From contig CALLBR010000001.1 of assembly GCA_937998865.1 (NCBI GenBank), positions 1-64,000 on the forward strand: a DNA stretch of 64,000 nucleotides. The letters are read 5' to 3'. Position numbers and translations under genes: made by a program. Under the pieces are notes generated by a model. That model had not been told where the DNA came from. It saw nothing but the letters and a program-made list of their open reading frames with translations, and did no database searches. Source of the DNA: an uncultured bacterium (GTDB lineage: Bacteria; Nitrospirota; Thermodesulfovibrionia; Thermodesulfovibrionales; Thermodesulfovibrionaceae). Each line of letters starts with the position of its first letter. Position 1 is the stretch's first letter. This document shows positions 1-64,000 of the stretch, one piece after another.

Positions 1-716
1 GCCTTTACCAACTTTATTGCTTCCCTTAAGTTGATCGCACCAGTATAAATTGCCTTACCTGTTATTACACCCCAGAGTTTCGAAATCTGAGAAAGCTTTA
101 CTATGTCATTAATGTCCGAGACTCCTCCTGACGCGATTACAGGAATATCTAAGGACTCAGCAAGAGTTTTTGTTGCTTCAATATTTGGTCCTGTAAGCAT
201 TCCGTCTCTTGAAATATCAGTATATATAATTCCCCATATACCATTATTCTGCATTTTTAATGCAAGCTCTGTTGCTTTTGTCTCTGTTAATTCGACCCAA
301 CCTTTTACTGCAACAAAGCCATCCTTTGCATCAATACCTACTATAATTCTTTGAGGAAACTCTTTACAGGCTTCTTTAACAAATTCAGGATCCTGAACTG
401 CTACTGTTCCGAGAATTACTCTGTTTATACCCACCTTTATTAATAATTCAATATCTTGCAATCTTCTTATACCGCCTCCAACTTCTATTTCACCCTTGAA
501 AACTTCTCGTATTTTTTTAATGGATGGAAGATTTTTTATTTCTCCTTCTTTTGCTCCATCAAGATCTACCACATGAAGAACTTCTGCACCTTCCTCTTGC
601 CACCTAAGGGCAGCTTCTTGAGGATTCTCATAATAGACTGTTACCTCATCAAATTTTCCTTGACGAAGTCTTACACATTTACCATCTTTAAGGTCAATTG
701 CTGGAATTATGTGCAT
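1..716 (-). CDS. hisA: HisA, phosphoribosylformimino-AICAR-phosphate isomerase (3' end cut by window)
   Basis: Fourth step of histidine synthesis: an Amadori isomerisation of ProFAR to PRFAR by a cytosolic TIM barrel. The reverse strand reads MHIIPAIDLKDGKCVRL at the N-terminus, with the catalytic Asp in AIDL. Other family motifs follow: VGGGIR, a YTDISRDG stretch carrying the second catalytic Asp, and IASGGV, a phosphate-binding loop. About 238 codons are present, so only the last few residues of the usual ~240 are missing off the left edge. The ATG at 714-716 has no Shine-Dalgarno; an extended -10 lies 5 nt upstream (see 722-730). It diverges from the methyltransferase gene at 738 with a 21-bp gap. 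Assignment is firm. Confidence 0.95.
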   Translation of the reverse strand, partial: MHIIPAIDLKDGKCVRLRQGKFDEVTVYYENPQEAALRWQEEGAEVLHVVDLDGAKEGEIKNLPSIKKIREVFKGEIEVGGGIRRLQDIELLIKVGINRVILGTVAVQDPEFVKEACKEFPQRIIVGIDAKDGFVAVKGWVELTETKATELALKMQNNGIWGIIYTDISRDGMLTGPNIEATKTLAESLDIPVIASGGVSDINDIVKLSQISKLWGVITGKAIYTGAINLREAIKLVK

Positions 717-721
717 TTTTT

Positions 722-730
722 AGTATAACA
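722..730 (-). promoter_or_regulatory. Extended -10 promoter of hisA, probable leaderless start
   Basis: On the minus strand TGTTATACT (TG-N-TATACT) is followed by five A and then the hisA ATG at 716. Transcription would begin at or next to the start codon. A possible -35 TTGCAA lies at 748-753 with a long 20-nt spacer. No Shine-Dalgarno exists in the 21-bp gap. On the plus strand the overlapping TATAAC at 724-729 could serve the divergent gene at 738. Start site is inferred, not measured. Confidence 0.45.
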
Positions 731-737
731 TAACCAT

Positions 738-1337
738 ATGGATGAGCTTGCAAAAGAATATATAATTGATTTTTTTACAAAAAGATTGATTCATTTTAAG
801 AATACTCCTGAAGCTGTAGGATGGACACCTAAAGGACAAATACTTCGCTATGAAGCTGTCTTGGGACTAATAGAGCCTGAAGGTAAAAGTCTTCTTGATT
901 TTGGCTGCGGAAAAGGAGATTTTTATAGTTTCCTAAAGCAAAAAGGAATCAGTTGTAAGTATACAGGCATAGATATAAATCCTTCACTTATTGAAGTTGC
1001 TAAAAAAAATTACCCTGAGGCAGAATTTTATGTGCAAGATATTGAAAAAGAACGGTTGAATAGAAATTTTGATTATGTAGTTTCTATAGGTGTGTTTAAT
1101 CTTGCTGTTGAAGGTGTAAGGTCTACAATGCAAAATTGTCTAAAAATTCTTTTTGAGCATACTAATGAAAAAATTATTTTTACTTGTTTGAACAAGGAAA
1201 CAAAATTGAAAGATTTTTCCGTAGTCTATTTCAGTAAAGAAGAATTAGAAGCTGTCGCTAAAAAAATATCAGTGCATTATGAGATTTTTCATGATTTAAT
1301 TGAAGATGATTTATTTTTAGTATTAAAAAAATTTTAA
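738..1337 (+). CDS. Class I SAM-dependent methyltransferase
   Basis: A 199-residue protein with a Rossmann-type methyltransferase fold. Motif I is LLDFGCGKGDF near residue 52, the SAM-binding glycine loop; an acidic residue follows in YTGIDINPSLIEVA. The substrate cannot be deduced. It stands alone, divergent from hisA, and kdsD begins 250 bp downstream. The first ATG at 738 lacks a Shine-Dalgarno (preceding bases ATAACCAT); a -10-like TATAAC at 724-729 is 8 nt away, so leaderless initiation is possible but weaker than for hisA. The sequence resembles general DUF-type methyltransferases of 190-220 residues found in many phyla. Confidence 0.75.
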   Translation: MDELAKEYIIDFFTKRLIHFKNTPEAVGWTPKGQILRYEAVLGLIEPEGKSLLDFGCGKGDFYSFLKQKGISCKYTGIDINPSLIEVAKKNYPEAEFYVQDIEKERLNRNFDYVVSIGVFNLAVEGVRSTMQNCLKILFEHTNEKIIFTCLNKETKLKDFSVVYFSKEELEAVAKKISVHYEIFHDLIEDDLFLVLKKF

Positions 1338-1590
1338 AAATTCATCCCCCTAATTAATTTAGTAAGCCTCTTTTGAAAGGCTTTCATGATATATACCCTG
1401 AAAATTAAATTATTTACTCAGTCTCACGAAGCAATCTATTTTTTCTTATTTCTGATATTAAGAATCCTCCTCCTTTAGAGGGATTTATCCTTAAGAAGGA
1501 GACTTGCATAAAAGAGACAATTTAAAATATTAACCCAAAATAGAATTTAGATTTGGTATTCTTTTCCCCTAAACATGTAAAATATTATTT
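1338..1590. other. Intergenic region with small hairpins and a repeat fragment
   Basis: The 253-bp gap holds no convincing gene. Inverted repeat AAGCCT/AGGCTT at 1364-1369 and 1378-1383 (8-nt loop) could end the methyltransferase transcript, though no T-run follows. At 1426-1437 the string ACGAAGCAATCT matches the core of the degenerate repeat seen at 44488-44526. A branched inverted repeat spans 1470-1501: CTCCTT pairs with AAGGAG, enclosing GGAT-TT-ATCC. Confidence 0.4.
1553..1583 (+). promoter_or_regulatory. Candidate kdsD promoter
   Basis: TTGGTA (1553-1558) and TAAAAT (1578-1583, preceded directly by TG) are separated by 19 nt. The -10 ends 7 nt before the kdsD ATG and no Shine-Dalgarno is present, so the transcript may be leaderless. 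The spacer is longer than ideal. Confidence 0.35.
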
Positions 1591-2559
1591 ATGATGAATT
1601 TAATAGAAATTGCAAAAAGAGTCCTTACTACTGAAGCAGAATCTATAGATAAATTAAAGGAAAGAATAAATGAAAATTTTCTTAAAGCCATTGAGATTAT
1701 TCATAATTCAAAGGGTAGAGTTGTTGTTACCGGAATGGGTAAGTCAGGATTAATTGGTCGAAAGATAGCTGCCACATTAGCCTCTACTGGTACTCCCTCT
1801 TTTTTTATGCATCCTGCAGAGGCAAGTCATGGTGATTTAGGAATGGTAACTGAAGAAGATGTGGTTATTGCAATATCAAATAGTGGAGAGACAGAAGAGG
1901 TTATTAGATTAATTCCTTTTTTAAAATATTTCAATGTAAAAATAATAGCCATGACAGGAAATCTAAATTCTACTTTAGCTAAACAAGCTGATTTAGTTCT
2001 GGATGTGTCAGTATCAGAAGAAGCTTGTCCCTTTGGTTTCATTCCTACTGCTTCTACTACTGCAACACTTGCTATGGGAGATGCTTTAGCAGTGGCTTTA
2101 ATAATGCGAAATGGTTTTAAAAGAGAAGATTTTGCCTTTTTCCATCCCGGTGGGTCCTTAGGTCGAAAGATGCTTACTAAGGTCAGAGATTTAATGCATT
2201 CTGGAGAAGCTCTGCCTATAGCCTATCCAGATACGGTTATGTTAGATGCTATTCTTGAAATATCCTCTAAAAGACTGGGAGTTGTTGTCATAGTTGATAA
2301 AAATAAAAAAATTTTGGGTATAATCACTGATGGCGATGTCAGAAGAGGTGTTCAAAAATGGGGTAAGGATTTATTCGAACTTAAAGCCTCACAAATTATG
2401 ACTCCTAATCCAAAGACTATAAATGAGGAGGAACTGGCAGCTGTAGCTTTATCCATGATGCGAACATATTCAATAACAAGTCTTATTGTTCCCGATGCTG
2501 AATTTAAGCTAAAAGGAATCATTCATATTCACGATATATTGAAAAAAGGCATATTTTAA
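1591..2559 (+). CDS. kdsD: KdsD/KpsF-type arabinose-5-phosphate isomerase
   Basis: Converts ribulose 5-phosphate to arabinose 5-phosphate, the first committed step to KDO for lipopolysaccharide. At 322 residues it has the family architecture: an N-terminal SIS sugar-isomerase domain (roughly 30-170; GMGKSGLIGRKIA, HPAEASHGDLGM, ISNSGETEE) followed by two CBS domains (roughly 205-320; GIITDGDVRRG). The stop codon overlaps the start of lptF (TAATG), which ties KDO synthesis to LPS export in one operon. Two consecutive ATGs occur at 1591; the first was kept. The lack of a Shine-Dalgarno and the near -10 are described under the promoter entry. Confidence 0.93.
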   Translation: MMNLIEIAKRVLTTEAESIDKLKERINENFLKAIEIIHNSKGRVVVTGMGKSGLIGRKIAATLASTGTPSFFMHPAEASHGDLGMVTEEDVVIAISNSGETEEVIRLIPFLKYFNVKIIAMTGNLNSTLAKQADLVLDVSVSEEACPFGFIPTASTTATLAMGDALAVALIMRNGFKREDFAFFHPGGSLGRKMLTKVRDLMHSGEALPIAYPDTVMLDAILEISSKRLGVVVIVDKNKKILGIITDGDVRRGVQKWGKDLFELKASQIMTPNPKTINEEELAAVALSMMRTYSITSLIVPDAEFKLKGIIHIHDILKKGIF

Positions 2560-3614
2560 TGACCACTTTTTATAGAGCCCTTTTAAAAGAGCTACTACAA
2601 AATTTAATTCTTTCAATTGGTTTTTTAAATGCCCTTTTAATAATAGAGAAATTACTAAAACTTAGCAAAATTTTTTCTTCAGTAGGAATAGATTTACTAA
2701 ATCTTATAACTTTTATCTTTATATTACAACCACAGTTGTTTATATTTTCCATTCCCATGTCTTTACTGTTAAGTGTATTACTAACATACGGAAGAATTAT
2801 TGCTGATAATGAAATGTTAACAGCCATGGCTAGCGGAATGCCATATAAAAGAACATTTAAACCTGTCATTTATTTAGGTTTAACGGCCTTTGTACTGACT
2901 TTATTCATGAGTTTCTATTTAGCGCCTATGGGTGTAAGCCTTGTTAGACAGAAAGTCATATCTCTACTTGCTGAAAGAGCACCTTTAGGACTTGAAGAGG
3001 GAGTTTTTAATCAAGGATTTAAAGGTTTAACCATTTTTGTAAGAGAAAAACCTGATACAAGACATCTCAAAGATGTTGTTATTTTTGATGATAGAAATCA
3101 AGACAATATAATAATTATTGCCAAAGAAGGATTGATCAAGGGAAAAAAGGATAACATAATGCTTAGTTTAACTGATGGTAAAGCCTATTTTAATCGAGGT
3201 GACAATTTTAATGAACTTGTCTTTAAAGAATACCTTTTCGAACTTAATCCTAATATTGATCCTGTGGCAAAAAAAATTGGCGAATATTCTATCTTAGAAT
3301 TAATAAATCACCTTAAGATTGACGTGGCAAGAAAAATTGATTATAAGCTTGAGCTATATAAAAGAGTTACTCTACCTGTTCTCTGTATTATTAGTGTGTA
3401 TTTGACTCCTTTCTTATGTTTATTGATAGGGAAAAGTGGTAGATTAGGTGGTATCACCGTAGGACTTGGAGTTTTTACTCTTTATTATATATTTATGATT
3501 TACGGAACAAATCTTGCTAAAGCCGGGAAAATATCTCCAGAACTAGGGGCATTTTTACCAGTTTTTTTATTTTGCCTTTTAGCAATTATCTTTTACAATA
3601 AGGTTAAAGGTTAA
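2559..3614 (+). CDS. lptF: LptF-like LPS export permease (YjgP/YjgQ family)
   Basis: Inner-membrane permease of the LptB2FG transporter that extracts lipopolysaccharide and passes it to the periplasmic bridge. The 351 residues show the family layout: hydrophobic segments at about 10-30, 50-80 and 105-125, a large periplasmic beta-jellyroll region (about 130-265), then three more membrane segments to the end. The coupling-helix region around NEMLTAMASGM matches the conserved YjgP/YjgQ signature. Start ATG overlaps the kdsD stop. Which paralogue is F and which is G rests on gene order (F first, as in enterics) rather than on decisive residues. Confidence 0.88.
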   Translation: MTTFYRALLKELLQNLILSIGFLNALLIIEKLLKLSKIFSSVGIDLLNLITFIFILQPQLFIFSIPMSLLLSVLLTYGRIIADNEMLTAMASGMPYKRTFKPVIYLGLTAFVLTLFMSFYLAPMGVSLVRQKVISLLAERAPLGLEEGVFNQGFKGLTIFVREKPDTRHLKDVVIFDDRNQDNIIIIAKEGLIKGKKDNIMLSLTDGKAYFNRGDNFNELVFKEYLFELNPNIDPVAKKIGEYSILELINHLKIDVARKIDYKLELYKRVTLPVLCIISVYLTPFLCLLIGKSGRLGGITVGLGVFTLYYIFMIYGTNLAKAGKISPELGAFLPVFLFCLLAIIFYNKVKG

Positions 3615-4724
3615 ATGTTTATTAGCAGAATGTGTAAAAATTATATGGTTGATTTCATTAAAACCTTTGTTATTTTAATATTTTCTCTTTCCTTTCTTTT
3701 GTCTGTTATTGGGCTTGTAGAAAAAATAGATGATTTTTCAATCTATAAACCTCCAGGGAACTTTTTTGTGAAGTATATTTTTTATACTTTGCCTCGATAT
3801 ATTTTTTATTTGATGCCTTTTGTTACGCTCTTTAGTGCTTTGTTTATTTTTTCTATTGGTGTCAGGAATAGAGAGTTCTTAATTTTAAGCGTTGCAGGTG
3901 CAAGACTAAGAGATTCCTTGAAGCCTTTTATATGGCTTGGAATTATTATAACTATCTTAGGTTTTTTAGTAGGCGAATTACTTCAGCCTTACTATGCAAA
4001 AAAAATTAACAATATGGTTTCACAATTAACTGAAAAAGCAGAAGTCTCCATGAAAAATAATATTTATCTAAAGGGAAAGGATCAAACAATAATAAATATC
4101 GGTTCTTTTGATCAATCGAAAAGTTTTGGTAAAAATATAAGGGTTTATCAATTGAAAGATCATACTCTAATCAGGAGAATAGAAAGTAAAGAATTTGAAG
4201 TGAGAGATAATTTATGGATTTTTAAAGATGTAACAATTTATGATTTTATTTCAGGTAAAATTGAAAGGCTTCCCAGCATGTCTTATCCAGTAAATTTTAG
4301 AATATCTCTTGCTGCTTATAGAGATTTAAAAAAAATAGAAGATTTCAGCCTGGGAGAACTCATAGATAAAAGAAAAGAACTAAAAAATGTAGGTCTAAGC
4401 AATCCTAAAATAGATACAGACATAAGCGGAAAGTTATCTTACAATTTTGTTTCTTTATTTATGTTATTTCTTGGAATATCCTTGCCTTTAGGTGCTTATG
4501 AAAAAATTTCTCCTCTTTTTTCAAAAATGAAAATTTCTTCAGGCTCTTCTTATGTAATAACTATTAGCATCGGATTAATAATAACTCTATTGTACTGGTT
4601 GGTATATTCCTTTTTCATGTTTGTAGGGTATTCTAAGATATTACCTCCTTTTTTAGCACCGTGGATTACTCCCCTTATTTTTGGTTTTATTTCTTTAAAA
4701 CTTTTCTCTTCTATCAGAGAATAA
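3615..4724 (+). CDS. lptG: LptG-like LPS export permease (YjgP/YjgQ family)
   Basis: Second YjgP/YjgQ permease, 369 residues, immediately after lptF with no gap. It has the same topology: N-terminal membrane helices, the NREFLILSVAGARLRD stretch corresponding to the coupling helix, a periplasmic domain of about 140 residues and three C-terminal helices. With LptF it should form the heterodimeric membrane part of the LPS transporter; no lptB ATPase or lptA/C is in this window. The gene ends 7 bp from the convergent YdcF-like gene and I see no terminator between them, so the two transcripts may overlap. Confidence 0.87.
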   Translation: MFISRMCKNYMVDFIKTFVILIFSLSFLLSVIGLVEKIDDFSIYKPPGNFFVKYIFYTLPRYIFYLMPFVTLFSALFIFSIGVRNREFLILSVAGARLRDSLKPFIWLGIIITILGFLVGELLQPYYAKKINNMVSQLTEKAEVSMKNNIYLKGKDQTIINIGSFDQSKSFGKNIRVYQLKDHTLIRRIESKEFEVRDNLWIFKDVTIYDFISGKIERLPSMSYPVNFRISLAAYRDLKKIEDFSLGELIDKRKELKNVGLSNPKIDTDISGKLSYNFVSLFMLFLGISLPLGAYEKISPLFSKMKISSGSSYVITISIGLIITLLYWLVYSFFMFVGYSKILPPFLAPWITPLIFGFISLKLFSSIRE

Positions 4725-4731
4725 TATAGAT

Positions 4732-5451
4732 TTACTTATGAAAAGAAAGGATCGAAAGCGCAATGTATTCTCTAATTGCTTTAGTTGAATTAAAAAGATT
4801 ACTAATTTTTGGTAAAAAACTGTAAAGATTATAGTGGAAATTTCTTTTAAAATCAGTAGGATAGGGAATCACTTCAAGTTCTGTTTTACTAAACAAAAGA
4901 AAGGCTCTTTTCATATGATAAGCAGAAGTAACAAGCAGAATCCTCTGTATTCCTAATTCTTTGCAGATTTTTTCTACAAAAATGGCATTTTCATGAGTAT
5001 CTCTACTATTTGATTCCTCAATTATTCTCTCTTCTCTTACATTTAGTTTTCTAAGAAATTGAGTCATCAATTTAGCTTCCTTTTTATTTCCCTCATAAGC
5101 ACCACCTGTTATGATTATGGGAATTTTATACTTTTCATGGATTATGTAAGCAGTTAAGACTCTATTAAGGGAGTCTTCATTGAGATAACCTAATTTATAA
5201 ACACCTCCGCCTAAAACAACTATTGCTTGAGCTTCTATTTTTTCTGGTATGGAGAAAGAGTTTTCCAAAGGAGAAAGAAGGAAGTCTGCAAAAGGTTCAA
5301 TAGATAGCAAGTAGGTAAAAATAGCAAAAAGCAAAGAGAGATAAAAGGGGATTTTCTTTTTTTTAAAAAGAACTGCGAAGATTAGAAAAACAATAACGAA
5401 AATACCGGGAGGAATGACTAAGGATGTGATTAATTTTTTAATAAAAAACAT
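4732..5451 (-). CDS. YdcF/ElyC-like DUF218 membrane protein
   Basis: Two N-terminal hydrophobic segments (about residues 5-30 and 35-55) are followed by a DUF218 domain with AIVVLGGGVY, IITGGAY, EESNSRDTHENA and LVTSAYHMKRA. These are the hallmark motifs of the SanA/YdcF/ElyC family, linked to envelope and undecaprenyl-phosphate homeostasis; the biochemical activity is not settled. I chose the ATG at 5451 (239 residues): it lies just after the yraN TGA and is preceded by GAGGGGAA. A start 8 codons earlier would overlap yraN by 17 nt. Last gene of the fba-pfkA operon. Confidence 0.8.
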   Translation of the reverse strand: MFFIKKLITSLVIPPGIFVIVFLIFAVLFKKKKIPFYLSLLFAIFTYLLSIEPFADFLLSPLENSFSIPEKIEAQAIVVLGGGVYKLGYLNEDSLNRVLTAYIIHEKYKIPIIITGGAYEGNKKEAKLMTQFLRKLNVREERIIEESNSRDTHENAIFVEKICKELGIQRILLVTSAYHMKRAFLLFSKTELEVIPYPTDFKRNFHYNLYSFLPKISNLFNSTKAIREYIALSILSFHK

Positions 5452-5458
5452 TTTCCCC

Positions 5459-5794
5459 TCAAAAGGCATTCTCAATGTGAAGTATTTCTTTATCTCTAAT
5501 CGCGATTACATCAAATCTTACAGGAGAGTCTTTTCCTATTTTGCTCAGATAGTAAAGAGCTAATTTTTTTAATTTTTCTCTTTTTTTGTTATCTACAGCT
5601 AAGGAAGGATCACCAAAAATATCAGTCATCCTTCTCTTTACTTCCACAATGACTATGTAGCCTCTGTCTTTAGCTATTATGTCTATCTCTCCGAAAGGAG
5701 TTCTATAGTTTGTGGCGATAATTTTAAAGCCTTTCTCTGAGAGATATTTCTTCGCTAAAAGTTCTCCTTCCTTACCTGTCTTTATTCTTTCCAT
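5459..5794 (-). CDS. yraN: YraN family (UPF0102) putative endonuclease
   Basis: 111 residues with the PD-(D/E)XK-like core of the family: GKEGELLAKKYL at the N-terminus, NYRTPFGEIDIIAKD and VIVEVKRR, giving the E...D...E-x-K arrangement. Its exact cellular role is unknown; it is often near ribonuclease HII or signal peptidase genes, but not here. The ATG overlaps the 3' end of the Toprim gene by 13 nt, so the two are likely translationally coupled. Confidence 0.88.
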   Translation of the reverse strand: MERIKTGKEGELLAKKYLSEKGFKIIATNYRTPFGEIDIIAKDRGYIVIVEVKRRMTDIFGDPSLAVDNKKREKLKKLALYYLSKIGKDSPVRFDVIAIRDKEILHIENAF

Positions 5795-6237
5795 TCCCTT
5801 ACAGCTAGAGATTTTCCTGAAATTCTATGAAAAAGTGAAGGAATTTGTTCTATTTCAGATATCTCTTTCTGACAAAGAATTTTTAAAATTTCCCGGAAAG
5901 CAGCAAAGTCTTCCCACATTCCTTGAAGATTTTCTCCTATTTTTGAGTAGAGCTCTTCTCCTTTTTCATCCCAATCAATAAGTAACACAACTTTTTCAAA
6001 ACGGTTAGCAATACTCTCTGAGAATTCATATAAAGATTTACCACTATGAAGAGTTATAATCTCACCATCGAAACCCATCTCTACAAGGGCCTTTTTATCC
6101 TTTTTGCCTTCTACAATTATAGGAATCCTCTTATTTATCTCATATAGATAATGTAAAACTTCTCTTATTTTTTCAGATCTTTCAAAATCTATAGGAACAA
6201 ACTCTTTCTTAACTCTTTTCTTTTCAGGTTGTGACAT
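5782..6237 (-). CDS. Small stand-alone Toprim-domain protein
   Basis: 151 residues. After a basic N-terminus the central part reads IIVEGKKDKKALVEMG, with the conserved Toprim Glu, then VVLLIDWDEKGEE, a DxD-type metal site. This matches single-domain Toprim proteins related to RNase M5 and primase cores, which cleave or nick nucleic acid with metal ions. No partner domain is fused. It overlaps the pfkA 3' end by 14 nt and yraN by 13 nt. The pairing of a Toprim protein with a YraN nuclease fold is notable; substrate unknown. Confidence 0.75.
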   Translation of the reverse strand: MSQPEKKRVKKEFVPIDFERSEKIREVLHYLYEINKRIPIIVEGKKDKKALVEMGFDGEIITLHSGKSLYEFSESIANRFEKVVLLIDWDEKGEELYSKIGENLQGMWEDFAAFREILKILCQKEISEIEQIPSLFHRISGKSLAVREWKE

Positions 6238-7459
6238 AGAAAAATTTTTCCTTAAATCTATCTTCAGTTATTCCACTTATTTTTGCTAAGGCTTTTAGGC
6301 GTTCTCCTTCAAAGTCTTCTCTTTCAAGTCTTATCATATATTTTCTTCCTACTTCATAGTTTTCAGAATTAATATCAACCTTTCTAATTTTTACTTTTCC
6401 TGTTTTATATTCAATGAGCTCAACAAAGGGAATGGGGCGAAGGTGTCCTTCTTCAAAGGTTATCATAGCACCGGTGCCTCCTCTGAGTAGATACCGTACC
6501 GCTCCATAACCCAAGTTTCTAGTATATTCAATATCATAAGGGATTGGATCTGCTGATCTGAGTTCGTATCCTATGTTTTTATCAACAATTGTGATTTTAA
6601 TGCCCATTTCTTCAAGAGTTTTCTTTACAAAATTTTTCATTATTCTTCCAAGTTGAATCTCACTGAGACGAACCCTTCCTGTTTCATCTCTTTCCAGTTG
6701 CTCGTATTCGCTTAATTCCTCAGGATCAAACTTTTCTGAAAGCCCTTCTGCCATAATAGCAACTCCATGATCCCTACCCATGCTTAATCTTTTGATTATG
6801 GCACCTGTAAGTATGTCTGCTACTTTACGAAAAGAAATTTTTTCCTCAGGAAACTCTTCAGGAATTATGGTAAGAGTTGCACCTGCAGCTTTTCCCACTC
6901 CCAAAGCTAAATGACCAGTGTGTCTTCCCATTATAGTTAAGAAATACCATCTTGCCGTCACTTTAGCGTCTTCCATTATGTTTTTTACTATCTCAACTCC
7001 CCAATGCCTAGCTGTTTCGTATCCAAAGGTTGAAGCACCACCTGGAAGAGGAATATCATTGTCAATGGTTTTTGGAACATGGACAACGTTTATTTCACCT
7101 CTTGCTTCTCTTTCAATCCAGTTTGCCATAAAGAGGGTTCCGTCTCCGCCAATGGTTATAAGATATTTAATTTCTAATTTTTTTAAAGTTTCCATCAAAA
7201 TAGGAAATCGTTCCTTTACTCTTTCAACATGTTCACGGGATGTTCTTAAAATTGACCCACCCTTTGTATGTATTCTTGAAACATCATCTACACTAAGGGG
7301 TAAACCACATTGAAGATCGCCATCAAAAAGAGGCTTGAATCCTCCTTTAATTCCAATTACTTTTTTACCCTGATTAATTGCTTCAATTGTTGCAGCACTA
7401 ATAGTTCCATTTATTCCAGGTGCAGGTCCTCCACCAACGATGATTCCCAAGGTTTCCAT
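6224..7459 (-). CDS. pfkA: 6-phosphofructokinase, PfkA family with mixed ATP/PPi signature
   Basis: Phosphorylates fructose 6-phosphate to fructose 1,6-bisphosphate. The 411-residue protein carries GGGPAPGING (residues 9-18), IGGDGT (103-108), VPKTIDND (128-135) and IMGRHTGHLALG. The glycine after GGD is typical of ATP-using enzymes, while Lys130 in PKTIDND is typical of PPi-linked enzymes; the same pair occurs in the 'clade X' ATP-PFKs such as the trypanosome enzyme. Phosphoryl donor therefore cannot be fixed by sequence alone. Located 9 nt after the aldolase gene, whose stop codon TAG is part of its Shine-Dalgarno TAGGAGG. Confidence 0.9.
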   Translation of the reverse strand: METLGIIVGGGPAPGINGTISAATIEAINQGKKVIGIKGGFKPLFDGDLQCGLPLSVDDVSRIHTKGGSILRTSREHVERVKERFPILMETLKKLEIKYLITIGGDGTLFMANWIEREARGEINVVHVPKTIDNDIPLPGGASTFGYETARHWGVEIVKNIMEDAKVTARWYFLTIMGRHTGHLALGVGKAAGATLTIIPEEFPEEKISFRKVADILTGAIIKRLSMGRDHGVAIMAEGLSEKFDPEELSEYEQLERDETGRVRLSEIQLGRIMKNFVKKTLEEMGIKITIVDKNIGYELRSADPIPYDIEYTRNLGYGAVRYLLRGGTGAMITFEEGHLRPIPFVELIEYKTGKVKIRKVDINSENYEVGRKYMIRLEREDFEGERLKALAKISGITEDRFKEKFFYVTT

Positions 7460-7468
7460 ACAAGCCTC

Positions 7469-8812
7469 CTAAAATTCTATTTTTACTGGTACTTTTACAG
7501 GTTTTATGGTATTGTTTACAATTTCTACAGTGTTGAATACCTTAAGCTTTTCAAAGAGAAGCTCAAATTTCTTTTCTAACTCTTCCATGATTCCTTCTTT
7601 TACTTCCCTTGGTAGAGTCCACCATTCTTTTTTAAAAGGTCCAAATCCTTTTTTACGAGTACTGTAAATAAACTGTTCTTCTGTTTGTCCCTCTTTCCAT
7701 TCAGAGCTAAACTGTTTTTTGAGAAAATCGTATATCATTTTTCGAAACTCTTCAGGTAAATGTTTACTGTCATAAATGATGTTTTGAAATCCAGTGGCAA
7801 GATGTATTTCAGAAGTGCCTGTTTCTGGAAATTTATCAAAAGCCTCCTCTGGAAGAGTACTGGCTCCATGCTGAACGCAGCCACTTAAGCCATATTCTTT
7901 GCGAACAAGATCTGAAAGAATACGCAAGGTTTCAAAATCAATCTTCACCTGAGCGATGCTTCCGTCTGGTAGAACTACTCCTCCATGTTTTGTACCAGTT
8001 TGAACACTTAATTTACTCAATCCCTTAATCCCTTTATATACCTCTTTAAATCCATCAAGATAAGCTCTTGCTTCCTCAGGAGTGGAGTTTTTACCTCCAA
8101 TTTCTCCAATTTCACCACCTATGGAAACTGTAACACCCTCAGGTTCGAGGCTCCTTACATGTTCAGCTAAACGGGCTGTATTCTCAAAGTTAGGTCTTTG
8201 TTGTTCATAGATGGTCTCTTTGCTAAGGTCAACTAATGTGGAAGTATCAATATCAATATTATAAAATTCAGCCTCTATAGCTTCTTTTATAATTCCTTTT
8301 ACATAATTTGTCTCTAATAAAGGATCCTTTTCAAAGTATCTTCTTACAATTTGAAAATGGTCTCCCTGAAGAAAAACAGGACCTGAAAACTCTTCCTTTA
8401 CAGCTGCTGCTAAGACACAGGCTGAATACTCAAGAGGTCTTTGTTTTGTGTATCCTATTTCTGAACGAGCAATTTCAAAAATGAAGGCTCCAACTCCCTT
8501 TTCTTTTGCTTTTCTGAAAATTGCTCTTGCCACATCATAAGTTAATCCTCTTATATTTATGGCAGGAACCGTAAAACCAAGAAAATTTTTCCCCATCTCT
8601 TCATAAAGTCCTTGGATTGAAGAAGGAATAGCTCCCATTTCTTTTGCAATTTCCTTTATGAGAGTAAATTTTTTTATTTTAATTTCTTCATTTTCTTCAA
8701 AAACAGCATCGAAGATAAGATCATCCATCCTTTGCTTAATTAATTCTTTATTTTTTAGGATAAGCTTTCCTTCTTTAACCTCAACCAAATCAAAAAATTT
8801 TTCAAACACCAT
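7469..8812 (-). CDS. fba: Class II fructose-bisphosphate aldolase-like protein, long form
   Basis: Metal-dependent aldolase of a TIM-barrel type that would cleave or form fructose 1,6-bisphosphate. Motifs: QGDHFQ (about residue 145, metal-binding His), GGEIGEIGG (about 235), VQTGTKHGGV (about 275, metal-binding His) and QHGAST (about 330). At 447 residues it is longer than ordinary class II aldolases (280-360), with an extra ~75-residue N-terminal part and a C-terminal extension rich in charged residues. Start ATG has Shine-Dalgarno AGGAGGTG at 6 nt. First gene of the operon with pfkA, so an aldolase role is strongly suggested; a tagatose-bisphosphate or related ketose substrate is the alternative. 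Confidence 0.78.
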   Translation of the reverse strand: MVFEKFFDLVEVKEGKLILKNKELIKQRMDDLIFDAVFEENEEIKIKKFTLIKEIAKEMGAIPSSIQGLYEEMGKNFLGFTVPAINIRGLTYDVARAIFRKAKEKGVGAFIFEIARSEIGYTKQRPLEYSACVLAAAVKEEFSGPVFLQGDHFQIVRRYFEKDPLLETNYVKGIIKEAIEAEFYNIDIDTSTLVDLSKETIYEQQRPNFENTARLAEHVRSLEPEGVTVSIGGEIGEIGGKNSTPEEARAYLDGFKEVYKGIKGLSKLSVQTGTKHGGVVLPDGSIAQVKIDFETLRILSDLVRKEYGLSGCVQHGASTLPEEAFDKFPETGTSEIHLATGFQNIIYDSKHLPEEFRKMIYDFLKKQFSSEWKEGQTEEQFIYSTRKKGFGPFKKEWWTLPREVKEGIMEELEKKFELLFEKLKVFNTVEIVNNTIKPVKVPVKIEF

Positions 8813-8838
8813 ATAACACCTCCTAAAAAATTTTTTAT

Positions 8839-8844
8839 ATTATA
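8839..8844 (-). promoter_or_regulatory. -10 box of the fba-pfkA operon
   Basis: Minus strand reads GAGTATAATAT: a perfect TATAAT 26 nt upstream of the fba ATG. The -35 is poor (GATTTT region at 8862-8867). A Shine-Dalgarno AGGAGGTG follows. Confidence 0.45.
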
Positions 8845-8917
8845 CTCGATTTTAAGGTTATAAAATCTATAATTTTTATAATGTTTTTAAAAACAAGAAA
8901 AGAAATTTTTCAAAAAG

Positions 8918-8947
8918 TTGATTACCCTTTATCGTATGAAGTAAAAT
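8918..8947 (+). promoter_or_regulatory. Promoter of the leuD-ahcY operon
   Basis: TTGATT (8918-8923), 18-nt spacer, TAAAAT (8942-8947). leuD starts 32 nt further on with Shine-Dalgarno AAAGGAG. No leader long enough for a leucine attenuator or a SAM riboswitch is present. Confidence 0.45.
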
Positions 8948-8979
8948 TATAAATTATTTTAATAATAAAGGAGAAAACA

Positions 8980-9486
8980 ATGAAAATTAAGGGGAAAATT
9001 TGGAAGTTTGGCGATAACATTGACACAGACGCCATTATTCCAGCTAGATATCTTAATACCTCTGATCCTAAGGAATTGGCAAAACACGTGATGGAGGATG
9101 CTGATAAAGACTTCCCCTCTAAAGTAAAGCCAGGAGATATAATAATGGGAGGTAAAAATTTTGGATGTGGTTCATCGCGAGAACATGCTCCTATTGCTAT
9201 TAAAGCTGCTGGAGTGCAAGCGATTATTGCTAAGAGTTTTGCAAGAATATTTTTCAGAAATGCCTTCAATATTGGACTTCCCATTTTTGAAGTACCAGAA
9301 ATGGTTGATGAAACTAATAATGGAGATATGGTAGAGATAGATTTGGATTCAGGTGAAATAGTTAATCTATCTAATGGTAAAAAATACTCTACAAAACCAA
9401 TTCCAGAATTTATGCAAGAATTAATAAAATCTGAAGGATTAATTGAATGGACAAAAAAGAGATTATTTACGGAGGCTATGAAATGA
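8980..9486 (+). CDS. leuD: 3-isopropylmalate dehydratase small subunit
   Basis: Small (swivel-domain) subunit of isopropylmalate isomerase in leucine synthesis, 168 residues. Family motifs: [15 protein letters not shown] near the N-terminus, [15 protein letters not shown] (about 60-75) and [12 protein letters not shown]. This is the prokaryotic/archaeal short LeuD/HacB type. The large, iron-sulfur subunit (leuC) is not adjacent and must lie elsewhere. Its end overlaps the leuB start (ATGA). It heads a plus-strand operon running to ahcY. Confidence 0.93.
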
Positions 9487-10601
9487 CTAAGAGAGCATGT
9501 AAGTCAAAGAAAACCAACTTAAAAGGTAAAACTTATAATATTGCTGTTATCCCAGGAGATGGAACAGGTCCGGAAGTAATTAGGGAGGGAGTTAAAGTAT
9601 TAGATGCTACAAGCTGTAGATTAGGTTTTAGGCTTAACTATACTTACTATGATTTTGGTGGAGATAGATATCTTAAGACTGGAGAGACCTTGCCAGACAG
9701 TGCTATTGAAGAACTCAAAAAATTTGATGCCATATATCTCGGTGCTATTGGCCATCCAGACGTAAAACCAGGTATTCTTGAGAAGGGGATTTTACTCAGG
9801 CTTCGTTTTGAGCTTGATCAGTATATTAATCTTCGTCCTGTTAAACTTTATCCGGGAGTTGATTGCCCTCTTAAAGATAAAAAACCTGAAGACATAGATT
9901 TTGTTGTAATTAGGGAAAATACTGAGGGATTATATACTGGTTCAGGAGGATTTCTTAAAAAAGGCACTCCCGATGAAGTGGCAATTCAGGTTTCCATAAA
10001 TACTCGGAAGGGCGTTGAAAGATGCATAAGATATGCCTTTGAGTATTGTAAGAAACGGAATAAAAAGAAAAAGCTTACTCTTTGTGGAAAAACAAATGTT
10101 TTAACTTTTGCTTTTGATTTATGGGAGAGAACTTTTTATGAGGTTGCAAAGGAATACCCAGACATTACAACAGATTATGCTCATGTAGATGCAACCACTA
10201 TGTGGTTTGTAAAAAATCCTGAATGGTTTGATGTAATTGTTACTGATAACATGTTTGGAGATATTATTACTGACTTAGGAGCCATGATTCAAGGAGGAAT
10301 GGGCATAGCTGCAGGTGGAAACATAAACCCTGAGGGTGTTTCAATGTTTGAGCCTATTGGAGGTTCTGCGCCAAAATACACAGGTAAAAATGTAATAAAC
10401 CCTCTTGCTGCCATATGCGCTGGTGGAATGATGCTTGAAAATTTAGGAGAAGAATTAGGAGGTAAACTTATTGAAAGAGCTGTAATAGAGGTGACAGGTA
10501 AGCATCTTAAAAGCCTTGCTGCAGGTAAAATGGGATATACAACTACTGAAGTGGGTGATTTAGTTGCTAAATATGTAACAGAACTACCATTGGAGGGATA
10601 A
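9483..10601 (+). CDS. leuB: 3-isopropylmalate dehydrogenase
   Basis: NAD-dependent oxidative decarboxylase of the isocitrate/isopropylmalate family, 372 residues. Visible: [10 protein letters not shown], an arginine-rich substrate loop ([19 protein letters not shown]), VIRENTEG, the metal site [10 protein letters not shown], and nucleotide motif [15 protein letters not shown] start it at the ATG at 9483, which overlaps the leuD stop and has GGAGG at 9471-9475; an in-frame ATG 12 codons upstream sits inside leuD without a ribosome site. Homoisocitrate or tartrate dehydrogenase are close relatives, but the leuD neighbour favours LeuB. Confidence 0.88.
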
Positions 10602-10602
10602 T

Positions 10603-11622
10603 ATGCTAAAAAAGAAAGAAAAATATGTTGTTGCAGTAGTTGGTGCAACTGGTGCAGTGGGAAATGAAATGATCGCTGTCTTAGAAGAAAGGGATTTTCC
10701 TATAGAGACCCTTAGACTTTTTGCCTCAGAAAGAAGTGAAGGAGTGAAACTTAACTTCAAAGGCAATGAAATAGCTGTTGAAACCCTTAAGGAAGACTCT
10801 TTCAAAGGAATAGATATAGCACTCTTTTCAGCAGGTGCAGAGAGATCTAAAATATGGGCACCTATAGCTGCCAAGTCTGGTTGTGTTGTTATTGATAATT
10901 CAAGTCAGTGGAGAATGGATCCTGAGGTTCCTTTGGTTGTTCCTGAGGTAAATGCTCATGACTTAAGATGGCACAAAGGAATCATAGCTAATCCAAACTG
11001 TTCTACAATTCAGATGGTTGTTGCTTTAAAACCAATACATGATGTAGCAAAAATTAAGAGAGTTGTGGTTACTACTTTTCAAGCAGTATCAGGAACAGGA
11101 AAAAAAGCTATGGATGAACTACTTCAGCAAACAGTAAATCTTCTTAACTTTAAAGAGATTGAAATTAAAGTCTATCCTCATCAAATAGCCTTTAATGTGT
11201 TTCCTCATATAGATAAATTTCTCCCTAATGGCTATACAAAGGAAGAAATGAAAATGGTTAATGAAACAAAAAAAATTATGGGAGCTCCTTCCATTAAAGT
11301 AACAGCCACAACAGTAAGAGTTCCAGTTTTTAGAGGTCATTCTGAAAGTGTAAACATAGAGACGGAAAGTAAAATTACTCCTAGAGAAGTAAGAGAGCTT
11401 TTAGCTAAAGCTCCAGGTGTTGTGGTAATTGATGATCCTGAAAAAAATGAGTATCCTTTACCAATTTATGCTTCTGGAAAAGATGAAGTTTTTGTGGGAA
11501 GAATTCGTGAAGATGAATCAATAGAAAATGGAATTAACATGTGGATAGTCTCTGACAATCTTCGGAAAGGAGCTGCTTTAAATGCTGTACAAATTGCAGA
11601 AGAGTTAATAAAAAGGGCTTAA
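10603..11622 (+). CDS. asd: Aspartate-semialdehyde dehydrogenase
   Basis: Reduces aspartyl phosphate to aspartate semialdehyde, the branch to lysine/diaminopimelate, threonine and methionine. 339 residues, the usual length. VVGATGAVGNEM is the NADP-binding loop; NPNCSTIQM (about residue 130) contains the catalytic Cys; FPHIDKFL and the RVPVFRGHSE substrate segment match the family. Starts 2 nt after leuB with GGAGGG. Upstream of metK and ahcY, it feeds the methionine branch. Confidence 0.95.
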   Translation: MLKKKEKYVVAVVGATGAVGNEMIAVLEERDFPIETLRLFASERSEGVKLNFKGNEIAVETLKEDSFKGIDIALFSAGAERSKIWAPIAAKSGCVVIDNSSQWRMDPEVPLVVPEVNAHDLRWHKGIIANPNCSTIQMVVALKPIHDVAKIKRVVVTTFQAVSGTGKKAMDELLQQTVNLLNFKEIEIKVYPHQIAFNVFPHIDKFLPNGYTKEEMKMVNETKKIMGAPSIKVTATTVRVPVFRGHSESVNIETESKITPREVRELLAKAPGVVVIDDPEKNEYPLPIYASGKDEVFVGRIREDESIENGINMWIVSDNLRKGAALNAVQIAEELIKRA

Positions 11623-11649
11623 ACTTTTTGAATAAAAGAGGAGGTATCA

Positions 11650-14063
<2,414 letters not shown>

Positions 14064-14083
14064 AAAATTTTTTTTACATTGGA

Positions 14084-14133
14084 AAAAGGAGGCTTAATCT
14101 TTTAATTCTACTAAAGAGATTATGCCTCCTTTT
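14084..14133. terminator. Strong bidirectional hairpin terminator
   Basis: AAAAGGAGGC (14084-14093) pairs with GCCTCCTTTT (14124-14133), and inside it TAATCT (14095-14100) pairs with AGATTA (14117-14122), separated by one T-T mismatch: about 16 bp with A/T runs on both flanks. It serves both the ahcY operon and the convergent MFS operon. Confidence 0.85.
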
Positions 14134-14149
14134 GGATTTCCAGGCCATT

Positions 14150-15295
14150 TTACCTTTTAGGTAATTTTGATATGGTAAGGAACGCCATAAGGACTAAAAA
14201 TTGAAGAGTAACGATAAAAGCTAGCCAACCAAAATTTTTATAAATTAGCCCTGGCAAATAGGAACCTAAAACTCCACCAGAATAATAAATTGCTATGTAT
14301 GCTCCATTTACTATACTTTTTCGTGTTTTTGCTATTTTATTCAAATAACCTGAAGCCACAGAGTGAACAAGAAACATTCCCGAACAAAAACCAAACATCA
14401 CCAGGAATATTAACAAAAGATTTGGCAAGCTTAAGAGGGATAAAAAAATTCCATACACCATAAGTCCATAAAGAAGGGTTTTTCTCTCATTTCCTAAGAA
14501 TTTGATAATTTTAGTTGCTATAAAGGAAATAGCTATTCCTGTAAGATAACCTGAATAGATCAAACCTATAGTCATTTCAGTGGTACCTGAAAAAAGGTTT
14601 TTAATTCTAAAAGGGAGAAAATTTGTAATAGCTGTGAAAATAAAAAAAAGCAAAAAAATTGTAAAATAAATTTTTCTGTTTTTCTTATCCAAAAGGATTT
14701 CTAAAATTTTATTTATTGGAATAAGGGAATCATCAGATTTTTCAATTTTGATATCTTCCAGAAAAAAATATACCATAGGAAGAATAAGCAATAAACTTAA
14801 TGACATTATCTGAAAGGATGCTTGCCAACCAAGATAGGTGGTAATAATACTACCAATAACCCTTCCAAGTAATCCTCCTATAGTTGTAAAAGCTATGTAA
14901 TAAGACATATAGAATTGAATTTTCTCTACTTTTGCTTTTGAAGAAATATAGGTAGTATTAGAAGTAAGAATTGCTGAGATTATAAAACCTTCAATAAAAC
15001 GAAGTAAAATTACAAAGTGAATTTTATCTGTCATTGCTATTAAATAAACAACAATAGAATGAATTAAAGCTGAAAAAAGAATTAATCTTTTAGGAGAAAA
15101 ATAATTTAAAACTACTCCTAAAACAACAGGAATTATAGTAAGGGGGATGAAGGTGGCACTCATTATTAGAGATGTTGTATCCATTTCTGTGCCGAAATAA
15201 CTGCTTAAGAGAGGAAGCAAAGGTTGAGGCATATGAAGTGCTGAAATAGTGAGTATTGTGGCGTAAATAATAGCAAGAAAACTTTTAAAAGGCAT
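14150..15295 (-). CDS. Major facilitator superfamily transporter
   Basis: 381 residues with about 12 hydrophobic segments and a charged central loop (about residues 180-205). The region GVVLNYFSPKRLILFSALI after helix 2 is a degenerate MFS motif A. Overall similarity in layout is to the DHA/YnfM-type sugar-efflux or drug-efflux group; substrate unknown. The ATG at 15295 is directly preceded in frame by TAA and has no Shine-Dalgarno at normal spacing; GGAGG lies 30 nt away beyond a hairpin (separate entry). Last gene of the long minus-strand run. Confidence 0.82.
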   Translation of the reverse strand: MPFKSFLAIIYATILTISALHMPQPLLPLLSSYFGTEMDTTSLIMSATFIPLTIIPVVLGVVLNYFSPKRLILFSALIHSIVVYLIAMTDKIHFVILLRFIEGFIISAILTSNTTYISSKAKVEKIQFYMSYYIAFTTIGGLLGRVIGSIITTYLGWQASFQIMSLSLLLILPMVYFFLEDIKIEKSDDSLIPINKILEILLDKKNRKIYFTIFLLFFIFTAITNFLPFRIKNLFSGTTEMTIGLIYSGYLTGIAISFIATKIIKFLGNERKTLLYGLMVYGIFLSLLSLPNLLLIFLVMFGFCSGMFLVHSVASGYLNKIAKTRKSIVNGAYIAIYYSGGVLGSYLPGLIYKNFGWLAFIVTLQFLVLMAFLTISKLPKR

Positions 15296-15302
15296 TTATA
15301 TT

Positions 15303-15330
15303 AAGCTTTTAGAATAAAAAGCTTTCCTCC
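15303..15330 (-). promoter_or_regulatory. Hairpin between Shine-Dalgarno and start codon of the MFS gene
   Basis: On the minus strand GGAGG (15326-15330) is followed by one base, then AAGCTTTT (15317-15324), a 6-nt loop and AAAAGCTT (15303-15310), then 7 nt and the ATG. The distance from GGAGG to ATG is 30 nt unfolded and 8 nt if the 22-nt perfect stem-loop is excluded. This could be a folded ribosome-binding site. Alternatively the hairpin limits transcription past glpX. Confidence 0.5.
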
Positions 15331-15375
15331 TTCTAAAATCAAAATTTCATCTCCTAATTTTATATTGAATATAAA

Positions 15376-16341
15376 CTATAAGCTTATCTTTGCAATCTTA
15401 TCAAAAATGTGAATTGTATCAACAAATCTTACGAGTTTATCTTTTGAATCTATTACTAAAGAATGGGTTCTTGCACCTCCACCAAAGAATCTTACTCCAT
15501 TTAGTAAATCACCTTTTGTCACACCTGTAGCAACAAAAATTATATTATCGCTTGGGACAAGATCATCAAGCGTATATACTTTATCTTCGCTTATATCCAT
15601 TCCATAGGCTTTACCTCTTTCCTTTTCCTCCTCATTTCTCCATCTTATTCTTGCCTGCATTTCTCCTCCAAGACTTTTAACAGCAGCAGCAGAAAGGACT
15701 CCTTCAGGAGCACCTCCTATGCCCATTAAAGCATGAATTCCTGTGCCTTCTACAGTGGCAGCTATGGCAGGAGTAATATCTCCATCAGAGATGAGTTTTA
15801 TACGAGCGCCAGCTTCACGAATCTCTCTAATGAGATTTTCATGACGAGGTCTGTCTAAAACTACAACCACCAAATCATCTACGTCTCTTCCAAGAGCCTT
15901 AGCAAGAGCATATAGATTATCTTTAACAGACTTTCTTATATCAACCATACCTTTTGCCTGAGGTCTTACAACAAGTTTTTCCATATAGGTATCAGGGCAG
16001 TAAAGAAGTCCATTTTTCTCTGTTACAGCCATAACAGTTAATGCATTTGGCATTCCTGTGGCGCATAGATTTGTTCCTTCCAGGGGATCTACAGCAATGT
16101 CTAATTCAGCACCAGCTCCGTTACCAACTTCCTCTCCGATATAAAGCATAGGAGCTTCATCTCTCTCTCCTTCGCCAATTACAATTCTTCCCTTGATTGG
16201 TAAATCATTTAGAGCTTTACGCATTGCTGTGACAGCTGCTTGATCGGCATCTTTTCTGTTGCCTTTTCCCATTAGTCTTGCTGCTTCAATTGCTGCCAAT
16301 TCACAAACTCTTAAAATTGCTGGTGTTAGAAAACTATTCAT
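15376..16341 (-). CDS. glpX: Class II fructose-1,6-bisphosphatase
   Basis: Gluconeogenic phosphatase, 321 residues, full length for GlpX. Motifs: AAIEAARLMGKG, DQAAVTAMRKAL, IGEGERDEAPML, AVDPLEGTNLCA (metal site) and GIGGAPEGVLSAAA. Shine-Dalgarno TAGGAGGAA overlaps the stop of the upstream zinc-ribbon gene. With the aldolase and PFK genes at 6-9 kb, both directions of the fructose-phosphate step are encoded in this window. The frame after the TAG stays open for 24 codons (see rejected items). Confidence 0.95.
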   Translation of the reverse strand: MNSFLTPAILRVCELAAIEAARLMGKGNRKDADQAAVTAMRKALNDLPIKGRIVIGEGERDEAPMLYIGEEVGNGAGAELDIAVDPLEGTNLCATGMPNALTVMAVTEKNGLLYCPDTYMEKLVVRPQAKGMVDIRKSVKDNLYALAKALGRDVDDLVVVVLDRPRHENLIREIREAGARIKLISDGDITPAIAATVEGTGIHALMGIGGAPEGVLSAAAVKSLGGEMQARIRWRNEEEKERGKAYGMDISEDKVYTLDDLVPSDNIIFVATGVTKGDLLNGVRFFGGGARTHSLVIDSKDKLVRFVDTIHIFDKIAKISL

Positions 16342-16353
16342 TTTAAATTCCTC

Positions 16354-16518
16354 CTATGATTTCTTTGAGGTTACTGAATAAAAGCGTGATATAACTTTTT
16401 TTACATCCTCTGATTTACATTTAGGACAAAGAATTTTCTCTTTCTCCATTTCCTTTACGCTCATCTTCTTTGTAAAAGTTTCATTGCATTTTTTGCATTG
16501 AAACTCATACAAAGGCAT
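16354..16518 (-). CDS. FmdB-type zinc-ribbon small protein
   Basis: 54 residues beginning MPLYEFQCKKCNETF, with two CxxC pairs (QCKKC and LCPKC) spaced about 25 residues: the FmdB/CxxC_CXXC_SSSS zinc ribbon. Such proteins are usually called putative regulatory proteins; the function is unproven. Shine-Dalgarno AGGAGGTG overlaps the radC stop, and the stop lies 12 nt before glpX, so it is an authentic operon member despite its length. Confidence 0.85.
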   Translation of the reverse strand: MPLYEFQCKKCNETFTKKMSVKEMEKEKILCPKCKSEDVKKVISRFYSVTSKKS

Positions 16519-16529
16519 AGAGCACCTCC

Positions 16530-17204
16530 TTAGATTATATTATTTTCTCTCATACTAAAATATTTTCCATTACCTATAATCACATGGTCAAGTATTTGAA
16601 TTTCAAGTATTTCTGAGGCTTTTTTTATTTTTTTCGTTATCTCTATGTCTTGCTCACTAGGAGTTGGATCACCACTTGGGTGATTATGTATGAGGATTAA
16701 TGCATAGGCTGATTCTTTTACTGCTTCTTTGAATATTTCTCTAGGATGGATTAAAGACTGATTAAGAGTTCCTTCAGATACTTTAATTTCCTTGAGAGGT
16801 TTAAGCTTTGTATCGAGTAATAAGGTAATAAACCTTTCTTTTTTGATTCCATTTAGTTTTGGATGGAAATACTCATAAACAGTTTTAGCAGAATTGAACA
16901 TTTGTAGTTGAGCTTTTTGTGAAAGCACTCTTTTGCCAAGCTCTAAAGAAGCCTTGATTTGAGCAATCTTGGCAATTCCGAGACCTTTAACTTTCCTAAG
17001 TTCTTTAATTGAGGCATCCTGAAGCCCTTGAAGACCATCAAATTTTTGGATTAGCTCTATAGCTGTGTCTAAGACAGTCTTTCCATTAGAACCAGTTCTT
17101 AATACAATTGCAAGAAGCTGAGCGTCCGTAAGAGATTCTGGCCCATATTTGATAAGCCTCTCCCTCGGTCTTTCAGTTTCTGGCCACTCTTTTATAGATT
17201 TCAT
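16530..17204 (-). CDS. radC: RadC family JAB/MPN-domain protein
   Basis: 224 residues. N-terminal helix-hairpin-helix part (GPESLTDAQLLAIVLRTG, VKGLGIAKIAQIKA) followed by the JAB1/MPN metalloprotease-like domain with IHNHPSGDPTPSEQDI, the HxH...D zinc site. The historic DNA-repair label is not supported by later work; real activity is unknown. Its ATG overlaps the metG stop (ATGA). Confidence 0.92.
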   Translation of the reverse strand: MKSIKEWPETERPRERLIKYGPESLTDAQLLAIVLRTGSNGKTVLDTAIELIQKFDGLQGLQDASIKELRKVKGLGIAKIAQIKASLELGKRVLSQKAQLQMFNSAKTVYEYFHPKLNGIKKERFITLLLDTKLKPLKEIKVSEGTLNQSLIHPREIFKEAVKESAYALILIHNHPSGDPTPSEQDIEITKKIKKASEILEIQILDHVIIGNGKYFSMRENNII

Positions 17205-19078
17205 TTTATGTTTGAACCGGGATTTACCTCTTTTTCTACAGTTAATATGGAAATTCTTCCGTCATTTCCAGTTGCTGCAAGAAGCATTCCTTGTGATTCT
17301 ACTCCCATAAGTTTAGCAGGTTTAAGATTACTTAGGACAACAATGAATTTTCCTATAAGATCCTCTGGTAAATATTGTTCTCCAATACCTGCTACAATTT
17401 GTCTCTGCTCACCAATGTCAACAATAAGTTTTATTAATTTTTTTGAACCTTTAATTCTTTCAGCAGAAAGAACCTTTCCCACTTTAAGCTTTATCTTCAT
17501 AAAATCCTCAATTCCTATTAAATCCTCCACTTTTACCTCCTGTTTCTTTTCAATGTCTCCTTTTTCTATTCTAGGAAAAAGCTGTTCAACCTTCTGGGTT
17601 TTAATTTCTTTAATTTCAATTTCCCAATTTAGCATTTTATAGTCAATCCTATATTCCTTTAGACCAAGGGCATCCCATATTTTCAGAGCTTTATGGGGCA
17701 TGAAAGGATAAAGAAACACTGAAATTATTCTTATAGCATTCCATATGTTAAAAAGTATATGGGGAAGTTTCTCAGGAGCTTCTTTTGATACCCTCCAAGG
17801 CTCCTCTTTTGCAATGTAATTATTTGTTAATGAAACAGCATTCCATATTTTTTCAAGAACAATGTTAAATTTAAATTCATCCCAATGTTTTTCATCATCG
17901 ATTTGTCTTGCTAAATTAACTATTTCTTTGCTGAAATTATCATTCTTGTAATGTTTTTCAATTCTTCCCTTCATATATTTTTCATTCATTGCTAAGAAAC
18001 GGTTAAGTAGATTGCCTAAATCATTTGCAAGATCATTGTTTATTCTTCTAATTAAGGCTTCTTCAGAAAAATCACCATCAAGGCCAAAGGATACCTCTCT
18101 AAAGAGGAAATATCTAAAGGCATCCACTCCGTATTTGTCTATTATTTCCCAAGGATTTACAACGTTTCCTAAGGATTTTGACATTTTTTTGCCTTCCACT
18201 GTCCACCATCCATGGGCAAAGATGTTTTTTGGAAGAGGCAGGTCCAGTGCCATTAGCATTGTTGACCAGTAAACTGCATGAGTTGTAAGAATATCTTTAC
18301 CAATGAGATGATGGTCTGGAGGCCACCATTTGATATTAGAAGGCGCAAGATATTTTAAAGCGGAATAGTAATTTAACAGAGCGTCAAACCATACATAGGT
18401 TACATAGTCTTCATCAAAAGGAAGTGTTATTCCCCACTGAAGTCTTTGCTTAGGACGAGAAATGCAGAGATCTCCAAGAGGTTTGCTTTTCAGAAAACCT
18501 AAAACCTCATTTTTTCTACTTTCAGGTAAGATGTATCCTGGATTTGACTCAATATATTCAATGAGTGCTTGTTGATACTTTGACATTAAGAAAAAATAGT
18601 TTTCCTCCTCAATAAAATCTACCTCTCTACCACAGTCAGGGCATTTTCCCTCTATTAAATCTTTTTCAGTCCAGAATCTTTCGCAGGGAGTACAATACAT
18701 GCCAGAGTATTTTTTCTTTACAATCTCTCCTTTATCAAAAAGTTTTTGCATTATATATTGAACAGTTTTTTTATGTTCTTCATCAGTGGTTCTTATGAAA
18801 GCATCATTACTTATATTTAAAGCTTTCCATAGATTTTTGAAGTTTTCCACCATGATGTCAGCATGTTCCTTAGGGTTTTTTCCTTTTTCTTGGGCAGCTT
18901 TTTCTACCTTTTGACCATGTTCATCAGTGCCAGTAAGAAAAAAAACTTCTCTTCCCTTCAATCTCATATATCTTGATAGTATATCAGCAGCCACTGTTGT
19001 GTAAGCATGACCGATGTGGGGTATGTCATTCACATAATAGATGGGTGTTGTTATGTAAAATCCTTTATTTTGATTCAT
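17201..19078 (-). CDS. metG: Methionyl-tRNA synthetase with C-terminal tRNA-binding domain
   Basis: Charges tRNA-Met. 625 residues: class I Rossmann domain with PIYYVNDIPHIGHAYT (HIGH box) and KKMSKSLGN (about residue 300); a single zinc knuckle CTPCERF...CPDCG (about 128-150); anticodon-binding helical domain; and an EMAP/Trbp111-like OB-fold from about 525 to the end (KVGKVL, GIGEQY, NLKPAKLMGVESQGML). Member of a tmk-holB-ricT-metG cluster seen in many bacteria. Stop overlaps the radC start; its start overlaps the ricT end. Confidence 0.97.
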   Translation of the reverse strand: MNQNKGFYITTPIYYVNDIPHIGHAYTTVAADILSRYMRLKGREVFFLTGTDEHGQKVEKAAQEKGKNPKEHADIMVENFKNLWKALNISNDAFIRTTDEEHKKTVQYIMQKLFDKGEIVKKKYSGMYCTPCERFWTEKDLIEGKCPDCGREVDFIEEENYFFLMSKYQQALIEYIESNPGYILPESRKNEVLGFLKSKPLGDLCISRPKQRLQWGITLPFDEDYVTYVWFDALLNYYSALKYLAPSNIKWWPPDHHLIGKDILTTHAVYWSTMLMALDLPLPKNIFAHGWWTVEGKKMSKSLGNVVNPWEIIDKYGVDAFRYFLFREVSFGLDGDFSEEALIRRINNDLANDLGNLLNRFLAMNEKYMKGRIEKHYKNDNFSKEIVNLARQIDDEKHWDEFKFNIVLEKIWNAVSLTNNYIAKEEPWRVSKEAPEKLPHILFNIWNAIRIISVFLYPFMPHKALKIWDALGLKEYRIDYKMLNWEIEIKEIKTQKVEQLFPRIEKGDIEKKQEVKVEDLIGIEDFMKIKLKVGKVLSAERIKGSKKLIKLIVDIGEQRQIVAGIGEQYLPEDLIGKFIVVLSNLKPAKLMGVESQGMLLAATGNDGRISILTVEKEVNPGSNIK

Positions 19079-19821
19079 TCTGTGCCTCCTGTTTGTTCAT
19101 CTGATTCTTCATCTGCTTTGCGTAAAATAAAGGAAAATTTCTTTATTTCGGGCTCTTTTTCTTCAAAGGTAATTAGTTCTTCATCAACAAATTCTTCAAC
19201 TTCACCGTAATATTCATACCTTAAACAGCATTTTAGTCTACCGCATACTCCTGAAAGTTTTGAGACATTTAAGACGATTTCCTGATCTTTTGCCATCTTC
19301 AGTGAAATGGGTTTAAAGAAGCTTATATATCTTTTACAACATATTTCCATTCCACAGACACCGATGCCACCGAAATATTTAGCTTCATCTCTAACACCAA
19401 TCTGTCTCATCTCAATTCTTGTCTTAAATTTTGCAGCTAAGTCTTTTACCAGTTCTCTGAAGTCTACTCTTCCCTCTGCAGTAAAATAAAAAATTATTCT
19501 CTTTCTATCAAGGGCAGATTCTACAACAAGAAGTTTCATAGGAAGGCCTCTTTGTCTTATTCTATCAAGACAAAAATCTTTTGCTTCTCTCTCAACATCC
19601 AGATTTTTTTCATAATTTTTCAGGTCCTCTGATGTAGCTTTTCGGATTATAGGCTTTAAAGAGGGGTTATTTTCTTCTTTTAGATTAATTACAGGTCCTA
19701 TAGTCAAACCAAAGTCTCCTTCCACTACAACAAGATCTCCTATTTTTATTCCTTCCTCTTCACTAAAGTATCTATATACTTTACCAAAGGGTCTTATTTT
19801 TACAAATACAGTTTTACTCAT
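19075..19821 (-). CDS. ricT: PSP1-domain protein, RicT/YaaT-like
   Basis: 248 residues. The PSP1 C-terminal domain carries conserved cysteines in GVCGMEICCKRY and SGVCGRLKCCLRYEY, which in Bacillus RicT help hold iron-sulfur clusters in the RicAFT complex affecting RNase Y. The glycine-rich N-terminal beta domain (VFVKIRPFGKVYRYF) is also typical. No ricA or ricF homologue is in the window, so the complex itself is not shown. Encoded between holB and metG with short overlaps on both sides, the classic order. Confidence 0.85.
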   Translation of the reverse strand: MSKTVFVKIRPFGKVYRYFSEEEGIKIGDLVVVEGDFGLTIGPVINLKEENNPSLKPIIRKATSEDLKNYEKNLDVEREAKDFCLDRIRQRGLPMKLLVVESALDRKRIIFYFTAEGRVDFRELVKDLAAKFKTRIEMRQIGVRDEAKYFGGIGVCGMEICCKRYISFFKPISLKMAKDQEIVLNVSKLSGVCGRLKCCLRYEYYGEVEEFVDEELITFEEKEPEIKKFSFILRKADEESDEQTGGTE

Positions 19822-20731
19822 TTATGACTCTCCTTAATGTTTTAGAAATATAATTCCAAACAATGGCTCTATTAAGATTTAAGTCTATGTTTTTCCTAAT
19901 TTCCAGGAGCCTATCATAAATTGCAAATAGATCCTCTAATAAAAGATTATCCCGAAATTTAATGGGTAAATGGCTATAGTTTTCTGTTCCTCTTATTTTG
20001 AGGCATATTTGGTCTCTAATTACAATAAATAGGAATTCAAGCCACCATTTTAGTTCTTCATTATCTCTCCAGGGTGATTTTTTAATTTTTTTTATTTGTA
20101 GAGAATCGATAAAAAAATTAATTTTTTTTACTAAATCAAAAGATTCGAAAATACCCGGTCTACCCATGGAGAGTCTTATTAACTCTTCATAATTGTCTTG
20201 ATGAGGAATTAATTTTTTTATTGCCTCTGTGGATAGTGGATTAAAATAAATCTTAAAAGTTCTTGAAATAAGCGGCTCAGGTAAAGAATCAGTATTTTCA
20301 CAGGTTAAGATAATAACGTTATTAGAAGGTGGTTCTTCAAGAGTTTTTAAGAAGGCATTAGCTGCTGCCCTATTCATTTTTTCTGCATTTTTTATTATTA
20401 CTGCCTTATATTTTCCTTCGAGAGGCTGCAGAGATAGAAATTCCTCAACTTCTCTAATAGTTTCAATAGGAATTATTTCCTTATCAGGCTTAATTATTTT
20501 TATGTCTGGGTGAATTCCCTTTTCAATTTTTTTACAGGCAATACAATTATCACAACTATCATTCTTTGTATTATAGCAAAGAAGAGCTTTTACATATTCT
20601 ATAGCAGTTGTAGTTTTGCCTATAAAAGGCTCACCTATGAAAAGAAAGGCTCCTGGTATTTTATTTCTATGCAATGTTCCTTTTAACATTTTGATAGCCT
20701 TTTGTTGAGAAATTATCTTGCTAAAACTCAT
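19814..20731 (-). CDS. holB: DNA polymerase III delta' subunit
   Basis: Clamp-loader subunit, 305 residues, AAA+ type. Present: GAFLFIGEPFIGKTT (P-loop variant), a zinc-binding CDNCIACKKI motif, KNAEKMNRAAANAFLKTLEEPP and an arginine-bearing SRTFKI (sensor/arginine finger). The loop reads GEPFIGKT rather than GxxxxGKT with small residues, acceptable for delta'. Overlaps tmk by 11 nt and ricT by 8 nt. Confidence 0.9.
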   Translation of the reverse strand: MSFSKIISQQKAIKMLKGTLHRNKIPGAFLFIGEPFIGKTTTAIEYVKALLCYNTKNDSCDNCIACKKIEKGIHPDIKIIKPDKEIIPIETIREVEEFLSLQPLEGKYKAVIIKNAEKMNRAAANAFLKTLEEPPSNNVIILTCENTDSLPEPLISRTFKIYFNPLSTEAIKKLIPHQDNYEELIRLSMGRPGIFESFDLVKKINFFIDSLQIKKIKKSPWRDNEELKWWLEFLFIVIRDQICLKIRGTENYSHLPIKFRDNLLLEDLFAIYDRLLEIRKNIDLNLNRAIVWNYISKTLRRVINE

Positions 20732-21359
20732 GTTGCAATTTTTTTAGCCTTTCCTTTAATTTATCATAAATTTCTGAGGCAATTTCATTAATACTCTTAT
20801 TGCCGTCAATAACGATAAATCTTTCAGTATCCTTTGAGGCAAGTTGCAAAAAACCCTCTCTTACTCTATTATGAAAAGGGAGGGTTTCAAATTCGAATTT
20901 ATCATTTTTTTTGATTTTTTTATTTCTCTTTAAGCCAATCTCTGGGGATAAATCTAAAAGTACTGTGATGTCTGGTTTAAAATTGTTTAGAAGAATTTTC
21001 TGAAGAGTGGTTATGAGTTCTATAGAAATTCCTCTTCCGTATCCCTGATAAGCTAAGGTTGAATCAGTGAATCTATCGCAAATAACAACAAAGCCCTTTG
21101 ATAGGAAAGGATTAATTTTTTCCTCTATGTGTTGAAGTCTGTCTGCAAAATAAAGAAGCAATTCGCTTAATGGGTTTATGGGTAAAGATGGATTGAGTAA
21201 TAGTTCCCTGATTTTTTTTCCTAATTCTGTGTCTCCAGGTTCAAAAGTTGTTAGTGTTTTAATCCCCCTTTTTTTAAGTCTTTCTGAAAGAATTTCAATT
21301 TGAGTTGATTTGCCAGCCCCTTCAATTCCTTCAAAAGTTATAAAAACTCCTTTTTTCAT
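20721..21359 (-). CDS. tmk: Thymidylate kinase
   Basis: Phosphorylates dTMP to dTDP. 212 residues with the P-loop EGIEGAGKSTQ, ICDRFTDSTLAYQGYGRG (DRY/DRF motif with the base-binding region) and a lid segment near RNKKIKKNDKFE. The ATG directly follows the TAA of the MetE-like gene with no Shine-Dalgarno of its own, suggesting translational coupling. First of the tmk-holB-ricT-metG block. Confidence 0.95.
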   Translation of the reverse strand: MKKGVFITFEGIEGAGKSTQIEILSERLKKRGIKTLTTFEPGDTELGKKIRELLLNPSLPINPLSELLLYFADRLQHIEEKINPFLSKGFVVICDRFTDSTLAYQGYGRGISIELITTLQKILLNNFKPDITVLLDLSPEIGLKRNKKIKKNDKFEFETLPFHNRVREGFLQLASKDTERFIVIDGNKSINEIASEIYDKLKERLKKLQHEF

Positions 21360-22349
21360 TTAAAGAAGGCTTTGTAATTTTTTTAAAAGCCTACAAACTC
21401 TCTCCGCATCAGATTCATCTAAGGAGCCCATTCCACAGGAGGGAGTAAGAATAGATTTTTTCTCTAAAGCTGGAATTTCTCTTGAGAGTTCTTTTATGTT
21501 TGATTTTGCTTTAGTTAAAATTTCATCATCTCCAAGGCCTTTTAGGTCGTCTGTTGTGGGTATAAATCCCCAAGCTATGTACCCACCTCTCTCCTCAATA
21601 AATTTTTTTATCTCATCTTTGTAAATCTTGAATAATTCAAAGAAAAAATAAGCATCGAAACTTAATATGTCCAAATGGTAATTTAGAATTTCTCTCCAAT
21701 CTCCTCTGCCACAACAGTGAAGACCTACAAAAGCACCTACTTGTTTTATGAAGAAAGCTAAATCATTTATCAATCTTGCTGCTTCCTGCTGATCAACAGA
21801 GATATAAGTAGAGGTTCCTATGGCTTGTAAAATAGGTTCGTCAATGAATATGATGACTTCTTTTGAGAATTTTTTAAGAAAATTAATCTGCCATTTAGCC
21901 TTAGCTTTTAGATGTAGTAGACAAACTTCTCTATATGTTTCGTTAAAATAAACAGGTTTTCCTTCTTCATCCCGCAAAGAGAGTGTAAAGGTCAAAGGAC
22001 CAGTAATCTGTCCTTTAAAGATGTCAACTTCTTTAATTTTCAATAATTCAGTTATTTTATGAAGGGCAACAGCAAAATCTTCACTAATAGGGCTTTCTTC
22101 ATCTTCTCTATAATTAGAAAGCCAGTTCATTATGTTTTCTTCATCGTATTTAATGTATATCTTATCTTCTTCCACTACAACTCCTGGTAAGCCCTCAGAA
22201 AATTGAGGGATCATTAATTCTCTGAAGGAAATTTTTGGCATCTGAGGCCAAAAGGGAATATCAAAATACTTTAAGACCATCTCACAAGCAGCATAGGGAT
22301 CTAATTGTGGCATACTTCCTATGCCAGTAATACTGTAAGGCTTTATCAC
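21360..22349 (-). CDS. MetE/UROD-superfamily protein (methionine synthase II-like), GTG start
   Basis: 329 residues beginning MIKPYSITGIGSMPQLDP, the start typical of stand-alone MetE-like and uroporphyrinogen-decarboxylase-like proteins. GQITGPLTFTLSL, FIDEPIL, GLHCCGRGDW and LTPSCGMGS line up with the cobalamin-independent methionine synthase C-terminal barrel: His-Cys and a final Cys are candidate zinc ligands. It lacks the long N-terminal half of MetE. It may transfer methyl groups to thiols from an unknown donor. GTG start with GGAG 8 nt upstream. Confidence 0.72.
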   Translation of the reverse strand: MIKPYSITGIGSMPQLDPYAACEMVLKYFDIPFWPQMPKISFRELMIPQFSEGLPGVVVEEDKIYIKYDEENIMNWLSNYREDEESPISEDFAVALHKITELLKIKEVDIFKGQITGPLTFTLSLRDEEGKPVYFNETYREVCLLHLKAKAKWQINFLKKFSKEVIIFIDEPILQAIGTSTYISVDQQEAARLINDLAFFIKQVGAFVGLHCCGRGDWREILNYHLDILSFDAYFFFELFKIYKDEIKKFIEERGGYIAWGFIPTTDDLKGLGDDEILTKAKSNIKELSREIPALEKKSILTPSCGMGSLDESDAERVCRLLKKLQSLL

Positions 22350-22354
22350 TTAAA

Positions 22355-22570
22355 TCACTCCTTTTGGCTAAGTTTTTTTAAAATTTCAGGATATTCTTTT
22401 GCAAAATCAGAGAAATTCCTTTTTAAAAAAAGTTTTATTGCCTTTATTTCTAAGGTTTGTTCATTAAATTTCTTCAATTCCCTTTCTATAATTAGAAGCT
22501 TTTCAGAAATAACCTTTATTTCTGCTTCTAATAAGGCAAGATGTTCTTTTAATTCCATTAGTTCTTTCAT
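22355..22570 (-). CDS. Small coiled-coil protein, unknown function
   Basis: 71 residues, nearly all predicted helix by eye: leucine/isoleucine heptads from residue 3 to about 45 (ELKEHLALLEAEIKVISEKLLIIERELKKF), then a basic segment (KLFLKRNFSDFAKEYPEI). No recognised domain. Shine-Dalgarno GAGGAA precedes the ATG, and the gene sits 5 nt before the MetE-like gene and 11 nt after the bS22-like gene, which supports it being expressed. Confidence 0.65.
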   Translation of the reverse strand: MKELMELKEHLALLEAEIKVISEKLLIIERELKKFNEQTLEIKAIKLFLKRNFSDFAKEYPEILKKLSQKE

Positions 22571-22581
22571 AAAAGCTTCCT

Positions 22582-22677
22582 CTATTTATTTCTTCTTAAT
22601 GCTCTCATTTTTTTGCGAAGCTTTCTGTATTTGTGTTTCTTAATCTTCTTCTTTCTCCACTTTAGAACACTTCCCAC
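22582..22677 (-). CDS. AURKAIP1/COX24-like basic micro-protein (bS22/mS38 type), GTG start
   Basis: 31 residues, MGSVLKWRKKKIKKHKYRK then LRKKMRALRRNK. The W/KRRKKM-x-KHK-x-RK-x-R-K-x-R pattern is that of the COX24/AURKAIP1 domain, found in mitochondrial mS38 and in the small ribosomal protein bS22 of some bacteria, where it sits in the small-subunit rRNA. More than half of the residues are Lys or Arg. The GTG start directly abuts the TAG of the upstream gene, with AAAGGAGGTG 7 nt before. Too short for most gene finders. Confidence 0.78.
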   Translation of the reverse strand: MGSVLKWRKKKIKKHKYRKLRKKMRALRRNK

Positions 22678-25600
22678 CTATTTCACCTCCTTTGCTTTGA
22701 GTGTTTCCATGAAGGCTTCTATCCAAAGCTCATTTATTGTTGAATTTAATCCGTCAAAGGCAATAGATATTACAGGTATATTATAATCTCTTTGCACAAA
22801 TCTTAACAAAGCTGATACAATTGCACCGGGCATACAGCCAAAAGGCATTGTATTTATTATTCCTTTTACGCCTTTCTTTATAAAGTCAACACTCTTTCCG
22901 ATGCTCAAAATTGTCTCTCCTTCAAAACTATCTGGTATGTAAGGTGAAGCAAATTTAAACAATTCTTTTGTGGAAGGCTCCTGAAGAAATTTTAAAGTTC
23001 CTTTGAAAAAGGATGAAAAATTTTTCTCCACCTTCCACTGAAAAAATTTATTTATAAGAATTTTTATAATAGCAGATTTATCCTTTTTTATCAAGGCCTT
23101 TCTTAAGGCAATTGTATTTACATAGTGAATCCATTCTTCCAGGGGGGTAAGATATACCTCTGCTCCTAAGCTTTCAAGTTTTTTAATAAGCTCTTCATTA
23201 GAAAAATTGTGAGATCTTACAAAAATCTCTCCCACAATTCCTATTAGTGGTTTTTTATCTCTGTATCTTGGAATTTCTTCAAAGTCTTTTTTTATTCTTT
23301 TTAGTAAAGCCTCAAAATTGGCATTTCTTGCCTTAAGTGTATCATGAATTTTAACTAAATATTCTTGATAGACAGAGTCTGTCTGCCCCTTGTTTTTCTC
23401 ATAGGGCCTTGTTTGATGTAAAAATTTAGTCAAAAGGCTATAGGCGATAATTCCCTGCCATGCCCTGAGAGAAAACTCTCCACCTCCTATGTTTAAATCC
23501 TTATAAAACTGGGCATCTTGCTGAGGAGAATAAACAGGGATGTTTTCAAAACCTAATTTTTGAAGCATCATTCTATGGGAGATGTTATATTGTCCAAATC
23601 TACAAGGACCAGCACCAGAAGGCATAAAAAATGCTGTTTTTTCAGGATTAAAATCAGAGGAATGAATGACCTTAAGCATATCTCCTAGGGTTATTACATA
23701 AGGGAAACATTCTCCTCCTGAAACATATTTTCTTCCTAACTCAAGAGATTCTTTGTCTGAGGGAGGCATCACTTCAGCGTCAATTCCACAGTAATTAAAA
23801 GCAGCTTTCAGCGCAAAAGCATGGTCAGACATTCTTGGGATGTAAATAATTCTTTTAGATAAATCAGAACAAATATTTTTAATGAAAGGTATAAAAGTTT
23901 TACCAAAACTTTCTCTCCCTTGCCTTCCCTCTAAGCTATCGATAAAGGCTTCCAATCTAGTGACTAAACCAGCATCTGCACTGTGTTCATCAATCTCAAC
24001 TACTAAATAGGGATAATCTTTCATTTCTTCTTTGAAGTAGTTAATTATAAAAGAGTCTGGGCCACAGGAGAAATTTGTTATGAAAATAGGATAAATATTA
24101 CCCAACTTTTTTACCAATCTGGAAGCTTTTATTATTCTCTGGCCAGAGCGCCAGTATAGATTATTCCATTCTCCCTTTATACTTATTTTGTCCAAAGGAA
24201 GCATGTCCATTGGTATTGGTAAGACATTTAGTCTTGTAAGTTTGCCTGAAATATCAAGGCTTACTGAATTATCAAAAGAGTTATAGGCTCTACCTAAAAT
24301 AACTACAGTAGCTTTTTGATTGAATTTTCTACCTTGTAAATTTTCAAGGAAATTGATTCCTTCTCTTTGTAGAGATTTAATAAATTTTGCCTGATTTTCT
24401 TTTGCAAGACTTATTTTATATTCTAAATTTTTGATTTTTGCGATATTTTTAAAGCTTTCTTTGATTTCATTTATTAAATATTTAAGACCTCTGGAATAAT
24501 CAATTCTTGGAGTAACAATTTTAATTTCTCTGAAGAGTTCTTTGCTTACATAGGGAATTGTTTGCACAAGAGGGCAAGCAAGTCCTCTTTCATATTCATC
24601 AAAAATATTAAGATTCATAAAGCTCGGAAGAAAAATAAGATCAACTCCTTTTTCAATTAGCTCTGCTATATGTCCATAGGCTACTTTTAATGGAAAACAA
24701 GCCTCGGAAGGATTTTTTTCAATGCCTTTGTTAATTATGGCCTTATTTGTCTTTCCAGAGATCTCAACCCTAAAACCAAGTTCCCAAAGAAGGGTGCTCC
24801 AAAAAGGAAGTTGATCATGAAAGAAGAAGATTAAAGGTATTCCAATGGTAGGAAGATTTTTATCCTTGAATCTTTCAGCATACTCATTATGTGCTTTCCA
24901 TAAAAGTTCCTCTCGAATTTTTAGTGGATCAGGAAGTTTTGCTTTATGGGATTCCTTTTCATATTTTTCGCATCTTCCACCATAAAAAAGATATTTTTCT
25001 TCCTTTTCTAATCTAATTTTGTTTATTTCACAATGATTTGGACAGCCTTTACACTCAAAGGAGGAGATACTGTAGGAGGCATCTTTAATAGAGAAGCCTT
25101 TAAATTTGCTGGCTTTTCCGTTTTTCATAAAATCTTTTGCCAGAAGTGCTGCACCTATAGCTCCCATGACTTCGTGATGAGGAGGCACAATAAGAGTTAT
25201 ATCTCTGCTTAGTTTGTTTCTTAGATGATTTTCAAAAGCTGAAACTACAGCTTTGTTGAAGGCTACACCACCTTGGAAAAATACTCTTTTTCCAATTGAT
25301 TTTCCAGCAACTACGCGATTTATATAATTTTCTACAATGCTGTAACATAATCCTGCGATGATATCTTCTTTTTTTGCCCCCTTATGAAGATTTATTACTA
25401 AAGAATTCTCCATAAAAACAGTGCATCTTTCTCCAAGTCTACAAGGACTTTGGGAAGAAAAAGCAAGCCTTTGAAACTCACTTAGACTTACCCCCAATTT
25501 ATCTGCCTGTTCTTCAATAAAAGAACCTGTGCCTGCTGCACAAGCTTTATTCATTTCAAAGTCTACAACTTTTCCATCTTTAAGCCTTATATATTTAGAG

Positions 25601-26838
25601 TCCTGTCCGCCTATTTCAAAGATTGTATCAATGCTACTGTCAAAATGGATAGCACCACGAGCATGGGCTGTAATTTCGTTTTTTACTATGTCAGCTCCTA
25701 CAAAATCACCAATCATATAGCGGCCTGATCCTGTAATACCTACGCCTTTAATTTTAATCCTTGGAAATTCTTCATTTAATTCCTTTAGCCCCTTTTTAAT
25801 AGCATCAATAGGTTTTCCAGCGGTGGGAAGATATTTTTTTGCTATAAGATTGGCTTGTTCATCTATTAGAACAAGATTTGTGCTAACTGAACCTACGTCA
25901 ATACCAAGATAAGCCTCTATTTCTCTATCTTTTAATAAAGATAATTCATAGGGAAAATCATCTGTGCTTTGCACTTCCCCAAGAGGAGGAAGTCCATACT
26001 CAATTTCTGCTTTTATGGTTAGGAGTTTTTCAACAATCTCCTCAGTAAGATAGATATCCTCCTTTTGAGCCTTGATGGCTGCTCCTATTGCTCCTGTTAC
26101 TTCAAAATGCTCAGGGATAAGAATTTCTTCAAGGTTTAAAACCTCTTTAAAGGCTCTTACCATTCCTTTATTTGCTGCAACTCCTCCTTGAAAAGCAACA
26201 ACTCTCTCAACAGGTCGTCCCTTAAACATTGTAGCTTTATAGTTTCTTGCCAGGGCAAAGCAAAGTCCTGAAATAATATCCTCAAGGGGAGTACCTATTT
26301 GCTGAAGATGAATCATGTCAGACTTGGCAAAAACACTACATCTTCCAGCAATTTTTGAGGGTTTCTTTGAAACTGTAGCAAGTCTGCTAAACTCTTCAAT
26401 ACTAAGTCCAAGGCGTTCAGCTTGCTGTTGGAGGAAAGAACCAGTGCCTGCTGCACAGATACTATTAAGGGAAAAATCCTTTATTCTTCCTCCTTTGTCA
26501 AGGAATATAAGCTTAGAGTCCTCTCCTCCAATTTCAATAATGGTTCTTACTGCAGGATAAAACCTAGCTGTTGCTGTTGCTTGTGATACAATTTCGTTTA
26601 CATAATGACATTTTACTGTCTTTGCAATAAATCTACCAGATACCCCTGTAAAACATATTTTTAGTTTCCCAAAACGGGTAAGGACTTCCTTTAGTATTTT
26701 GGAGACAACTTCTGCTGGCTTTCCAATATGTTTAAGATAGATCTTTTCAATGACTTTGGTATTATTATCTATTATGGCTATTTTTGCCGTTTCACTTCCC
26801 ACATCTATTCCAAGGGAATATTTAGAACCCATATTCAT
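22678..26838 (-). CDS. Giant fused acyl-CoA dehydratase activase-type protein (2x BadF ATPase + DUF2229 + HgdB-like)
   Basis: 1386 residues. Two ASKHA ATPase modules in tandem (about 5-260 and 315-575), each with YSLGIDVGSETAK or YLGIDVGSVSTN, GGEDSKLIF/GGQDSKYIR, and a cluster-binding CAAGTGSF...GRCSVF/GERCTVF cysteine pair. A cysteine-rich linker follows (ECKGCPNHC, GGRCEKYE), then a DUF2229 region (about 660-880) and an HgdB/FldB-like C-terminal half with NFSCGPDS, GGECFPYV and SGAGPCRFGQY. Family knowledge: activases use ATP to inject electrons into dehydratases or benzoyl-CoA reductases. Here activator and acceptor-like parts are fused; the substrate is unknown. Overlaps the ubiD end by 17 nt. 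Confidence 0.85.
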   Translation of the reverse strand: MNMGSKYSLGIDVGSETAKIAIIDNNTKVIEKIYLKHIGKPAEVVSKILKEVLTRFGKLKICFTGVSGRFIAKTVKCHYVNEIVSQATATARFYPAVRTIIEIGGEDSKLIFLDKGGRIKDFSLNSICAAGTGSFLQQQAERLGLSIEEFSRLATVSKKPSKIAGRCSVFAKSDMIHLQQIGTPLEDIISGLCFALARNYKATMFKGRPVERVVAFQGGVAANKGMVRAFKEVLNLEEILIPEHFEVTGAIGAAIKAQKEDIYLTEEIVEKLLTIKAEIEYGLPPLGEVQSTDDFPYELSLLKDREIEAYLGIDVGSVSTNLVLIDEQANLIAKKYLPTAGKPIDAIKKGLKELNEEFPRIKIKGVGITGSGRYMIGDFVGADIVKNEITAHARGAIHFDSSIDTIFEIGGQDSKYIRLKDGKVVDFEMNKACAAGTGSFIEEQADKLGVSLSEFQRLAFSSQSPCRLGERCTVFMENSLVINLHKGAKKEDIIAGLCYSIVENYINRVVAGKSIGKRVFFQGGVAFNKAVVSAFENHLRNKLSRDITLIVPPHHEVMGAIGAALLAKDFMKNGKASKFKGFSIKDASYSISSFECKGCPNHCEINKIRLEKEEKYLFYGGRCEKYEKESHKAKLPDPLKIREELLWKAHNEYAERFKDKNLPTIGIPLIFFFHDQLPFWSTLLWELGFRVEISGKTNKAIINKGIEKNPSEACFPLKVAYGHIAELIEKGVDLIFLPSFMNLNIFDEYERGLACPLVQTIPYVSKELFREIKIVTPRIDYSRGLKYLINEIKESFKNIAKIKNLEYKISLAKENQAKFIKSLQREGINFLENLQGRKFNQKATVVILGRAYNSFDNSVSLDISGKLTRLNVLPIPMDMLPLDKISIKGEWNNLYWRSGQRIIKASRLVKKLGNIYPIFITNFSCGPDSFIINYFKEEMKDYPYLVVEIDEHSADAGLVTRLEAFIDSLEGRQGRESFGKTFIPFIKNICSDLSKRIIYIPRMSDHAFALKAAFNYCGIDAEVMPPSDKESLELGRKYVSGGECFPYVITLGDMLKVIHSSDFNPEKTAFFMPSGAGPCRFGQYNISHRMMLQKLGFENIPVYSPQQDAQFYKDLNIGGGEFSLRAWQGIIAYSLLTKFLHQTRPYEKNKGQTDSVYQEYLVKIHDTLKARNANFEALLKRIKKDFEEIPRYRDKKPLIGIVGEIFVRSHNFSNEELIKKLESLGAEVYLTPLEEWIHYVNTIALRKALIKKDKSAIIKILINKFFQWKVEKNFSSFFKGTLKFLQEPSTKELFKFASPYIPDSFEGETILSIGKSVDFIKKGVKGIINTMPFGCMPGAIVSALLRFVQRDYNIPVISIAFDGLNSTINELWIEAFMETLKAKEVK

Positions 26839-28267
26839 GCCATCTATTGTTTACAAGTTCTATAATTTCCTTTGATTGCTTTATTTCCTCAGGCCAGTCT
26901 CTCATCATGCCCTCTTCACGACTCTTACGGGTTGCATCAATTCCCATTTTACCACCAAATCTGGGAAAGCTTGAGGCATGATCTAATTCATCCAGGGGAC
27001 CTTCAGAAATTATTACATCTCTTCGCCAATCTACGTTGTTTAGAACTTTCCAGGCAGTAGTAGACAGATCTTTTACATCTACATCTTCATCCACAACGAT
27101 TATAAGTTTTGAAAACATCATCTGTCCCATTCCCCACAATCCATGAATTATCTTTTTACCATGGCCAGGATATTGTTTTTTTATTGAAATTATGGCAGCA
27201 TTGTGGAAGACTCCCTCCATTGGAAGATTCATATCTCTTATTTCTGGGAATTGAAGCCTAAGCAAGGGAAGAAATATTCTTTCTGTTGCCTTAGCCATGT
27301 AGCAGTCTTCCATGGGTGGTTTTCCCACCACTGTGGCAGGATAGATGGGATTTTTTCTATGGGTGATACAAGTAATGTGAAACACAGGGAATTTGTCTAC
27401 CGGCGAATAAAAACCGGTATGATCTCCAAAGGGTCCTTCATCTCTAAGCTCTTGGGGATCTATATATCCTTCAAGGACAAACTCTGCGTTAGCAGGCACT
27501 TCAATGTCACAAGTTATGCATTTTACCATTTCTACAGGACTGTTTCTTAGGAAACCAGCAAAAACCATTTCATCTACTCCATAAGGAAGAGGTGCTGTAG
27601 ATGAATAAATAACAGCAGGATCCGACCCAATAGCTACTGCAACCGGCATTCTTTTCCCAAGTTCTTTATAAAGACGGTAATGGCTTGCACCATCTTTATG
27701 AATATGCCAGTGCATACCTGTTGTCTTTTCGTCATAAACATGCATTCTGTACATTCCGCAGTTTTGTTTCCCCGTGTGGGGATCACGAGTAAAAACCATA
27801 GGAAAAGTAATAAATCTACCACCATCAAGAGGCCAAGTTTTAAGTATGGGAAGTTTTGTTAAATCTGGTTTATCTTCTATTACTTCCTGACAAGGAGCAT
27901 TTTTAACTCTTTTGGGAAGATACTTACTAATCTCAATTAGATTGAAAAGGGCTGTTATTTTTTCCCTTAGGGTTTTTGGAGGTGTTTGATTAAGAAGTTT
28001 TTCAATTCTTTTCCCTATATCATCTAAATTTTCAACCTCCAATGCAAGGCACATTCTCTCAAAGGAGCCAAAAATATTCGTTACAACAGGAAACTGAGAA
28101 CCTTTCACTTTTTCAAAAAAGAGTGCTTTGCCTCCTTTAGAGGATTTACACATCCTATCTGTAATCTCAGCTATTTCAAGCTCAGGATCAACTTCTACCT
28201 TAATTCTGTGTAAAAGTCTTTTTTTTTCAAGCAGATCAATAAATTCCTTTAAATCTCTGTAAGCCAT
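26822..28267 (-). CDS. ubiD: UbiD family prenylated-FMN decarboxylase
   Basis: 481 residues, aligned end to end with E. coli-type UbiD: YRDLKEFIDLLEKKRLLHRI, TWPLDGGRFITFP, QNCGMYRMHV, VEMVKCITCDIEVPA, EGPFGDHTGFYSP (catalytic Glu-Arg-Glu region) and GKMGIDATRK. Needs prenyl-FMN made by a UbiX homologue, not seen here. Likely in menaquinone synthesis (the futalosine route uses a UbiD homologue, MqnL) but an aromatic-acid role is possible, given the activase next to it. First gene of a 13-gene run; promoter and leaderless start described at 28275. Confidence 0.88.
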   Translation of the reverse strand: MAYRDLKEFIDLLEKKRLLHRIKVEVDPELEIAEITDRMCKSSKGGKALFFEKVKGSQFPVVTNIFGSFERMCLALEVENLDDIGKRIEKLLNQTPPKTLREKITALFNLIEISKYLPKRVKNAPCQEVIEDKPDLTKLPILKTWPLDGGRFITFPMVFTRDPHTGKQNCGMYRMHVYDEKTTGMHWHIHKDGASHYRLYKELGKRMPVAVAIGSDPAVIYSSTAPLPYGVDEMVFAGFLRNSPVEMVKCITCDIEVPANAEFVLEGYIDPQELRDEGPFGDHTGFYSPVDKFPVFHITCITHRKNPIYPATVVGKPPMEDCYMAKATERIFLPLLRLQFPEIRDMNLPMEGVFHNAAIISIKKQYPGHGKKIIHGLWGMGQMMFSKLIIVVDEDVDVKDLSTTAWKVLNNVDWRRDVIISEGPLDELDHASSFPRFGGKMGIDATRKSREEGMMRDWPEEIKQSKEIIELVNNRWHEYGF

Positions 28268-28274
28268 ATTAAGT

Positions 28275-28304
28275 ATTATCTCTACTTAAAAAGTATTCTG
28301 TCAA
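28275..28304 (-). promoter_or_regulatory. Promoter of the 14-kb ubiD-to-MFS operon; leaderless ubiD
   Basis: Minus strand TTGACA (28299-28304), 18-nt spacer, GATAAT (28275-28280), then 7 nt and the ubiD ATG at 28267. No Shine-Dalgarno lies between, so the mRNA should begin at or beside the AUG. It is the best -35 match among the leaderless candidates. Confidence 0.6.
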
Positions 28305-28351
28305 TTGTTGTTTATGTTAAAATTTTTAATTAAGTGCCATTGGAGGATAGA

Positions 28352-29134
28352 ATGCTTGTCATTGGAGAGCGTTTAAGCATAATGTCAAAAAGAGTTAGAG
28401 AAGCAATGCAAAAAAGACAGAAAGAGACTATTAGACAAATCGCCATAGAGCAATACAAGGCAGGTGCTCATATGATAGAGGCAAATATAGGTCCTGCTGA
28501 GGATAATGGAGAAGAATTAATGGAATGGATGGTAACAACCATTCAAGAAGCAGTTCCTCTACCTATTTCTCTTGATACTACAAATCCTTTAGCTGTAGAG
28601 GCGGGGCTTAAGGTGCACAATAATGAATGGGGTAAACCCCTTATAAATTCTACCTCCTTAGATCCTGAAAGATTCGTTATGTTTGAACTTGCAGCAAAAT
28701 ACAATGTTCCAATAATTGCTCTTACAGTTGGTAAAGGTGGTCTTCCAAGAAATGCTGAAGAGAGGGTAGAAATAGCAGTACAACTTATTGAAAAAGCTAC
28801 AGAATATGGTATATTGCCAGATGATTTATATCTTGATCCTCTTGTATTACAGATCGCCACATCTCAAGAGCAAGCCAAAGAGGTCTTAAAGGCTGTTAGA
28901 CTTTTTAGAGAGTTAAATGATCCACCAATGAAGACTATTGTGGGACTAAGTAATCTTTCAAACGGCTGCCCAAAGGAGATTAGGCCCATTCTAAATAAGC
29001 ATTTTCTCGCTTTGCTTATGTATGAAGGACTTTCAGCTGCTATTGTTAATCCTGCTGAAGTGATGGAAACCATTAAAACAATAAAAGTAATTATGGGCAA
29101 TACCCTTTATGCCCATTCTTATCTTGAAATTTAG
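28352..29134 (+). CDS. acsE: Methyltetrahydrofolate:corrinoid/iron-sulfur protein methyltransferase
   Basis: 260 residues, TIM barrel of the pterin-binding (DHPS-like) family: MLVIGERLSIMS, AGAHMIEANIGP, PISLDTTNP, LINSTSLDP, KTIVGLSNLSNG. The Asn/Asp set around the pterin site matches AcsE/MtrH-like enzymes. It moves the methyl group of CH3-H4folate to the cobalt of the corrinoid iron-sulfur protein, linking the methyl branch of the Wood-Ljungdahl pathway to acetyl-CoA synthase. Start placed at ATG 28352, with GGAGG 5 nt upstream; a GTG 6 codons earlier would place the ribosome site inside the gene. acsD follows at 11 nt. Confidence 0.9.
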   Translation: MLVIGERLSIMSKRVREAMQKRQKETIRQIAIEQYKAGAHMIEANIGPAEDNGEELMEWMVTTIQEAVPLPISLDTTNPLAVEAGLKVHNNEWGKPLINSTSLDPERFVMFELAAKYNVPIIALTVGKGGLPRNAEERVEIAVQLIEKATEYGILPDDLYLDPLVLQIATSQEQAKEVLKAVRLFRELNDPPMKTIVGLSNLSNGCPKEIRPILNKHFLALLMYEGLSAAIVNPAEVMETIKTIKVIMGNTLYAHSYLEI

Positions 29135-29145
29135 GGGTTATAAAA

Positions 29146-30081
29146 ATGAATTTTGTGGTGCCAAAAGAGAAATATTTAAATAGAATTCCTGTTATTTCCT
29201 TTGGGAAGGAAAAAAAAGTTTTCATTGGTGGAGAAAATGCCTTGCCTTTTTTAAAATTTGAAGGAGAATTTCCTCACAAACCAATCATAGCATATGAAAT
29301 TCAGGATTCACCACCAGAAGACTATCCAGAGGAGCTTGCTAAAATTTACTCTTCCTTCTGGCATGATCCTGTGGAGTGGGCAAAATTCTGTATAGAGCAG
29401 GGAGCAGAGGCAATTTGTCTTAGACTTATGAGTAGTCATCCGGACAGCCAGAACACTTCCGCTGAAGAAGTTGCAGAAACTGTAAAAAAGATTATATCCT
29501 CTGTTCAAATTCCTCTAATAATACTAGGAAGTAACCATATTGAAAAAGATTCCCTTATTCTACCTGTTGTCTCAGAAGTAGCAAGAGGGTACAACTGCAT
29601 AATAGGCAAAGCCCAGGAGGCAAACTACAGAACAATAGCTGCCTCAGCCATGGCTGGAGGTCATAATCTTATTGCTATGTCTGAATTGGATGTAAATTTA
29701 GCAAAACAATTAAATATTCTCATCAGTCAAACAGGATTTCCAAAAGAAAAAATTATAATTGATCCTATGTGCTCTGCTTTGGGATATGGTTTTGAATACA
29801 CTTATTCTGTTATGGAAAGAATTCGAATAGCTGCCTTAATGCAGGGAGATGATATTCTATGTTGCCCTATGATTGCTGATGTAGGTTTTTATGTATGGAA
29901 GACAAAGGAAACGCAAGCCTCTTACGAGGAAATTCCCTCTTGGGGAAACCTGTATGAGAGAGCTATAATGTGGGAAGCAGTAACTGCCTGTAGCTTCCTA
30001 ATGAGTGGAGCAGAACTATTAATAATGAGACATCCTAAGGCTATTGAAATTGTGAAAAATTTCATTAATGATTTAATCTAA
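29146..30081 (+). CDS. acsD: Corrinoid iron-sulfur protein small subunit (acetyl-CoA decarbonylase/synthase delta)
   Basis: 311 residues, TIM-barrel CdhD/AcsD family: VFIGGENALPF, DPVEWAKFCIEQGAEAICLRL, IILGSNHIEKD, GKAQEANYRTIAASAM, IDPMCSALGYGFEYTYSVMERIR. With the large, cobamide-bearing subunit (not in this window) it forms the methyl carrier accepting from AcsE and donating to acetyl-CoA synthase. This points to a working or partial Wood-Ljungdahl/reverse pathway; the CODH/ACS catalytic genes must be elsewhere. Confidence 0.9.
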   Translation: MNFVVPKEKYLNRIPVISFGKEKKVFIGGENALPFLKFEGEFPHKPIIAYEIQDSPPEDYPEELAKIYSSFWHDPVEWAKFCIEQGAEAICLRLMSSHPDSQNTSAEEVAETVKKIISSVQIPLIILGSNHIEKDSLILPVVSEVARGYNCIIGKAQEANYRTIAASAMAGGHNLIAMSELDVNLAKQLNILISQTGFPKEKIIIDPMCSALGYGFEYTYSVMERIRIAALMQGDDILCCPMIADVGFYVWKTKETQASYEEIPSWGNLYERAIMWEAVTACSFLMSGAELLIMRHPKAIEIVKNFINDLI

Positions 30082-30099
30082 ATCAAAAGGGAGGAAAAA

Positions 30100-31488
30100 C
30101 TGCAAGAGACAGTCCTTTTCAGAAAATTACCTTCTGTAGATAGAATACTCAAAAGTGAAGAGATAAAAAAATTATCTTCTCAATATCCTCACAAGGTCCT
30201 TAGTGAAGCTGTAAAAAAAACAATTGACTCCTTAAGAGAAAAAATAAAAGAAGGAAAAAATATAGAAATTAGTGAAGAGAAGATTTTAGATGAAGTTAAG
30301 ACTCTACTTAAAATTCAAAATAAATTTTCCCTAAATCCCCTTATAAATGCTACGGGTGTTGTAATTCACACAAACCTTGGAAGATCCCTCCTGCCCCAAG
30401 AAGCCATAGAGCAAGTAGTCAAAATAGCTTCCCATTATTCCAATCTTGAATATGATCTGCAAGGGGGTGAAAGAGGCAAAAGATATGTTCATATAATTGA
30501 TGCCTTGAAGAGAATTGTTAATGCGGAATCTGCCATAGTAGTAAATAACAATGCAGGAGCAGTTTTTTTATGTTTAAATACTTTAGCTAAGGGCAGAGAG
30601 GTAGTAGTGTCTCGAGGAGAATTAGTAGAAATTGGAGGTTCCTTTAGAATACCTGATGTAATGAAAAACTCTGGAGCTTTTCTTAGAGAAGTGGGCACCA
30701 CTAATAAAACTCACTTACATGATTATGAAAGAGCCATTAATGAAAACACTGCTTTAATACTCAAAGTACATCCATCAAACTTTAGAATTATTGGTTTTAC
30801 AAAGGAAACTAATATTGAAGAATTGGTACCTTTAGGGAAAAAATACGGAATTCCTATAATGGTTGATTTAGGAAGCGGGTGCTTTATTGATTTAAAGAAA
30901 TACGGACTTACCCACGAACCAACTGTCCAAGAGGTTCTTTTAAAAGGAGCAGATCTTGTAACATTCAGCGGAGATAAGCTTTTAGGTGGTGCTCAAGCTG
31001 GCTTTATTGTTGGTAAAGCTGAATTAGTGGAAAAAATTTCAAAGAATCCTTTGATGAGAGCTTTAAGGGTTGACAAAATGACCTTAGCAGCTCTTGAGGC
31101 AACTTTAAGGCTTTATGTGGATGAAAAAAGGGCTATAATGAAAATTCCTACCCTTAGAATGATCCTGGAAGATCCTGCTCATATAAAGAAAAGAGCTAAT
31201 AAAATATCACGATTACTAAGAAAAGAAGGAATTCCTACTAAGGTAAAAGAGGACATTTCTATGCCAGGAGGAGGATCACTTCCTGAGGTGGGAGTAAAGA
31301 CTTATGTAGTAACCATAAAACCAAAAATTGTTCCTCAAGAATTAGCAAAAAGGCTACGACTTGGCGAACCACCCGTCATTGTTAGAATAAAAGATGACTT
31401 AATAGTACTTGATGCCAGAACAATTCAAGAGCATGAAATTCCTCTTTTAATAAAAGCTTTGAGAAAGGCTTTTCATGATGACAATTAG
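30100..31488 (+). CDS. selA: L-seryl-tRNA(Sec) selenium transferase, apparent CTG start
   Basis: PLP enzyme converting Ser-tRNA-Sec to Sec-tRNA-Sec. From CTG at 30100 the product is 462 residues, matching E. coli SelA (463). N-terminal [11 protein letters not shown] and [15 protein letters not shown] fit the family; [36 protein letters not shown] and [12 protein letters not shown] (PLP Lys at about 293) follow. Between the acsD stop (30079-30081, same frame) and 30505 there is no ATG, GTG or TTG. GGGAGG at 30089-30094 is 5 nt before the CTG. Starting at TTG 30505 would delete 135 conserved residues. Selenocysteine use by the organism is implied. Confidence 0.9.
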
Positions 31489-32503
31489 AGAGGAATATGA
31501 GACAATAGAGAGGCAAATCCTTCATCCAAAGGCTTGCCTTAGCAGTAAAACAAAAGGAAGACTCAAAAGAGAGAAAGAAGATGACATAAGAACAGCCTTT
31601 CAAAGAGACAGAGATAGAATAATTCACAGCAAAGCCTTTCGTAGATTGAAGCATAAAACTCAAGTATTTTTCTCTCCTCAAGGTGACCATTATAGAACTC
31701 GTCTTACACATGTTTTAGAGGTTGCACAAATTGCAAGAACAATTGCAAGAGCCTTAAGGCTTAATGAAGATCTTACAGAGGCAATTGCTTTAGGTCATGA
31801 TCTTGGACATACACCTTTTGGTCATGCAGGAGAGACAGTATTAAGAGAAATTCATCCAGAAGGATTTGAGCATTATGAACAAAGCCTTAGAGTGGTTGAT
31901 ATTCTTGAGAAAAATGGCCAAGGGTTAAATCTTACTTATGAAGTAAGAGATGGAATTTTAAACCACTCAAAAGGTAAAGAAGGACAAATTCTTAGCGATG
32001 CTCCAGCCACCTTAGAGGGCCAAATTGTGAGAGTGGCTGATATAATTGCTTATTTAAATCATGATCTTGACGATGCTATGAGAGCAGGTGTAATTAAATC
32101 AAGCGATATCCCCTCTCATTTCATAGAAAAACTTGGAAATAGACATTCAAAGAGAATAAATAGGATGGTAAGAGATGTCATTTTTTCTACTATTAAAGCA
32201 GATTATGAAAAAATCACAGTCTCTGAGGAAATTGAAAGTTTAATGTATGAACTGAGGCAATTTCTCTTTGAAAGAGTTTATTATAATCCTTTAGTTCTTC
32301 AGGAAGCCCAAAAAGCTAAATACATAATTGAGGCTCTATATAATTATTTTCTGGAACATCCTCATTTACTCTTTGGAGATGTAATTCCTTCCTTAAGGGA
32401 AGTTCATAGGGCTGTATGTGATTTTATTGCTGGTATGACTGACAGGTATGCTTTATATACCTTTGAGAAGATATTTATGCCTAAAAGTTGGGTTATCTCT
32501 TAA
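31475..32503 (+). CDS. dgt: dGTP triphosphohydrolase-like HD protein
   Basis: 342 residues, HD-domain phosphohydrolase of the Dgt type 2 group. [37 protein letters not shown], and the metal-binding [14 protein letters not shown] are diagnostic; [11 protein letters not shown] and the late Asp in YLNHDLDD complete the HD site. Hydrolyses dNTPs (dGTP in enterics), helping control the dNTP pool. Overlaps the selA end by 14 nt and runs into acpS (TAATG). Confidence 0.9.
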
Positions 32504-32853
32504 TGATAGAGGGCATAGGAATAGACATCGTTTCCAATGAAAGAATAAGAAAAATTTATGAAAAATTTGGAGAAAAATTCTTAAGAAAGGTTTTCACAGA
32601 AAAGGAGATAGAGTATTGCTTTCAGTACAAGGATCCCATACCTCATCTGGCAGGAAGATTTGCTGTAAAAGAGGCTGTAATAAAAGCCTTAGGTAAACCA
32701 AAAGGACTTAATCCTAAATCAGTAGAAGTAATTAAGTCTTCTTCAGGGATGCCATTGACTTTCATCAGGGGATGGGAAGATCAAAAGTTTATCATAAGTA
32801 TTTCCCATGAAAAAAAATATACAGTTGCTTTAGCTTTGTTAATAGGGAAGTAG
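32503..32853 (+). CDS. acpS: Holo-[acyl-carrier-protein] synthase
   Basis: 116 residues. GIGIDIV and RIRKIYEKFGEKFLRKVFTEKEIEY at the N-terminus, then AGRFAVKEAVIKALG, the 4'-phosphopantetheinyl transferase signature binding Mg and CoA. Start is the ATG at 32503, overlapping the dgt TAA; the in-frame TTG five codons upstream lies inside dgt without a ribosome site. Last gene of the acsE operon; only 41 bp separate it from the convergent ispG and I see no clear terminator there. Confidence 0.93.
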   Translation: MIEGIGIDIVSNERIRKIYEKFGEKFLRKVFTEKEIEYCFQYKDPIPHLAGRFAVKEAVIKALGKPKGLNPKSVEVIKSSSGMPLTFIRGWEDQKFIISISHEKKYTVALALLIGK

Positions 32854-32894
32854 TTTTTAATAGACGCCTTATGAGTTGGGACTGAAAGGTAATT

Positions 32895-33959
32895 TTATGG
32901 GATTAAGTTTGTAAATTTTTTTATCTCTTCTATTAATGAGGATACCAATTCTTTTTCAGGAACAGTTTTAATAATTTTACCTTTTACAAAAATTATTCCT
33001 TTATTCTTGCCACCTGCAATTCCAAAATCTGCCTCTTTTGCTTCTCCGGGTCCATTTACAGAACATCCCATGACAGCAATTTTCAAGGGAATCTTTAAAT
33101 TTTTCAAGGCAAATTTAACCTCTTTTACCATTTTTTTAATATCAATTTCGCATCTGCCACAGGTAGGACAGCTTATTATCTCTACTCCTAAACTTCTTAA
33201 TCCTAAGGCTCTTAGGATTTCGTAAGCTACTTGCACTTCAACAACTGGAGAAGAGGTTAAGGATACTCTTATGGTATCACCTATTCCTTCATTAAGCAGA
33301 ATTCCAATCCCTACTGAACTCTTCACTATTCCCTCTGGTGAAGGTCCTGTTTCAGTAATTCCTAAATGCAATGGATAGTCGAATTTTTGGCTAAAAAGTC
33401 TATAAGCCTCTATGGTTTTCATAACATCTGATGCTTTTAAAGATACTTTTATATAATGAAAATCATTTTCTTCCAAAATTTCTATCTGTCTTACTGCTGC
33501 TTCAACCATTGCTTCTGCACTGGGATGACCGTATTTTTTTAATATATCTTTTGGAAGGGATCCGGCATTAACTCCAATTCTAATAGGAATCTTTCTGTCC
33601 TTTGCAGCAGTTATGACTTCTTTTATTTTCCATTTTGCTCCTATGTTACCTGGATTTATTCTTAAACCATCAATGCCCTGCCGAATAGCTTCTAAAGCAA
33701 GTTTGTAGTTAAAATGTATATCTGCAATTAGAGGTATAGCAATTTTATTTTTAAGTTTACCTAATGACTTTGCAGCTTCCATATCTGGAACTGCTACCCT
33801 TACAATTTCGCAACCCCATTTTTGTAAGAGTTTTATTTGTCTTACAGTTTTATTCACATCTCTTGTATCGGTTTTAGTCATAGACTGAACAACTACTGGG
33901 GCGTCTCCACCAATAGCAACGTTTCCCACATAGATTTTTCTTGTCTTTCTTCTATTCAA
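32895..33959 (-). CDS. ispG: 4-hydroxy-3-methylbut-2-enyl diphosphate synthase (TTG start)
   Basis: Penultimate step of MEP isoprenoid synthesis, [4Fe-4S] enzyme. 354 residues, two-domain bacterial type: GGDAPVVVQSMTKTDTRD, DIHFNYKLALEA, GINPGNIG-like RINPGNIG, and cluster cysteines SCPTCGRCEID and MGCSVNGPGEA (three ligand Cys plus Glu). The start is TTG at 33957-33959 overlapping the mltG stop by 8 nt, with GGAG about 8 nt before; no ATG is available at the conserved N-terminus. Confidence 0.94.
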   Translation of the reverse strand: MNRRKTRKIYVGNVAIGGDAPVVVQSMTKTDTRDVNKTVRQIKLLQKWGCEIVRVAVPDMEAAKSLGKLKNKIAIPLIADIHFNYKLALEAIRQGIDGLRINPGNIGAKWKIKEVITAAKDRKIPIRIGVNAGSLPKDILKKYGHPSAEAMVEAAVRQIEILEENDFHYIKVSLKASDVMKTIEAYRLFSQKFDYPLHLGITETGPSPEGIVKSSVGIGILLNEGIGDTIRVSLTSSPVVEVQVAYEILRALGLRSLGVEIISCPTCGRCEIDIKKMVKEVKFALKNLKIPLKIAVMGCSVNGPGEAKEADFGIAGGKNKGIIFVKGKIIKTVPEKELVSSLIEEIKKFTNLIP

Positions 33960-34947
33960 AATTTTTGCTCCTTATTTCATTTATTGCTGCCAGATGTTGG
34001 TCATAGGTAGATGAAAATTCATGGGAACCATCGCCTTTAGCTACAAAATAAAGGTAAGGTACTTTTGCTGGATTTAAAGCAGCTTTGATAGAACTTAAAT
34101 TTGGCGATGCAATAGGACCGGGAGGTAAGCCTTTAATTATATATGTATTGTAAGGAGTTTTATTCAGGAGGTCTTTCTTTTTTACTCCCTCTTTGAATCT
34201 CTTAATTCCGTAAATAGCTGTAGGATCTGCTTGTAGTGGCATTCCAAGTTTTAATCTATTGTGATATACAGCAGATATGAGAGGTTTCTCCTCTTCCAGC
34301 TTAGCTTCTTTTTCAATAATGGAAGCAAGGGTAACTACCCTATTTACTGTCCACCCTTTTTTTTTGGTTTCTTCTAAGAGCTCCTCATCGTAAATGCTCC
34401 AGAACTTTTTTACCATCATAGTAATTATCTCCTTGAGGTCCATGCCCTTAGGTATACTATAAGTAGCAGGATATAGATAACCCTCTAAAGTAGGACTGTC
34501 TATGTTGAGAGATTTAAGGAAATTTTTATCTTCACTTAGATCAAAGAACTGTTTTTTAAAGTTTGGGTTTATTTTAGAGATTTTTTCAGCTATTTCAAAA
34601 ATACTATCACCCTCAATTACTTTAAGGGGATATTCTATTATTTTTCCCTCCAAGAGCTTTTTAAAAATTTCCATTAGATTCATATCATTTGTGACAAGAT
34701 AATAACCAGCTCTTGCTCTTTTTTCAATACCGAGAATTCGTCCTACAATTTTAAAAATCAATTCATTTTTAATAATTCCCTTATCTTTAAAAGTGGAGGC
34801 AATATAAGAGAAACTAGCGCCTTTGGGTATAAATACTTCAATGTCATTTTTTATTTTCAGAGGTTTTATCAACTCACAGGTTGTATATAGAGCAATAAAA
34901 AGAAAATAAACAGCAAACACAAGTAGCAGAGCTTTCCAAAATTTCAT
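33952..34947 (-). CDS. mltG: Endolytic peptidoglycan transglycosylase MltG
   Basis: 331 residues: one N-terminal membrane helix (about 5-25), a LysM-like part (PLKVIEGDSIFEIAEKI) and the YceG catalytic domain with VVTLASIIEKEAKLEEEKPLISAVYHNRLKLGMPLQADPT, where the Glu of IIEKEA is catalytic, and KGLPPGPIASPNLSSIKA. It cuts nascent glycan strands and sets their length. No Shine-Dalgarno: five A separate a TATTAT box from the ATG (see promoter). Confidence 0.93.
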   Translation of the reverse strand: MKFWKALLLVFAVYFLFIALYTTCELIKPLKIKNDIEVFIPKGASFSYIASTFKDKGIIKNELIFKIVGRILGIEKRARAGYYLVTNDMNLMEIFKKLLEGKIIEYPLKVIEGDSIFEIAEKISKINPNFKKQFFDLSEDKNFLKSLNIDSPTLEGYLYPATYSIPKGMDLKEIITMMVKKFWSIYDEELLEETKKKGWTVNRVVTLASIIEKEAKLEEEKPLISAVYHNRLKLGMPLQADPTAIYGIKRFKEGVKKKDLLNKTPYNTYIIKGLPPGPIASPNLSSIKAALNPAKVPYLYFVAKGDGSHEFSSTYDQHLAAINEIRSKNFE

Positions 34948-34952
34948 TTTTT

Positions 34953-34982
34953 ATAATATCAAATTCATAATGTTTAGAGCAA
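34953..34982 (-). promoter_or_regulatory. Extended -10 promoter of mltG-ispG, probable leaderless start
   Basis: Minus strand TTGCTC (34977-34982), 18-nt spacer, TATTAT (34953-34958) with the extended TG at 34960-34961, then AAAAA and the ATG at 34947. It is nearly the same string as the hisA start region (TG-N-TATxxT-AAAAA-ATG). Confidence 0.5.
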
Positions 34983-35006
34983 TTTAGAGAAAAAAATGTA
35001 TAATAT

Positions 35007-35036
35007 TTGACATTTTCTAAAAATTCATGCTAATTT
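35007..35036 (+). promoter_or_regulatory. Sigma-70-type promoter of the hrcA-dnaK operon
   Basis: Perfect TTGACA (35007-35012), 18-nt spacer, TAATTT (35031-35036) with an extended TG-C. The start of transcription is expected around 35042-35043, exactly at the first base of the CIRCE element. Confidence 0.65.
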
Positions 35037-35042
35037 TAAATG

Positions 35043-35069
35043 TTAGCACTTTAAAAGAGGGAGTGCTAA
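35043..35069 (+). promoter_or_regulatory. CIRCE operator (HrcA binding site)
   Basis: TTAGCACTT - 9 nt - GAGTGCTAA, matching the CIRCE consensus (TTAGCACTC-N9-GAGTGCTAA) at 17 of 18 arm positions. It ends 1 base before the hrcA ATG and contains that gene's Shine-Dalgarno (GAGGGAG). HrcA bound here would block transcription start; the inverted repeat in the mRNA could also mask the ribosome site. Confidence 0.95.
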
Positions 35070-35070
35070 A

Positions 35071-36117
35071 ATGAAAAATATAATGCTTGATGAAAGAGCA
35101 AAGAGAGTATTGTGGGCAGTAGTAGAGTCTTATATTGAAAAACCAGAGCCTGTTGGTTCAAGATACATAATGAAGAAGTATGGCTTTGATGTTTGTTCTG
35201 CAACTATAAGAAACATAATGTCAGATTTAGAAGATGAAGGTTTTCTATTTCAACCTCATACATCCGCTGGAAGGGTGCCTACAGATTTAGCTTATAGATT
35301 TTATGTAGATTACATATTTGAGGAAGTTTTAAAATTTCGCTCAGCTGAAATTAAAAAAATTATAGAGAATTTAACAAAAAAACTAAGAAAATTAAGGAAT
35401 AATATGAATTCCCTTTTCCTTGAAACAACCCAGAATTTATCTCAGGCAACAAAGTACTTGGGGCTTGCTCTTTTGCCTGAAACAGATAAGACAGCTCTTC
35501 ATAGGATAGATTTCATAAAATTTAGGGAGGATACAGTAATTGCCATTGTTGTTAATGATAAGGGAATAGTAAAAAATAAGATTATTAGAGCTATTCCTCA
35601 AATAACTCAGCAGGAACTAAACAGTCTTGCTGATTTTGTTAATTCCAATTATCATGGTAAAGCTTTTGATGAGATTAGAGAAGACCTATTAAAAAGATTA
35701 AAAAAGGAGAAAATCTATTGGGATAAAATAATCTCGAAAATTCTAAAAATATGTCAACAAGCTCTCTATTTCTCAAGAGAAGATCTTTACATATCGGGAC
35801 TTTATAATCTTATGTATTTGCCTGATTTTTGTGATGTAGAGAAATTAAGACAAATAGCTAAAACTATACAAAACAGGCACCTCTTAATTAAATTATTTGA
35901 AAACATAGATGATGAGGAGGAGATAAAGATTATAATAGGAGAGGAAAATCCCTTTGAGGAATTAAGAAATCTCAGTGTCATTGCCTCACCATATAAAGAG
36001 AGAGGAAAATCACTAGGAGTGATTGCTCTTGTGGGTCCAAAGAGGATGAATTATGAAAGAGCTATAATGTTTGTGAATGCTTTTGCAAAGTCTTTAACTT
36101 ACACTCTATCAGAGTAG
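35071..36117 (+). CDS. hrcA: Heat-inducible transcription repressor HrcA
   Basis: 348 residues. N-terminal winged helix (LDERAKRVLWAVVESYIEKPEPVGSRYI, CSATIRNIMSDLEDEGFLFQPHTSAGRVPTDLAYRFYVD) and a C-terminal GAF-like dimer domain ending SLGVIALVGPKRMNYERA. Binds CIRCE and is kept folded by GroEL; free repressor is lost on heat stress. Autoregulated through the operator just before its start. First gene of hrcA-grpE-dnaK-dnaJ. Confidence 0.96.
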   Translation: MKNIMLDERAKRVLWAVVESYIEKPEPVGSRYIMKKYGFDVCSATIRNIMSDLEDEGFLFQPHTSAGRVPTDLAYRFYVDYIFEEVLKFRSAEIKKIIENLTKKLRKLRNNMNSLFLETTQNLSQATKYLGLALLPETDKTALHRIDFIKFREDTVIAIVVNDKGIVKNKIIRAIPQITQQELNSLADFVNSNYHGKAFDEIREDLLKRLKKEKIYWDKIISKILKICQQALYFSREDLYISGLYNLMYLPDFCDVEKLRQIAKTIQNRHLLIKLFENIDDEEEIKIIIGEENPFEELRNLSVIASPYKERGKSLGVIALVGPKRMNYERAIMFVNAFAKSLTYTLSE

Positions 36118-36126
36118 GAGGAATTA

Positions 36127-36720
36127 ATGGAAGATATAAAAAAGGAATTAAATGAAAATGCTGAAACAGAAGAATTAAAATATGAAGGGGCAGCTTTGGA
36201 GGACAAGCCAAGAGATATAGTTGAAACTCTTCAAAAAGAAATTAATGAACAAAAAGAGAAGTATCTTCGCCTCTATGCAGATTTTGAAAATTACAAGAGA
36301 ATGGTGCAGAAAGAAAGAGAAGAATTGATAAATTATGCCAATGAAAAGCTCATTAAAGATTTATTACCAATAATAGATAATTTTGAGTTAGCAATAAAAC
36401 ATGCTTCAGGCGATGAAAGTTCTAAATGGATTGATAGTATGAAAAAGGGAGTAGAAAACACACTAAAAGAATTTTTGAGAATTCTTGAGAAATATGGAGT
36501 AAAACCTGTTCCTTCCTTGGGACAACCTTTTAATCCTGAGGTACACCATGCTGTAACTACTGTAGAAAGAGGGGATACAGAAGAGAATACTGTTGTAGAA
36601 GAACTTCGTAAAGGATATTTTTATAAGGATAAACTCTTAAGAGAGACTCTTGTAGCAGTATCTAAGAAACCAAAACCCTCATCAGAGGGCAATGCCGAGT
36701 CACACCCATCGGGTGTATAA
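36127..36720 (+). CDS. grpE: GrpE nucleotide exchange factor
   Basis: 197 residues: acidic, disordered N-terminus, a long coiled coil (about 35-90; [22 protein letters not shown]), and the C-terminal beta-wing that opens DnaK ([43 protein letters not shown]). Releases ADP from DnaK. Spacing to hrcA is 9 nt. The last 45 bases form two hairpins before dnaK (separate entry). Confidence 0.95.
36676..36716 (+). other. Twin hairpins at the grpE 3' end
   Basis: CCCTC-ATCA-GAGGG (36676-36689) and ACACCC-ATC-GGGTGT (36702-36716), the second ending just before the grpE stop. No T-run follows, so they are not classic terminators; they may mark an mRNA processing or stability point before dnaK. Confidence 0.5.
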
Positions 36721-36743
36721 AGACTAATAATAGGAGGTTAACT

Positions 36744-38645
36744 ATGGGAAAAGCAATAGGAATAGACCTTGGTACTACTAACTCAGTGGTGGCTGTTGTT
36801 GTGGGAGGAGAACCTGTAGTAATTCCTAATCAGGAAGGACAGAGGACCACTCCCTCTGTAGTGGCTTTTACTGATAAAGGAGAGAGACTAGTTGGACAAG
36901 TTGCAAAAAGACAGGCAATAACAAATCCTGAAAATACTATCTTTTCAATAAAGCGACTTATGGGAAGAAAATATAATTCTCCTGAAGTACAGGAAGCAAA
37001 AAAGAGACTTCCCTATAAAATTGTTGAGGCACCAAATGGAGATGCTCATGTTGAGATTCAAGGCAAGAGATATTCTCCCCCTGAAATTTCTGCCATGATT
37101 CTTCAAAAACTCAAACAGGCTGCTGAAGATTACTTAGGAGAGCCTGTAACAGAAGCTGTCATCACCGTACCTGCTTATTTTGATGACAGTCAGCGTCAAG
37201 CAACTAAGGATGCCGGAAGAATAGCAGGCTTAAATGTTTTAAGAATTATAAATGAGCCAACAGCAGCAGCTCTTGCCTACGGGCTAGACAAGAAGAAGGA
37301 AGAAAAAATAGCAGTTTATGACCTTGGTGGAGGTACTTTTGATATTTCTATTCTGGAAATAGGAGAAGGAGTAATAGAAGTAAAGGCAACTAACGGTGAT
37401 ACTTATCTTGGAGGAGATGATTTTGACATAAGAATTATGGATTGGCTTATTGAGGAATTCAAAAAGCAAGAGGGAATAGATCTTCGTAAAGACAGAATGG
37501 CATTGCAAAGGCTTAAAGAGGCTGCAGAAAGAGCTAAAATAGAGCTTAGTTCTGCTATGGAAACAGAGATTAATTTACCTTTTATCACTGCCGATGCTTC
37601 AGGTCCAAAACATTTACTTATGAAACTAAGTCGTGCGAAAATGGAACAGCTGGTGGATGATCTAATTCAAAGAAGTCTTGAACCTTGTAAAAAGGCATTG
37701 GCTGATGCAGGACTGTCTACTTCTCAAATAGATGAGGTAATACTTGTGGGTGGGCAAACTCGCACTCCAAAGGTTCAGAAGGTTGTTCAGGAATACTTTG
37801 GTAAGGAACCTCACAAAGGCGTTAATCCTGATGAAGTGGTAGCAGTTGGTGCGGCAATTCAGGCAGCTATACTTAAGGGTGAAGTTAAGGAAGTGCTTCT
37901 TCTTGACGTTACTCCTTTGTCCTTAGGTATTGAAACACTGGGTGGAGTATTTACAAAAATAATTGAGAGAAATACAACTATTCCTACAAAGAAATCTCAG
38001 ATATTTACAACGGCTGCAGATAACCAAACAGCAGTCACCATTAAGGTTTATCAAGGTGAAAGAGAGATGGCAGCAGACAATAAACTTCTAGGGGTATTTG
38101 AACTTGTAGGAATTCCACCTGCACCAAGAGGTATTCCTCAAATTGAAGTTACTTTTGACATTGATGCCAATGGTATTTTACATGTTTCAGCAAAGGATCT
38201 GGCAACAGGTAAGGAGCAATCAATAAGGATTACCGCCTCCAGTGGCTTGACAGAGGAGGAGATAAAGAAAATGATAAGAGAAGCAGAAGCTCATGCTGAG
38301 GAGGATAGACGTAAAAAACAACTTGCTGAAGCAAGAAATGATGCTGATAATATGATTTACACTGTTGAAAAAACCTTAAGAGATATGGGAGATAGAGTAC
38401 CAGAGGATGACAAAAAGAGAATTGAAGAAGCTATTGAAAAATGTAGGAGAATCAAAGAAACAAGTAATGATATCAATGAGATAAAATCTGCCGTGGAGGA
38501 GCTTGCAAAAGCATCTCACCGAATAGCAGAAGAGCTTTACAAGAAGGCAGGAGGCTCAGCGGGAAGTCAAGCGGGAGCGCAACAGCAGTCAAAAAAAGAA
38601 GAGGATATAATAGAAGCTGAAGTAGAAGATAAGGATAATAAATGA
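36744..38645 (+). CDS. dnaK: Chaperone DnaK (Hsp70)
   Basis: 633 residues, standard length. [14 protein letters not shown] at the N-terminus, [41 protein letters not shown] in the ATPase domain; the linker [16 protein letters not shown]; substrate-binding domain with [18 protein letters not shown]; helical lid; and a C-terminal Gly/Ala/Gln stretch ending [14 protein letters not shown]. Shine-Dalgarno AGGAGG. Its end overlaps the dnaJ start (AATGA). Confidence 0.98.
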
Positions 38646-39742
38646 AAGATTATTACACTATTTTAGGTATAAGCCGGGACGCTTCTCAAGAAGAGATTAA
38701 AAGAGCGTTCCGGCGTCTTGCAAGACAATATCATCCTGATTTAAATCCTGGAAACAAAGAGGCAGAAGAAAAGTTTAAAGAAATCAACGAAGCCTATTCC
38801 TGTCTTAGCGATCCAATAAAAAAGGCAAATTACGACAGATATGGAACTGCTGAAGGACCTATGGGCAATGGTTTTGGTTTTGAGACTCATGCAACCTTTA
38901 CTGATATTTTTGAAGATATCTTTGAAGGTTTCTTTGGAAGTTTTGGCTTTAGAAAGCAAAGACCTGTAAAAGGAGCAGATTTAAGATATGATCTTACTAT
39001 TACTCTAGAAGAAGCTGCTTTTGGTGTTGAAAAAGAAATAAAATACCATCGCTGGGAAGAGTGTTTTAACTGTAAAGGTTCTGGGATAAAAGCAGGTACT
39101 TCTCCTGTTACTTGTAATGCCTGTGGTGGTACTGGCTATATAAAATTTAATCAGGGTTTTTTCTCTGTGTCCAAAACTTGTAACAAATGTGGTGGAAAAG
39201 GGCAAATCATTAAAGATCCGTGTCCAGAATGTTCAGGAAGGGGTAAAGTTCGCTTAGAGCAAACTATTAATGTAAAGATACCAGCTGGTGTTGACTCAGG
39301 AACAAGGCTCAAAGTTAGTGGAGGGGGTGAACTGGGAGAGTTTGGAGGACCCAGAGGTGATCTTTATATATATGTGGAAGTAAAGGAACATGAAATTTTC
39401 AGAAGAGAGGGAATTAATCTTTATTGTTCTGTTCCCATATCTTTTGTAAAAGCTGTTTTTGGTGGTGATATTGAAGTGCCTACTCTTGAAGGAGTAGAAA
39501 AGATTCATATACCTGCAGGAACACCTTCAGGTAAAACTTTTAGGATTAAGGGTAAAGGCTTACCTCGCGTAGGCAGTAATCAAAGAGGAGATGAAATTAT
39601 CACTGTCTATATAGATGTCCCTAAAAAACTAAATCAAAGGCAAAGAGAGCTTTTAGAAGAGTTTGCAAGAGTATCAGGAGAGGATATAAAGAAAAGCACA
39701 AAAGGTCTTAAGGAAAAATTAAAAGATATTTTCTCATCTTAA
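38642..39742 (+). CDS. dnaJ: Chaperone DnaJ (HrcA-regulon copy)
   Basis: 366 residues: J domain (about 1-65, HPD loop at YHPDLNPG), a short Gly/Phe part, a cysteine-rich zinc domain with four CxxCxGxG-type repeats ([32 protein letters not shown]) and two beta domains. Stimulates DnaK ATP hydrolysis and delivers substrates. A second full-length DnaJ is encoded at 44607; 62 of 66 bases are identical across the HPD region of the two genes. Confidence 0.97.
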
Positions 39743-39755
39743 GGAGGACTTCACT

Positions 39756-40682
39756 ATGTCTAATTTTAATCTTTTAAAGATAGGAAAATTGTCAATTTTT
39801 TCAATTAGTTTGATTCTTTTGTGCCTTATTTCCTTTGCCTGTATGAGAGAAAAGGATAGAGAAGAAAAAATTACACAACCCATAAAAATATACACAAGCC
39901 TTTTTGTACTTGAGAATTTGACTAAACAACTTATACCTCATGGAGAGATTGAGAGTTTAATAACCAAGGGAGCCGATCCACATAATTTTGAACCATCCCT
40001 AAAAGATATTCAGAAATTATACACAGCTAATTTAGTTATATATTTAGGAGATACAGATGTGGACAGATGGATAGACAAAATAAAAGATGAATTACTGCAA
40101 AAGGGAGTTAAGGTTTTGAGACTTCAAGACTTTTTACCAATGAGTCGGTATACAGCCTCAGAGGAATTAGACCCTCATGTTTGGTTAGATCCTCTTATGA
40201 CCATGCAGATAATAAAAATTATTAAAGATGAAATTATTGCATTAAACCCAAAGGAAAAAAATTTAGTTGAGAAAAACTACCTGTTTTATAAGGAAAAATT
40301 AGAAAATTTAGATAAAATGTACAGAGAAACCCTTTTAAATTGTACTTTAAGAGATGTCATATCTAGCCATGAATTTCTAAATTATTTAGCTTTAAGATAT
40401 AACTTTAATCCTCATTTTATTGTGCATGAACCAGAAGATGAACCCTCACCAAAGAGGATTAAGTTTTTGAAAGATTTTGTAAAGAAAAACAAAATTGAAT
40501 ACATTCTAACAGAGCCTGAGGGTGAAAAGATTACAAAATCACTAATGGCAGAGGCAAAATTAGAAGCATTAATTTTTGATACTTATCATAAGAAAACTGA
40601 AAAAGAATACCTTTCAGTCATGGAAGAGAACTTACAATCTCTAAGTAAAGCCTTAAAATGTAAAGGAAATAATGAAAAATGA
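39756..40682 (+). CDS. Metal ABC transporter substrate-binding protein (ZnuA-like)
   Basis: 308 residues. N-terminal hydrophobic signal (about 12-28) ending ISFAC; Cys29 may be lipidated although the lipobox is imperfect. Cluster A-I metal-binder motifs: GADPHNFEPS, ELDPHVWLDP, ISSHEFLNYLA and a late acidic TEPEGE; three His and one acidic residue are the expected ligands. There is no His-rich loop as in many ZnuA, so zinc versus manganese cannot be told. Starts 14 nt after dnaJ with AAGGAGG, so it may be partly transcribed with the heat-shock operon. Confidence 0.85.
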   Translation: MSNFNLLKIGKLSIFSISLILLCLISFACMREKDREEKITQPIKIYTSLFVLENLTKQLIPHGEIESLITKGADPHNFEPSLKDIQKLYTANLVIYLGDTDVDRWIDKIKDELLQKGVKVLRLQDFLPMSRYTASEELDPHVWLDPLMTMQIIKIIKDEIIALNPKEKNLVEKNYLFYKEKLENLDKMYRETLLNCTLRDVISSHEFLNYLALRYNFNPHFIVHEPEDEPSPKRIKFLKDFVKKNKIEYILTEPEGEKITKSLMAEAKLEALIFDTYHKKTEKEYLSVMEENLQSLSKALKCKGNNEK

Positions 40683-41421
40683 CAATCTAAAACTCTTGGA
40701 TCTAAAGAGAGAAACTTTAATCTCCCTAAGGAATGTTACCTACAGTAGTGATGGTATCATAATTCTTGAAAATATAAATTTTGATATAGAGGAAGGTTGC
40801 TACTTAGGAATAATTGGACCTAATGGTGCTGGTAAAACAACTTTACTTAAACTAATTCTCGGAATTCTAAAACCCACATCGGGAGAAATAAAAATTAAAG
40901 GACTCTCTCCAGAGGAGTACCTTAAAAAGCAACCCATAGGCTATCTTCCTCAAAGAATTTCTCAAAGTCTTTTTGAGATGCCCATTACTGTTGAAGAACT
41001 CATAAGAAGTGGTATTTTTAGCCCTTCAGAAGATGTGGTAAATTGGGCCCTAAATTTATTTAATATATACTCTTTAAGGAAAAAGTCTTTGAGGCAACTA
41101 TCAGGTGGTGAGCGTCAGAAGGCATTTTTAGCAAGAGCTCTTGTAGCAAAACCAAAGATATTGCTTTTAGACGAGCCTACCACAGGAATAGATCCTCAAG
41201 CAAGAGATGAACTTTTAGAAATTTTAGAGAGATTGAATAGTGAATATGGAATATCTCTTTTAGTTGTCACTCATGATATCGCTACTTTTGCTCACGAATC
41301 TAAATGCATACTCTGTTTGAACAGAAAAGTGGTATGTTTAGGGGAACCGCAAGGAATTTTAAAAGAGGAGTATATGAAGCTTCTTTACCCTACACATAAT
41401 GTTTTTCATCCTAAGGTATGA
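40672..41421 (+). CDS. Metal ABC transporter ATP-binding protein (ZnuC-like)
   Basis: 249 residues, ABC ATPase: Walker A GPNGAGKTT, Q-loop IGYLPQRIS, signature LSGGERQKAF, Walker B ILLLDEPT, switch His in VVTHDI. Family of manganese/zinc/iron importers by gene context. Overlaps the binding-protein gene by 11 nt and the permease gene by 4 nt. Confidence 0.9.
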   Translation: MKNDNLKLLDLKRETLISLRNVTYSSDGIIILENINFDIEEGCYLGIIGPNGAGKTTLLKLILGILKPTSGEIKIKGLSPEEYLKKQPIGYLPQRISQSLFEMPITVEELIRSGIFSPSEDVVNWALNLFNIYSLRKKSLRQLSGGERQKAFLARALVAKPKILLLDEPTTGIDPQARDELLEILERLNSEYGISLLVVTHDIATFAHESKCILCLNRKVVCLGEPQGILKEEYMKLLYPTHNVFHPKV

Positions 41422-42221
41422 TAGAAATTTTTGAATTAGATGTTATAAAGAGGGCTTTCTTAGTCGTGAGTCTCATTGCTCCCCTTGCTCCATTAATGGG
41501 TATTTTTTTACTCTTTAGAAGATATGCTTTTTTTGCTGACACCCTTGCTCATGTAGGTTTTTTAGCATTAGCTATAAGTGTATTTTTTCAGTTTAATGCT
41601 CTATGGTTATTAATAATCTTAAGCATACTTGTAGCCTTATGTGTTGAACAACTTCGTATAGGAGGAAAACTTCCTGCTGAAGGCTCTCTATCCTTCTTTC
41701 TCTATTCTGGAGTAGCCTTATCAGTAGTATTTATAACCTTTTCAGGAAAAACAAGTTCTGTAATGAGCATACTATTCGGGAGTCTAACCACTGTAAGTGA
41801 GGAAGATTTTTATCTTATTTTGATTGGCACTGTTCTTTGTAGTTTCTTTTTAATCAAATATTTCAGGAAAATGCTAAACGTATGTATTGATGAAGATATT
41901 GCTCATGCCTCAGGTATTGATGTAGCTTTAGTTAAAACAATATTTGCTATTACAGTAGCCTTGACTATATCAATTTCAATCAAAACAATGGGAGCTTTTT
42001 TAATAGGCTCTTTAATGATCATTCCTCCTTTAAGTGCAATGCAACTAACTAGAAGTCTAATGGGAACTGCTAAGCTTTCAATAATTTATTCGGTTTTTTC
42101 GTCCTATTGCGGGATTTTTCTATCTTATTACTCTGGCATACCTCTAGGTGCATCAATCTCTCTTGTGCTCATTGGGATTTTTATAGCTTCTCTTTTTGTT
42201 AAACATTTTAAAAACTTTTAA
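41418..42221 (+). CDS. Metal ABC transporter permease (ZnuB-like)
   Basis: 267 residues, about 8 hydrophobic segments of the ABC-3 family; FADTLAHVGFLALAI in the first third and ALTISISIKTMGAFLIGSLMIIPPLSAMQL are the family hallmarks, the latter next to the cytoplasmic coupling region. Completes a binding protein-ATPase-permease set for zinc or manganese uptake. Ends 7 bp from the convergent cyclase gene, with no terminator visible. Confidence 0.9.
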   Translation: MIEIFELDVIKRAFLVVSLIAPLAPLMGIFLLFRRYAFFADTLAHVGFLALAISVFFQFNALWLLIILSILVALCVEQLRIGGKLPAEGSLSFFLYSGVALSVVFITFSGKTSSVMSILFGSLTTVSEEDFYLILIGTVLCSFFLIKYFRKMLNVCIDEDIAHASGIDVALVKTIFAITVALTISISIKTMGAFLIGSLMIIPPLSAMQLTRSLMGTAKLSIIYSVFSSYCGIFLSYYSGIPLGASISLVLIGIFIASLFVKHFKNF

Positions 42222-42228
42222 ATTTAAT

Positions 42229-44079
42229 CTATTCGTAAGCACCAAATATCTTTATTCTATTTTTACCATATTTTTTTGCATCATAAGCTGCTTTATCAGC
42301 CTCTTTTATTATTGTCTCCATGTCTTTTGATGGATCAATTATTGTAATACCAATACTTGCAGTTGGTTTGATTGTCTCTGATGGAAGATTAATTTCTATT
42401 TCTTGTAAGTTTTCCTGAATTCTCTCTGCAATTCTCTTTGTAATTTCTAAATCTCCATTTATTAGTAAAACAAATTCGTCTCCCCCAAATCTTACTGCTA
42501 TATCTTTTTGTCTAATACTTTTAAGGATTGTAATTGCAAAATTTTCAAGGACCTTATCACCAATCAAATGACCATATTTATCATTTATTTTCTTCAGGTC
42601 ATCAAGATCAATAAAAATAAGGCAATAAATATCGCCTTTCTTTATCTTAGGGAGGATTTTTCTGAAGTATATTTCAAGATAATCTCTGTTGTAAAGTTTA
42701 GTTAATTTGTCTTTTATAGCCTTTTCTAATAATTTTTCTTTTTCTTTTTTAAAATGAGTTATGTCATAGCCTATAAGAAGTATTTTTTTATTTTCTTCAA
42801 TGGGTATAAGCCAAAGGTTAAGGAAAGAGCCATCTTTAAGTTTAAATTCTGGCAAAAAAGTTTTTTCACCTTTGTTAATTGTTGCTAATTCAGAAAAGAT
42901 AAGGAATAAATCCTCCAATTCTTTTGTTTCTTCTAAATTAAATAATCTTTTTGCCTGTGAATTGGCAAAAATTACATGTCCTTCTTTATCCAATACGACA
43001 ATGATTGACTCAGATTGTTCCGCAATTGTCTCATAGAGTTTACGAGTTGCTTCAATTTCACTGATTTGTCTTTTTATGGTTAATATGTAATTATTTATTT
43101 CGTAGCTTAGATAGCCTAATTCATTAGGATCCTTTATTGATAGGGTCTCCCTTTTGCCTAGTTTGACCTCTTCTAAATCTTTTATCAAACCTTTGATTCT
43201 ACTTATTACATCTCTGTTTAACCAAAAATAAAAGACAATGCCGAGAAAAAGGAAGCTTAGAATGTATAATCCACTCATTCTAAAAAGATATTTCTGTAGG
43301 ATGCTCGTTAATTTTATCTCCCTGTCAACTCTTATCAATAGATTATCAGTTAAACCTTGATTGTCAATCTCCACAGTAGCCTCATAATAATTTCCTTTTT
43401 GCAGAACTTTCATTCTTTCTGAAGATTCTTCCTTTATGGTATTGAGCTTTTCAATTCTTATTCTGGAAAAACCAAATATTTCCTTTAATAATCTCAATTT
43501 ATCTTCAGTAATTAACCGACACATTATCAAATATCCTGAAACCTTTCCTGAAAAATCACTTTTTAAAACAGGTTGGATGGAAATTAGAATTTGATTTTTA
43601 TCTCTAAAGCCAATTACTGTAATACCCTCTTTTTTTAATTCATCGTCCCTCTTTAGGGATATATATTTTTTAAGGAGAGGTGACCAAAATTTTTCATCTA
43701 CTCTCTGAAGTTTATCTAAATCTAAATTATATTCAAATCCATCTTTTAAGCGGCTTTTTGTGTCAAAATAGGCAATGAGAATAACTTTATTATTTATAAA
43801 TGCCTCTTTAGTAAGATTATTTTCAATAAAGTTAGGATTCCTATCCTGCATAAAAAGCCAGGCCTCTGTCCAAGCAGCCCAATCTTTGGTTAAGCCCGTT
43901 AAATCTGATTTTTCTAATTCTATTATCTTTTTTAATTTTTCAATATCTTCCATAAAAAGATTTTTTTCAATAGTCTGTAAGGTCTTTTTTATTGACATTT
44001 GGATTATCAATAGGGACGATAAAATTAAGGAGGAGATAAATAGAATGAATATGAGAATAACTTTTTTTCTTAATGTCAC
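42229..44079 (-). CDS. Membrane diguanylate cyclase: CHASE4-HAMP-PAS-GGDEF, GTG start
   Basis: 616 residues. One membrane helix (about 7-28), a periplasmic CHASE4-type sensor (about 45-260; LTGLTKDWAAWTEAW), a second helix (about 268-288), HAMP, a PAS domain (about 345-440) and GGDEF (about 455-612) with LTKLYNRDYLE and RFGGDEFVLL. The catalytic GGDEF signature is intact. RQKD precedes it by five residues (IAVRF), an intact inhibitory I-site for c-di-GMP feedback. Start is GTG at 44079. Signal unknown; small redox or organic ligands are typical for CHASE4. Confidence 0.9.
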   Translation of the reverse strand: MTLRKKVILIFILFISSLILSSLLIIQMSIKKTLQTIEKNLFMEDIEKLKKIIELEKSDLTGLTKDWAAWTEAWLFMQDRNPNFIENNLTKEAFINNKVILIAYFDTKSRLKDGFEYNLDLDKLQRVDEKFWSPLLKKYISLKRDDELKKEGITVIGFRDKNQILISIQPVLKSDFSGKVSGYLIMCRLITEDKLRLLKEIFGFSRIRIEKLNTIKEESSERMKVLQKGNYYEATVEIDNQGLTDNLLIRVDREIKLTSILQKYLFRMSGLYILSFLFLGIVFYFWLNRDVISRIKGLIKDLEEVKLGKRETLSIKDPNELGYLSYEINNYILTIKRQISEIEATRKLYETIAEQSESIIVVLDKEGHVIFANSQAKRLFNLEETKELEDLFLIFSELATINKGEKTFLPEFKLKDGSFLNLWLIPIEENKKILLIGYDITHFKKEKEKLLEKAIKDKLTKLYNRDYLEIYFRKILPKIKKGDIYCLIFIDLDDLKKINDKYGHLIGDKVLENFAITILKSIRQKDIAVRFGGDEFVLLINGDLEITKRIAERIQENLQEIEINLPSETIKPTASIGITIIDPSKDMETIIKEADKAAYDAKKYGKNRIKIFGAYE

Positions 44080-44220
44080 AACTCAATAATTTTAAACAAA
44101 AATTCCCTAATGAATCAATTAAGAATTAAATGACTGTGGTTCATGATTTTATAGAGTCTTTTTCTTAGGGATAAAGTCATGTGAAGGAAGAGGGATGCGT
44201 AAACAAAAGAAAAAGGGCTA

Positions 44221-44276
44221 AGCAATATTACTTTTAAGTTATTGCTCCTAAAGAGAGGATGAATTCTCTTTAGCAA
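44221..44276. other. Paired hairpins, alternative structures
   Basis: AGCAATA (44221-44227) pairs with TATTGCT (44240-44246). CTAAAGAGA (44248-44256) pairs with TCTCTTTAG (44265-44273), a perfect 9-bp stem with an 8-nt loop, and could extend by TTG/CAA using bases of the first hairpin. A small structured RNA or a palindromic repeat is possible. Confidence 0.45.
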
Positions 44277-44412
44277 GGCTAGGAGTCCAATTGAAAGAAG
44301 GAGTGCCGCAATTTCCTAAACTACTAAGTGCTTCTTTGTATTTTTGATAAATTCTTTCTTTGGCAATTACAGGTTCATTTATTGAGACTCTGCAGTATAA
44401 GGCAACGGCAAG

Positions 44413-44526
44413 GGATTGGATTTCACTGCTACAATGACAGAAAAAGCTAGCCCTTTCATTAAATAAGGATCGCAAGGACGGCAGGGAGTGTTATGGCAAG
44501 AGGTTTTTGGCATTCTAAGCAATCTT
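44413..44526. repeat. Degenerate copies of an interspersed CATTGCGA...GAAGCAATCT-type repeat
   Basis: The stretch 44488-44526 (AGTGTTATGGCAAGAGG...CTAAGCAATCTT) resembles a decayed form of the common genome-wide repeat CGTCATTGCGAG...CGAAGCAATCT. An opposite-orientation fragment lies at 44413-44440 (minus strand CTGTCATTGTAGCAGTGAAATCC) and another at 44467-44486 (GATCGCAAGGACGGCAGGG). Recognition is from memory of the repeat family; identity is partial. Locally it is richer in G and C than its surroundings. Confidence 0.45.
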
Positions 44527-44570
44527 AAGAGACGGGGAAAGACAGTTTGGTAGAGGATAAGGAATATGAC

Positions 44571-44600
44571 TTGATATAAATTAACGCAATTTGTTAACAT
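44571..44600 (+). promoter_or_regulatory. dnaJ2-hspR-clpB promoter with inverted repeat, probable leaderless start
   Basis: TTGATA (44571-44576), 18-nt spacer, TAACAT (44595-44600) with extended TG. It ends 6 nt before the dnaJ2 ATG and there is no Shine-Dalgarno. TTAAC-N7-GTTAA at 44581-44597 spans the spacer and enters the -10, in the 7-nt-spaced layout of HspR (HAIR) operators though with a different arm sequence; it may be this organism's HspR site. Confidence 0.5.
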
Positions 44601-44606
44601 AAGATT

Positions 44607-45674
44607 ATGGAAAAGAAAGATTACTATAAAATACTTGGTGTAAGCAAAGATGCCTCTCAAGAGGAGATCAAAAAGGCATATAGGAAGCTGGCAAGAAAGT
44701 ATCATCCTGATTTAAATCCTGGGAATAAAGAGGCAGAAGAAAAGTTTAAAGAGATTAACGAAGCCTATGCAGTCTTAAGTGATCCTCAGAAAAGAAAGGA
44801 ATATGACAGTGGTGGTTATGATTTTAAGGGTTTTGATTTTGGTGGCTTTGATTTTACAAAAGGTTTTGACTTAGGAGATATTTTTGGAGACATATTCGGA
44901 GATACCTTTACTTATGCATCAGAAAGTGGATTTATTAAAGGAGAAGACATCACCATTCCTATAACTCTTACTTTTAAAGAGGCTTATGAAGGTACAGTTA
45001 AAACCATAAATTATCAACGATATATTGAGTGTCCTTCTTGCCATGGAAGTGGTGCTGATAAGGTGGACGTGTGTAAAAAATGTGGAGGAACAGGAAGAAT
45101 TCAAGCATCTCGCGGATTTATCAGAGTAAATCAAACATGCCCTCAATGTGGTGGTACAGGTCGAATGGCCTCCTCTATGTGTGGAAGTTGTAGAGGAGCA
45201 GGTAGGATTCTTAAAGCAGAATCAATTAAGGCAAAAATTCCTGCTGGTGTTGACAATGGCTCTACGGTAAGAGTGAAAGGTTACGGTAATGCTGGCAGAG
45301 GAGGAGCTCCTTATGGTGATTTGATTCTTGAAATTTCAGTAGAATCCCATCCCTTCTTCATAAGAAAGGGTGATGATATATATCTTGATTTACCTATAAC
45401 TTTTACAGAGGCTACCTTAGGGGCTAAGGTAGAAGTTCCTACTCCAGAGGGAGAATTTATAAAAATGAAAATACCCGAGGGCACCCAAGGAGGACAAAAA
45501 TTTAGAATTTCAGGCAAAGGATTTCCTTCCACCAAGGGAAACCTTAGGGGCGATCTATATGTTATTGCAAAAATTTTAGTTCCAAAGGGACTCTCCCCAT
45601 CAGAAAAAGAGGAGGTTAGAAAACTTGAAAAACTATACAGAGAAAATCCAAGAGAGTTGCTCTACAGGAGGTAG
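44607..45674 (+). CDS. dnaJ: Chaperone DnaJ, second copy (HspR operon)
   Basis: 355 residues: J domain with KYHPDLNPG, a Gly/Phe/Asp-rich linker of repeated GF-D units ([19 protein letters not shown]), four zinc-binding CxxCxGxG motifs ([32 protein letters not shown]) and the C-terminal beta domains. So it is a full type I DnaJ, not a CbpA. In the operon with hspR and clpB, like actinobacterial dnaK-grpE-dnaJ-hspR but without dnaK. No Shine-Dalgarno before its ATG. Confidence 0.96.
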
Positions 45675-45676
45675 CG

Positions 45677-46015
45677 ATGAAGAACGGCGAGAGATTTTAC
45701 TTAATAAGCATGGTTTGCAAGCTTTTGAATGTTCATCCACAGACTTTAAGGCTTTATGAAAGAGAAGGATTCATAAAGCCAAAAAGAATCAAACATCAGA
45801 GAGTTTATACAGATGAGGACTTGGATAGACTTAATTTTGTAATTAAACTTACTAAAGAACTTGGAGTAAACCGAGCAGGCGTGGATATCATCTTAAGGAT
45901 GAGAGATAGAATGATGATGATGGAAACTATTCTACAAGAATTGCTTCGGCATATGGATGAAGATATAAAAGCAGCCTTTGAAAAAAGACTAAAAAAATTT
46001 TTTGAAGAAATTTAA
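45677..46015 (+). CDS. hspR: HspR, MerR-family heat-shock repressor
   Basis: 112 residues: an N-terminal MerR winged helix (LISMVCKLLNVHPQTLRLYEREGFIKPKRIKHQRVYTDEDLDRL), then a short helix and a Met-rich part with a coiled-coil tail. The pattern HPQTLRxYE and the dnaJ/clpB neighbours are typical of HspR, which uses DnaK as co-repressor in actinobacteria. It would control its own operon, plausibly through the inverted repeat at 44581. Shine-Dalgarno AGGAGG overlaps the dnaJ2 stop. Confidence 0.9.
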   Translation: MKNGERFYLISMVCKLLNVHPQTLRLYEREGFIKPKRIKHQRVYTDEDLDRLNFVIKLTKELGVNRAGVDIILRMRDRMMMMETILQELLRHMDEDIKAAFEKRLKKFFEEI

Positions 46016-46027
46016 GGGGGGTAAAAA

Positions 46028-48658
46028 ATGAGATTTGATAAACTTACCTATAAAACCCAGGAAGCCATAAGAGAGGCTCAAAGAATTGCCTCTCAATATG
46101 GTAATCAACAAATAGATGTTGAACATATTATTTATGCCTTACTTGATGACACTGAAGGTCTTGTTACAAGAATTCTCAAGGAATGTGGTGCTGATTTGAA
46201 TTCTATTAAGGCTGACATTAAAAAAGCCATAGAGAAAATTCCCAAGGTTTATGGTGCTCAGCCTCTTGAACAGATTTATATAACACCAAGGCTTAATCAA
46301 TTGTTCGAAAAAGCTGAAAAGGAGGCAGAGCATCTTAAAGATGAATTCATAAGTGTGGAACATCTTTTAATTGCCCTTTTTGATGTAGGAGGTCCTGCTT
46401 TTGATGCATTGAAAAAACAGGCTCTAACTCGTCAGAAAATTCTTGATGCCATGAGAAAAATTAGGGGTGTTCATCAGGTAACAGATCCTAATCCAGAAGA
46501 GAAGTATCAGGCATTACAAAAATACGGCAAAAACCTAACAGAGCTTGCCCGCAAAGGAAAGCTTGACCCAGTAATTGGAAGAGATGATGAAATAAGAAGA
46601 GTTATACAGGTTCTAAGCAGAAGAACCAAGAACAATCCAGTGCTCATAGGAGACCCTGGAGTTGGAAAAACTGCCATAGTGGAAGGACTTGCCCAAAGAA
46701 TTGTAGCAGGTGATGTACCTGAATCTCTCAGAGACAAAGAGCTTGTGGCACTTGACATAGGTTCTCTGCTTGCTGGTGCAAAATACCGTGGTGAGTTTGA
46801 AGAGAGACTAAAAGCAGTGCTTAAGGAGATTACTCAGTCTGATGGAAGAATTATTACTTTTATAGATGAACTTCATACTTTGGTAGGTGCAGGTGCTGCG
46901 GAGGGAGCTGTGGATGCAGCAAACATGCTTAAGCCAGCATTAGCAAGAGGAGAGCTTAGATGTATCGGTGCAACAACAGTTAATGAATACAGAAAATACA
47001 TTGAAAAAGATCCTGCCCTTGAGAGAAGATTTCAACCTATTTTAGTAAAGGAACCCTCTGTGGAGGATACAATATCTATCCTGAGGGGGCTGAAGGAGCG
47101 ATATGAGGTTCATCATGGCGTAAAAATAAAGGATTCAGCACTGGTTGCTGCAGCTATGCTTTCAGCCAGATATATAACTGATAGATATTTACCAGATAAA
47201 GCAATAGACCTTGTAGATGAAGCAGCAGCAAAGCTTAGAATGGAAATTGACAGCTCTCCTACAGAGCTTGATGAAATAGATCGTAGACTTAGACAGCTTG
47301 AAATAGAGCGTCAGGCACTAAGTAAAGAACCCTCTGATGATGCAAAAGAAAAAATTGAAAAGATCTCTTCAGAAATAGAACAACTTCTCTCAAAGAAAGA
47401 AGAATTAAGCAGACAGTGGCAAGCTGAAAAGGAAATAATTTTGAAAATTCGGGAAATAAAGGCTGAGATTGAGCAGACAAGAATTGCATCAGAACAGGCA
47501 GAGCGACAGGGCGATCTTACAAGGGCTGCTGAGTTAAGATATGGAAAGCTCATTGAGCTACAAAAAGCTCTTGAAGAGGCAAATTTAACTCTTAAGGAGA
47601 TTCAAAGAGGAAGAAAAATGCTTAAAGAAGAAGTAGATGAAGAGGACATTGCAGAAGTTGTGGCAAAATGGACAGGAATTCCTGTTAAAAAGCTTCTTGA
47701 GAGTGAAACGCAAAAGCTTATTAAAATGGAGGAACGTTTACGTCAGAGAGTTGTGGGTCAAGATGAAGCTATAATTGCTGTATCAAATGCCATAAGAAGA
47801 GCAAGAGCAGGGCTACAAGATCCGAATCGTCCAATAGGCTCCTTCATGTTTCTTGGACCCACAGGTGTTGGGAAAACAGAACTTGCAAAAGCTTTAGCAG
47901 AGTTTCTCTTTGATGATGAAAATGCCATGATTCGTATTGATATGTCAGAGTATCAGGAGCGTCACACTGTAAGTAGACTCATTGGTGCCCCTCCTGGATA
48001 TGTAGGATATGAAGAGGGAGGTCAACTTACAGAAGCAGTAAGGAGACGTCCTTATAGTGTTGTGCTTTTTGATGAAGTTGAAAAAGCGCATCCAGAAGTA
48101 TTTAATGTTTTGCTTCAAGTGCTTGATGATGGTCGTCTTACAGATGGACATGGAAGAACTGTAGATTTCAGAAACACCATAATTATTATGACATCAAATA
48201 TAGGAAGTGCTCATATACAGGATTTTCTTCTAAGGGGAGGTTCTGAGCACTGGCAGGATCTTAAAAAAGACCTTAAGACAAGAATTAATGAGGATTTAAG
48301 AGCCTTTTTTAGACCAGAGTTTTTAAACAGAATTGATGAGATAATAATATTTAATCCGCTAAGCAAAGAGGTAATGAAAGATATAATCGAGATTCAGATA
48401 AGGAGAATTAAGCAATATCTCAGGCAGAAAAAGATAGACATTACCTTGACAGATGAAGCAAAGGAATACATTGCAAGGATTGGCTATGACCCTGTCTTTG
48501 GTGCAAGACCTTTAAGAAGAGTTTTACAGAAAGAGATACTAGATGCTCTTGCTATTAAGCTCATAGAGGGAACATTCAAAGAGGGAGATGTTGTGGAAGT
48601 GGACTTTAAGGATGGTAAAATTATATTTAATAAAGTTGTTTTAGCAGAAGTAGCCTAA
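46028..48658 (+). CDS. clpB: ClpB disaggregase (Hsp104)
   Basis: 876 residues. N-domain (double Clp repeat, about 1-150), first AAA+ with [13 protein letters not shown] and [12 protein letters not shown], a long coiled-coil middle domain (about 400-530, the mark of ClpB rather than ClpC/A), second AAA+ with [19 protein letters not shown] and [16 protein letters not shown], and C-terminal small domain. Rescues aggregated proteins with DnaK/DnaJ. Shine-Dalgarno GGGGGG-type just upstream. Confidence 0.98.
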
Positions 48659-48674
48659 AAAAAGGAGGTGTAAA

Positions 48675-49124
48675 ATGTCAATTGTAAAATGGAGTCCTTT
48701 AAAAGAAATTGAAGAAATAAGAAAAGAGATGGACAGACTTTTTGAGGAATTTTTATCTCCAGTAAGAAGACGGAGACCAATAACTACCGAAGGAATCATC
48801 TCCCCTAATATTGACATATTTGAAAAAGAAAATGAGATTGTTATACTGGCAGAATTGCCAGGAGTAAAAAAGGAAGAAGTAGAAGTAACCATCTCAGATG
48901 ACAGATTAATCATTAAGGGAGAGATTAAAAAACCTGAGGGCATTAAGGAAGAAAACTTTATTCTAAATGAGAGAAGTTACGGAGCTTTTACAAGAACCGT
49001 CAATCTTCCCAATGATATAGATAAGTCTAACATAAAAGCAGCTCTCAAAGATGGTATATTAGAAATTGTCCTTAGTAGAAAAGCAGAAGCAAAACCAAGA
49101 GAGATAAGGGTATCTTTAGAATAG
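48675..49124 (+). CDS. Small heat-shock protein (Hsp20/alpha-crystallin)
   Basis: 149 residues. N-terminal MSIVKWSPLKEIEEIRKEMDRLFEEF, then the alpha-crystallin beta-sandwich (PNIDIFEKENEIVILAELPGVKKEEVEV, RSYGAFTRTVNLPNDID, LKDGILEIVL) and a short C-terminus without a clear IxI motif. ATP-independent holdase. Last gene of the dnaJ2 operon, 16 nt after clpB with AAAGGAGGTG; a strong hairpin follows. Confidence 0.94.
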   Translation: MSIVKWSPLKEIEEIRKEMDRLFEEFLSPVRRRRPITTEGIISPNIDIFEKENEIVILAELPGVKKEEVEVTISDDRLIIKGEIKKPEGIKEENFILNERSYGAFTRTVNLPNDIDKSNIKAALKDGILEIVLSRKAEAKPREIRVSLE

Positions 49125-49131
49125 TCCCACA

Positions 49132-49168
49132 GGGAAATGTCTATCCTTTATTGGGATAGACATTTCCC
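49132..49168. terminator. 15-bp perfect hairpin between hsp20 and nusB
   Basis: GGGAAATGTCTATCC (49132-49146), loop of 7, GGATAGACATTTCCC (49154-49168). It ends the hsp20 operon and, from the other side, the nusB operon; it includes the last 6 codons and stop of nusB. No long T-run on either side, but C/T-rich CCTCTTCTTT follows on the plus strand. Confidence 0.75.
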
Positions 49169-49591
49169 CTCTTCTTTAGCAATCTTGTCGAGAATACCAT
49201 TAATGAAGGCTGTACTATCTTTAGTAGAATATTTTTTTGCTATTTCTATGGCTTCATTAATTGTAACCTGAAAAGGTATATCAGTACGATATAGTATTTC
49301 ATAAACAGAAAATCTTAGAATGTTTCTATCAATACTTATCATCCTTTCAATATCCCATTTATTAGCATATTTTTTGATAATTTTATCAATTTCCTCTAAT
49401 TTTTCAAGGGTTCCCAGAATAATTTCAGAAGAAAAAGTTTTTATTGCTTCATCATTTTCTCCATTTCTTTCCCAAAAATTTTCAATTTCTTCTTTTAAAG
49501 TATCAATCTCCTTAAATTTGTATATATTATCCTTTATATCCAAGGCATATAAGAATTGGAGAACATATTCTCGTGACTTTCTCCTTTTCAT
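49148..49591 (-). CDS. nusB: Transcription antitermination factor NusB
   Basis: 147 residues, all-helical NusB fold: KSREYVLQFLYALDI at the N-terminus, ISIDRNILRFSVYEILYRTDIPFQVTINEAIEIAKKYSTKDSTAFINGILDKI at the C-terminus. Binds boxA RNA with S10 for rRNA antitermination. The pair ribH-nusB is common in bacteria. Its 3' end lies in the 49132 hairpin. Confidence 0.94.
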   Translation of the reverse strand: MKRRKSREYVLQFLYALDIKDNIYKFKEIDTLKEEIENFWERNGENDEAIKTFSSEIILGTLEKLEEIDKIIKKYANKWDIERMISIDRNILRFSVYEILYRTDIPFQVTINEAIEIAKKYSTKDSTAFINGILDKIAKEEGKCLSQ

Positions 49592-49637
49592 TCTATTTCT
49601 CTTTCTCCTTTGCTAAGTACTGTGAATAGGAGTTCTT

Positions 49638-50099
49638 TTAAATTTTCTCTACGACCCTTGCCATTTCAATAGCAACAATTGCTGCATCCCAACCTTTATT
49701 GCCCGACTTAGATCCTGCCCTTTCAATTGCTTGTTCAATTGTATCAGTGGTTATAACTCCAAAGGATACAGGAATACCTGTTTCAAGACAGACTTGAGCA
49801 ATCCCCTTTGAAACTTCAGCTGCAATGTAATCAAAATGGGGTGTAGCTCCTCTTATTAAAGTTCCAAGACATATTATGGCATTGAACTTTCCTGTTTGTG
49901 CCATTTTTTTTGCTACTAAAGGTATTTCAAAAGAACCTGGAACTCTAACAATCTGTATATCCGACTCTTTAGCTCCATGTCTTATTAGGGCATCCAGTGC
50001 TCCTTCAAGAAGTTTTGAGGTAATAAATTCATTAAATCTGCTGACTACTATTCCAAACTTTAATCCATCTGCTTGTAATTTTCCCTCAATAATCTTCAT
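49638..50099 (-). CDS. ribH: 6,7-dimethyl-8-ribityllumazine synthase
   Basis: 153 residues. [59 protein letters not shown] (His catalytic), [26 protein letters not shown]. Builds the lumazine precursor of riboflavin as a multi-subunit shell. Follows rodA by 14 nt. Confidence 0.96.
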
Positions 50100-50113
50100 T
50101 TACATTTACCTCC

Positions 50114-51241
50114 CTATGGATAGAATAATTCAAATCTTCTCATTCTAACATTTATTACTAAAGCTATTCCTGTAAAATTTGCAAGAAGTGTTGTACCGCC
50201 ATAACTCATAAAAGGTAGAGGGATTCCTACAACAGGCATGATGCCAAGGGTCATTCCCAAGTTTATAAAGAAATATAAAAGAAGCAAAGAAGTAAAACCC
50301 AATGCCAAATATTTTCCGAAAACATCTTTGGCTAAAAGGGCAGTATAAAAAGTTCTATAAAAAACAGTAAAGTAGAGTGAAAGAAGTAATAAACACCCTA
50401 TAAATCCCCATTCTTCAGCAAAAATAGGAAAAATAAAGTCTGTATGCCTTTCAGGTAAAAATTTTAAGGGTCCTTGAGTGCCTTCTAAAAAACCTTTGCC
50501 AAACAATCCTCCAGAACCTATTGTTATTACTGACTGAGTTATGTTATAACCAATTCCCTTGGGATCCACAGAAGGATCCATAAAAGCTATTAAACGGTTC
50601 CTTTGGTATTCTTTCAATCCTTCCCATAGTAATTCCCACAAAAATAATAGAGACACAATAAAGAGAAATACAGTAAAAACTAACACGCGTAATTGTAAGC
50701 CCTTATAGACAAGCATAATGAATGTAATGGTTACAATTAAAAGGGCTGTGCCAAGATCTGGTTGTTTCACTATTAGAAAAAAGGGTATACAGGCAAAGAA
50801 GAGAAAAGTTTTTATAGTGTCAATTACAGTAAGAGGTGATTTTTTTTCTGATAAAAAGGCTGATAGACATATAACAAAAAGAATTTTAAAAATCTCAGAA
50901 GGCTGGAAAGAGAAAAATCCCAGATTTATCCATCTTTTTGCACCCATGACAGTTTTACCGGAGAATAATACGACTATTAGTAAGATTAAACCGAAAATAT
51001 AAAGAGGTATCCAGAATCTTTTCAGTTTATTATAGTCAAAGCTTATAAAAACAAAAAAAACAATAATTGATATAATTACCCATATTAGCTGTTTCACATA
51101 GAAAGGTGGCATTTCACCCTCATCTAAAGGGGGTCTTGTAGCGCTGTATATGGTTAGAATACCTACCAAACATATGGCTAATACACATAAAAGTGTTAGC
51201 CAGTCAAAATTTTCTATTGTTCTTCTATCTATTTTCCACAT
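50114..51241 (-). CDS. rodA: RodA, SEDS-family peptidoglycan glycosyltransferase
   Basis: 375 residues, about 10 membrane helices. LSEKKSPLTVIDTIKTF, KQPDLGTALLI, RNRLIAFMDP, GSGGLFGKG, LPERHTDFIFPIFAEEWGFIG and the end PFMSYGGTTLLANFTGIAL are SEDS signatures. Polymerises glycan strands with PBP2 in the elongasome. Start set at ATG 51241, which overlaps the mrdA end by 17 nt; an ATG 29 codons earlier adds residues that are the out-of-frame mrdA tail. Confidence 0.92.
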   Translation of the reverse strand: MWKIDRRTIENFDWLTLLCVLAICLVGILTIYSATRPPLDEGEMPPFYVKQLIWVIISIIVFFVFISFDYNKLKRFWIPLYIFGLILLIVVLFSGKTVMGAKRWINLGFFSFQPSEIFKILFVICLSAFLSEKKSPLTVIDTIKTFLFFACIPFFLIVKQPDLGTALLIVTITFIMLVYKGLQLRVLVFTVFLFIVSLLFLWELLWEGLKEYQRNRLIAFMDPSVDPKGIGYNITQSVITIGSGGLFGKGFLEGTQGPLKFLPERHTDFIFPIFAEEWGFIGCLLLLSLYFTVFYRTFYTALLAKDVFGKYLALGFTSLLLLYFFINLGMTLGIMPVVGIPLPFMSYGGTTLLANFTGIALVINVRMRRFELFYP

Positions 51242-52982
51242 GAAGTTGTCTTTTCTTAAGGATATACCCTTCCAAGATATTTTTTGCCACTGGTGCAGCC
51301 ACAGCTCCTCCACTACCTCCATGTTCAACTATTACAGCAAAGGCAATTTCTGGATTATTCACAGGTGCAAAACCAATGAACCATGCATGGTGTTCTATAT
51401 TTTTTTGAGAAACTTTTCCCTTAAGTGCCTTGCTTATCACTTGCACAGTGCCGGTTTTTCCTCCAAATCTAATTAAAAGAGATTTTGCTTTCACAGCAGT
51501 TCCATCAGGTTCATTAACAACTGCATCTAATGCGTCTTTAATAATTTCGAGATTTTTACTATCAAAACCGAGATTAATTCCCTCAGATTTGCTTTCTCTT
51601 AATATGTATGGTTTATATTTTATACCACCATTGACGAAAGTTGCCATTACTAAAGCCATTTGTAGTGGAGTTACCTTTAGAAAACCTTGTCCAATGGATG
51701 TGTTGTAGGTGTCTCCTAAATACCAAGAATTTTTTAATGTTTTAATTTTCCAGCCTTCATCAGGAATCAACCCTTCTTTTTCCTGTGAATTAAATCCTGT
51801 TGTTTGACCTAAACCTAATTTCTTAGAGTATTTAGAAATTCTATCAATGCCAAGCAATTCTCCTAATCTATAGAAATACACATCGCAGGATTCTGCGAGT
51901 GCTCTTCGTAGGTTTACATTGCCATGCCCTTCTTTTCTCCAACATCCAAAAGACCACTTGCCCACATTTATTCCTCCTACGCAATTAACTAAAATTTTAT
52001 CGGGTAAAATTATTCCCTCCTCAAGAGCTGCTAAAGCAGGTATGATTTTGAATGTGGATCCTGGAGGATATAAACCCTGTATGCTCTTATTTAGTAAAGG
52101 TTTATGAGGATTTTTTATTAAATCATTCCAGTATTTTGCAGAAACTCCCTCTACAAACATGTTAGGATCGAAAGAGGGAGTGCTTACCATAGATAATATT
52201 TCACCTGTTTGAGGTTTTATGGCAACAAAAGCTCCATTATAATTTTCTAAAGCCTTGTAAGCTGCTTCCTGTAAAAAGACATCAATTGTTAAATAAATAT
52301 CATTACCTTTAATTGGTGAATTTTCTCTTATAAGTCTTAACTCTCTACCTAAAGCATCTACTTCAACAACTTTTTCACCAGGTTTTCCTCGCAGGTAATC
52401 ATCATATTCAGACTCTAGTCCGCTTTGCCCAACTTTAAAGTAAGGCGGCAAATCTCTCAAGGAAGGATTATTTTTTATTTGTGTTTCAGTAATATTTCCT
52501 AAATAACCAAGAATATGAGCTGTAGCTTTGTCAAAAATATAATGCCTTTTCATCTGGATATCTATGATAATACCCGGAAGATCACTTTTTCTTGCCTCCA
52601 GCATGGCAATTTCCTTAAAAGAAATATCTTCTTTTATTCTTATAGGGATAAATTGGCTTCCTGTTTTTTTCTGCACTTTTTGTTTAAGTTCCTCTAAGGA
52701 AATATTTAAAATTTCACTAAGTATATTTAGATTAATGTATTCTGAATATTCAGGTGATAGGTAAACACTGAAGGAGGGAATGTTTTCAACTAAGGGAATG
52801 CCGTTCCTGTCATAGATAATTCCTCTTGGAGCTGGTATCTTTATTATGCGAAGTCTATTTTGCTCTGATAATTTGCTATAGGATTCCCCATTAAAAATCT
52901 GTAAGTAAAATAACCTTAGCACAATAATACAAAACAATAATAGTATGAAGAATATAAAAATTTTGTCTTTAAGATTCCTCAA
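51225..52982 (-). CDS. mrdA: Penicillin-binding protein 2
   Basis: 585 residues: one N-terminal membrane helix (about 9-28), pedestal domain, then transpeptidase with YPPGSTFK (active Ser, about residue 305), AESCDVYF as the SxN-position motif (SCD), and GGKTGTVQV. Cross-links peptidoglycan during elongation with RodA. Overlaps mreD by 4 nt. Confidence 0.94.
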   Translation of the reverse strand: MRNLKDKIFIFFILLLFCIIVLRLFYLQIFNGESYSKLSEQNRLRIIKIPAPRGIIYDRNGIPLVENIPSFSVYLSPEYSEYINLNILSEILNISLEELKQKVQKKTGSQFIPIRIKEDISFKEIAMLEARKSDLPGIIIDIQMKRHYIFDKATAHILGYLGNITETQIKNNPSLRDLPPYFKVGQSGLESEYDDYLRGKPGEKVVEVDALGRELRLIRENSPIKGNDIYLTIDVFLQEAAYKALENYNGAFVAIKPQTGEILSMVSTPSFDPNMFVEGVSAKYWNDLIKNPHKPLLNKSIQGLYPPGSTFKIIPALAALEEGIILPDKILVNCVGGINVGKWSFGCWRKEGHGNVNLRRALAESCDVYFYRLGELLGIDRISKYSKKLGLGQTTGFNSQEKEGLIPDEGWKIKTLKNSWYLGDTYNTSIGQGFLKVTPLQMALVMATFVNGGIKYKPYILRESKSEGINLGFDSKNLEIIKDALDAVVNEPDGTAVKAKSLLIRFGGKTGTVQVISKALKGKVSQKNIEHHAWFIGFAPVNNPEIAFAVIVEHGGSGGAVAAPVAKNILEGYILKKRQLHVENR

Positions 52983-53470
52983 GGTCTCCCCCAGCTTATA
53001 AATAATCCCAAAGGAACATTAATCAAAGCTCTGATAAAAATCTCCTTCAATAGCACAAAGTGTTCAAAGTCGAGATTAAAAAAACTCATTACAATTACCA
53101 TAGAAATAAATTCATCCAGTAAAGTGAATATAAAAATAATTATTCCTTTAAACGGTGGTGACCAAGTAAAAAAGAATTGATTAGTAATTTTTATTAAAAG
53201 ATATCCTGTTATGCTCTTTGATATTATTGATGGTCCTATAATTTCTTGCCCCAAATCTTCTATAAATCCAATAAATGCAAAGAATATTAAAGGATATACT
53301 TCATTGGGTGATATATTTTTTTTTTGCTCCTTCGGGAAATAATAATCAACTATGAAAAGAAAGATCAAAAGAAAAAATAAATTGGTTTTAATACCTGTAA
53401 ATATTAGAATAAGACTTTGAATCAGTAAAGTTAATGCTGTTAGAGAAATCCATTTAATTAATTTTTTCAT
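52979..53470 (-). CDS. mreD: Rod-shape protein MreD-like
   Basis: 163 residues, five or so membrane helices, poorly conserved as is usual for MreD. Assigned from topology, length and its fixed place between mreC and mrdA (TAATG-type contacts at both ends). A small acidic patch in FIEDLGQEIIGPS is the only family-like segment. Confidence 0.85.
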   Translation of the reverse strand: MKKLIKWISLTALTLLIQSLILIFTGIKTNLFFLLIFLFIVDYYFPKEQKKNISPNEVYPLIFFAFIGFIEDLGQEIIGPSIISKSITGYLLIKITNQFFFTWSPPFKGIIIFIFTLLDEFISMVIVMSFFNLDFEHFVLLKEIFIRALINVPLGLFISWGRP

Positions 53471-54227
53471 TATCCTCTTTTAATTACAGCAACTTCCTCT
53501 ATTTTATTTTCAGGTTGCATAGGAATCACTTCTATTATTTGAAATAAACCTTTTCGTTTATCTGATGATTTTACTGCACCAATAATAACTCCTTCAGGAA
53601 AAATTCCATCTAATCCAGAAGTAATAACTCTATCTCCCACCAACACTTCTTCCTCTAAAGGAATATATTTAATTACACATTTGTCGCCTTTACCACTTAA
53701 TATTCCCTCTGCTCTACTTCTCTCAATTCTTACTGACACTGAAAAATTAGGATCAGTTATTAAAAGTATTTCTGAAGACTCAGGATAAACAGACACTATT
53801 TTTCCCACTAATCCATTTGTTGTTACTGCAGAATAGTCTTTTTTGATGCCATGAGCACTTCCTTTGTCAATCCAAATGGTCTTTAGGTATTTTGTAGAAC
53901 CTTTAGATATAACTTTTCCAATTGCTACAATATCTTTTCTCTGCTCCTTTAGACTAAGTATCTCTTTTAATCTCTTATTTTCCTGAACAAGAGAAGAGTA
54001 GTAGTTTTCCTTTAGAGATAGCTCAAAAATTTGTTTTTTTAATTGAGCATTTTCTTGCTTAAGAAGAAGAAAGTCTTTTATGGAATCTTTTACGAGGATT
54101 AAGGGTTTTAATAGTTGAGAAAAATAAAATTTTGGCAAAATTATCTCTTTTTTTGACTGATAAAATATTAGAAAAATACAAAATGTAGTAATTAATATCA
54201 AAGAGATAATTGATGATTTTTTTATCA

Positions 54228-54228
<1 letters not shown>
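53470..54228 (-). CDS. mreC: Rod-shape protein MreC
   Basis: 252 residues: N-terminal membrane helix (about 7-24), coiled coil (about 45-95), then the beta-barrel domain with GKVISKGSTKYLKTIWIDKGSAHGIKKDYSAVTTNGLVGKIVSV and a second barrel. Periplasmic scaffold linking MreB to PBP2/RodA. Starts at the mreB stop. Confidence 0.93.
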
Positions 54229-55280
<1,052 letters not shown>

Positions 55281-55308
55281 TTATAAATAATTCTAAAACA
55301 TTTGTTCA

Positions 55309-55713
55309 TTATTCTTCTACAACTATTGTGTTTGAGATTAAATCTCCAAGTCTTTTTCCTTCAGGATTTCCTATCACAAGGATAAATTCAAAAGCAAAGA
55401 TTATAAAGAGAATAATCCATCCAATAAAAGGTATGAGAATAAAAAAAAGAGATAATCCTAAGATGAAATTTCTCATAATTGAATCTCTGAAATCAGCATG
55501 AGTGTTTCTTTGAAGATTAATTACCTTGAGCCGCAGAAGTTTTTTCCCTATACTTCTACCTTTGAACAAGCCATCTGCAATAAGAAGATAAAAAATTCCC
55601 ATGTAAATACCAGCTTGAGCAAAAAGATTTGTAAGTGCTAATACAATCAAAAGATCAATTAATTTTGCAAGAAATCTAAAGATGAGATTGCCTTGTTTCA
55701 AAATTTTTTCCAT
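55309..55713 (-). CDS. RDD-family membrane protein
   Basis: 134 residues. FRFLAKLIDLLIVLAL matches the RDD signature (Arg and Asp within the first helix), a middle segment KGRSIGKKLLRLKVIN, and two more helices. Function unknown for most members. Sits 49 bp upstream of mreB on the same strand and may be co-transcribed. No clear Shine-Dalgarno. Confidence 0.8.
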   Translation of the reverse strand: MEKILKQGNLIFRFLAKLIDLLIVLALTNLFAQAGIYMGIFYLLIADGLFKGRSIGKKLLRLKVINLQRNTHADFRDSIMRNFILGLSLFFILIPFIGWIILFIIFAFEFILVIGNPEGKRLGDLISNTIVVEE

Positions 55714-55778
55714 TTTATTTTTTTATTAATGCATAATTATTTTTAATGCAATAATTCTATTTATTTAAGGTTTAAGTC

Positions 55779-55808
55779 TTGCCTCTTTTTAACTGAAACA
55801 ATTATGAT
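55779..55808 (+). promoter_or_regulatory. Candidate promoter of the Ig-repeat/ftsY operon
   Basis: TTGCCT (55779-55784), 18-nt spacer, TATGAT (55803-55808); a TAGAAT overlaps at 55808-55813. Leader of about 55 nt and Shine-Dalgarno AGGAGGG before the ATG at 55870. Confidence 0.3.
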
Positions 55809-55869
55809 AGAATACAATAAAATTTAAGAACAAAGCAAAAATTTTTAGATAAAAATACAGGAGGGTAAA

Positions 55870-57621
55870 ATGAATAGAGTTTTTAAATGTTTTGGTTTGA
55901 TTAATGTAATAGTTTTCTTTTTTCTCATTGCCTTTTCAAATTCTTTAGCAAGCATTACTGCTCAACCCGGCATTTTCGATCATATTGAAATTTCAATCCC
56001 TTCTGAGTTAATTGCCGGGAAAGAGAGCAAAATATATATATACGCTTTTGATGCCTTAGGTAACCCCATAGACATGCCTTCGGAAAATGCAAGAAATTAT
56101 AAAGTAGTTGCTACAGGTTTAGCAAAAATAGAGCCTTCCTTTTTTAAATCCAGTGACATTAAAAAAGAGGGTTTTCCTATAAGGATTTACAATGAAAAAG
56201 CTGAAGAGATAACAATAAGTATCTACGAAGACACTAAAGCTTCACCAATTATTGAAAAGAGGGTAAAAGTGGTGCCAGCAGAAATTAATCATTTGGAGAT
56301 TAAGTCTCAGCTTTTTTCCAGAGCAGGTGATATTTTTGAAATATTCATAAAAGCAAAGGATAGGTACAATAACACTGTCTGCAAAGATTATAATCCTGAA
56401 GTAGTAAATTTATTTTTTAAAGGAGACATATCTATTCAAATTAAGGAGACAAAATACATAGCAGATCAGTGTGTTCTGAATGTCAAACTTTATGCCGATA
56501 AAATTGGTTCCTTTCAAGTAGAAGCAAGTCTTTTAAACTCAAATATTAAAGGAAAAAGTGACGTAATTTCTATTGTTAATTCTGAATTAGCAGGGTTTAT
56601 AATAGAGGCACCAAAGGAGGTAATTGCATCAGAATCTTTTGAGATTAAAATTTCTGCCATAGACAAATTCAATAATTATGTGAGAGATCTCTCCACTAAA
56701 AAGCAAAAATTCATTATAGAATCAACTAGTAAAAGGGCTGTGTTCCCTAATGAAATTTCATCCCATGAATTTTTAGAGGGGATAGCAAAAATAAGTTTAA
56801 GATATGACAGTCCTGAGGACATTAAAATAGTAGTAAAGGACTCTAAAAACTCGGCAATTAAGGGAGAGAGTGATACCATAAAAATAGTTCCTCCCTCATT
56901 AAAAAGATTTGAAATAGTTGCTCCTGAGACAGTAATAGCTGGGCAAAAATTTAAAATAAAAATCATTGCTTATAATCAATCAGATAAAATCATGACGCAA
57001 TATAATCTTTACGGTAAGCCTGTTATACTTAGAACTACAGGGAAAGGAACATTAACTCCTAATAAGATCCCACCATCTGAATTTATAAATGGAATTGCCA
57101 TTGTAGAGGTTCTTTATGATAAAGCAGAGCAATTTGAAATCATTGCATCTGCCGAGGAAGAAGCTCTCATTCAGGAGCCTGCAAAGCATAAAGAGGAAAA
57201 GAAAAAGACTTTAAAAAAAGTAAAAGATGGTTCAAAAAAAGCTAATGAAAAGAAAATAGCCAAAGTGGATAAAAAGCCCATTGAAGCCTTAAGATATCCT
57301 CCTTTGGAATTAAAAAATATATCACTTACAGAGACAAAAAATAGCTCTAAACTTATACTTTATATCCCTCAGATTGAAAGAAAAGGTGGCTACAAACCGA
57401 TAACAAAGAAGGAAGGGAAGAAAATGTCTATTATTTTAGAAATTTATCCTGTAGAGCATAAGATAGAAACACCCCTAAAAATTGATTCTGAATTTATTGA
57501 AAATGTCTCAATATCTCAGGAAAAAAATAAGGTAATTATGAATATAGAATTAAAAAAGCCCCTAAAATATCATGTAACTAAGAAAAAGGACGAAATAGTG
57601 ATTGATTTTAGGAGAAATTAA
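55870..57621 (+). CDS. Exported protein with tandem Ig-like repeats and C-terminal AMIN-like domain
   Basis: 583 residues. Signal peptide (about 1-29, cut near SLA-S). Four related repeats of about 105-115 residues begin FDHIEISIPSELIAGKES, INHLEIKSQLFSRAGDIF, LAGFIIEAPKEVIASESF and LKRFEIVAPETVIAGQKF, each continuing with I-x-A-x-D-x-x-N-like strands: Ig-like/invasin-type folds. A Lys-rich hinge (about 440-475) leads to a ~100-residue AMIN-like beta domain (LKNISLTETKNSSKLILYIP ... VTKKKDEIVIDFRRN), which in AmiC and PilQ binds peptidoglycan. Likely a periplasmic, wall-attached protein. Its stop overlaps the ftsY ATG. Confidence 0.75.
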   Translation: MNRVFKCFGLINVIVFFFLIAFSNSLASITAQPGIFDHIEISIPSELIAGKESKIYIYAFDALGNPIDMPSENARNYKVVATGLAKIEPSFFKSSDIKKEGFPIRIYNEKAEEITISIYEDTKASPIIEKRVKVVPAEINHLEIKSQLFSRAGDIFEIFIKAKDRYNNTVCKDYNPEVVNLFFKGDISIQIKETKYIADQCVLNVKLYADKIGSFQVEASLLNSNIKGKSDVISIVNSELAGFIIEAPKEVIASESFEIKISAIDKFNNYVRDLSTKKQKFIIESTSKRAVFPNEISSHEFLEGIAKISLRYDSPEDIKIVVKDSKNSAIKGESDTIKIVPPSLKRFEIVAPETVIAGQKFKIKIIAYNQSDKIMTQYNLYGKPVILRTTGKGTLTPNKIPPSEFINGIAIVEVLYDKAEQFEIIASAEEEALIQEPAKHKEEKKKTLKKVKDGSKKANEKKIAKVDKKPIEALRYPPLELKNISLTETKNSSKLILYIPQIERKGGYKPITKKEGKKMSIILEIYPVEHKIETPLKIDSEFIENVSISQEKNKVIMNIELKKPLKYHVTKKKDEIVIDFRRN

Positions 57622-58526
57622 TGGGGTTTTTTGACAAATTAAAAGAAAAACTATCAAAAACTAAACAAAACATAGTTGAAAAAATTGAATCTATTATCCC
57701 ATTAGGAAAAAAAATTGATGAAACAACAATTGATGAAATAGAAGAAGTGCTTATTTTTTCTGATTTTGGCGTAAAGGCAACAGAAGAGATAATAGATTTA
57801 TTAAAAAAAAAGGTTAAAGAAGGGACGTTAAAAGAATATCCTGATTTGAAGTCTCTTTTAAAGGAAGAATTAAAAAAATTACTACAAAACGATACAAGTC
57901 TACATCTTAAAAGCATTCCTTCTGTAATGCTTGTGGTAGGAGTTAATGGAGTGGGGAAAACCACTACAATAGGAAAGCTTGGCTATAAATTTTCAAGGGA
58001 AGGAAAAAAAGTAGTTTTCGCAGCCTGCGATACTTTTAGGGCAGCAGCTATTGAACAGCTTGAGATTTGGGCAAATAAAACAAATGCTGATATTATTAAG
58101 CATAAGAGCGGAGCTGATCCAGCAGCAGTTGCCTTTGACGCAGTAGAACATGCCAAATCAAAAAACAAAGATTTAGTAATAATTGATACAGCTGGAAGAC
58201 TTCATACTAAAGCTCCCTTGATGGAAGAACTGAAAAAAATATGTAGAGTAATAAAAAAGTCCATAGCTGATGCTCCTCATGAAGTGCTTTTAGTGGTGGA
58301 TGCCACAACAGGACAGAATGCAATAAGGCAGGCTCAAATGTTTCATGAAGCAGTGGGGCTTTCTGGTATTATTGTTACAAAACTAGATGGGACAGCAAAG
58401 GGGGGAGTTATTTTTGCCATAAAGAAAGAAATAGGAGTTCCCATAAAGTTCATCGGAATTGGTGAGGGTGTGGAAGATTTGAAGGAGTTTAAGGCAAATG
58501 AATTTGTGGAAGCTTTGTTTGATTAA
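57621..58526 (+). CDS. ftsY: Signal recognition particle receptor FtsY
   Basis: 301 residues, only the NG domain with a very short N-terminus (no acidic A domain). GVNGVGKTTTIGKLGYKF (P-loop), DTFRAAAIEQL, DTAGRLHTKAPLMEEL, TKLDGTAKGG, GIGEGVEDLKEF. GTPase that docks SRP-ribosome complexes at the membrane. ATG overlaps the stop of the exported-protein gene. The stop is 1 bp from the convergent tRNA gene's 3' end. Confidence 0.96.
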   Translation: MGFFDKLKEKLSKTKQNIVEKIESIIPLGKKIDETTIDEIEEVLIFSDFGVKATEEIIDLLKKKVKEGTLKEYPDLKSLLKEELKKLLQNDTSLHLKSIPSVMLVVGVNGVGKTTTIGKLGYKFSREGKKVVFAACDTFRAAAIEQLEIWANKTNADIIKHKSGADPAAVAFDAVEHAKSKNKDLVIIDTAGRLHTKAPLMEELKKICRVIKKSIADAPHEVLLVVDATTGQNAIRQAQMFHEAVGLSGIIVTKLDGTAKGGVIFAIKKEIGVPIKFIGIGEGVEDLKEFKANEFVEALFD

Positions 58527-58527
58527 T

Positions 58528-58604
<77 letters not shown>

Positions 58605-58612
58605 ATATTTAT

Positions 58613-58642
58613 AATATATCTTAAAAAAAATAGGTTTGTCAA
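58613..58642 (-). promoter_or_regulatory. tRNA-fMet promoter
   Basis: TTGACA (58637-58642), 18-nt spacer, TATATT (58613-58618) on the minus strand. Expected start is about 58606, only 1-2 nt before the mature 5' end. The -35 abuts the start codon of rdgB (58643). Confidence 0.7.
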
Positions 58643-59257
58643 ATGCAGATTGTTTTAGCATCTAAAAATAAAAAAAAGATTCAAGAATTGAAAAGAATGT
58701 TAGAAGATCTATCTATTGAAATCTTATCTTTAGATAATTTCCCTAATTTAGGAGAAGTTGTTGAAGATGGCTGTACTTTTGAAGAGAACGCTCTAAAAAA
58801 AGCAAGGTATGTTAAAGAAAAAACAGGACTTTCTGCATTAGCTGATGATTCTGGACTGGAAGTAGAAGCCTTAGGTGGAAGACCTGGAATTTTCTCTGCC
58901 AGATATGCAGGAGAACATGCTTCCGATGAAGATAATATTAAGAAGTTATTAATGGAGATGAGAGAAATCCCAGAAGATAAAAGACAAGCTCGTTTTGTCT
59001 GTTGCATTGCTCTTGTTTTATCAACTGGAGAGGAAAAAGTTTTTTGGGGATATGTAAACGGTAAAATAACAATGGAACCTCGCGGCGATTTAGGATTTGG
59101 CTATGATCCTGTATTCATCCCTGAAGGATACACATTAACTTTTGCAGAAATGCCTTCTGAAGAAAAGGATAGGATTAGTCATAGAAGAATTGCTCTTGAC
59201 AATTTAAAGCACTATTTGGTAAAATTCTCGCAACTTTATAAACAAAATTTATCATAA
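58643..59257 (+). CDS. rdgB: XTP/dITP pyrophosphatase (RdgB/HAM1)
   Basis: 204 residues: [18 protein letters not shown] at the N-terminus, [33 protein letters not shown] (substrate and metal site), [18 protein letters not shown]. Removes non-canonical purine triphosphates. Only a weak AGG precedes the ATG. Its 5' region shares the 38-bp gap with the tRNA promoter. Confidence 0.95.
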
Positions 59258-59273
59258 AATTATAAAAATTAAG

Positions 59274-59302
59274 TTGCATTTAATTTCATATTAGGTTAAA
59301 TT
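59274..59302 (+). promoter_or_regulatory. Candidate promoter of the adk-sat-apr operon
   Basis: TTGCAT (59274-59279), 17-nt spacer, TAAATT (59297-59302), with a TATAAT overlapping at 59302-59307. A leader of about 38 nt ends in AAGGAGG before adk. This would drive the whole sulfate-reduction operon. Confidence 0.35.
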
Positions 59303-59346
59303 ATAATCCAAAAGATATTTTAACTTAATCAAAAAGGAGGCTTCAG

Positions 59347-59994
59347 ATGAGATTAGTATTCTTGGGTGCTCCTGGTGCAGGGAAAGGAACACAAGCAAAA
59401 AGGCTCGTTGAAAAATATGGTATCCCTCAAATATCCACTGGTGATCTTTTAAGAGCCGCAGTGGCTGCTGGAACTCCACTTGGAAAAGAAGCAAAGTCTT
59501 ATATGGACAGAGGAGAATTAGTACCTGACAGTGTAGTTTTAGGAATGGTAAAAGAGAGACTTTCTCAAGATGACTGCAAAAAAGGATTTATTTTAGACGG
59601 TTTCCCAAGAAATGTTACACAAGCAGAAGCTCTTGATAAAATGCTTGCTGAAATGAGCATGCCCTTAGATTTAGCCCTTAACTTAGATGTTCCCTTTGAG
59701 GATTTAATGAAAAGATTGACAGGTAGAAGAACATGTAAAGCTTGTGGACAAATGTATAATGTCTACTACAATCCTCCAAAGGCAGAGGGTAAGTGTGACA
59801 AATGTGGTGGAGAGCTCTTTCAAAGAGATGATGATAAGGAAGAAACAATCAGAAAGAGACTGGAAGTATATAAAGCACAAACAGAGCCTTTGATTGATTA
59901 TTACTCTAAAAAAGGAATTTTAAAAAGTGTGGAAGGCACAGGTAGTATAGATGAAATTTTTAATAATATCTGTGCAATTTTAGAAAAAAAGTAA
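59347..59994 (+). CDS. adk: Adenylate kinase with zinc-binding lid
   Basis: 215 residues. [14 protein letters not shown] (P-loop), [33 protein letters not shown], and a four-cysteine lid CKACGQMYN...CDKCGG (about 129-153), the zinc type of many Gram-positives and thermophiles. Converts AMP + ATP to 2 ADP. Placed 17 nt before sat, it can recycle AMP released by APS reductase. Confidence 0.97.
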
Positions 59995-60011
59995 ACTAAA
60001 GGAGGAAAGGT

Positions 60012-61397
60012 ATGCCGGAAGTAAGAATTAAGACTCTTCCCCCACCACATGGTGGAAAGCTTGTTGAAAGGGTTGTCCGTGACCCCCAAATGGCAATGAA
60101 GTTAATGCAGAAATGTTCTGCAGTTTATGACATTAAGCCAACTCTTTTCAAAGGTAATCCTGTAAGGAATGTTTACAGAGAAATTATGTCAGTTTGTTAT
60201 GGTTTCTTCAGCCCTGTAGAAGGTTCCATGACAAAGGCTGATCTTGAAAGTGTTCTTGAGAAAAGAAGACTTACAAGCGGATGGGTATTTCCTTATCCCA
60301 TTCTTTTTGACATCTCAGAAGAAGACTTCAAAAAGCTTGGAGTTGGAGCAGGTGATTGGCTCTTACTGAGACTTAAAGGTGAACCTTTTGCAATTCTTGA
60401 GATTGAAGAGGTTTACGAAATCGTCCCAGGTGATGTAGCAGTAAGAACCTTTGGAACACCCGAGAAAAATCCAGAAGTTGTTAAAGTGCCTTTCGACCAG
60501 AAACATACAGGGTATAATATTTATTGTTCATTGAATCCTATAATACTTGCTGGTAAATATACCATTATTAATGAGCCTAAATTAAGACCGCCTTTTGATA
60601 GATTCTGGTATCCACCAAAGAGATGCAGAGAGGAATTTGAAAAAAGAGGTTGGACAACAGTTATTGCCCATCAGACAAGAAATGTCCCTCACACAGGACA
60701 TGAAGCCTTAATGAAAAATGCTGCTTACATTGGTGATGTAAAGCCCTGTGATGGTATTGTAGTTAATGCTATAGTTGGAGCAAAGAGAATAGGAGACTTC
60801 CCTGATGAAGCAATTGTTGAAGGGCATGAAATGGTTCATTTAGCTGGTTATATTAAACCAGAGCGTCATCTTGTAACATTCACACTTTGGGACATGAGAT
60901 ATGGTAACCCCATCGAGTCTCTCATTCATGCTGTAATTAGGCAAAATATGGGAATATCCTTCCACATGTTTGGGAGAGACCATGCAGCCTTAGGTGAATA
61001 CTATGATATATTTGCAACTCAAATTCTTTGGTCAAAGGGAATCCCAAGCTTCGGCTTTAATGAACCGCCTTACATGGTAGAAGGTGGATTTTATATTAGA
61101 CCTCAGAACATTGAAGAGTTCTGGTTCTGTCCAAAATGTAAAGAATTTGCCTATTCTGCTAATTGCGCACATAAAGGGATTTACTCGAGATATTCCGGAA
61201 GCTTCATAAGAGGTATTATTAATGAGGGAGTAATGCCACCACCAGAAATTTACAGACCAGAAGTTTATAAAGTAGTTGTAAAATGGTGGCAGAAGTTTGG
61301 ATATCCGTTTAATAACGAGAAATATCTCAAAGAGAGAGAGGAGAGATTAGAGGTTGATCTCCCTCACATGGAACTTCCAGCTCACTTAAAAAAATAA
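60012..61397 (+). CDS. sat: Dissimilatory ATP sulfurylase
   Basis: 461 residues. Activates sulfate with ATP to APS and PPi. Catalytic motifs QTRNVPHTGHE (about residue 221) and GRDHAALG (about 321), and a C-terminal zinc site CPKCKEFAYSANCAH (about 376-390), as in the homo-oligomeric enzymes of Archaeoglobus and other dissimilatory organisms; no APS kinase domain. Shine-Dalgarno AAAGGAGG. Followed by the unknown gene, aprB and aprA. Confidence 0.96.
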   Translation: MPEVRIKTLPPPHGGKLVERVVRDPQMAMKLMQKCSAVYDIKPTLFKGNPVRNVYREIMSVCYGFFSPVEGSMTKADLESVLEKRRLTSGWVFPYPILFDISEEDFKKLGVGAGDWLLLRLKGEPFAILEIEEVYEIVPGDVAVRTFGTPEKNPEVVKVPFDQKHTGYNIYCSLNPIILAGKYTIINEPKLRPPFDRFWYPPKRCREEFEKRGWTTVIAHQTRNVPHTGHEALMKNAAYIGDVKPCDGIVVNAIVGAKRIGDFPDEAIVEGHEMVHLAGYIKPERHLVTFTLWDMRYGNPIESLIHAVIRQNMGISFHMFGRDHAALGEYYDIFATQILWSKGIPSFGFNEPPYMVEGGFYIRPQNIEEFWFCPKCKEFAYSANCAHKGIYSRYSGSFIRGIINEGVMPPPEIYRPEVYKVVVKWWQKFGYPFNNEKYLKEREERLEVDLPHMELPAHLKK

Positions 61398-61412
61398 AGG
61401 AGGAGGTGAATA

Positions 61413-61814
61413 ATGGCTAAGTTTTTTGGTGTTGTAATTGATGAAACAAGATTAAAAGCAATAAAGGGTACACCACTGGAAGAAAAAGTAGAACCTATTT
61501 TTGGTGGAGCTCTAAAGAGATTAGTTCTTGAAGTTCCTGATGATTTGGGACAAAAAGTAATTGATCAGTTCACAAAAGCAAGGTTTGATGCAAGAGGATT
61601 TATTGAAGAAACTCCAGCTTCTTTTAAAAGGCTCGTTTTTAAGAAAATATTAGAGATGAAATCCTTAGGTCCAGAGGTTATGGAAGCTGCTTTAGCAGAG
61701 ATTCCTTCAATAAAAGATGATATTGCAAAGGAAGACAAAGAGCTTCCAGTTCCTGATATTGATATTAGTGATGTACTGGAATTACAAAAAAATCCAGCAC
61801 AAAAACCAGCATAA
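61413..61814 (+). CDS. Unknown 133-residue protein between sat and aprB
   Basis: Not a family I can name. Begins MAKFFGVVIDETRLKAIKG, followed by an alpha/beta-looking part with LVLEVPDDLGQKVIDQF and ARGFIEETPASFKRLVFKKIL, then an acidic, proline-containing tail (KEDKELPVPDIDISDVLEL). No cysteine at all, so no metal cluster; no signal peptide or membrane helix. Very good Shine-Dalgarno AAAGGAGGAGG, 15 nt after sat and 22 nt before aprB. I recall an uncharacterised small ORF between sat and aprBA in Archaeoglobus; relation not verified. Context says a role with sulfate activation or APS reduction. Confidence 0.85.
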   Translation: MAKFFGVVIDETRLKAIKGTPLEEKVEPIFGGALKRLVLEVPDDLGQKVIDQFTKARFDARGFIEETPASFKRLVFKKILEMKSLGPEVMEAALAEIPSIKDDIAKEDKELPVPDIDISDVLELQKNPAQKPA

Positions 61815-61836
61815 AAAACAAAAAGGAGGTTAAACT

Positions 61837-62265
61837 ATGCCAAGCTTTGTAATGGTTGAAAAGTGTGATGGCTGCAAAGCCCAAGACAAGACAGCATGTC
61901 AGTACATCTGTCCACATGATCTTATGACATTGGACAGAGAAAAAATGAAAGCCTACAATCAGGAGCCAGAACAGTGTTGGGAATGTTACAACTGCGTGAA
62001 AATTTGCCCACAACAGGCAATCGAAGTTAGAGGATATGCCGATTTCTTCCCCCTTGGTGCAAGCGTTATTCCCATGAGAGGTCAGGATGCTATTATGTGG
62101 ACAATTAAGTTCAGAAGTGGCGCTATAAAGAGATTCAAATTCCCAATAAGGCTCACACCCGAAGGTTACTGGAAAGCAGAAAACATTTATGAAGGATTAC
62201 CTGAGCCTGATTATTCAAAAATCAAAGGTCCTGGCTATTTTAATTATGAAGCCAGAAAAGAGTAA
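61837..62265 (+). CDS. aprB: APS reductase beta subunit
   Basis: 142 residues, ferredoxin-like with two [4Fe-4S] clusters: CDGCKAQDKTACQYICPHDL and CWECYNCVKICPQQAI, then the tail that wraps around AprA (YADFFPLGASVIPMRGQDAIMWTIKFRSG). Passes electrons (in most sulfate reducers from the Qmo complex) to the FAD of AprA. Shine-Dalgarno AAAGGAGG. Confidence 0.97.
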   Translation: MPSFVMVEKCDGCKAQDKTACQYICPHDLMTLDREKMKAYNQEPEQCWECYNCVKICPQQAIEVRGYADFFPLGASVIPMRGQDAIMWTIKFRSGAIKRFKFPIRLTPEGYWKAENIYEGLPEPDYSKIKGPGYFNYEARKE

Positions 62266-62290
62266 AAAAACAAAGTAAGGAGGTATAAAG

Positions 62291-64000
62291 ATGGAAAAAG
62301 AGACTTGCACATTTTCATATTGTGAGAAACCAGAAGTAGTAGTTGTTGACACTGATCTTCTTATTGTCGGTGGTGGAATGGCTGCTTGTGGTGCTGCTTT
62401 TGAAGCATGCAGATGGGCTACACCAAAAGGACTTAAAGTAACAATGGTTGATAAAGCTGCAACTGATCGTTCCGGTGCAGTTGCTATGGGACTTAGTGCT
62501 ATCAATACCTACATTGGTGAGAATAAGGTTGAGGACTATGTAAGATATGTCCGTGCAGACCTTATGGGAATAATCCGTGAAGACTTGGTATATGATCTTG
62601 GAAGGCATGTGGACAATTCAGTTCATATGTTTGAAGAATGGGGACTTCCTATATGGAAAAAAAGTGACGATGGATGGTCCCTTGATGGTTTTCAGGCAAG
62701 GGATCAGGGTAAGCCAAAACTCAAGGATGGCGGTGTACCCTGCCGTTCCGGTAAATGGCAGATAATGATTAACGGAGAATCCTATAAGGTAATAGTAGCT
62801 GAGGCTGCAAAAGCAGCTCTTGAATATAACAGAAAGGCTTTAAACATTCCTCAAAACCTTTTTGAAAGAGTTTTCATAGTAAAACTTATTAAAGATGCAA
62901 AAGAGGATAATAGAGTAGCTGGTGCAGTAGGTTTTAGCGTAAGAGAAAATAAAGTATATGTCTTTAAGGCAAAGGCAATTCTTAATGCATCTGGTGGTGC
63001 TGTTAATGTATTCAGACCAAGATCAACTCGTGAAGGTCAAGGTAGAGCCTGGTATCCTGTCTGGAACGCTGGTTCTGGATACTATCTTGGAATGAGTGTA
63101 GGCGCTGAGATGACAATGATGGAAAACAGATTTGTTCCTGCCAGATTTAAAGACGGCTACGGACCAGTAGGTGCTTGGTTCCTCTTCTTTAAGGCAAAAG
63201 CAACAGATGCTCTTGGAAATGATTACTGTGCAAAAGACTGTTCAGAGTTCCAAGATGCTGTAAATAAATATGGAAAATGGGCTGAAGCTCTTGGCACAGC
63301 CATTAGAAACCATCTTATGATGCAGGCAATGAAACAAGGTAGAGGTCCCATCCTCATGAATACCCATACTGCTATGCAAGAACTTGCAAAGCAGATGGAT
63401 CCTAAGAGATTAAAACACCTTGAGGCTGAGGCATGGGAAGACTTCCTTGACATGTGTATTTCTCAAGCAGGACTTTGGGCAGCTCAGAATATTGAACCTG
63501 ACAAGAGTCCATCTGAGATTATGCCTACTGAGCCTTATCTCCTTGGTTCCCATGCTGGTTGCGCAGGCTTCTGGGTAAGCGGTCCTGGTGATATACCTGG
63601 AGCACCTGCAGAGTGGTTCTGGGGTTACAATAGAATGAGCACAGTAAAAGGTCTCTTTATGGCTGGTGATATTGTTGGTGCTTCCGGACACAAATTCTCC
63701 TCTGGATCCCATGCAGAAGGTAGAATAGCTGCAAAGGCAGCAATTGCCTTTATACTTGACAACCCAAGCTACACACCAGAATTAGCTGCCAATGTAGATG
63801 ATTTAGTTGCTGAAATGTATTTACCTTTTGAAATTTATGAAAAATATAAGACTTACTCTACAGATCCAGCAATTAACCCTTATTACATCAGACCAAATAT
63901 GTATCAAGCAAGACTTCAAAAGATTGCTGATGAATACTTCGGTGGAATCAGCACTTGGTATATGACCTCTAAGACAATGATTGAAGAAGGTCTTAAGAAG
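62291..64000 (+). CDS. aprA: APS reductase alpha subunit (3' end beyond window)
   Basis: Flavoprotein that reduces APS to sulfite and AMP. 570 codons are present, of roughly 660 expected, so the C-terminus is missing. Visible: the FAD loop DLLIVGGGMAACGAAFEA, RSGAVAMGLSAINTYIG, NASGGAVNVFRPRS, ENRFVPARFKDGYGPVGAWF, and the later FMAGDIVGASGHKFSSGSHAEGR. Begins with ATG at 62291 behind AAGGAGG, 25 nt after aprB. No premature stops. Whether the enzyme works in reduction or oxidation is suggested by overall context (reduction) but not proven here. Confidence 0.97.
   Translation, partial: MEKETCTFSYCEKPEVVVVDTDLLIVGGGMAACGAAFEACRWATPKGLKVTMVDKAATDRSGAVAMGLSAINTYIGENKVEDYVRYVRADLMGIIREDLVYDLGRHVDNSVHMFEEWGLPIWKKSDDGWSLDGFQARDQGKPKLKDGGVPCRSGKWQIMINGESYKVIVAEAAKAALEYNRKALNIPQNLFERVFIVKLIKDAKEDNRVAGAVGFSVRENKVYVFKAKAILNASGGAVNVFRPRSTREGQGRAWYPVWNAGSGYYLGMSVGAEMTMMENRFVPARFKDGYGPVGAWFLFFKAKATDALGNDYCAKDCSEFQDAVNKYGKWAEALGTAIRNHLMMQAMKQGRGPILMNTHTAMQELAKQMDPKRLKHLEAEAWEDFLDMCISQAGLWAAQNIEPDKSPSEIMPTEPYLLGSHAGCAGFWVSGPGDIPGAPAEWFWGYNRMSTVKGLFMAGDIVGASGHKFSSGSHAEGRIAAKAAIAFILDNPSYTPELAANVDDLVAEMYLPFEIYEKYKTYSTDPAINPYYIRPNMYQARLQKIADEYFGGISTWYMTSKTMIEEGLKK

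Follow-up and report, generated by a model that had tools for sequence, protein, structure and literature searches.

A GTG-started gene for a probable ribosomal protein bS22 in a Nitrospirota genome

Described bS22 proteins and the candidate gene

The ribosomal protein bS22 of Mycobacterium smegmatis and Cutibacterium acnes has 33 residues, begins with MGSV and is rich in lysine and arginine. In solved structures, as described in PMC10618245 and PMC10085706, bS22 is helical with a bend and lies in a pocket of the 16S rRNA made up of h2, h27, h44 and h45, with additional contacts to 23S rRNA. Mycobacteria, where bS22 is present, are said to lack bS21 (PMC7470450). Outside actinobacteria, bS22 of Borrelia burgdorferi was observed by cryo-EM, whereas mass spectrometry in that study did not detect it. 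According to the same paper, its short gene was not annotated and starts with GUG, 61% of its residues are K/R, bS21 is also present, and bS22 was expected by the authors in other species (PMC10618245). The Flavobacterium johnsoniae bS22 is cited in PMC10618245 and PMC10085706; elsewhere, PMC10085706 terms bS22 "Actinobacterium-specific". The related mS38 (AURKAIP1, COX24) is a longer mitochondrial protein, and in yeast without it h44 and the decoding centre are described as affected (PMC6582356). The first-pass annotation of the DNA studied here presented a bS22 outside actinobacteria and mitochondria as an extension of the range of the family. As a novelty this does not stand, given that the Borrelia and Flavobacterium proteins have been published (PMC10618245, PMC10085706). 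Our literature search, covering mostly sources outside subscription journals, retrieved no bS22 report for Nitrospirota and no survey of bS22 across phyla.

The analysed window is the whole 64,000-nucleotide stretch from contig CALLBR010000001.1. The bS22-like gene occupies positions 22582..22677 on the minus strand, with a GTG start at 22677-22675 and a TAG stop at 22584-22582, and encodes the 31-residue peptide MGSVLKWRKKKIKKHKYRKLRKKMRALRRNK, in which 17 of 31 residues are K/R. The plus-strand frame from 22582 is interrupted by stop codons. A GTG-started gene for a highly basic 31-residue peptide with the COX24/AURKAIP1 pattern had been proposed here by the first-pass annotation with the strand unstated; both the gene and the pattern are confirmed by the data below.

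The peptide shares the MGSV start and the K/R-richness with the M. smegmatis and C. acnes proteins, and 30 of its 31 residues are aligned with them. It differs from them in length (31 instead of 33 residues) and in the basic stretches, which read KKRRKR...KKKH in the two actinobacterial proteins and KWRKKK...KHKY here. The Borrelia gene resembles it in being short, GUG-started, found outside actinobacteria and accompanied by bS21, and in its highly basic product (61% K/R there, 17 of 31 residues here). The peptide shares a Pfam domain with mS38, from which it differs in consisting of that domain alone.

Coding evidence, family assignment and distribution

Codon positions were compared among 13 loci from the same genus, the window locus included. 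Of the 30 codons, 22 vary at the third position, compared with four at the first and four at the second. Over the 78 pairs of these loci, the mean pN is 0.023, the mean pS is 0.560, and pN/pS equals 0.041. The protein is under purifying selection, and the gene evolves as a coding one. In the 30 loci read from the order Thermodesulfovibrionales, the length from the aligned start is 30 to 32 residues. A scan of positions 22300-22800 for promoters and terminators found none and was uninformative.

The profile search that the first-pass annotation had proposed as a check yielded a match to PF08213 (COX24_C) with 41.4 bits against a gathering cut-off of 23 (E = 1.3e-10, profile positions 1-30 of 33). 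It is the only match at E ≤ 0.001 in the 1.75-Mb genome to which the window belongs. The NCBIfam equivalog model NF047430 (bS22) covers residues 1-31 of 31 with 32.7 bits (E 5.7e-8), 1.3 below its cut-off of 34, so that the strict NCBI equivalog label does not formally apply; the functional reading is unaffected. All 26 members of a broader profile, A2, match NF047430 at E up to 0.01.

A profile built from 20 relatives (A1) was searched against PDB sequences. It matched chains named bS22 at E 2.2e-9 (32nj, 5o61 and others) and 4.3e-9 (8crx and others), as well as several mS38 chains from solved ribosomes, among them a 199-residue AURKAIP1 chain at 1.8e-5. Based on entry codes, we take the former bS22 chains to be of the M. 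smegmatis type and the latter to be from C. acnes, and the mS38 chain at 1.8e-5 is presumably of the human type. Of the 19 PDB sequences matched at E up to 10, none could be identified as Borrelia or Flavobacterium bS22 from the entry codes, which were available for some of them; thus the sequence similarity to the Borrelia protein is weak or was undetected. The peptide is homologous to bS22 chains resolved in 30S subunits and, like bS22, is free-standing, falls in the range of about 31–33 residues and has one gene per genome. It resembles bS22 and belongs to the COX24_C family; judging from these similarities, it probably works like bS22.

Since a basic peptide may score against a profile of similar composition, a chance ORF with a K/R bias was considered as a rival reading. 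An HMM was built from 52 distinct sequences, all of them from outside Nitrospirota and taken from loci in the phyla of a Syntrophus MAG, a Chloroflexi MAG and an Actinobacteria MAG. It scores the window peptide at 44.9 bits, whereas 10,000 shuffles of the peptide reach at most 14.7. Together with the pN/pS of 0.041 and the order-wide conservation described below, this refutes a chance match, whose probability we regard as negligible.

Within the order, 37 of the 41 genomes (the window's own included) have a PF08213 match, with 20 of 20 genera represented. Three of the four genomes without it are 56–68% complete; the fourth, G039, is listed as 100% complete and has no match even with profile A2, so that bS22 either is not indispensable in the order or escaped detection in this genome. 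In Nitrospirota as a whole, matches at E ≤ 0.001 were obtained in 346 of 395 genomes (344 above the family cut-off), and in good assemblies, in 297 of 324. The 20 negatives listed among the 49 were searched again with A2. Five of them give E values of 2.9e-6 or lower, in two cases with an alignment that crosses a stop codon; hence the Pfam model overlooks some true members. Fourteen, G039 included, have no match at all, and one has a chance-level match (0.63); six genomes from families f24-f27, among these 20, gave nothing better than E 0.63. Nearly all Nitrospirota genomes listed contain one PF08213 match, with two in G090.

In the other three phyla, where each sample counts in a centre genome picked for having bS22, PF08213 was found in 48 of 148 genomes (Syntrophus-MAG phylum, 47 above the cut-off), 30 of 151 (Chloroflexi-MAG phylum, all 30 above) and 74 of 149 (Actinobacteria-MAG phylum, 67 above). 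Of 14 control genomes, only that of Corynebacterium glutamicum has a match. These tallies point to a common occurrence of bS22 among bacteria, and together with the Borrelia and Flavobacterium papers they rule out a range restricted to Actinobacteria. In the Anaerolineae MAG G403, two contigs carry bS22-like genes that differ from each other (L057 and L086; L123, L124); they may be two copies or stem from a mixed assembly.

The protein bS21 is encoded in 40 of the 41 genomes of the order, the exception (G003) being 56% complete. Two bS21 matches are present in 15 of the 41 (G005, G016, G018, G019, G021, G024, G025, G027, G031-G033 and G035-G038). Unlike the mycobacteria, the window genome encodes bS21; therefore bS22 is no stand-in for a missing bS21 here, and its role as a bS21 replacement in this lineage is ruled out.

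Translation start and gene neighbourhood

The Shine-Dalgarno-like sequence AAAGGAGGTGA (22683..22693, minus strand) lies within the final codons of the activase gene, five bases 5' of the GTG. It is an 11-base match to the canonical anti-Shine-Dalgarno complement. The window has 62 further predicted genes of at least 90 aa, with starts picked by a simple rule; their best match has 10 bases, and only four of them start with GTG. A strong Shine-Dalgarno and direct abutment to the TAG of the activase gene had both been noted in the first-pass annotation, and both hold: the activase stop (22680-22678) adjoins the GTG with 0 bases between.

Within the order, 29 of the 30 loci begin with GTG and the remaining one with ATG; 19 of the 30 have Shine-Dalgarno matches of 11–12 bases. 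The 30 best-scoring Nitrospirota loci all have ATG, with matches of 3–5 bases. The combination of GTG with a long Shine-Dalgarno is thus a feature of the lineage. For the tally of aligned first codons, loci scoring at least 50 were used and the E. coli locus L117 (score 18) was dropped; the counts come from best-scoring loci of related genomes and are not independent. We obtained 23 ATG, 5 TTG and 1 CTG in the Syntrophus-MAG phylum, 4 ATG, 8 GTG and 7 TTG in the Chloroflexi-MAG phylum, 11 ATG, 7 GTG and 2 TTG in the Actinobacteria-MAG phylum, and 7 ATG in an additional set whose genomes are repeated from other sets. The 56 named loci (40 ATG, 14 GTG, 2 TTG) do not enter the tally, as one of the two patterns used to search for them began with M. 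A universal non-ATG start of bS22 is ruled out by the ATG in 30 of 30 best-scoring Nitrospirota loci and in others.

A strong Shine-Dalgarno compensating for a weak start codon was considered as a general rule and rejected. It fits the Syntrophus-MAG set, where the mean match is 10.6 bases for TTG (n=5), 5.4 for ATG (n=23) and 4.0 for CTG (n=1). It fails in the Chloroflexi-MAG set (GTG 4.4, TTG 4.1, ATG 4.5) and barely fits the Actinobacteria-MAG set (GTG 4.7, n=7; TTG 7.0, n=2; ATG 4.4, n=11). Feedback control of bS22 initiation is possible. A search with RF00177 matched no 16S rRNA in the window genome, G010 and G013, and the 16S 3' end was matched neither in the window genome (up to 3 mismatches) nor in six genomes (exact search). 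G010 and G013 are single-contig genomes listed as 99% complete, so that rRNA is probably withheld from the sequence collection.

The gene directly upstream (22678..26838, minus strand) encodes an acyl-CoA dehydratase activase-type protein of 1386 residues (PF01869, PF09989, PF06050; TIGR00241) with a BadF/BcrA-type ATPase domain in two stretches, DUF2229 and a 2-hydroxyglutaryl-CoA dehydratase D-type region. In 29 of the 30 loci of the order (the exception is L017), an activase gene precedes bS22 in the same orientation, as it does in 27 of the 56 named loci; at least six of these 56 come from the same genomes as loci of the order set. It was not found in the flanks read, about 1.5 kb on each side, of the high-scoring Nitrospirota loci (0/30) and of the loci of the Syntrophus-MAG (0/29), Chloroflexi-MAG (0/19) and Actinobacteria-MAG (0/20) phyla. 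Only 11 of the 56 named loci (three of these being repeated genomes) have no bases between the activase and bS22 genes, and in the others the distance varies from −17 to 1087 bases; hence exact abutment is confined to some relatives.

Next downstream on the minus strand, a small conserved protein of 71 residues is encoded at 22355..22570. It has no Pfam family above the cut-off, appears coiled-coil-like by eye, and is found beside bS22 in 22 of the 30 loci of the order and in 8 of the 56 named loci. It is followed by a gene for a methionine-synthase-like protein of 329 residues (21360-22349, minus strand), whose NCBIfam score of 33.5 is far below the cut-off of 258; such a gene is located near bS22 in 19 of the 30 loci of the order.

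Proposed role and alternative readings

AlphaFold predicts one continuous helix for residues 2-30 (mean pLDDT 92.8, pTM 0.46); the model is consistent with the helical bS22 of the literature, for which a bend is also described. We conclude, with a probability of about 0.93, that the product is bS22, a member of the COX24_C/mS38 family and of the small ribosomal subunit. Its translation probably begins at the GUG, which has a near-perfect Shine-Dalgarno at the 3' end of the activase gene. By homology, the basic helix would enter the 16S rRNA pocket of h2, h27, h44 and h45 and would add a contact to 23S rRNA. Bound there, it may stabilise h44 at its upper end, close to the decoding centre. Ordinary bS22 packing against the 16S helices h44/h45 is the most likely arrangement by analogy with the known proteins.

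Two other roles for a translated peptide were weighed against this reading. As the ORF abuts the activase gene and precedes conserved small and metabolic genes, it could be a leader peptide or translational-coupling element, whose translation rather than product tunes the downstream 71-residue and methionine-synthase-like genes. In that case it is hard to see why the amino acids are constrained while synonymous sites vary freely. The activase was not found in the 1.5-kb flanks of the high-scoring Nitrospirota loci or of the loci from the three other phyla, and a constant peptide in a changing gene context argues against a leader role. Moreover, members of the family are ribosomal proteins in solved structures, and we consider a leader extremely unlikely.

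A 31-mer with 17 K/R residues could also bind other nucleic acids or act as a free cationic antimicrobial peptide independently of the ribosome; the C. acnes bS22 peptide is reported in PMC10085706 to inhibit E. coli and staphylococci in disk assays. That active peptide is, however, itself a ribosomal protein, and family members have been solved inside ribosomes. No signal peptide is apparent by eye in the window peptide, and the single match in nearly all Nitrospirota genomes listed also speaks against a free peptide, which we find very unlikely.

A broader variant of the bS22 reading holds that the protein is no actinobacterial peculiarity but old and widespread, occurring in roughly nine-tenths of Nitrospirota genomes and patchily lost elsewhere, and at the same time that the near-invariant GUG and near-maximal Shine-Dalgarno of the order, beside an unrelated activase, form a conserved regulatory device. 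An example would be a protein that, bound beside the anti-Shine-Dalgarno end of 16S rRNA, feeds back on its own synthesis. Taken as a whole, this combination is unlikely.

The assignment to bS22 is a well-supported, ordinary addition to a known ribosomal protein family and carries little surprise. With it, Nitrospirota gain a clear bS22 candidate, encoded by another very short GTG-started gene of the family, comparable to the Borrelia gene that was initially overlooked. Since bS22 and bS21 are both encoded in this lineage, the two proteins are not alternatives to each other.

Follow-up and report, generated by a model that had tools for sequence, protein, structure and literature searches.

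A small gene between sat and aprB

The window, by which we mean the entire 64,000-nt stretch of DNA analyzed, ends in genes for sulfate activation, among them sat (ATP sulfurylase [Sat]) and aprB and aprA (APS reductase). A gene for a protein of the DUF6955 family lies between sat and aprB. Pairs of Sat and DUF6955 fall into two types: type A, which is that of the window, and type B, which is that of most other families. The features of the region are as follows.

59347..59994, + strand: adk, adenylate kinase (ORF; upstream of sat in most related loci)
60012..61397, + strand: sat, ATP sulfurylase of the DUF6955-associated subfamily, type A (ORF, Sat models, Sat tree, subfamily profile)
60672..60704, + strand: Sat motif QTRNVPHTGHE, diagnostic of DUF6955-associated Sats (motif comparison of Sats)
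61266..61394, + strand: long Sat C-terminal tail after the RPEV motif (tail-length comparison of Sats)
61398..61409, + strand: ribosome-binding site of the DUF6955 gene, AGGAGGAGGTGA (read from the sequence; kept in relatives)
61413..61814, + strand: DUF6955 protein gene, ATG to stop, 133 amino acids (PF22271 match; dN/dS, 0.04 to 0.16)
61734..61811, + strand: type-A-specific C-terminal tail of DUF6955, DKELPVPDIDISDVLELQKNPAQKPA (nearly invariant in the genus, missing in type-B members; mostly low pLDDT)
61837..62265, + strand: aprB, APS reductase beta subunit (TIGR02060, 201.5 bits)
62291..64000, continuing past the window end, + strand: aprA, APS reductase alpha subunit (ORF and neighborhood reading)

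In the genome, qmoABC-like genes come after aprA, beyond the window. The window genome is close to Thermodesulfovibrio, as judged from relatives with 74 to 97% identity.

Rereading of the sequence bore out the first-pass annotation's description of the small ORF: it encodes 133 amino acids, none of them cysteine, behind a strong ribosome-binding site, with 15 nt between the sat stop codon and its ATG and 22 nt between its own stop codon and the aprB start. The protein (14.8 kDa; pI 5.0) also lacks Trp and His, and with an average hydropathy of -0.18 its composition is that of a soluble protein. The label "cysteine-free" fits the window protein but not the family, since several distant members contain Cys. 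The reading frame spans 134 codons, compared to a longest frame of 106 codons in 2,000 shuffles of the region; GC content differs clearly by codon position (0.56/0.32/0.17); and the dN/dS of 0.04 to 0.16 was obtained by comparison with relatives within the genus. Based on frame length, codon-position bias, and low dN/dS, we concluded that the ORF codes for a protein and is under strong purifying selection. A scan for promoter-like and terminator-like sites found no more of them in the region than expected by chance.

A Pfam scan identified the protein as a full-length member of PF22271 (DUF6955), with a score of 97.7 bits (gathering cutoff, 27 bits) over positions 4 to 91 of the 91-position profile. 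All the relatives that we collected also match PF22271. The protein had been put forward as unknown; in fact, its family is already catalogued in Pfam, but no function has been assigned to it, and the entry reads "family of unknown function." Apart from DUF6955, the Pfam scan at an E value of ≤1 gave only a subthreshold match to Lipoprotein_7, and no NCBIfam model matched the protein. Sequence searches of the PDB, whether the query was the protein or the family profile, returned chance matches only and no related solved structure. Neither a single-sequence query nor an alignment query found DUF6955 relatives in viral contigs. A literature search found no paper on DUF6955 and nothing relevant under AF1668 or THEYE_A1834.

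AlphaFold2 modeling of DUF6955 with nine genus-level sequences gave a best model with a pLDDT of 80, the other four ranging from 63 to 42. Foldseek found no significant match to this model in the PDB or BFVD; hence, no function could be read from the structure, and we make no claim based on the fold. The residues invariant across type A and type B (R13, G32, D59, I64, P68, and F76) form no evident catalytic set. Since the window protein also has no His or Cys, we favor a structural or regulatory role for DUF6955 over catalysis.

The first-pass annotation had pointed to a small ORF at this place in Archaeoglobus. An ORF at the matching operon position is indeed on record: a transcriptome study of A. 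fulgidus named a "Sat-ORF2-AprAB operon," found it to be highly expressed, like the rest of the pathway, and reported no function for ORF2 (PMC3949148). The likeness of ORF2 to DUF6955 is one of position between sat and aprBA, by which alone the two were compared. Both the family, as a catalogue entry, and an ORF at such a place in Archaeoglobus were thus already known.

Association of DUF6955 with one Sat subfamily

In a profile survey, DUF6955 was not restricted to one strain. Within the genus, 13 of 16 genomes had it, and those without it were only 56 to 72% complete. It was also present in 29 of the 177 genomes surveyed in the order and in 24 of 296 in the phylum sample, where each of the 24 had a single copy. 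In the same 296 genomes, AprB was over the cutoff in 126 and Sat in 183, indicating that sat-aprBA loci do not generally include DUF6955. In every readable neighborhood, the DUF6955 gene immediately followed sat in the same orientation. The gap between sat and DUF6955 was 1 to 33 nt in most loci, and that between DUF6955 and aprB was mostly 46 to 255 nt outside the genus. The earlier proposal of a conserved, unexplained member of the sulfate-activation operon is therefore upheld by a family that recurs next to sat, and we concluded that DUF6955 is a real, conserved, uncharacterized component of sulfate activation.

The survey covered one phylum; matches from outside it were limited to a Sulfolobus control and one mis-filed plasmid record (see below). 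Sulfolobus acidocaldarius, the sole match among 14 control genomes, has a Sat and no protein over the AprB cutoff. We tried NF003166 for typing the Sulfolobus Sat. This model also matches Sats without DUF6955 and hence does not discriminate between Sat subfamilies; the window Sat matches both NF003166 and TIGR00339.

We compared the Sats from 23 sat neighborhoods with DUF6955 and 59 without. The motif QTRNVPH[TV]GHE was present in all 23 of the former, whereas all 59 of the latter had QxRNPxHxxHE. The 15 DUF6955-associated Sats (of 23) that were placed on the Sat tree formed one divergent branch (SH-aLRT, 100), and the presence of DUF6955 required 1 change on this tree, compared to 14 with shuffled labels. 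The tail after the RPEV motif was 35 to 43 amino acids long in the DUF6955-associated Sats measured and mostly 11 to 28 in the others. Type-A Sats carry insertions of their own; the type-A DUF6955 tail, ELPVPDIDISDVLELQKNP, is almost invariant, and type B lacks it.

A profile built from the DUF6955-associated Sats separated the 177 genomes of the order cleanly: full-length Sats of the subfamily scored 610 to 809 bits and all other Sats scored at most 283, with no full-length gene in between. The subfamily Sat was found in 32 genomes, 29 of which had DUF6955, and DUF6955 was found in none of the 145 genomes without such a Sat (Fisher P of ~3e-30, which is descriptive only, since the genomes are related and kinship was not corrected for). 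The three remaining cases (G312, G350, and G034) are contig ends. The Sat itself is cut in G350 and G034, and the contig of G312 stops just inside the DUF6955 gene, the start of which is visible.

Two genomes of one genus, G021 and G043, each have two dissimilar Sats (loci L047/L048 and L083/L084). The ordinary Sat adjoins aprBA without DUF6955, and the subfamily Sat lies beyond the qmo-like genes in an hppA-sat-DUF6955 cluster. hppA encodes a proton-pumping pyrophosphatase (PF03030), and pyrophosphatase removes the other product of Sat.

Protein distances from 18 loci gave a Mantel r of 0.959 between DUF6955 and Sat, and r was 0.81 when type B was taken alone. We concluded that DUF6955 strictly depends on, adjoins, and codiversifies with one Sat subfamily.

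We interpret this association below as that of a subunit with its enzyme. The main rival is a Sat-specific assembly or stability factor, that is, a small chaperone for folding or metallation that stays outside the working enzyme, and we regard this as unlikely. The co-occurrence and codiversification data fit such a factor equally, DUF6955 is small and acidic, and the zinc-ligand pattern is kept in all 23 DUF6955-associated Sats versus 42 of 59 others. However, most Sats without DUF6955 thus keep the zinc motif as well and need no helper, and the Pfam scan revealed no chaperone signature.

Independence of DUF6955 from APS reductase

The association with Sat did not extend to APS reductase. When mapped onto the AprA tree, the DUF6955 label changed 9 times, and on the AprB tree it changed 7 times; in each case at least 5 changes were forced by supported branches. 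For the same 18 loci, the Mantel r was 0.064 between DUF6955 and AprA and 0.046 between DUF6955 and AprB (0.25 for AprA with type B alone). AprA and AprB, which are known partners and served as the positive control, gave an r of 0.925.

There are two deeply different types of AprA (1 and 2), and all four combinations with Sat/DUF6955 types A and B were seen. In every combination, the type of DUF6955 matched that of Sat. In six loci (L053, L058, L138, L142, L143, and L144), an AprA ~50% identical to the window's type is substituted, and the flanking genes are similar. Since AprA is replaced while its surroundings stay alike, these sequences suggest that aprBA has been exchanged independently of sat.

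These data bear on the possibility that DUF6955 is a passenger, with sat and DUF6955 transferred as one cassette, no functional contact between the products, and some other job for DUF6955 in sulfur or nucleotide metabolism. The patchy distribution of the Sat/DUF6955 pair across families makes its transfer plausible, and adjacency alone can give matched trees that mimic coevolution without protein contact. Yet aprB is equally adjacent in most loci and is unmatched, all Sats of the subfamily with readable downstream sequence keep DUF6955, even in rearranged loci, and purifying selection on DUF6955 is strong. We consider this explanation improbable.

Quite improbable, too, is the reading that the first-pass annotation favored, in which DUF6955 links Sat to AprBA and channels APS between them. 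The position of the gene between sat and aprB in most loci is in keeping with such a linker. However, DUF6955 tracks one Sat subfamily only and does not codiversify with AprA or AprB (r of about 0.05), AprA types swap freely while DUF6955 stays with Sat, and DUF6955 is absent from most of the sat-aprBA loci in which AprBA is otherwise similar. Moreover, the sat-DUF6955 pair is located away from aprBA in G021 and G043, and S. acidocaldarius has DUF6955 with no AprB over the cutoff.

A small nucleic-acid-binding regulator of sat operon expression is barely credible: a small operonic protein with Lys/Arg-rich stretches would suit that role, but DUF6955 is acidic (pI 5.0), matches no DNA- or RNA-binding family in the Pfam scan, and codiversifies with the Sat protein (r of 0.96) in a way that a regulator does not need. 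The broader suggestion of an assembly factor or regulator survives only in a narrowed form, as one that serves Sat.

A candidate partner of ATP sulfurylase

Sulfate respiration begins with the reaction of Sat, which consumes ATP, and this enzyme is regarded as a homo-oligomer that works on its own. DUF6955 follows one kind of Sat through evolution and not APS reductase; hence, this ATP sulfurylase probably has in DUF6955 a helper or subunit that has been overlooked. With fair but not full confidence, we take DUF6955 to be a dedicated, noncatalytic partner of this Sat subfamily, most likely a small second subunit. Both the binding and the mechanism are inferred. To our knowledge, the linking of DUF6955 to one particular Sat subfamily, and not to AprBA, is new.

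As a partner, DUF6955 would bind Sat physically and would stabilize it or tune its activity, e.g., by affecting how its product is released or how sensitive it is to PPi or APS; DUF6955 would modulate activity rather than merely help folding. The contact may be formed by the long Sat C terminus, together with the conserved DUF6955 tail in the window's genus. In solved structures of ATP sulfurylases from thermophiles, it is through domain III, at the C terminus, that the dimer is formed (PMC10322725), which makes the long Sat tail a candidate docking site. The type-A DUF6955 tail and the type-A Sat insertions are what a remodeled contact would predict. The sat and DUF6955 genes share one reading frame. 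An AlphaFold2 model of the read-through fusion, with both stop codons as residues, served as a stand-in for the complex and had a pLDDT of 33 and a pTM of 0.24, values too low for the model to be used.

A more specific version of the partner hypothesis is that the QTRNVPH[TV]GHE branch of Sat is a two-subunit enzyme, in which DUF6955 would complete or control the active site and thereby set the direction of the reaction, PPi sensitivity, or APS release. We put this forward tentatively, as possible but doubtful. If it is correct, studies of such Sats as single subunits would have missed DUF6955.

Three known systems invite comparison. DsrD is a small allosteric activator of the sulfite reductase DsrAB (PMC10591310). 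By analogy only, DsrD is likewise a small operonic protein that was long on record without a function and that serves one pathway enzyme; unlike DUF6955, it acts on another enzyme, the two share no sequence similarity, and activation is a feature of DsrD. Membership of DUF6955 in the DsrD family was rejected, with no DsrD match in the Pfam (E value of ≤1) or NCBIfam scans.

CysD-CysN is a heterodimeric ATP sulfurylase whose second subunit is encoded alongside (PMC10322725). The likeness is that of an ATP sulfurylase with a neighboring gene for a second subunit, a role that DUF6955 would play only by our reading. However, CysN is a large regulatory GTPase, whereas DUF6955 proteins have 100 to 133 amino acids and no GTPase domain. 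Sat is unrelated to CysD. With no GTPase domain match in Pfam and only 133 amino acids, the window protein was rejected as a CysN-type subunit.

AprM, a five-helix membrane protein that serves APS reductase, is encoded in the sat-aprMBA loci of purple sulfur bacteria (PMC3779200). It resembles DUF6955 in being the product of an extra gene between sat and aprBA and differs in that DUF6955 is soluble and follows Sat. Identity with AprM was rejected based on the hydropathy of DUF6955 (-0.18) and its phylogeny, which is independent of that of AprBA.

If a whole lineage of Sat depends on a small partner, a component is missing from the textbook schemes of sulfate reduction for these organisms, and kinetic data published for such Sats on their own may be those of an incomplete enzyme. 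DUF6955 would also gain a testable function. The matched type-A and type-B pairs, which have been exchanged among genomes irrespective of AprBA, offer natural controls for specificity.

Three records from the survey are unusual in their own right. A sequence deposited under the name "Klebsiella pneumoniae LZK001 plasmid unnamed2" (L064; NZ_CP061967.1, 1-21844) carries sat-DUF6955-aprBA together with genes for a solute-binding protein, LonB, and a member of the arginase family; it has the look of sulfate-reducer DNA that was mis-filed or is a contaminant. One bin (G345; 6% contamination) contains two sat-DUF6955-aprBA loci (L140 and L141), reflecting either a duplication or a mixed bin. Lastly, a bin titled Thermodesulfobacterium sp. 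(L046; CALLJG010000001.1) encodes Sat and DUF6955 proteins ~81 to 85% identical to those of the window's genus and is probably misnamed.
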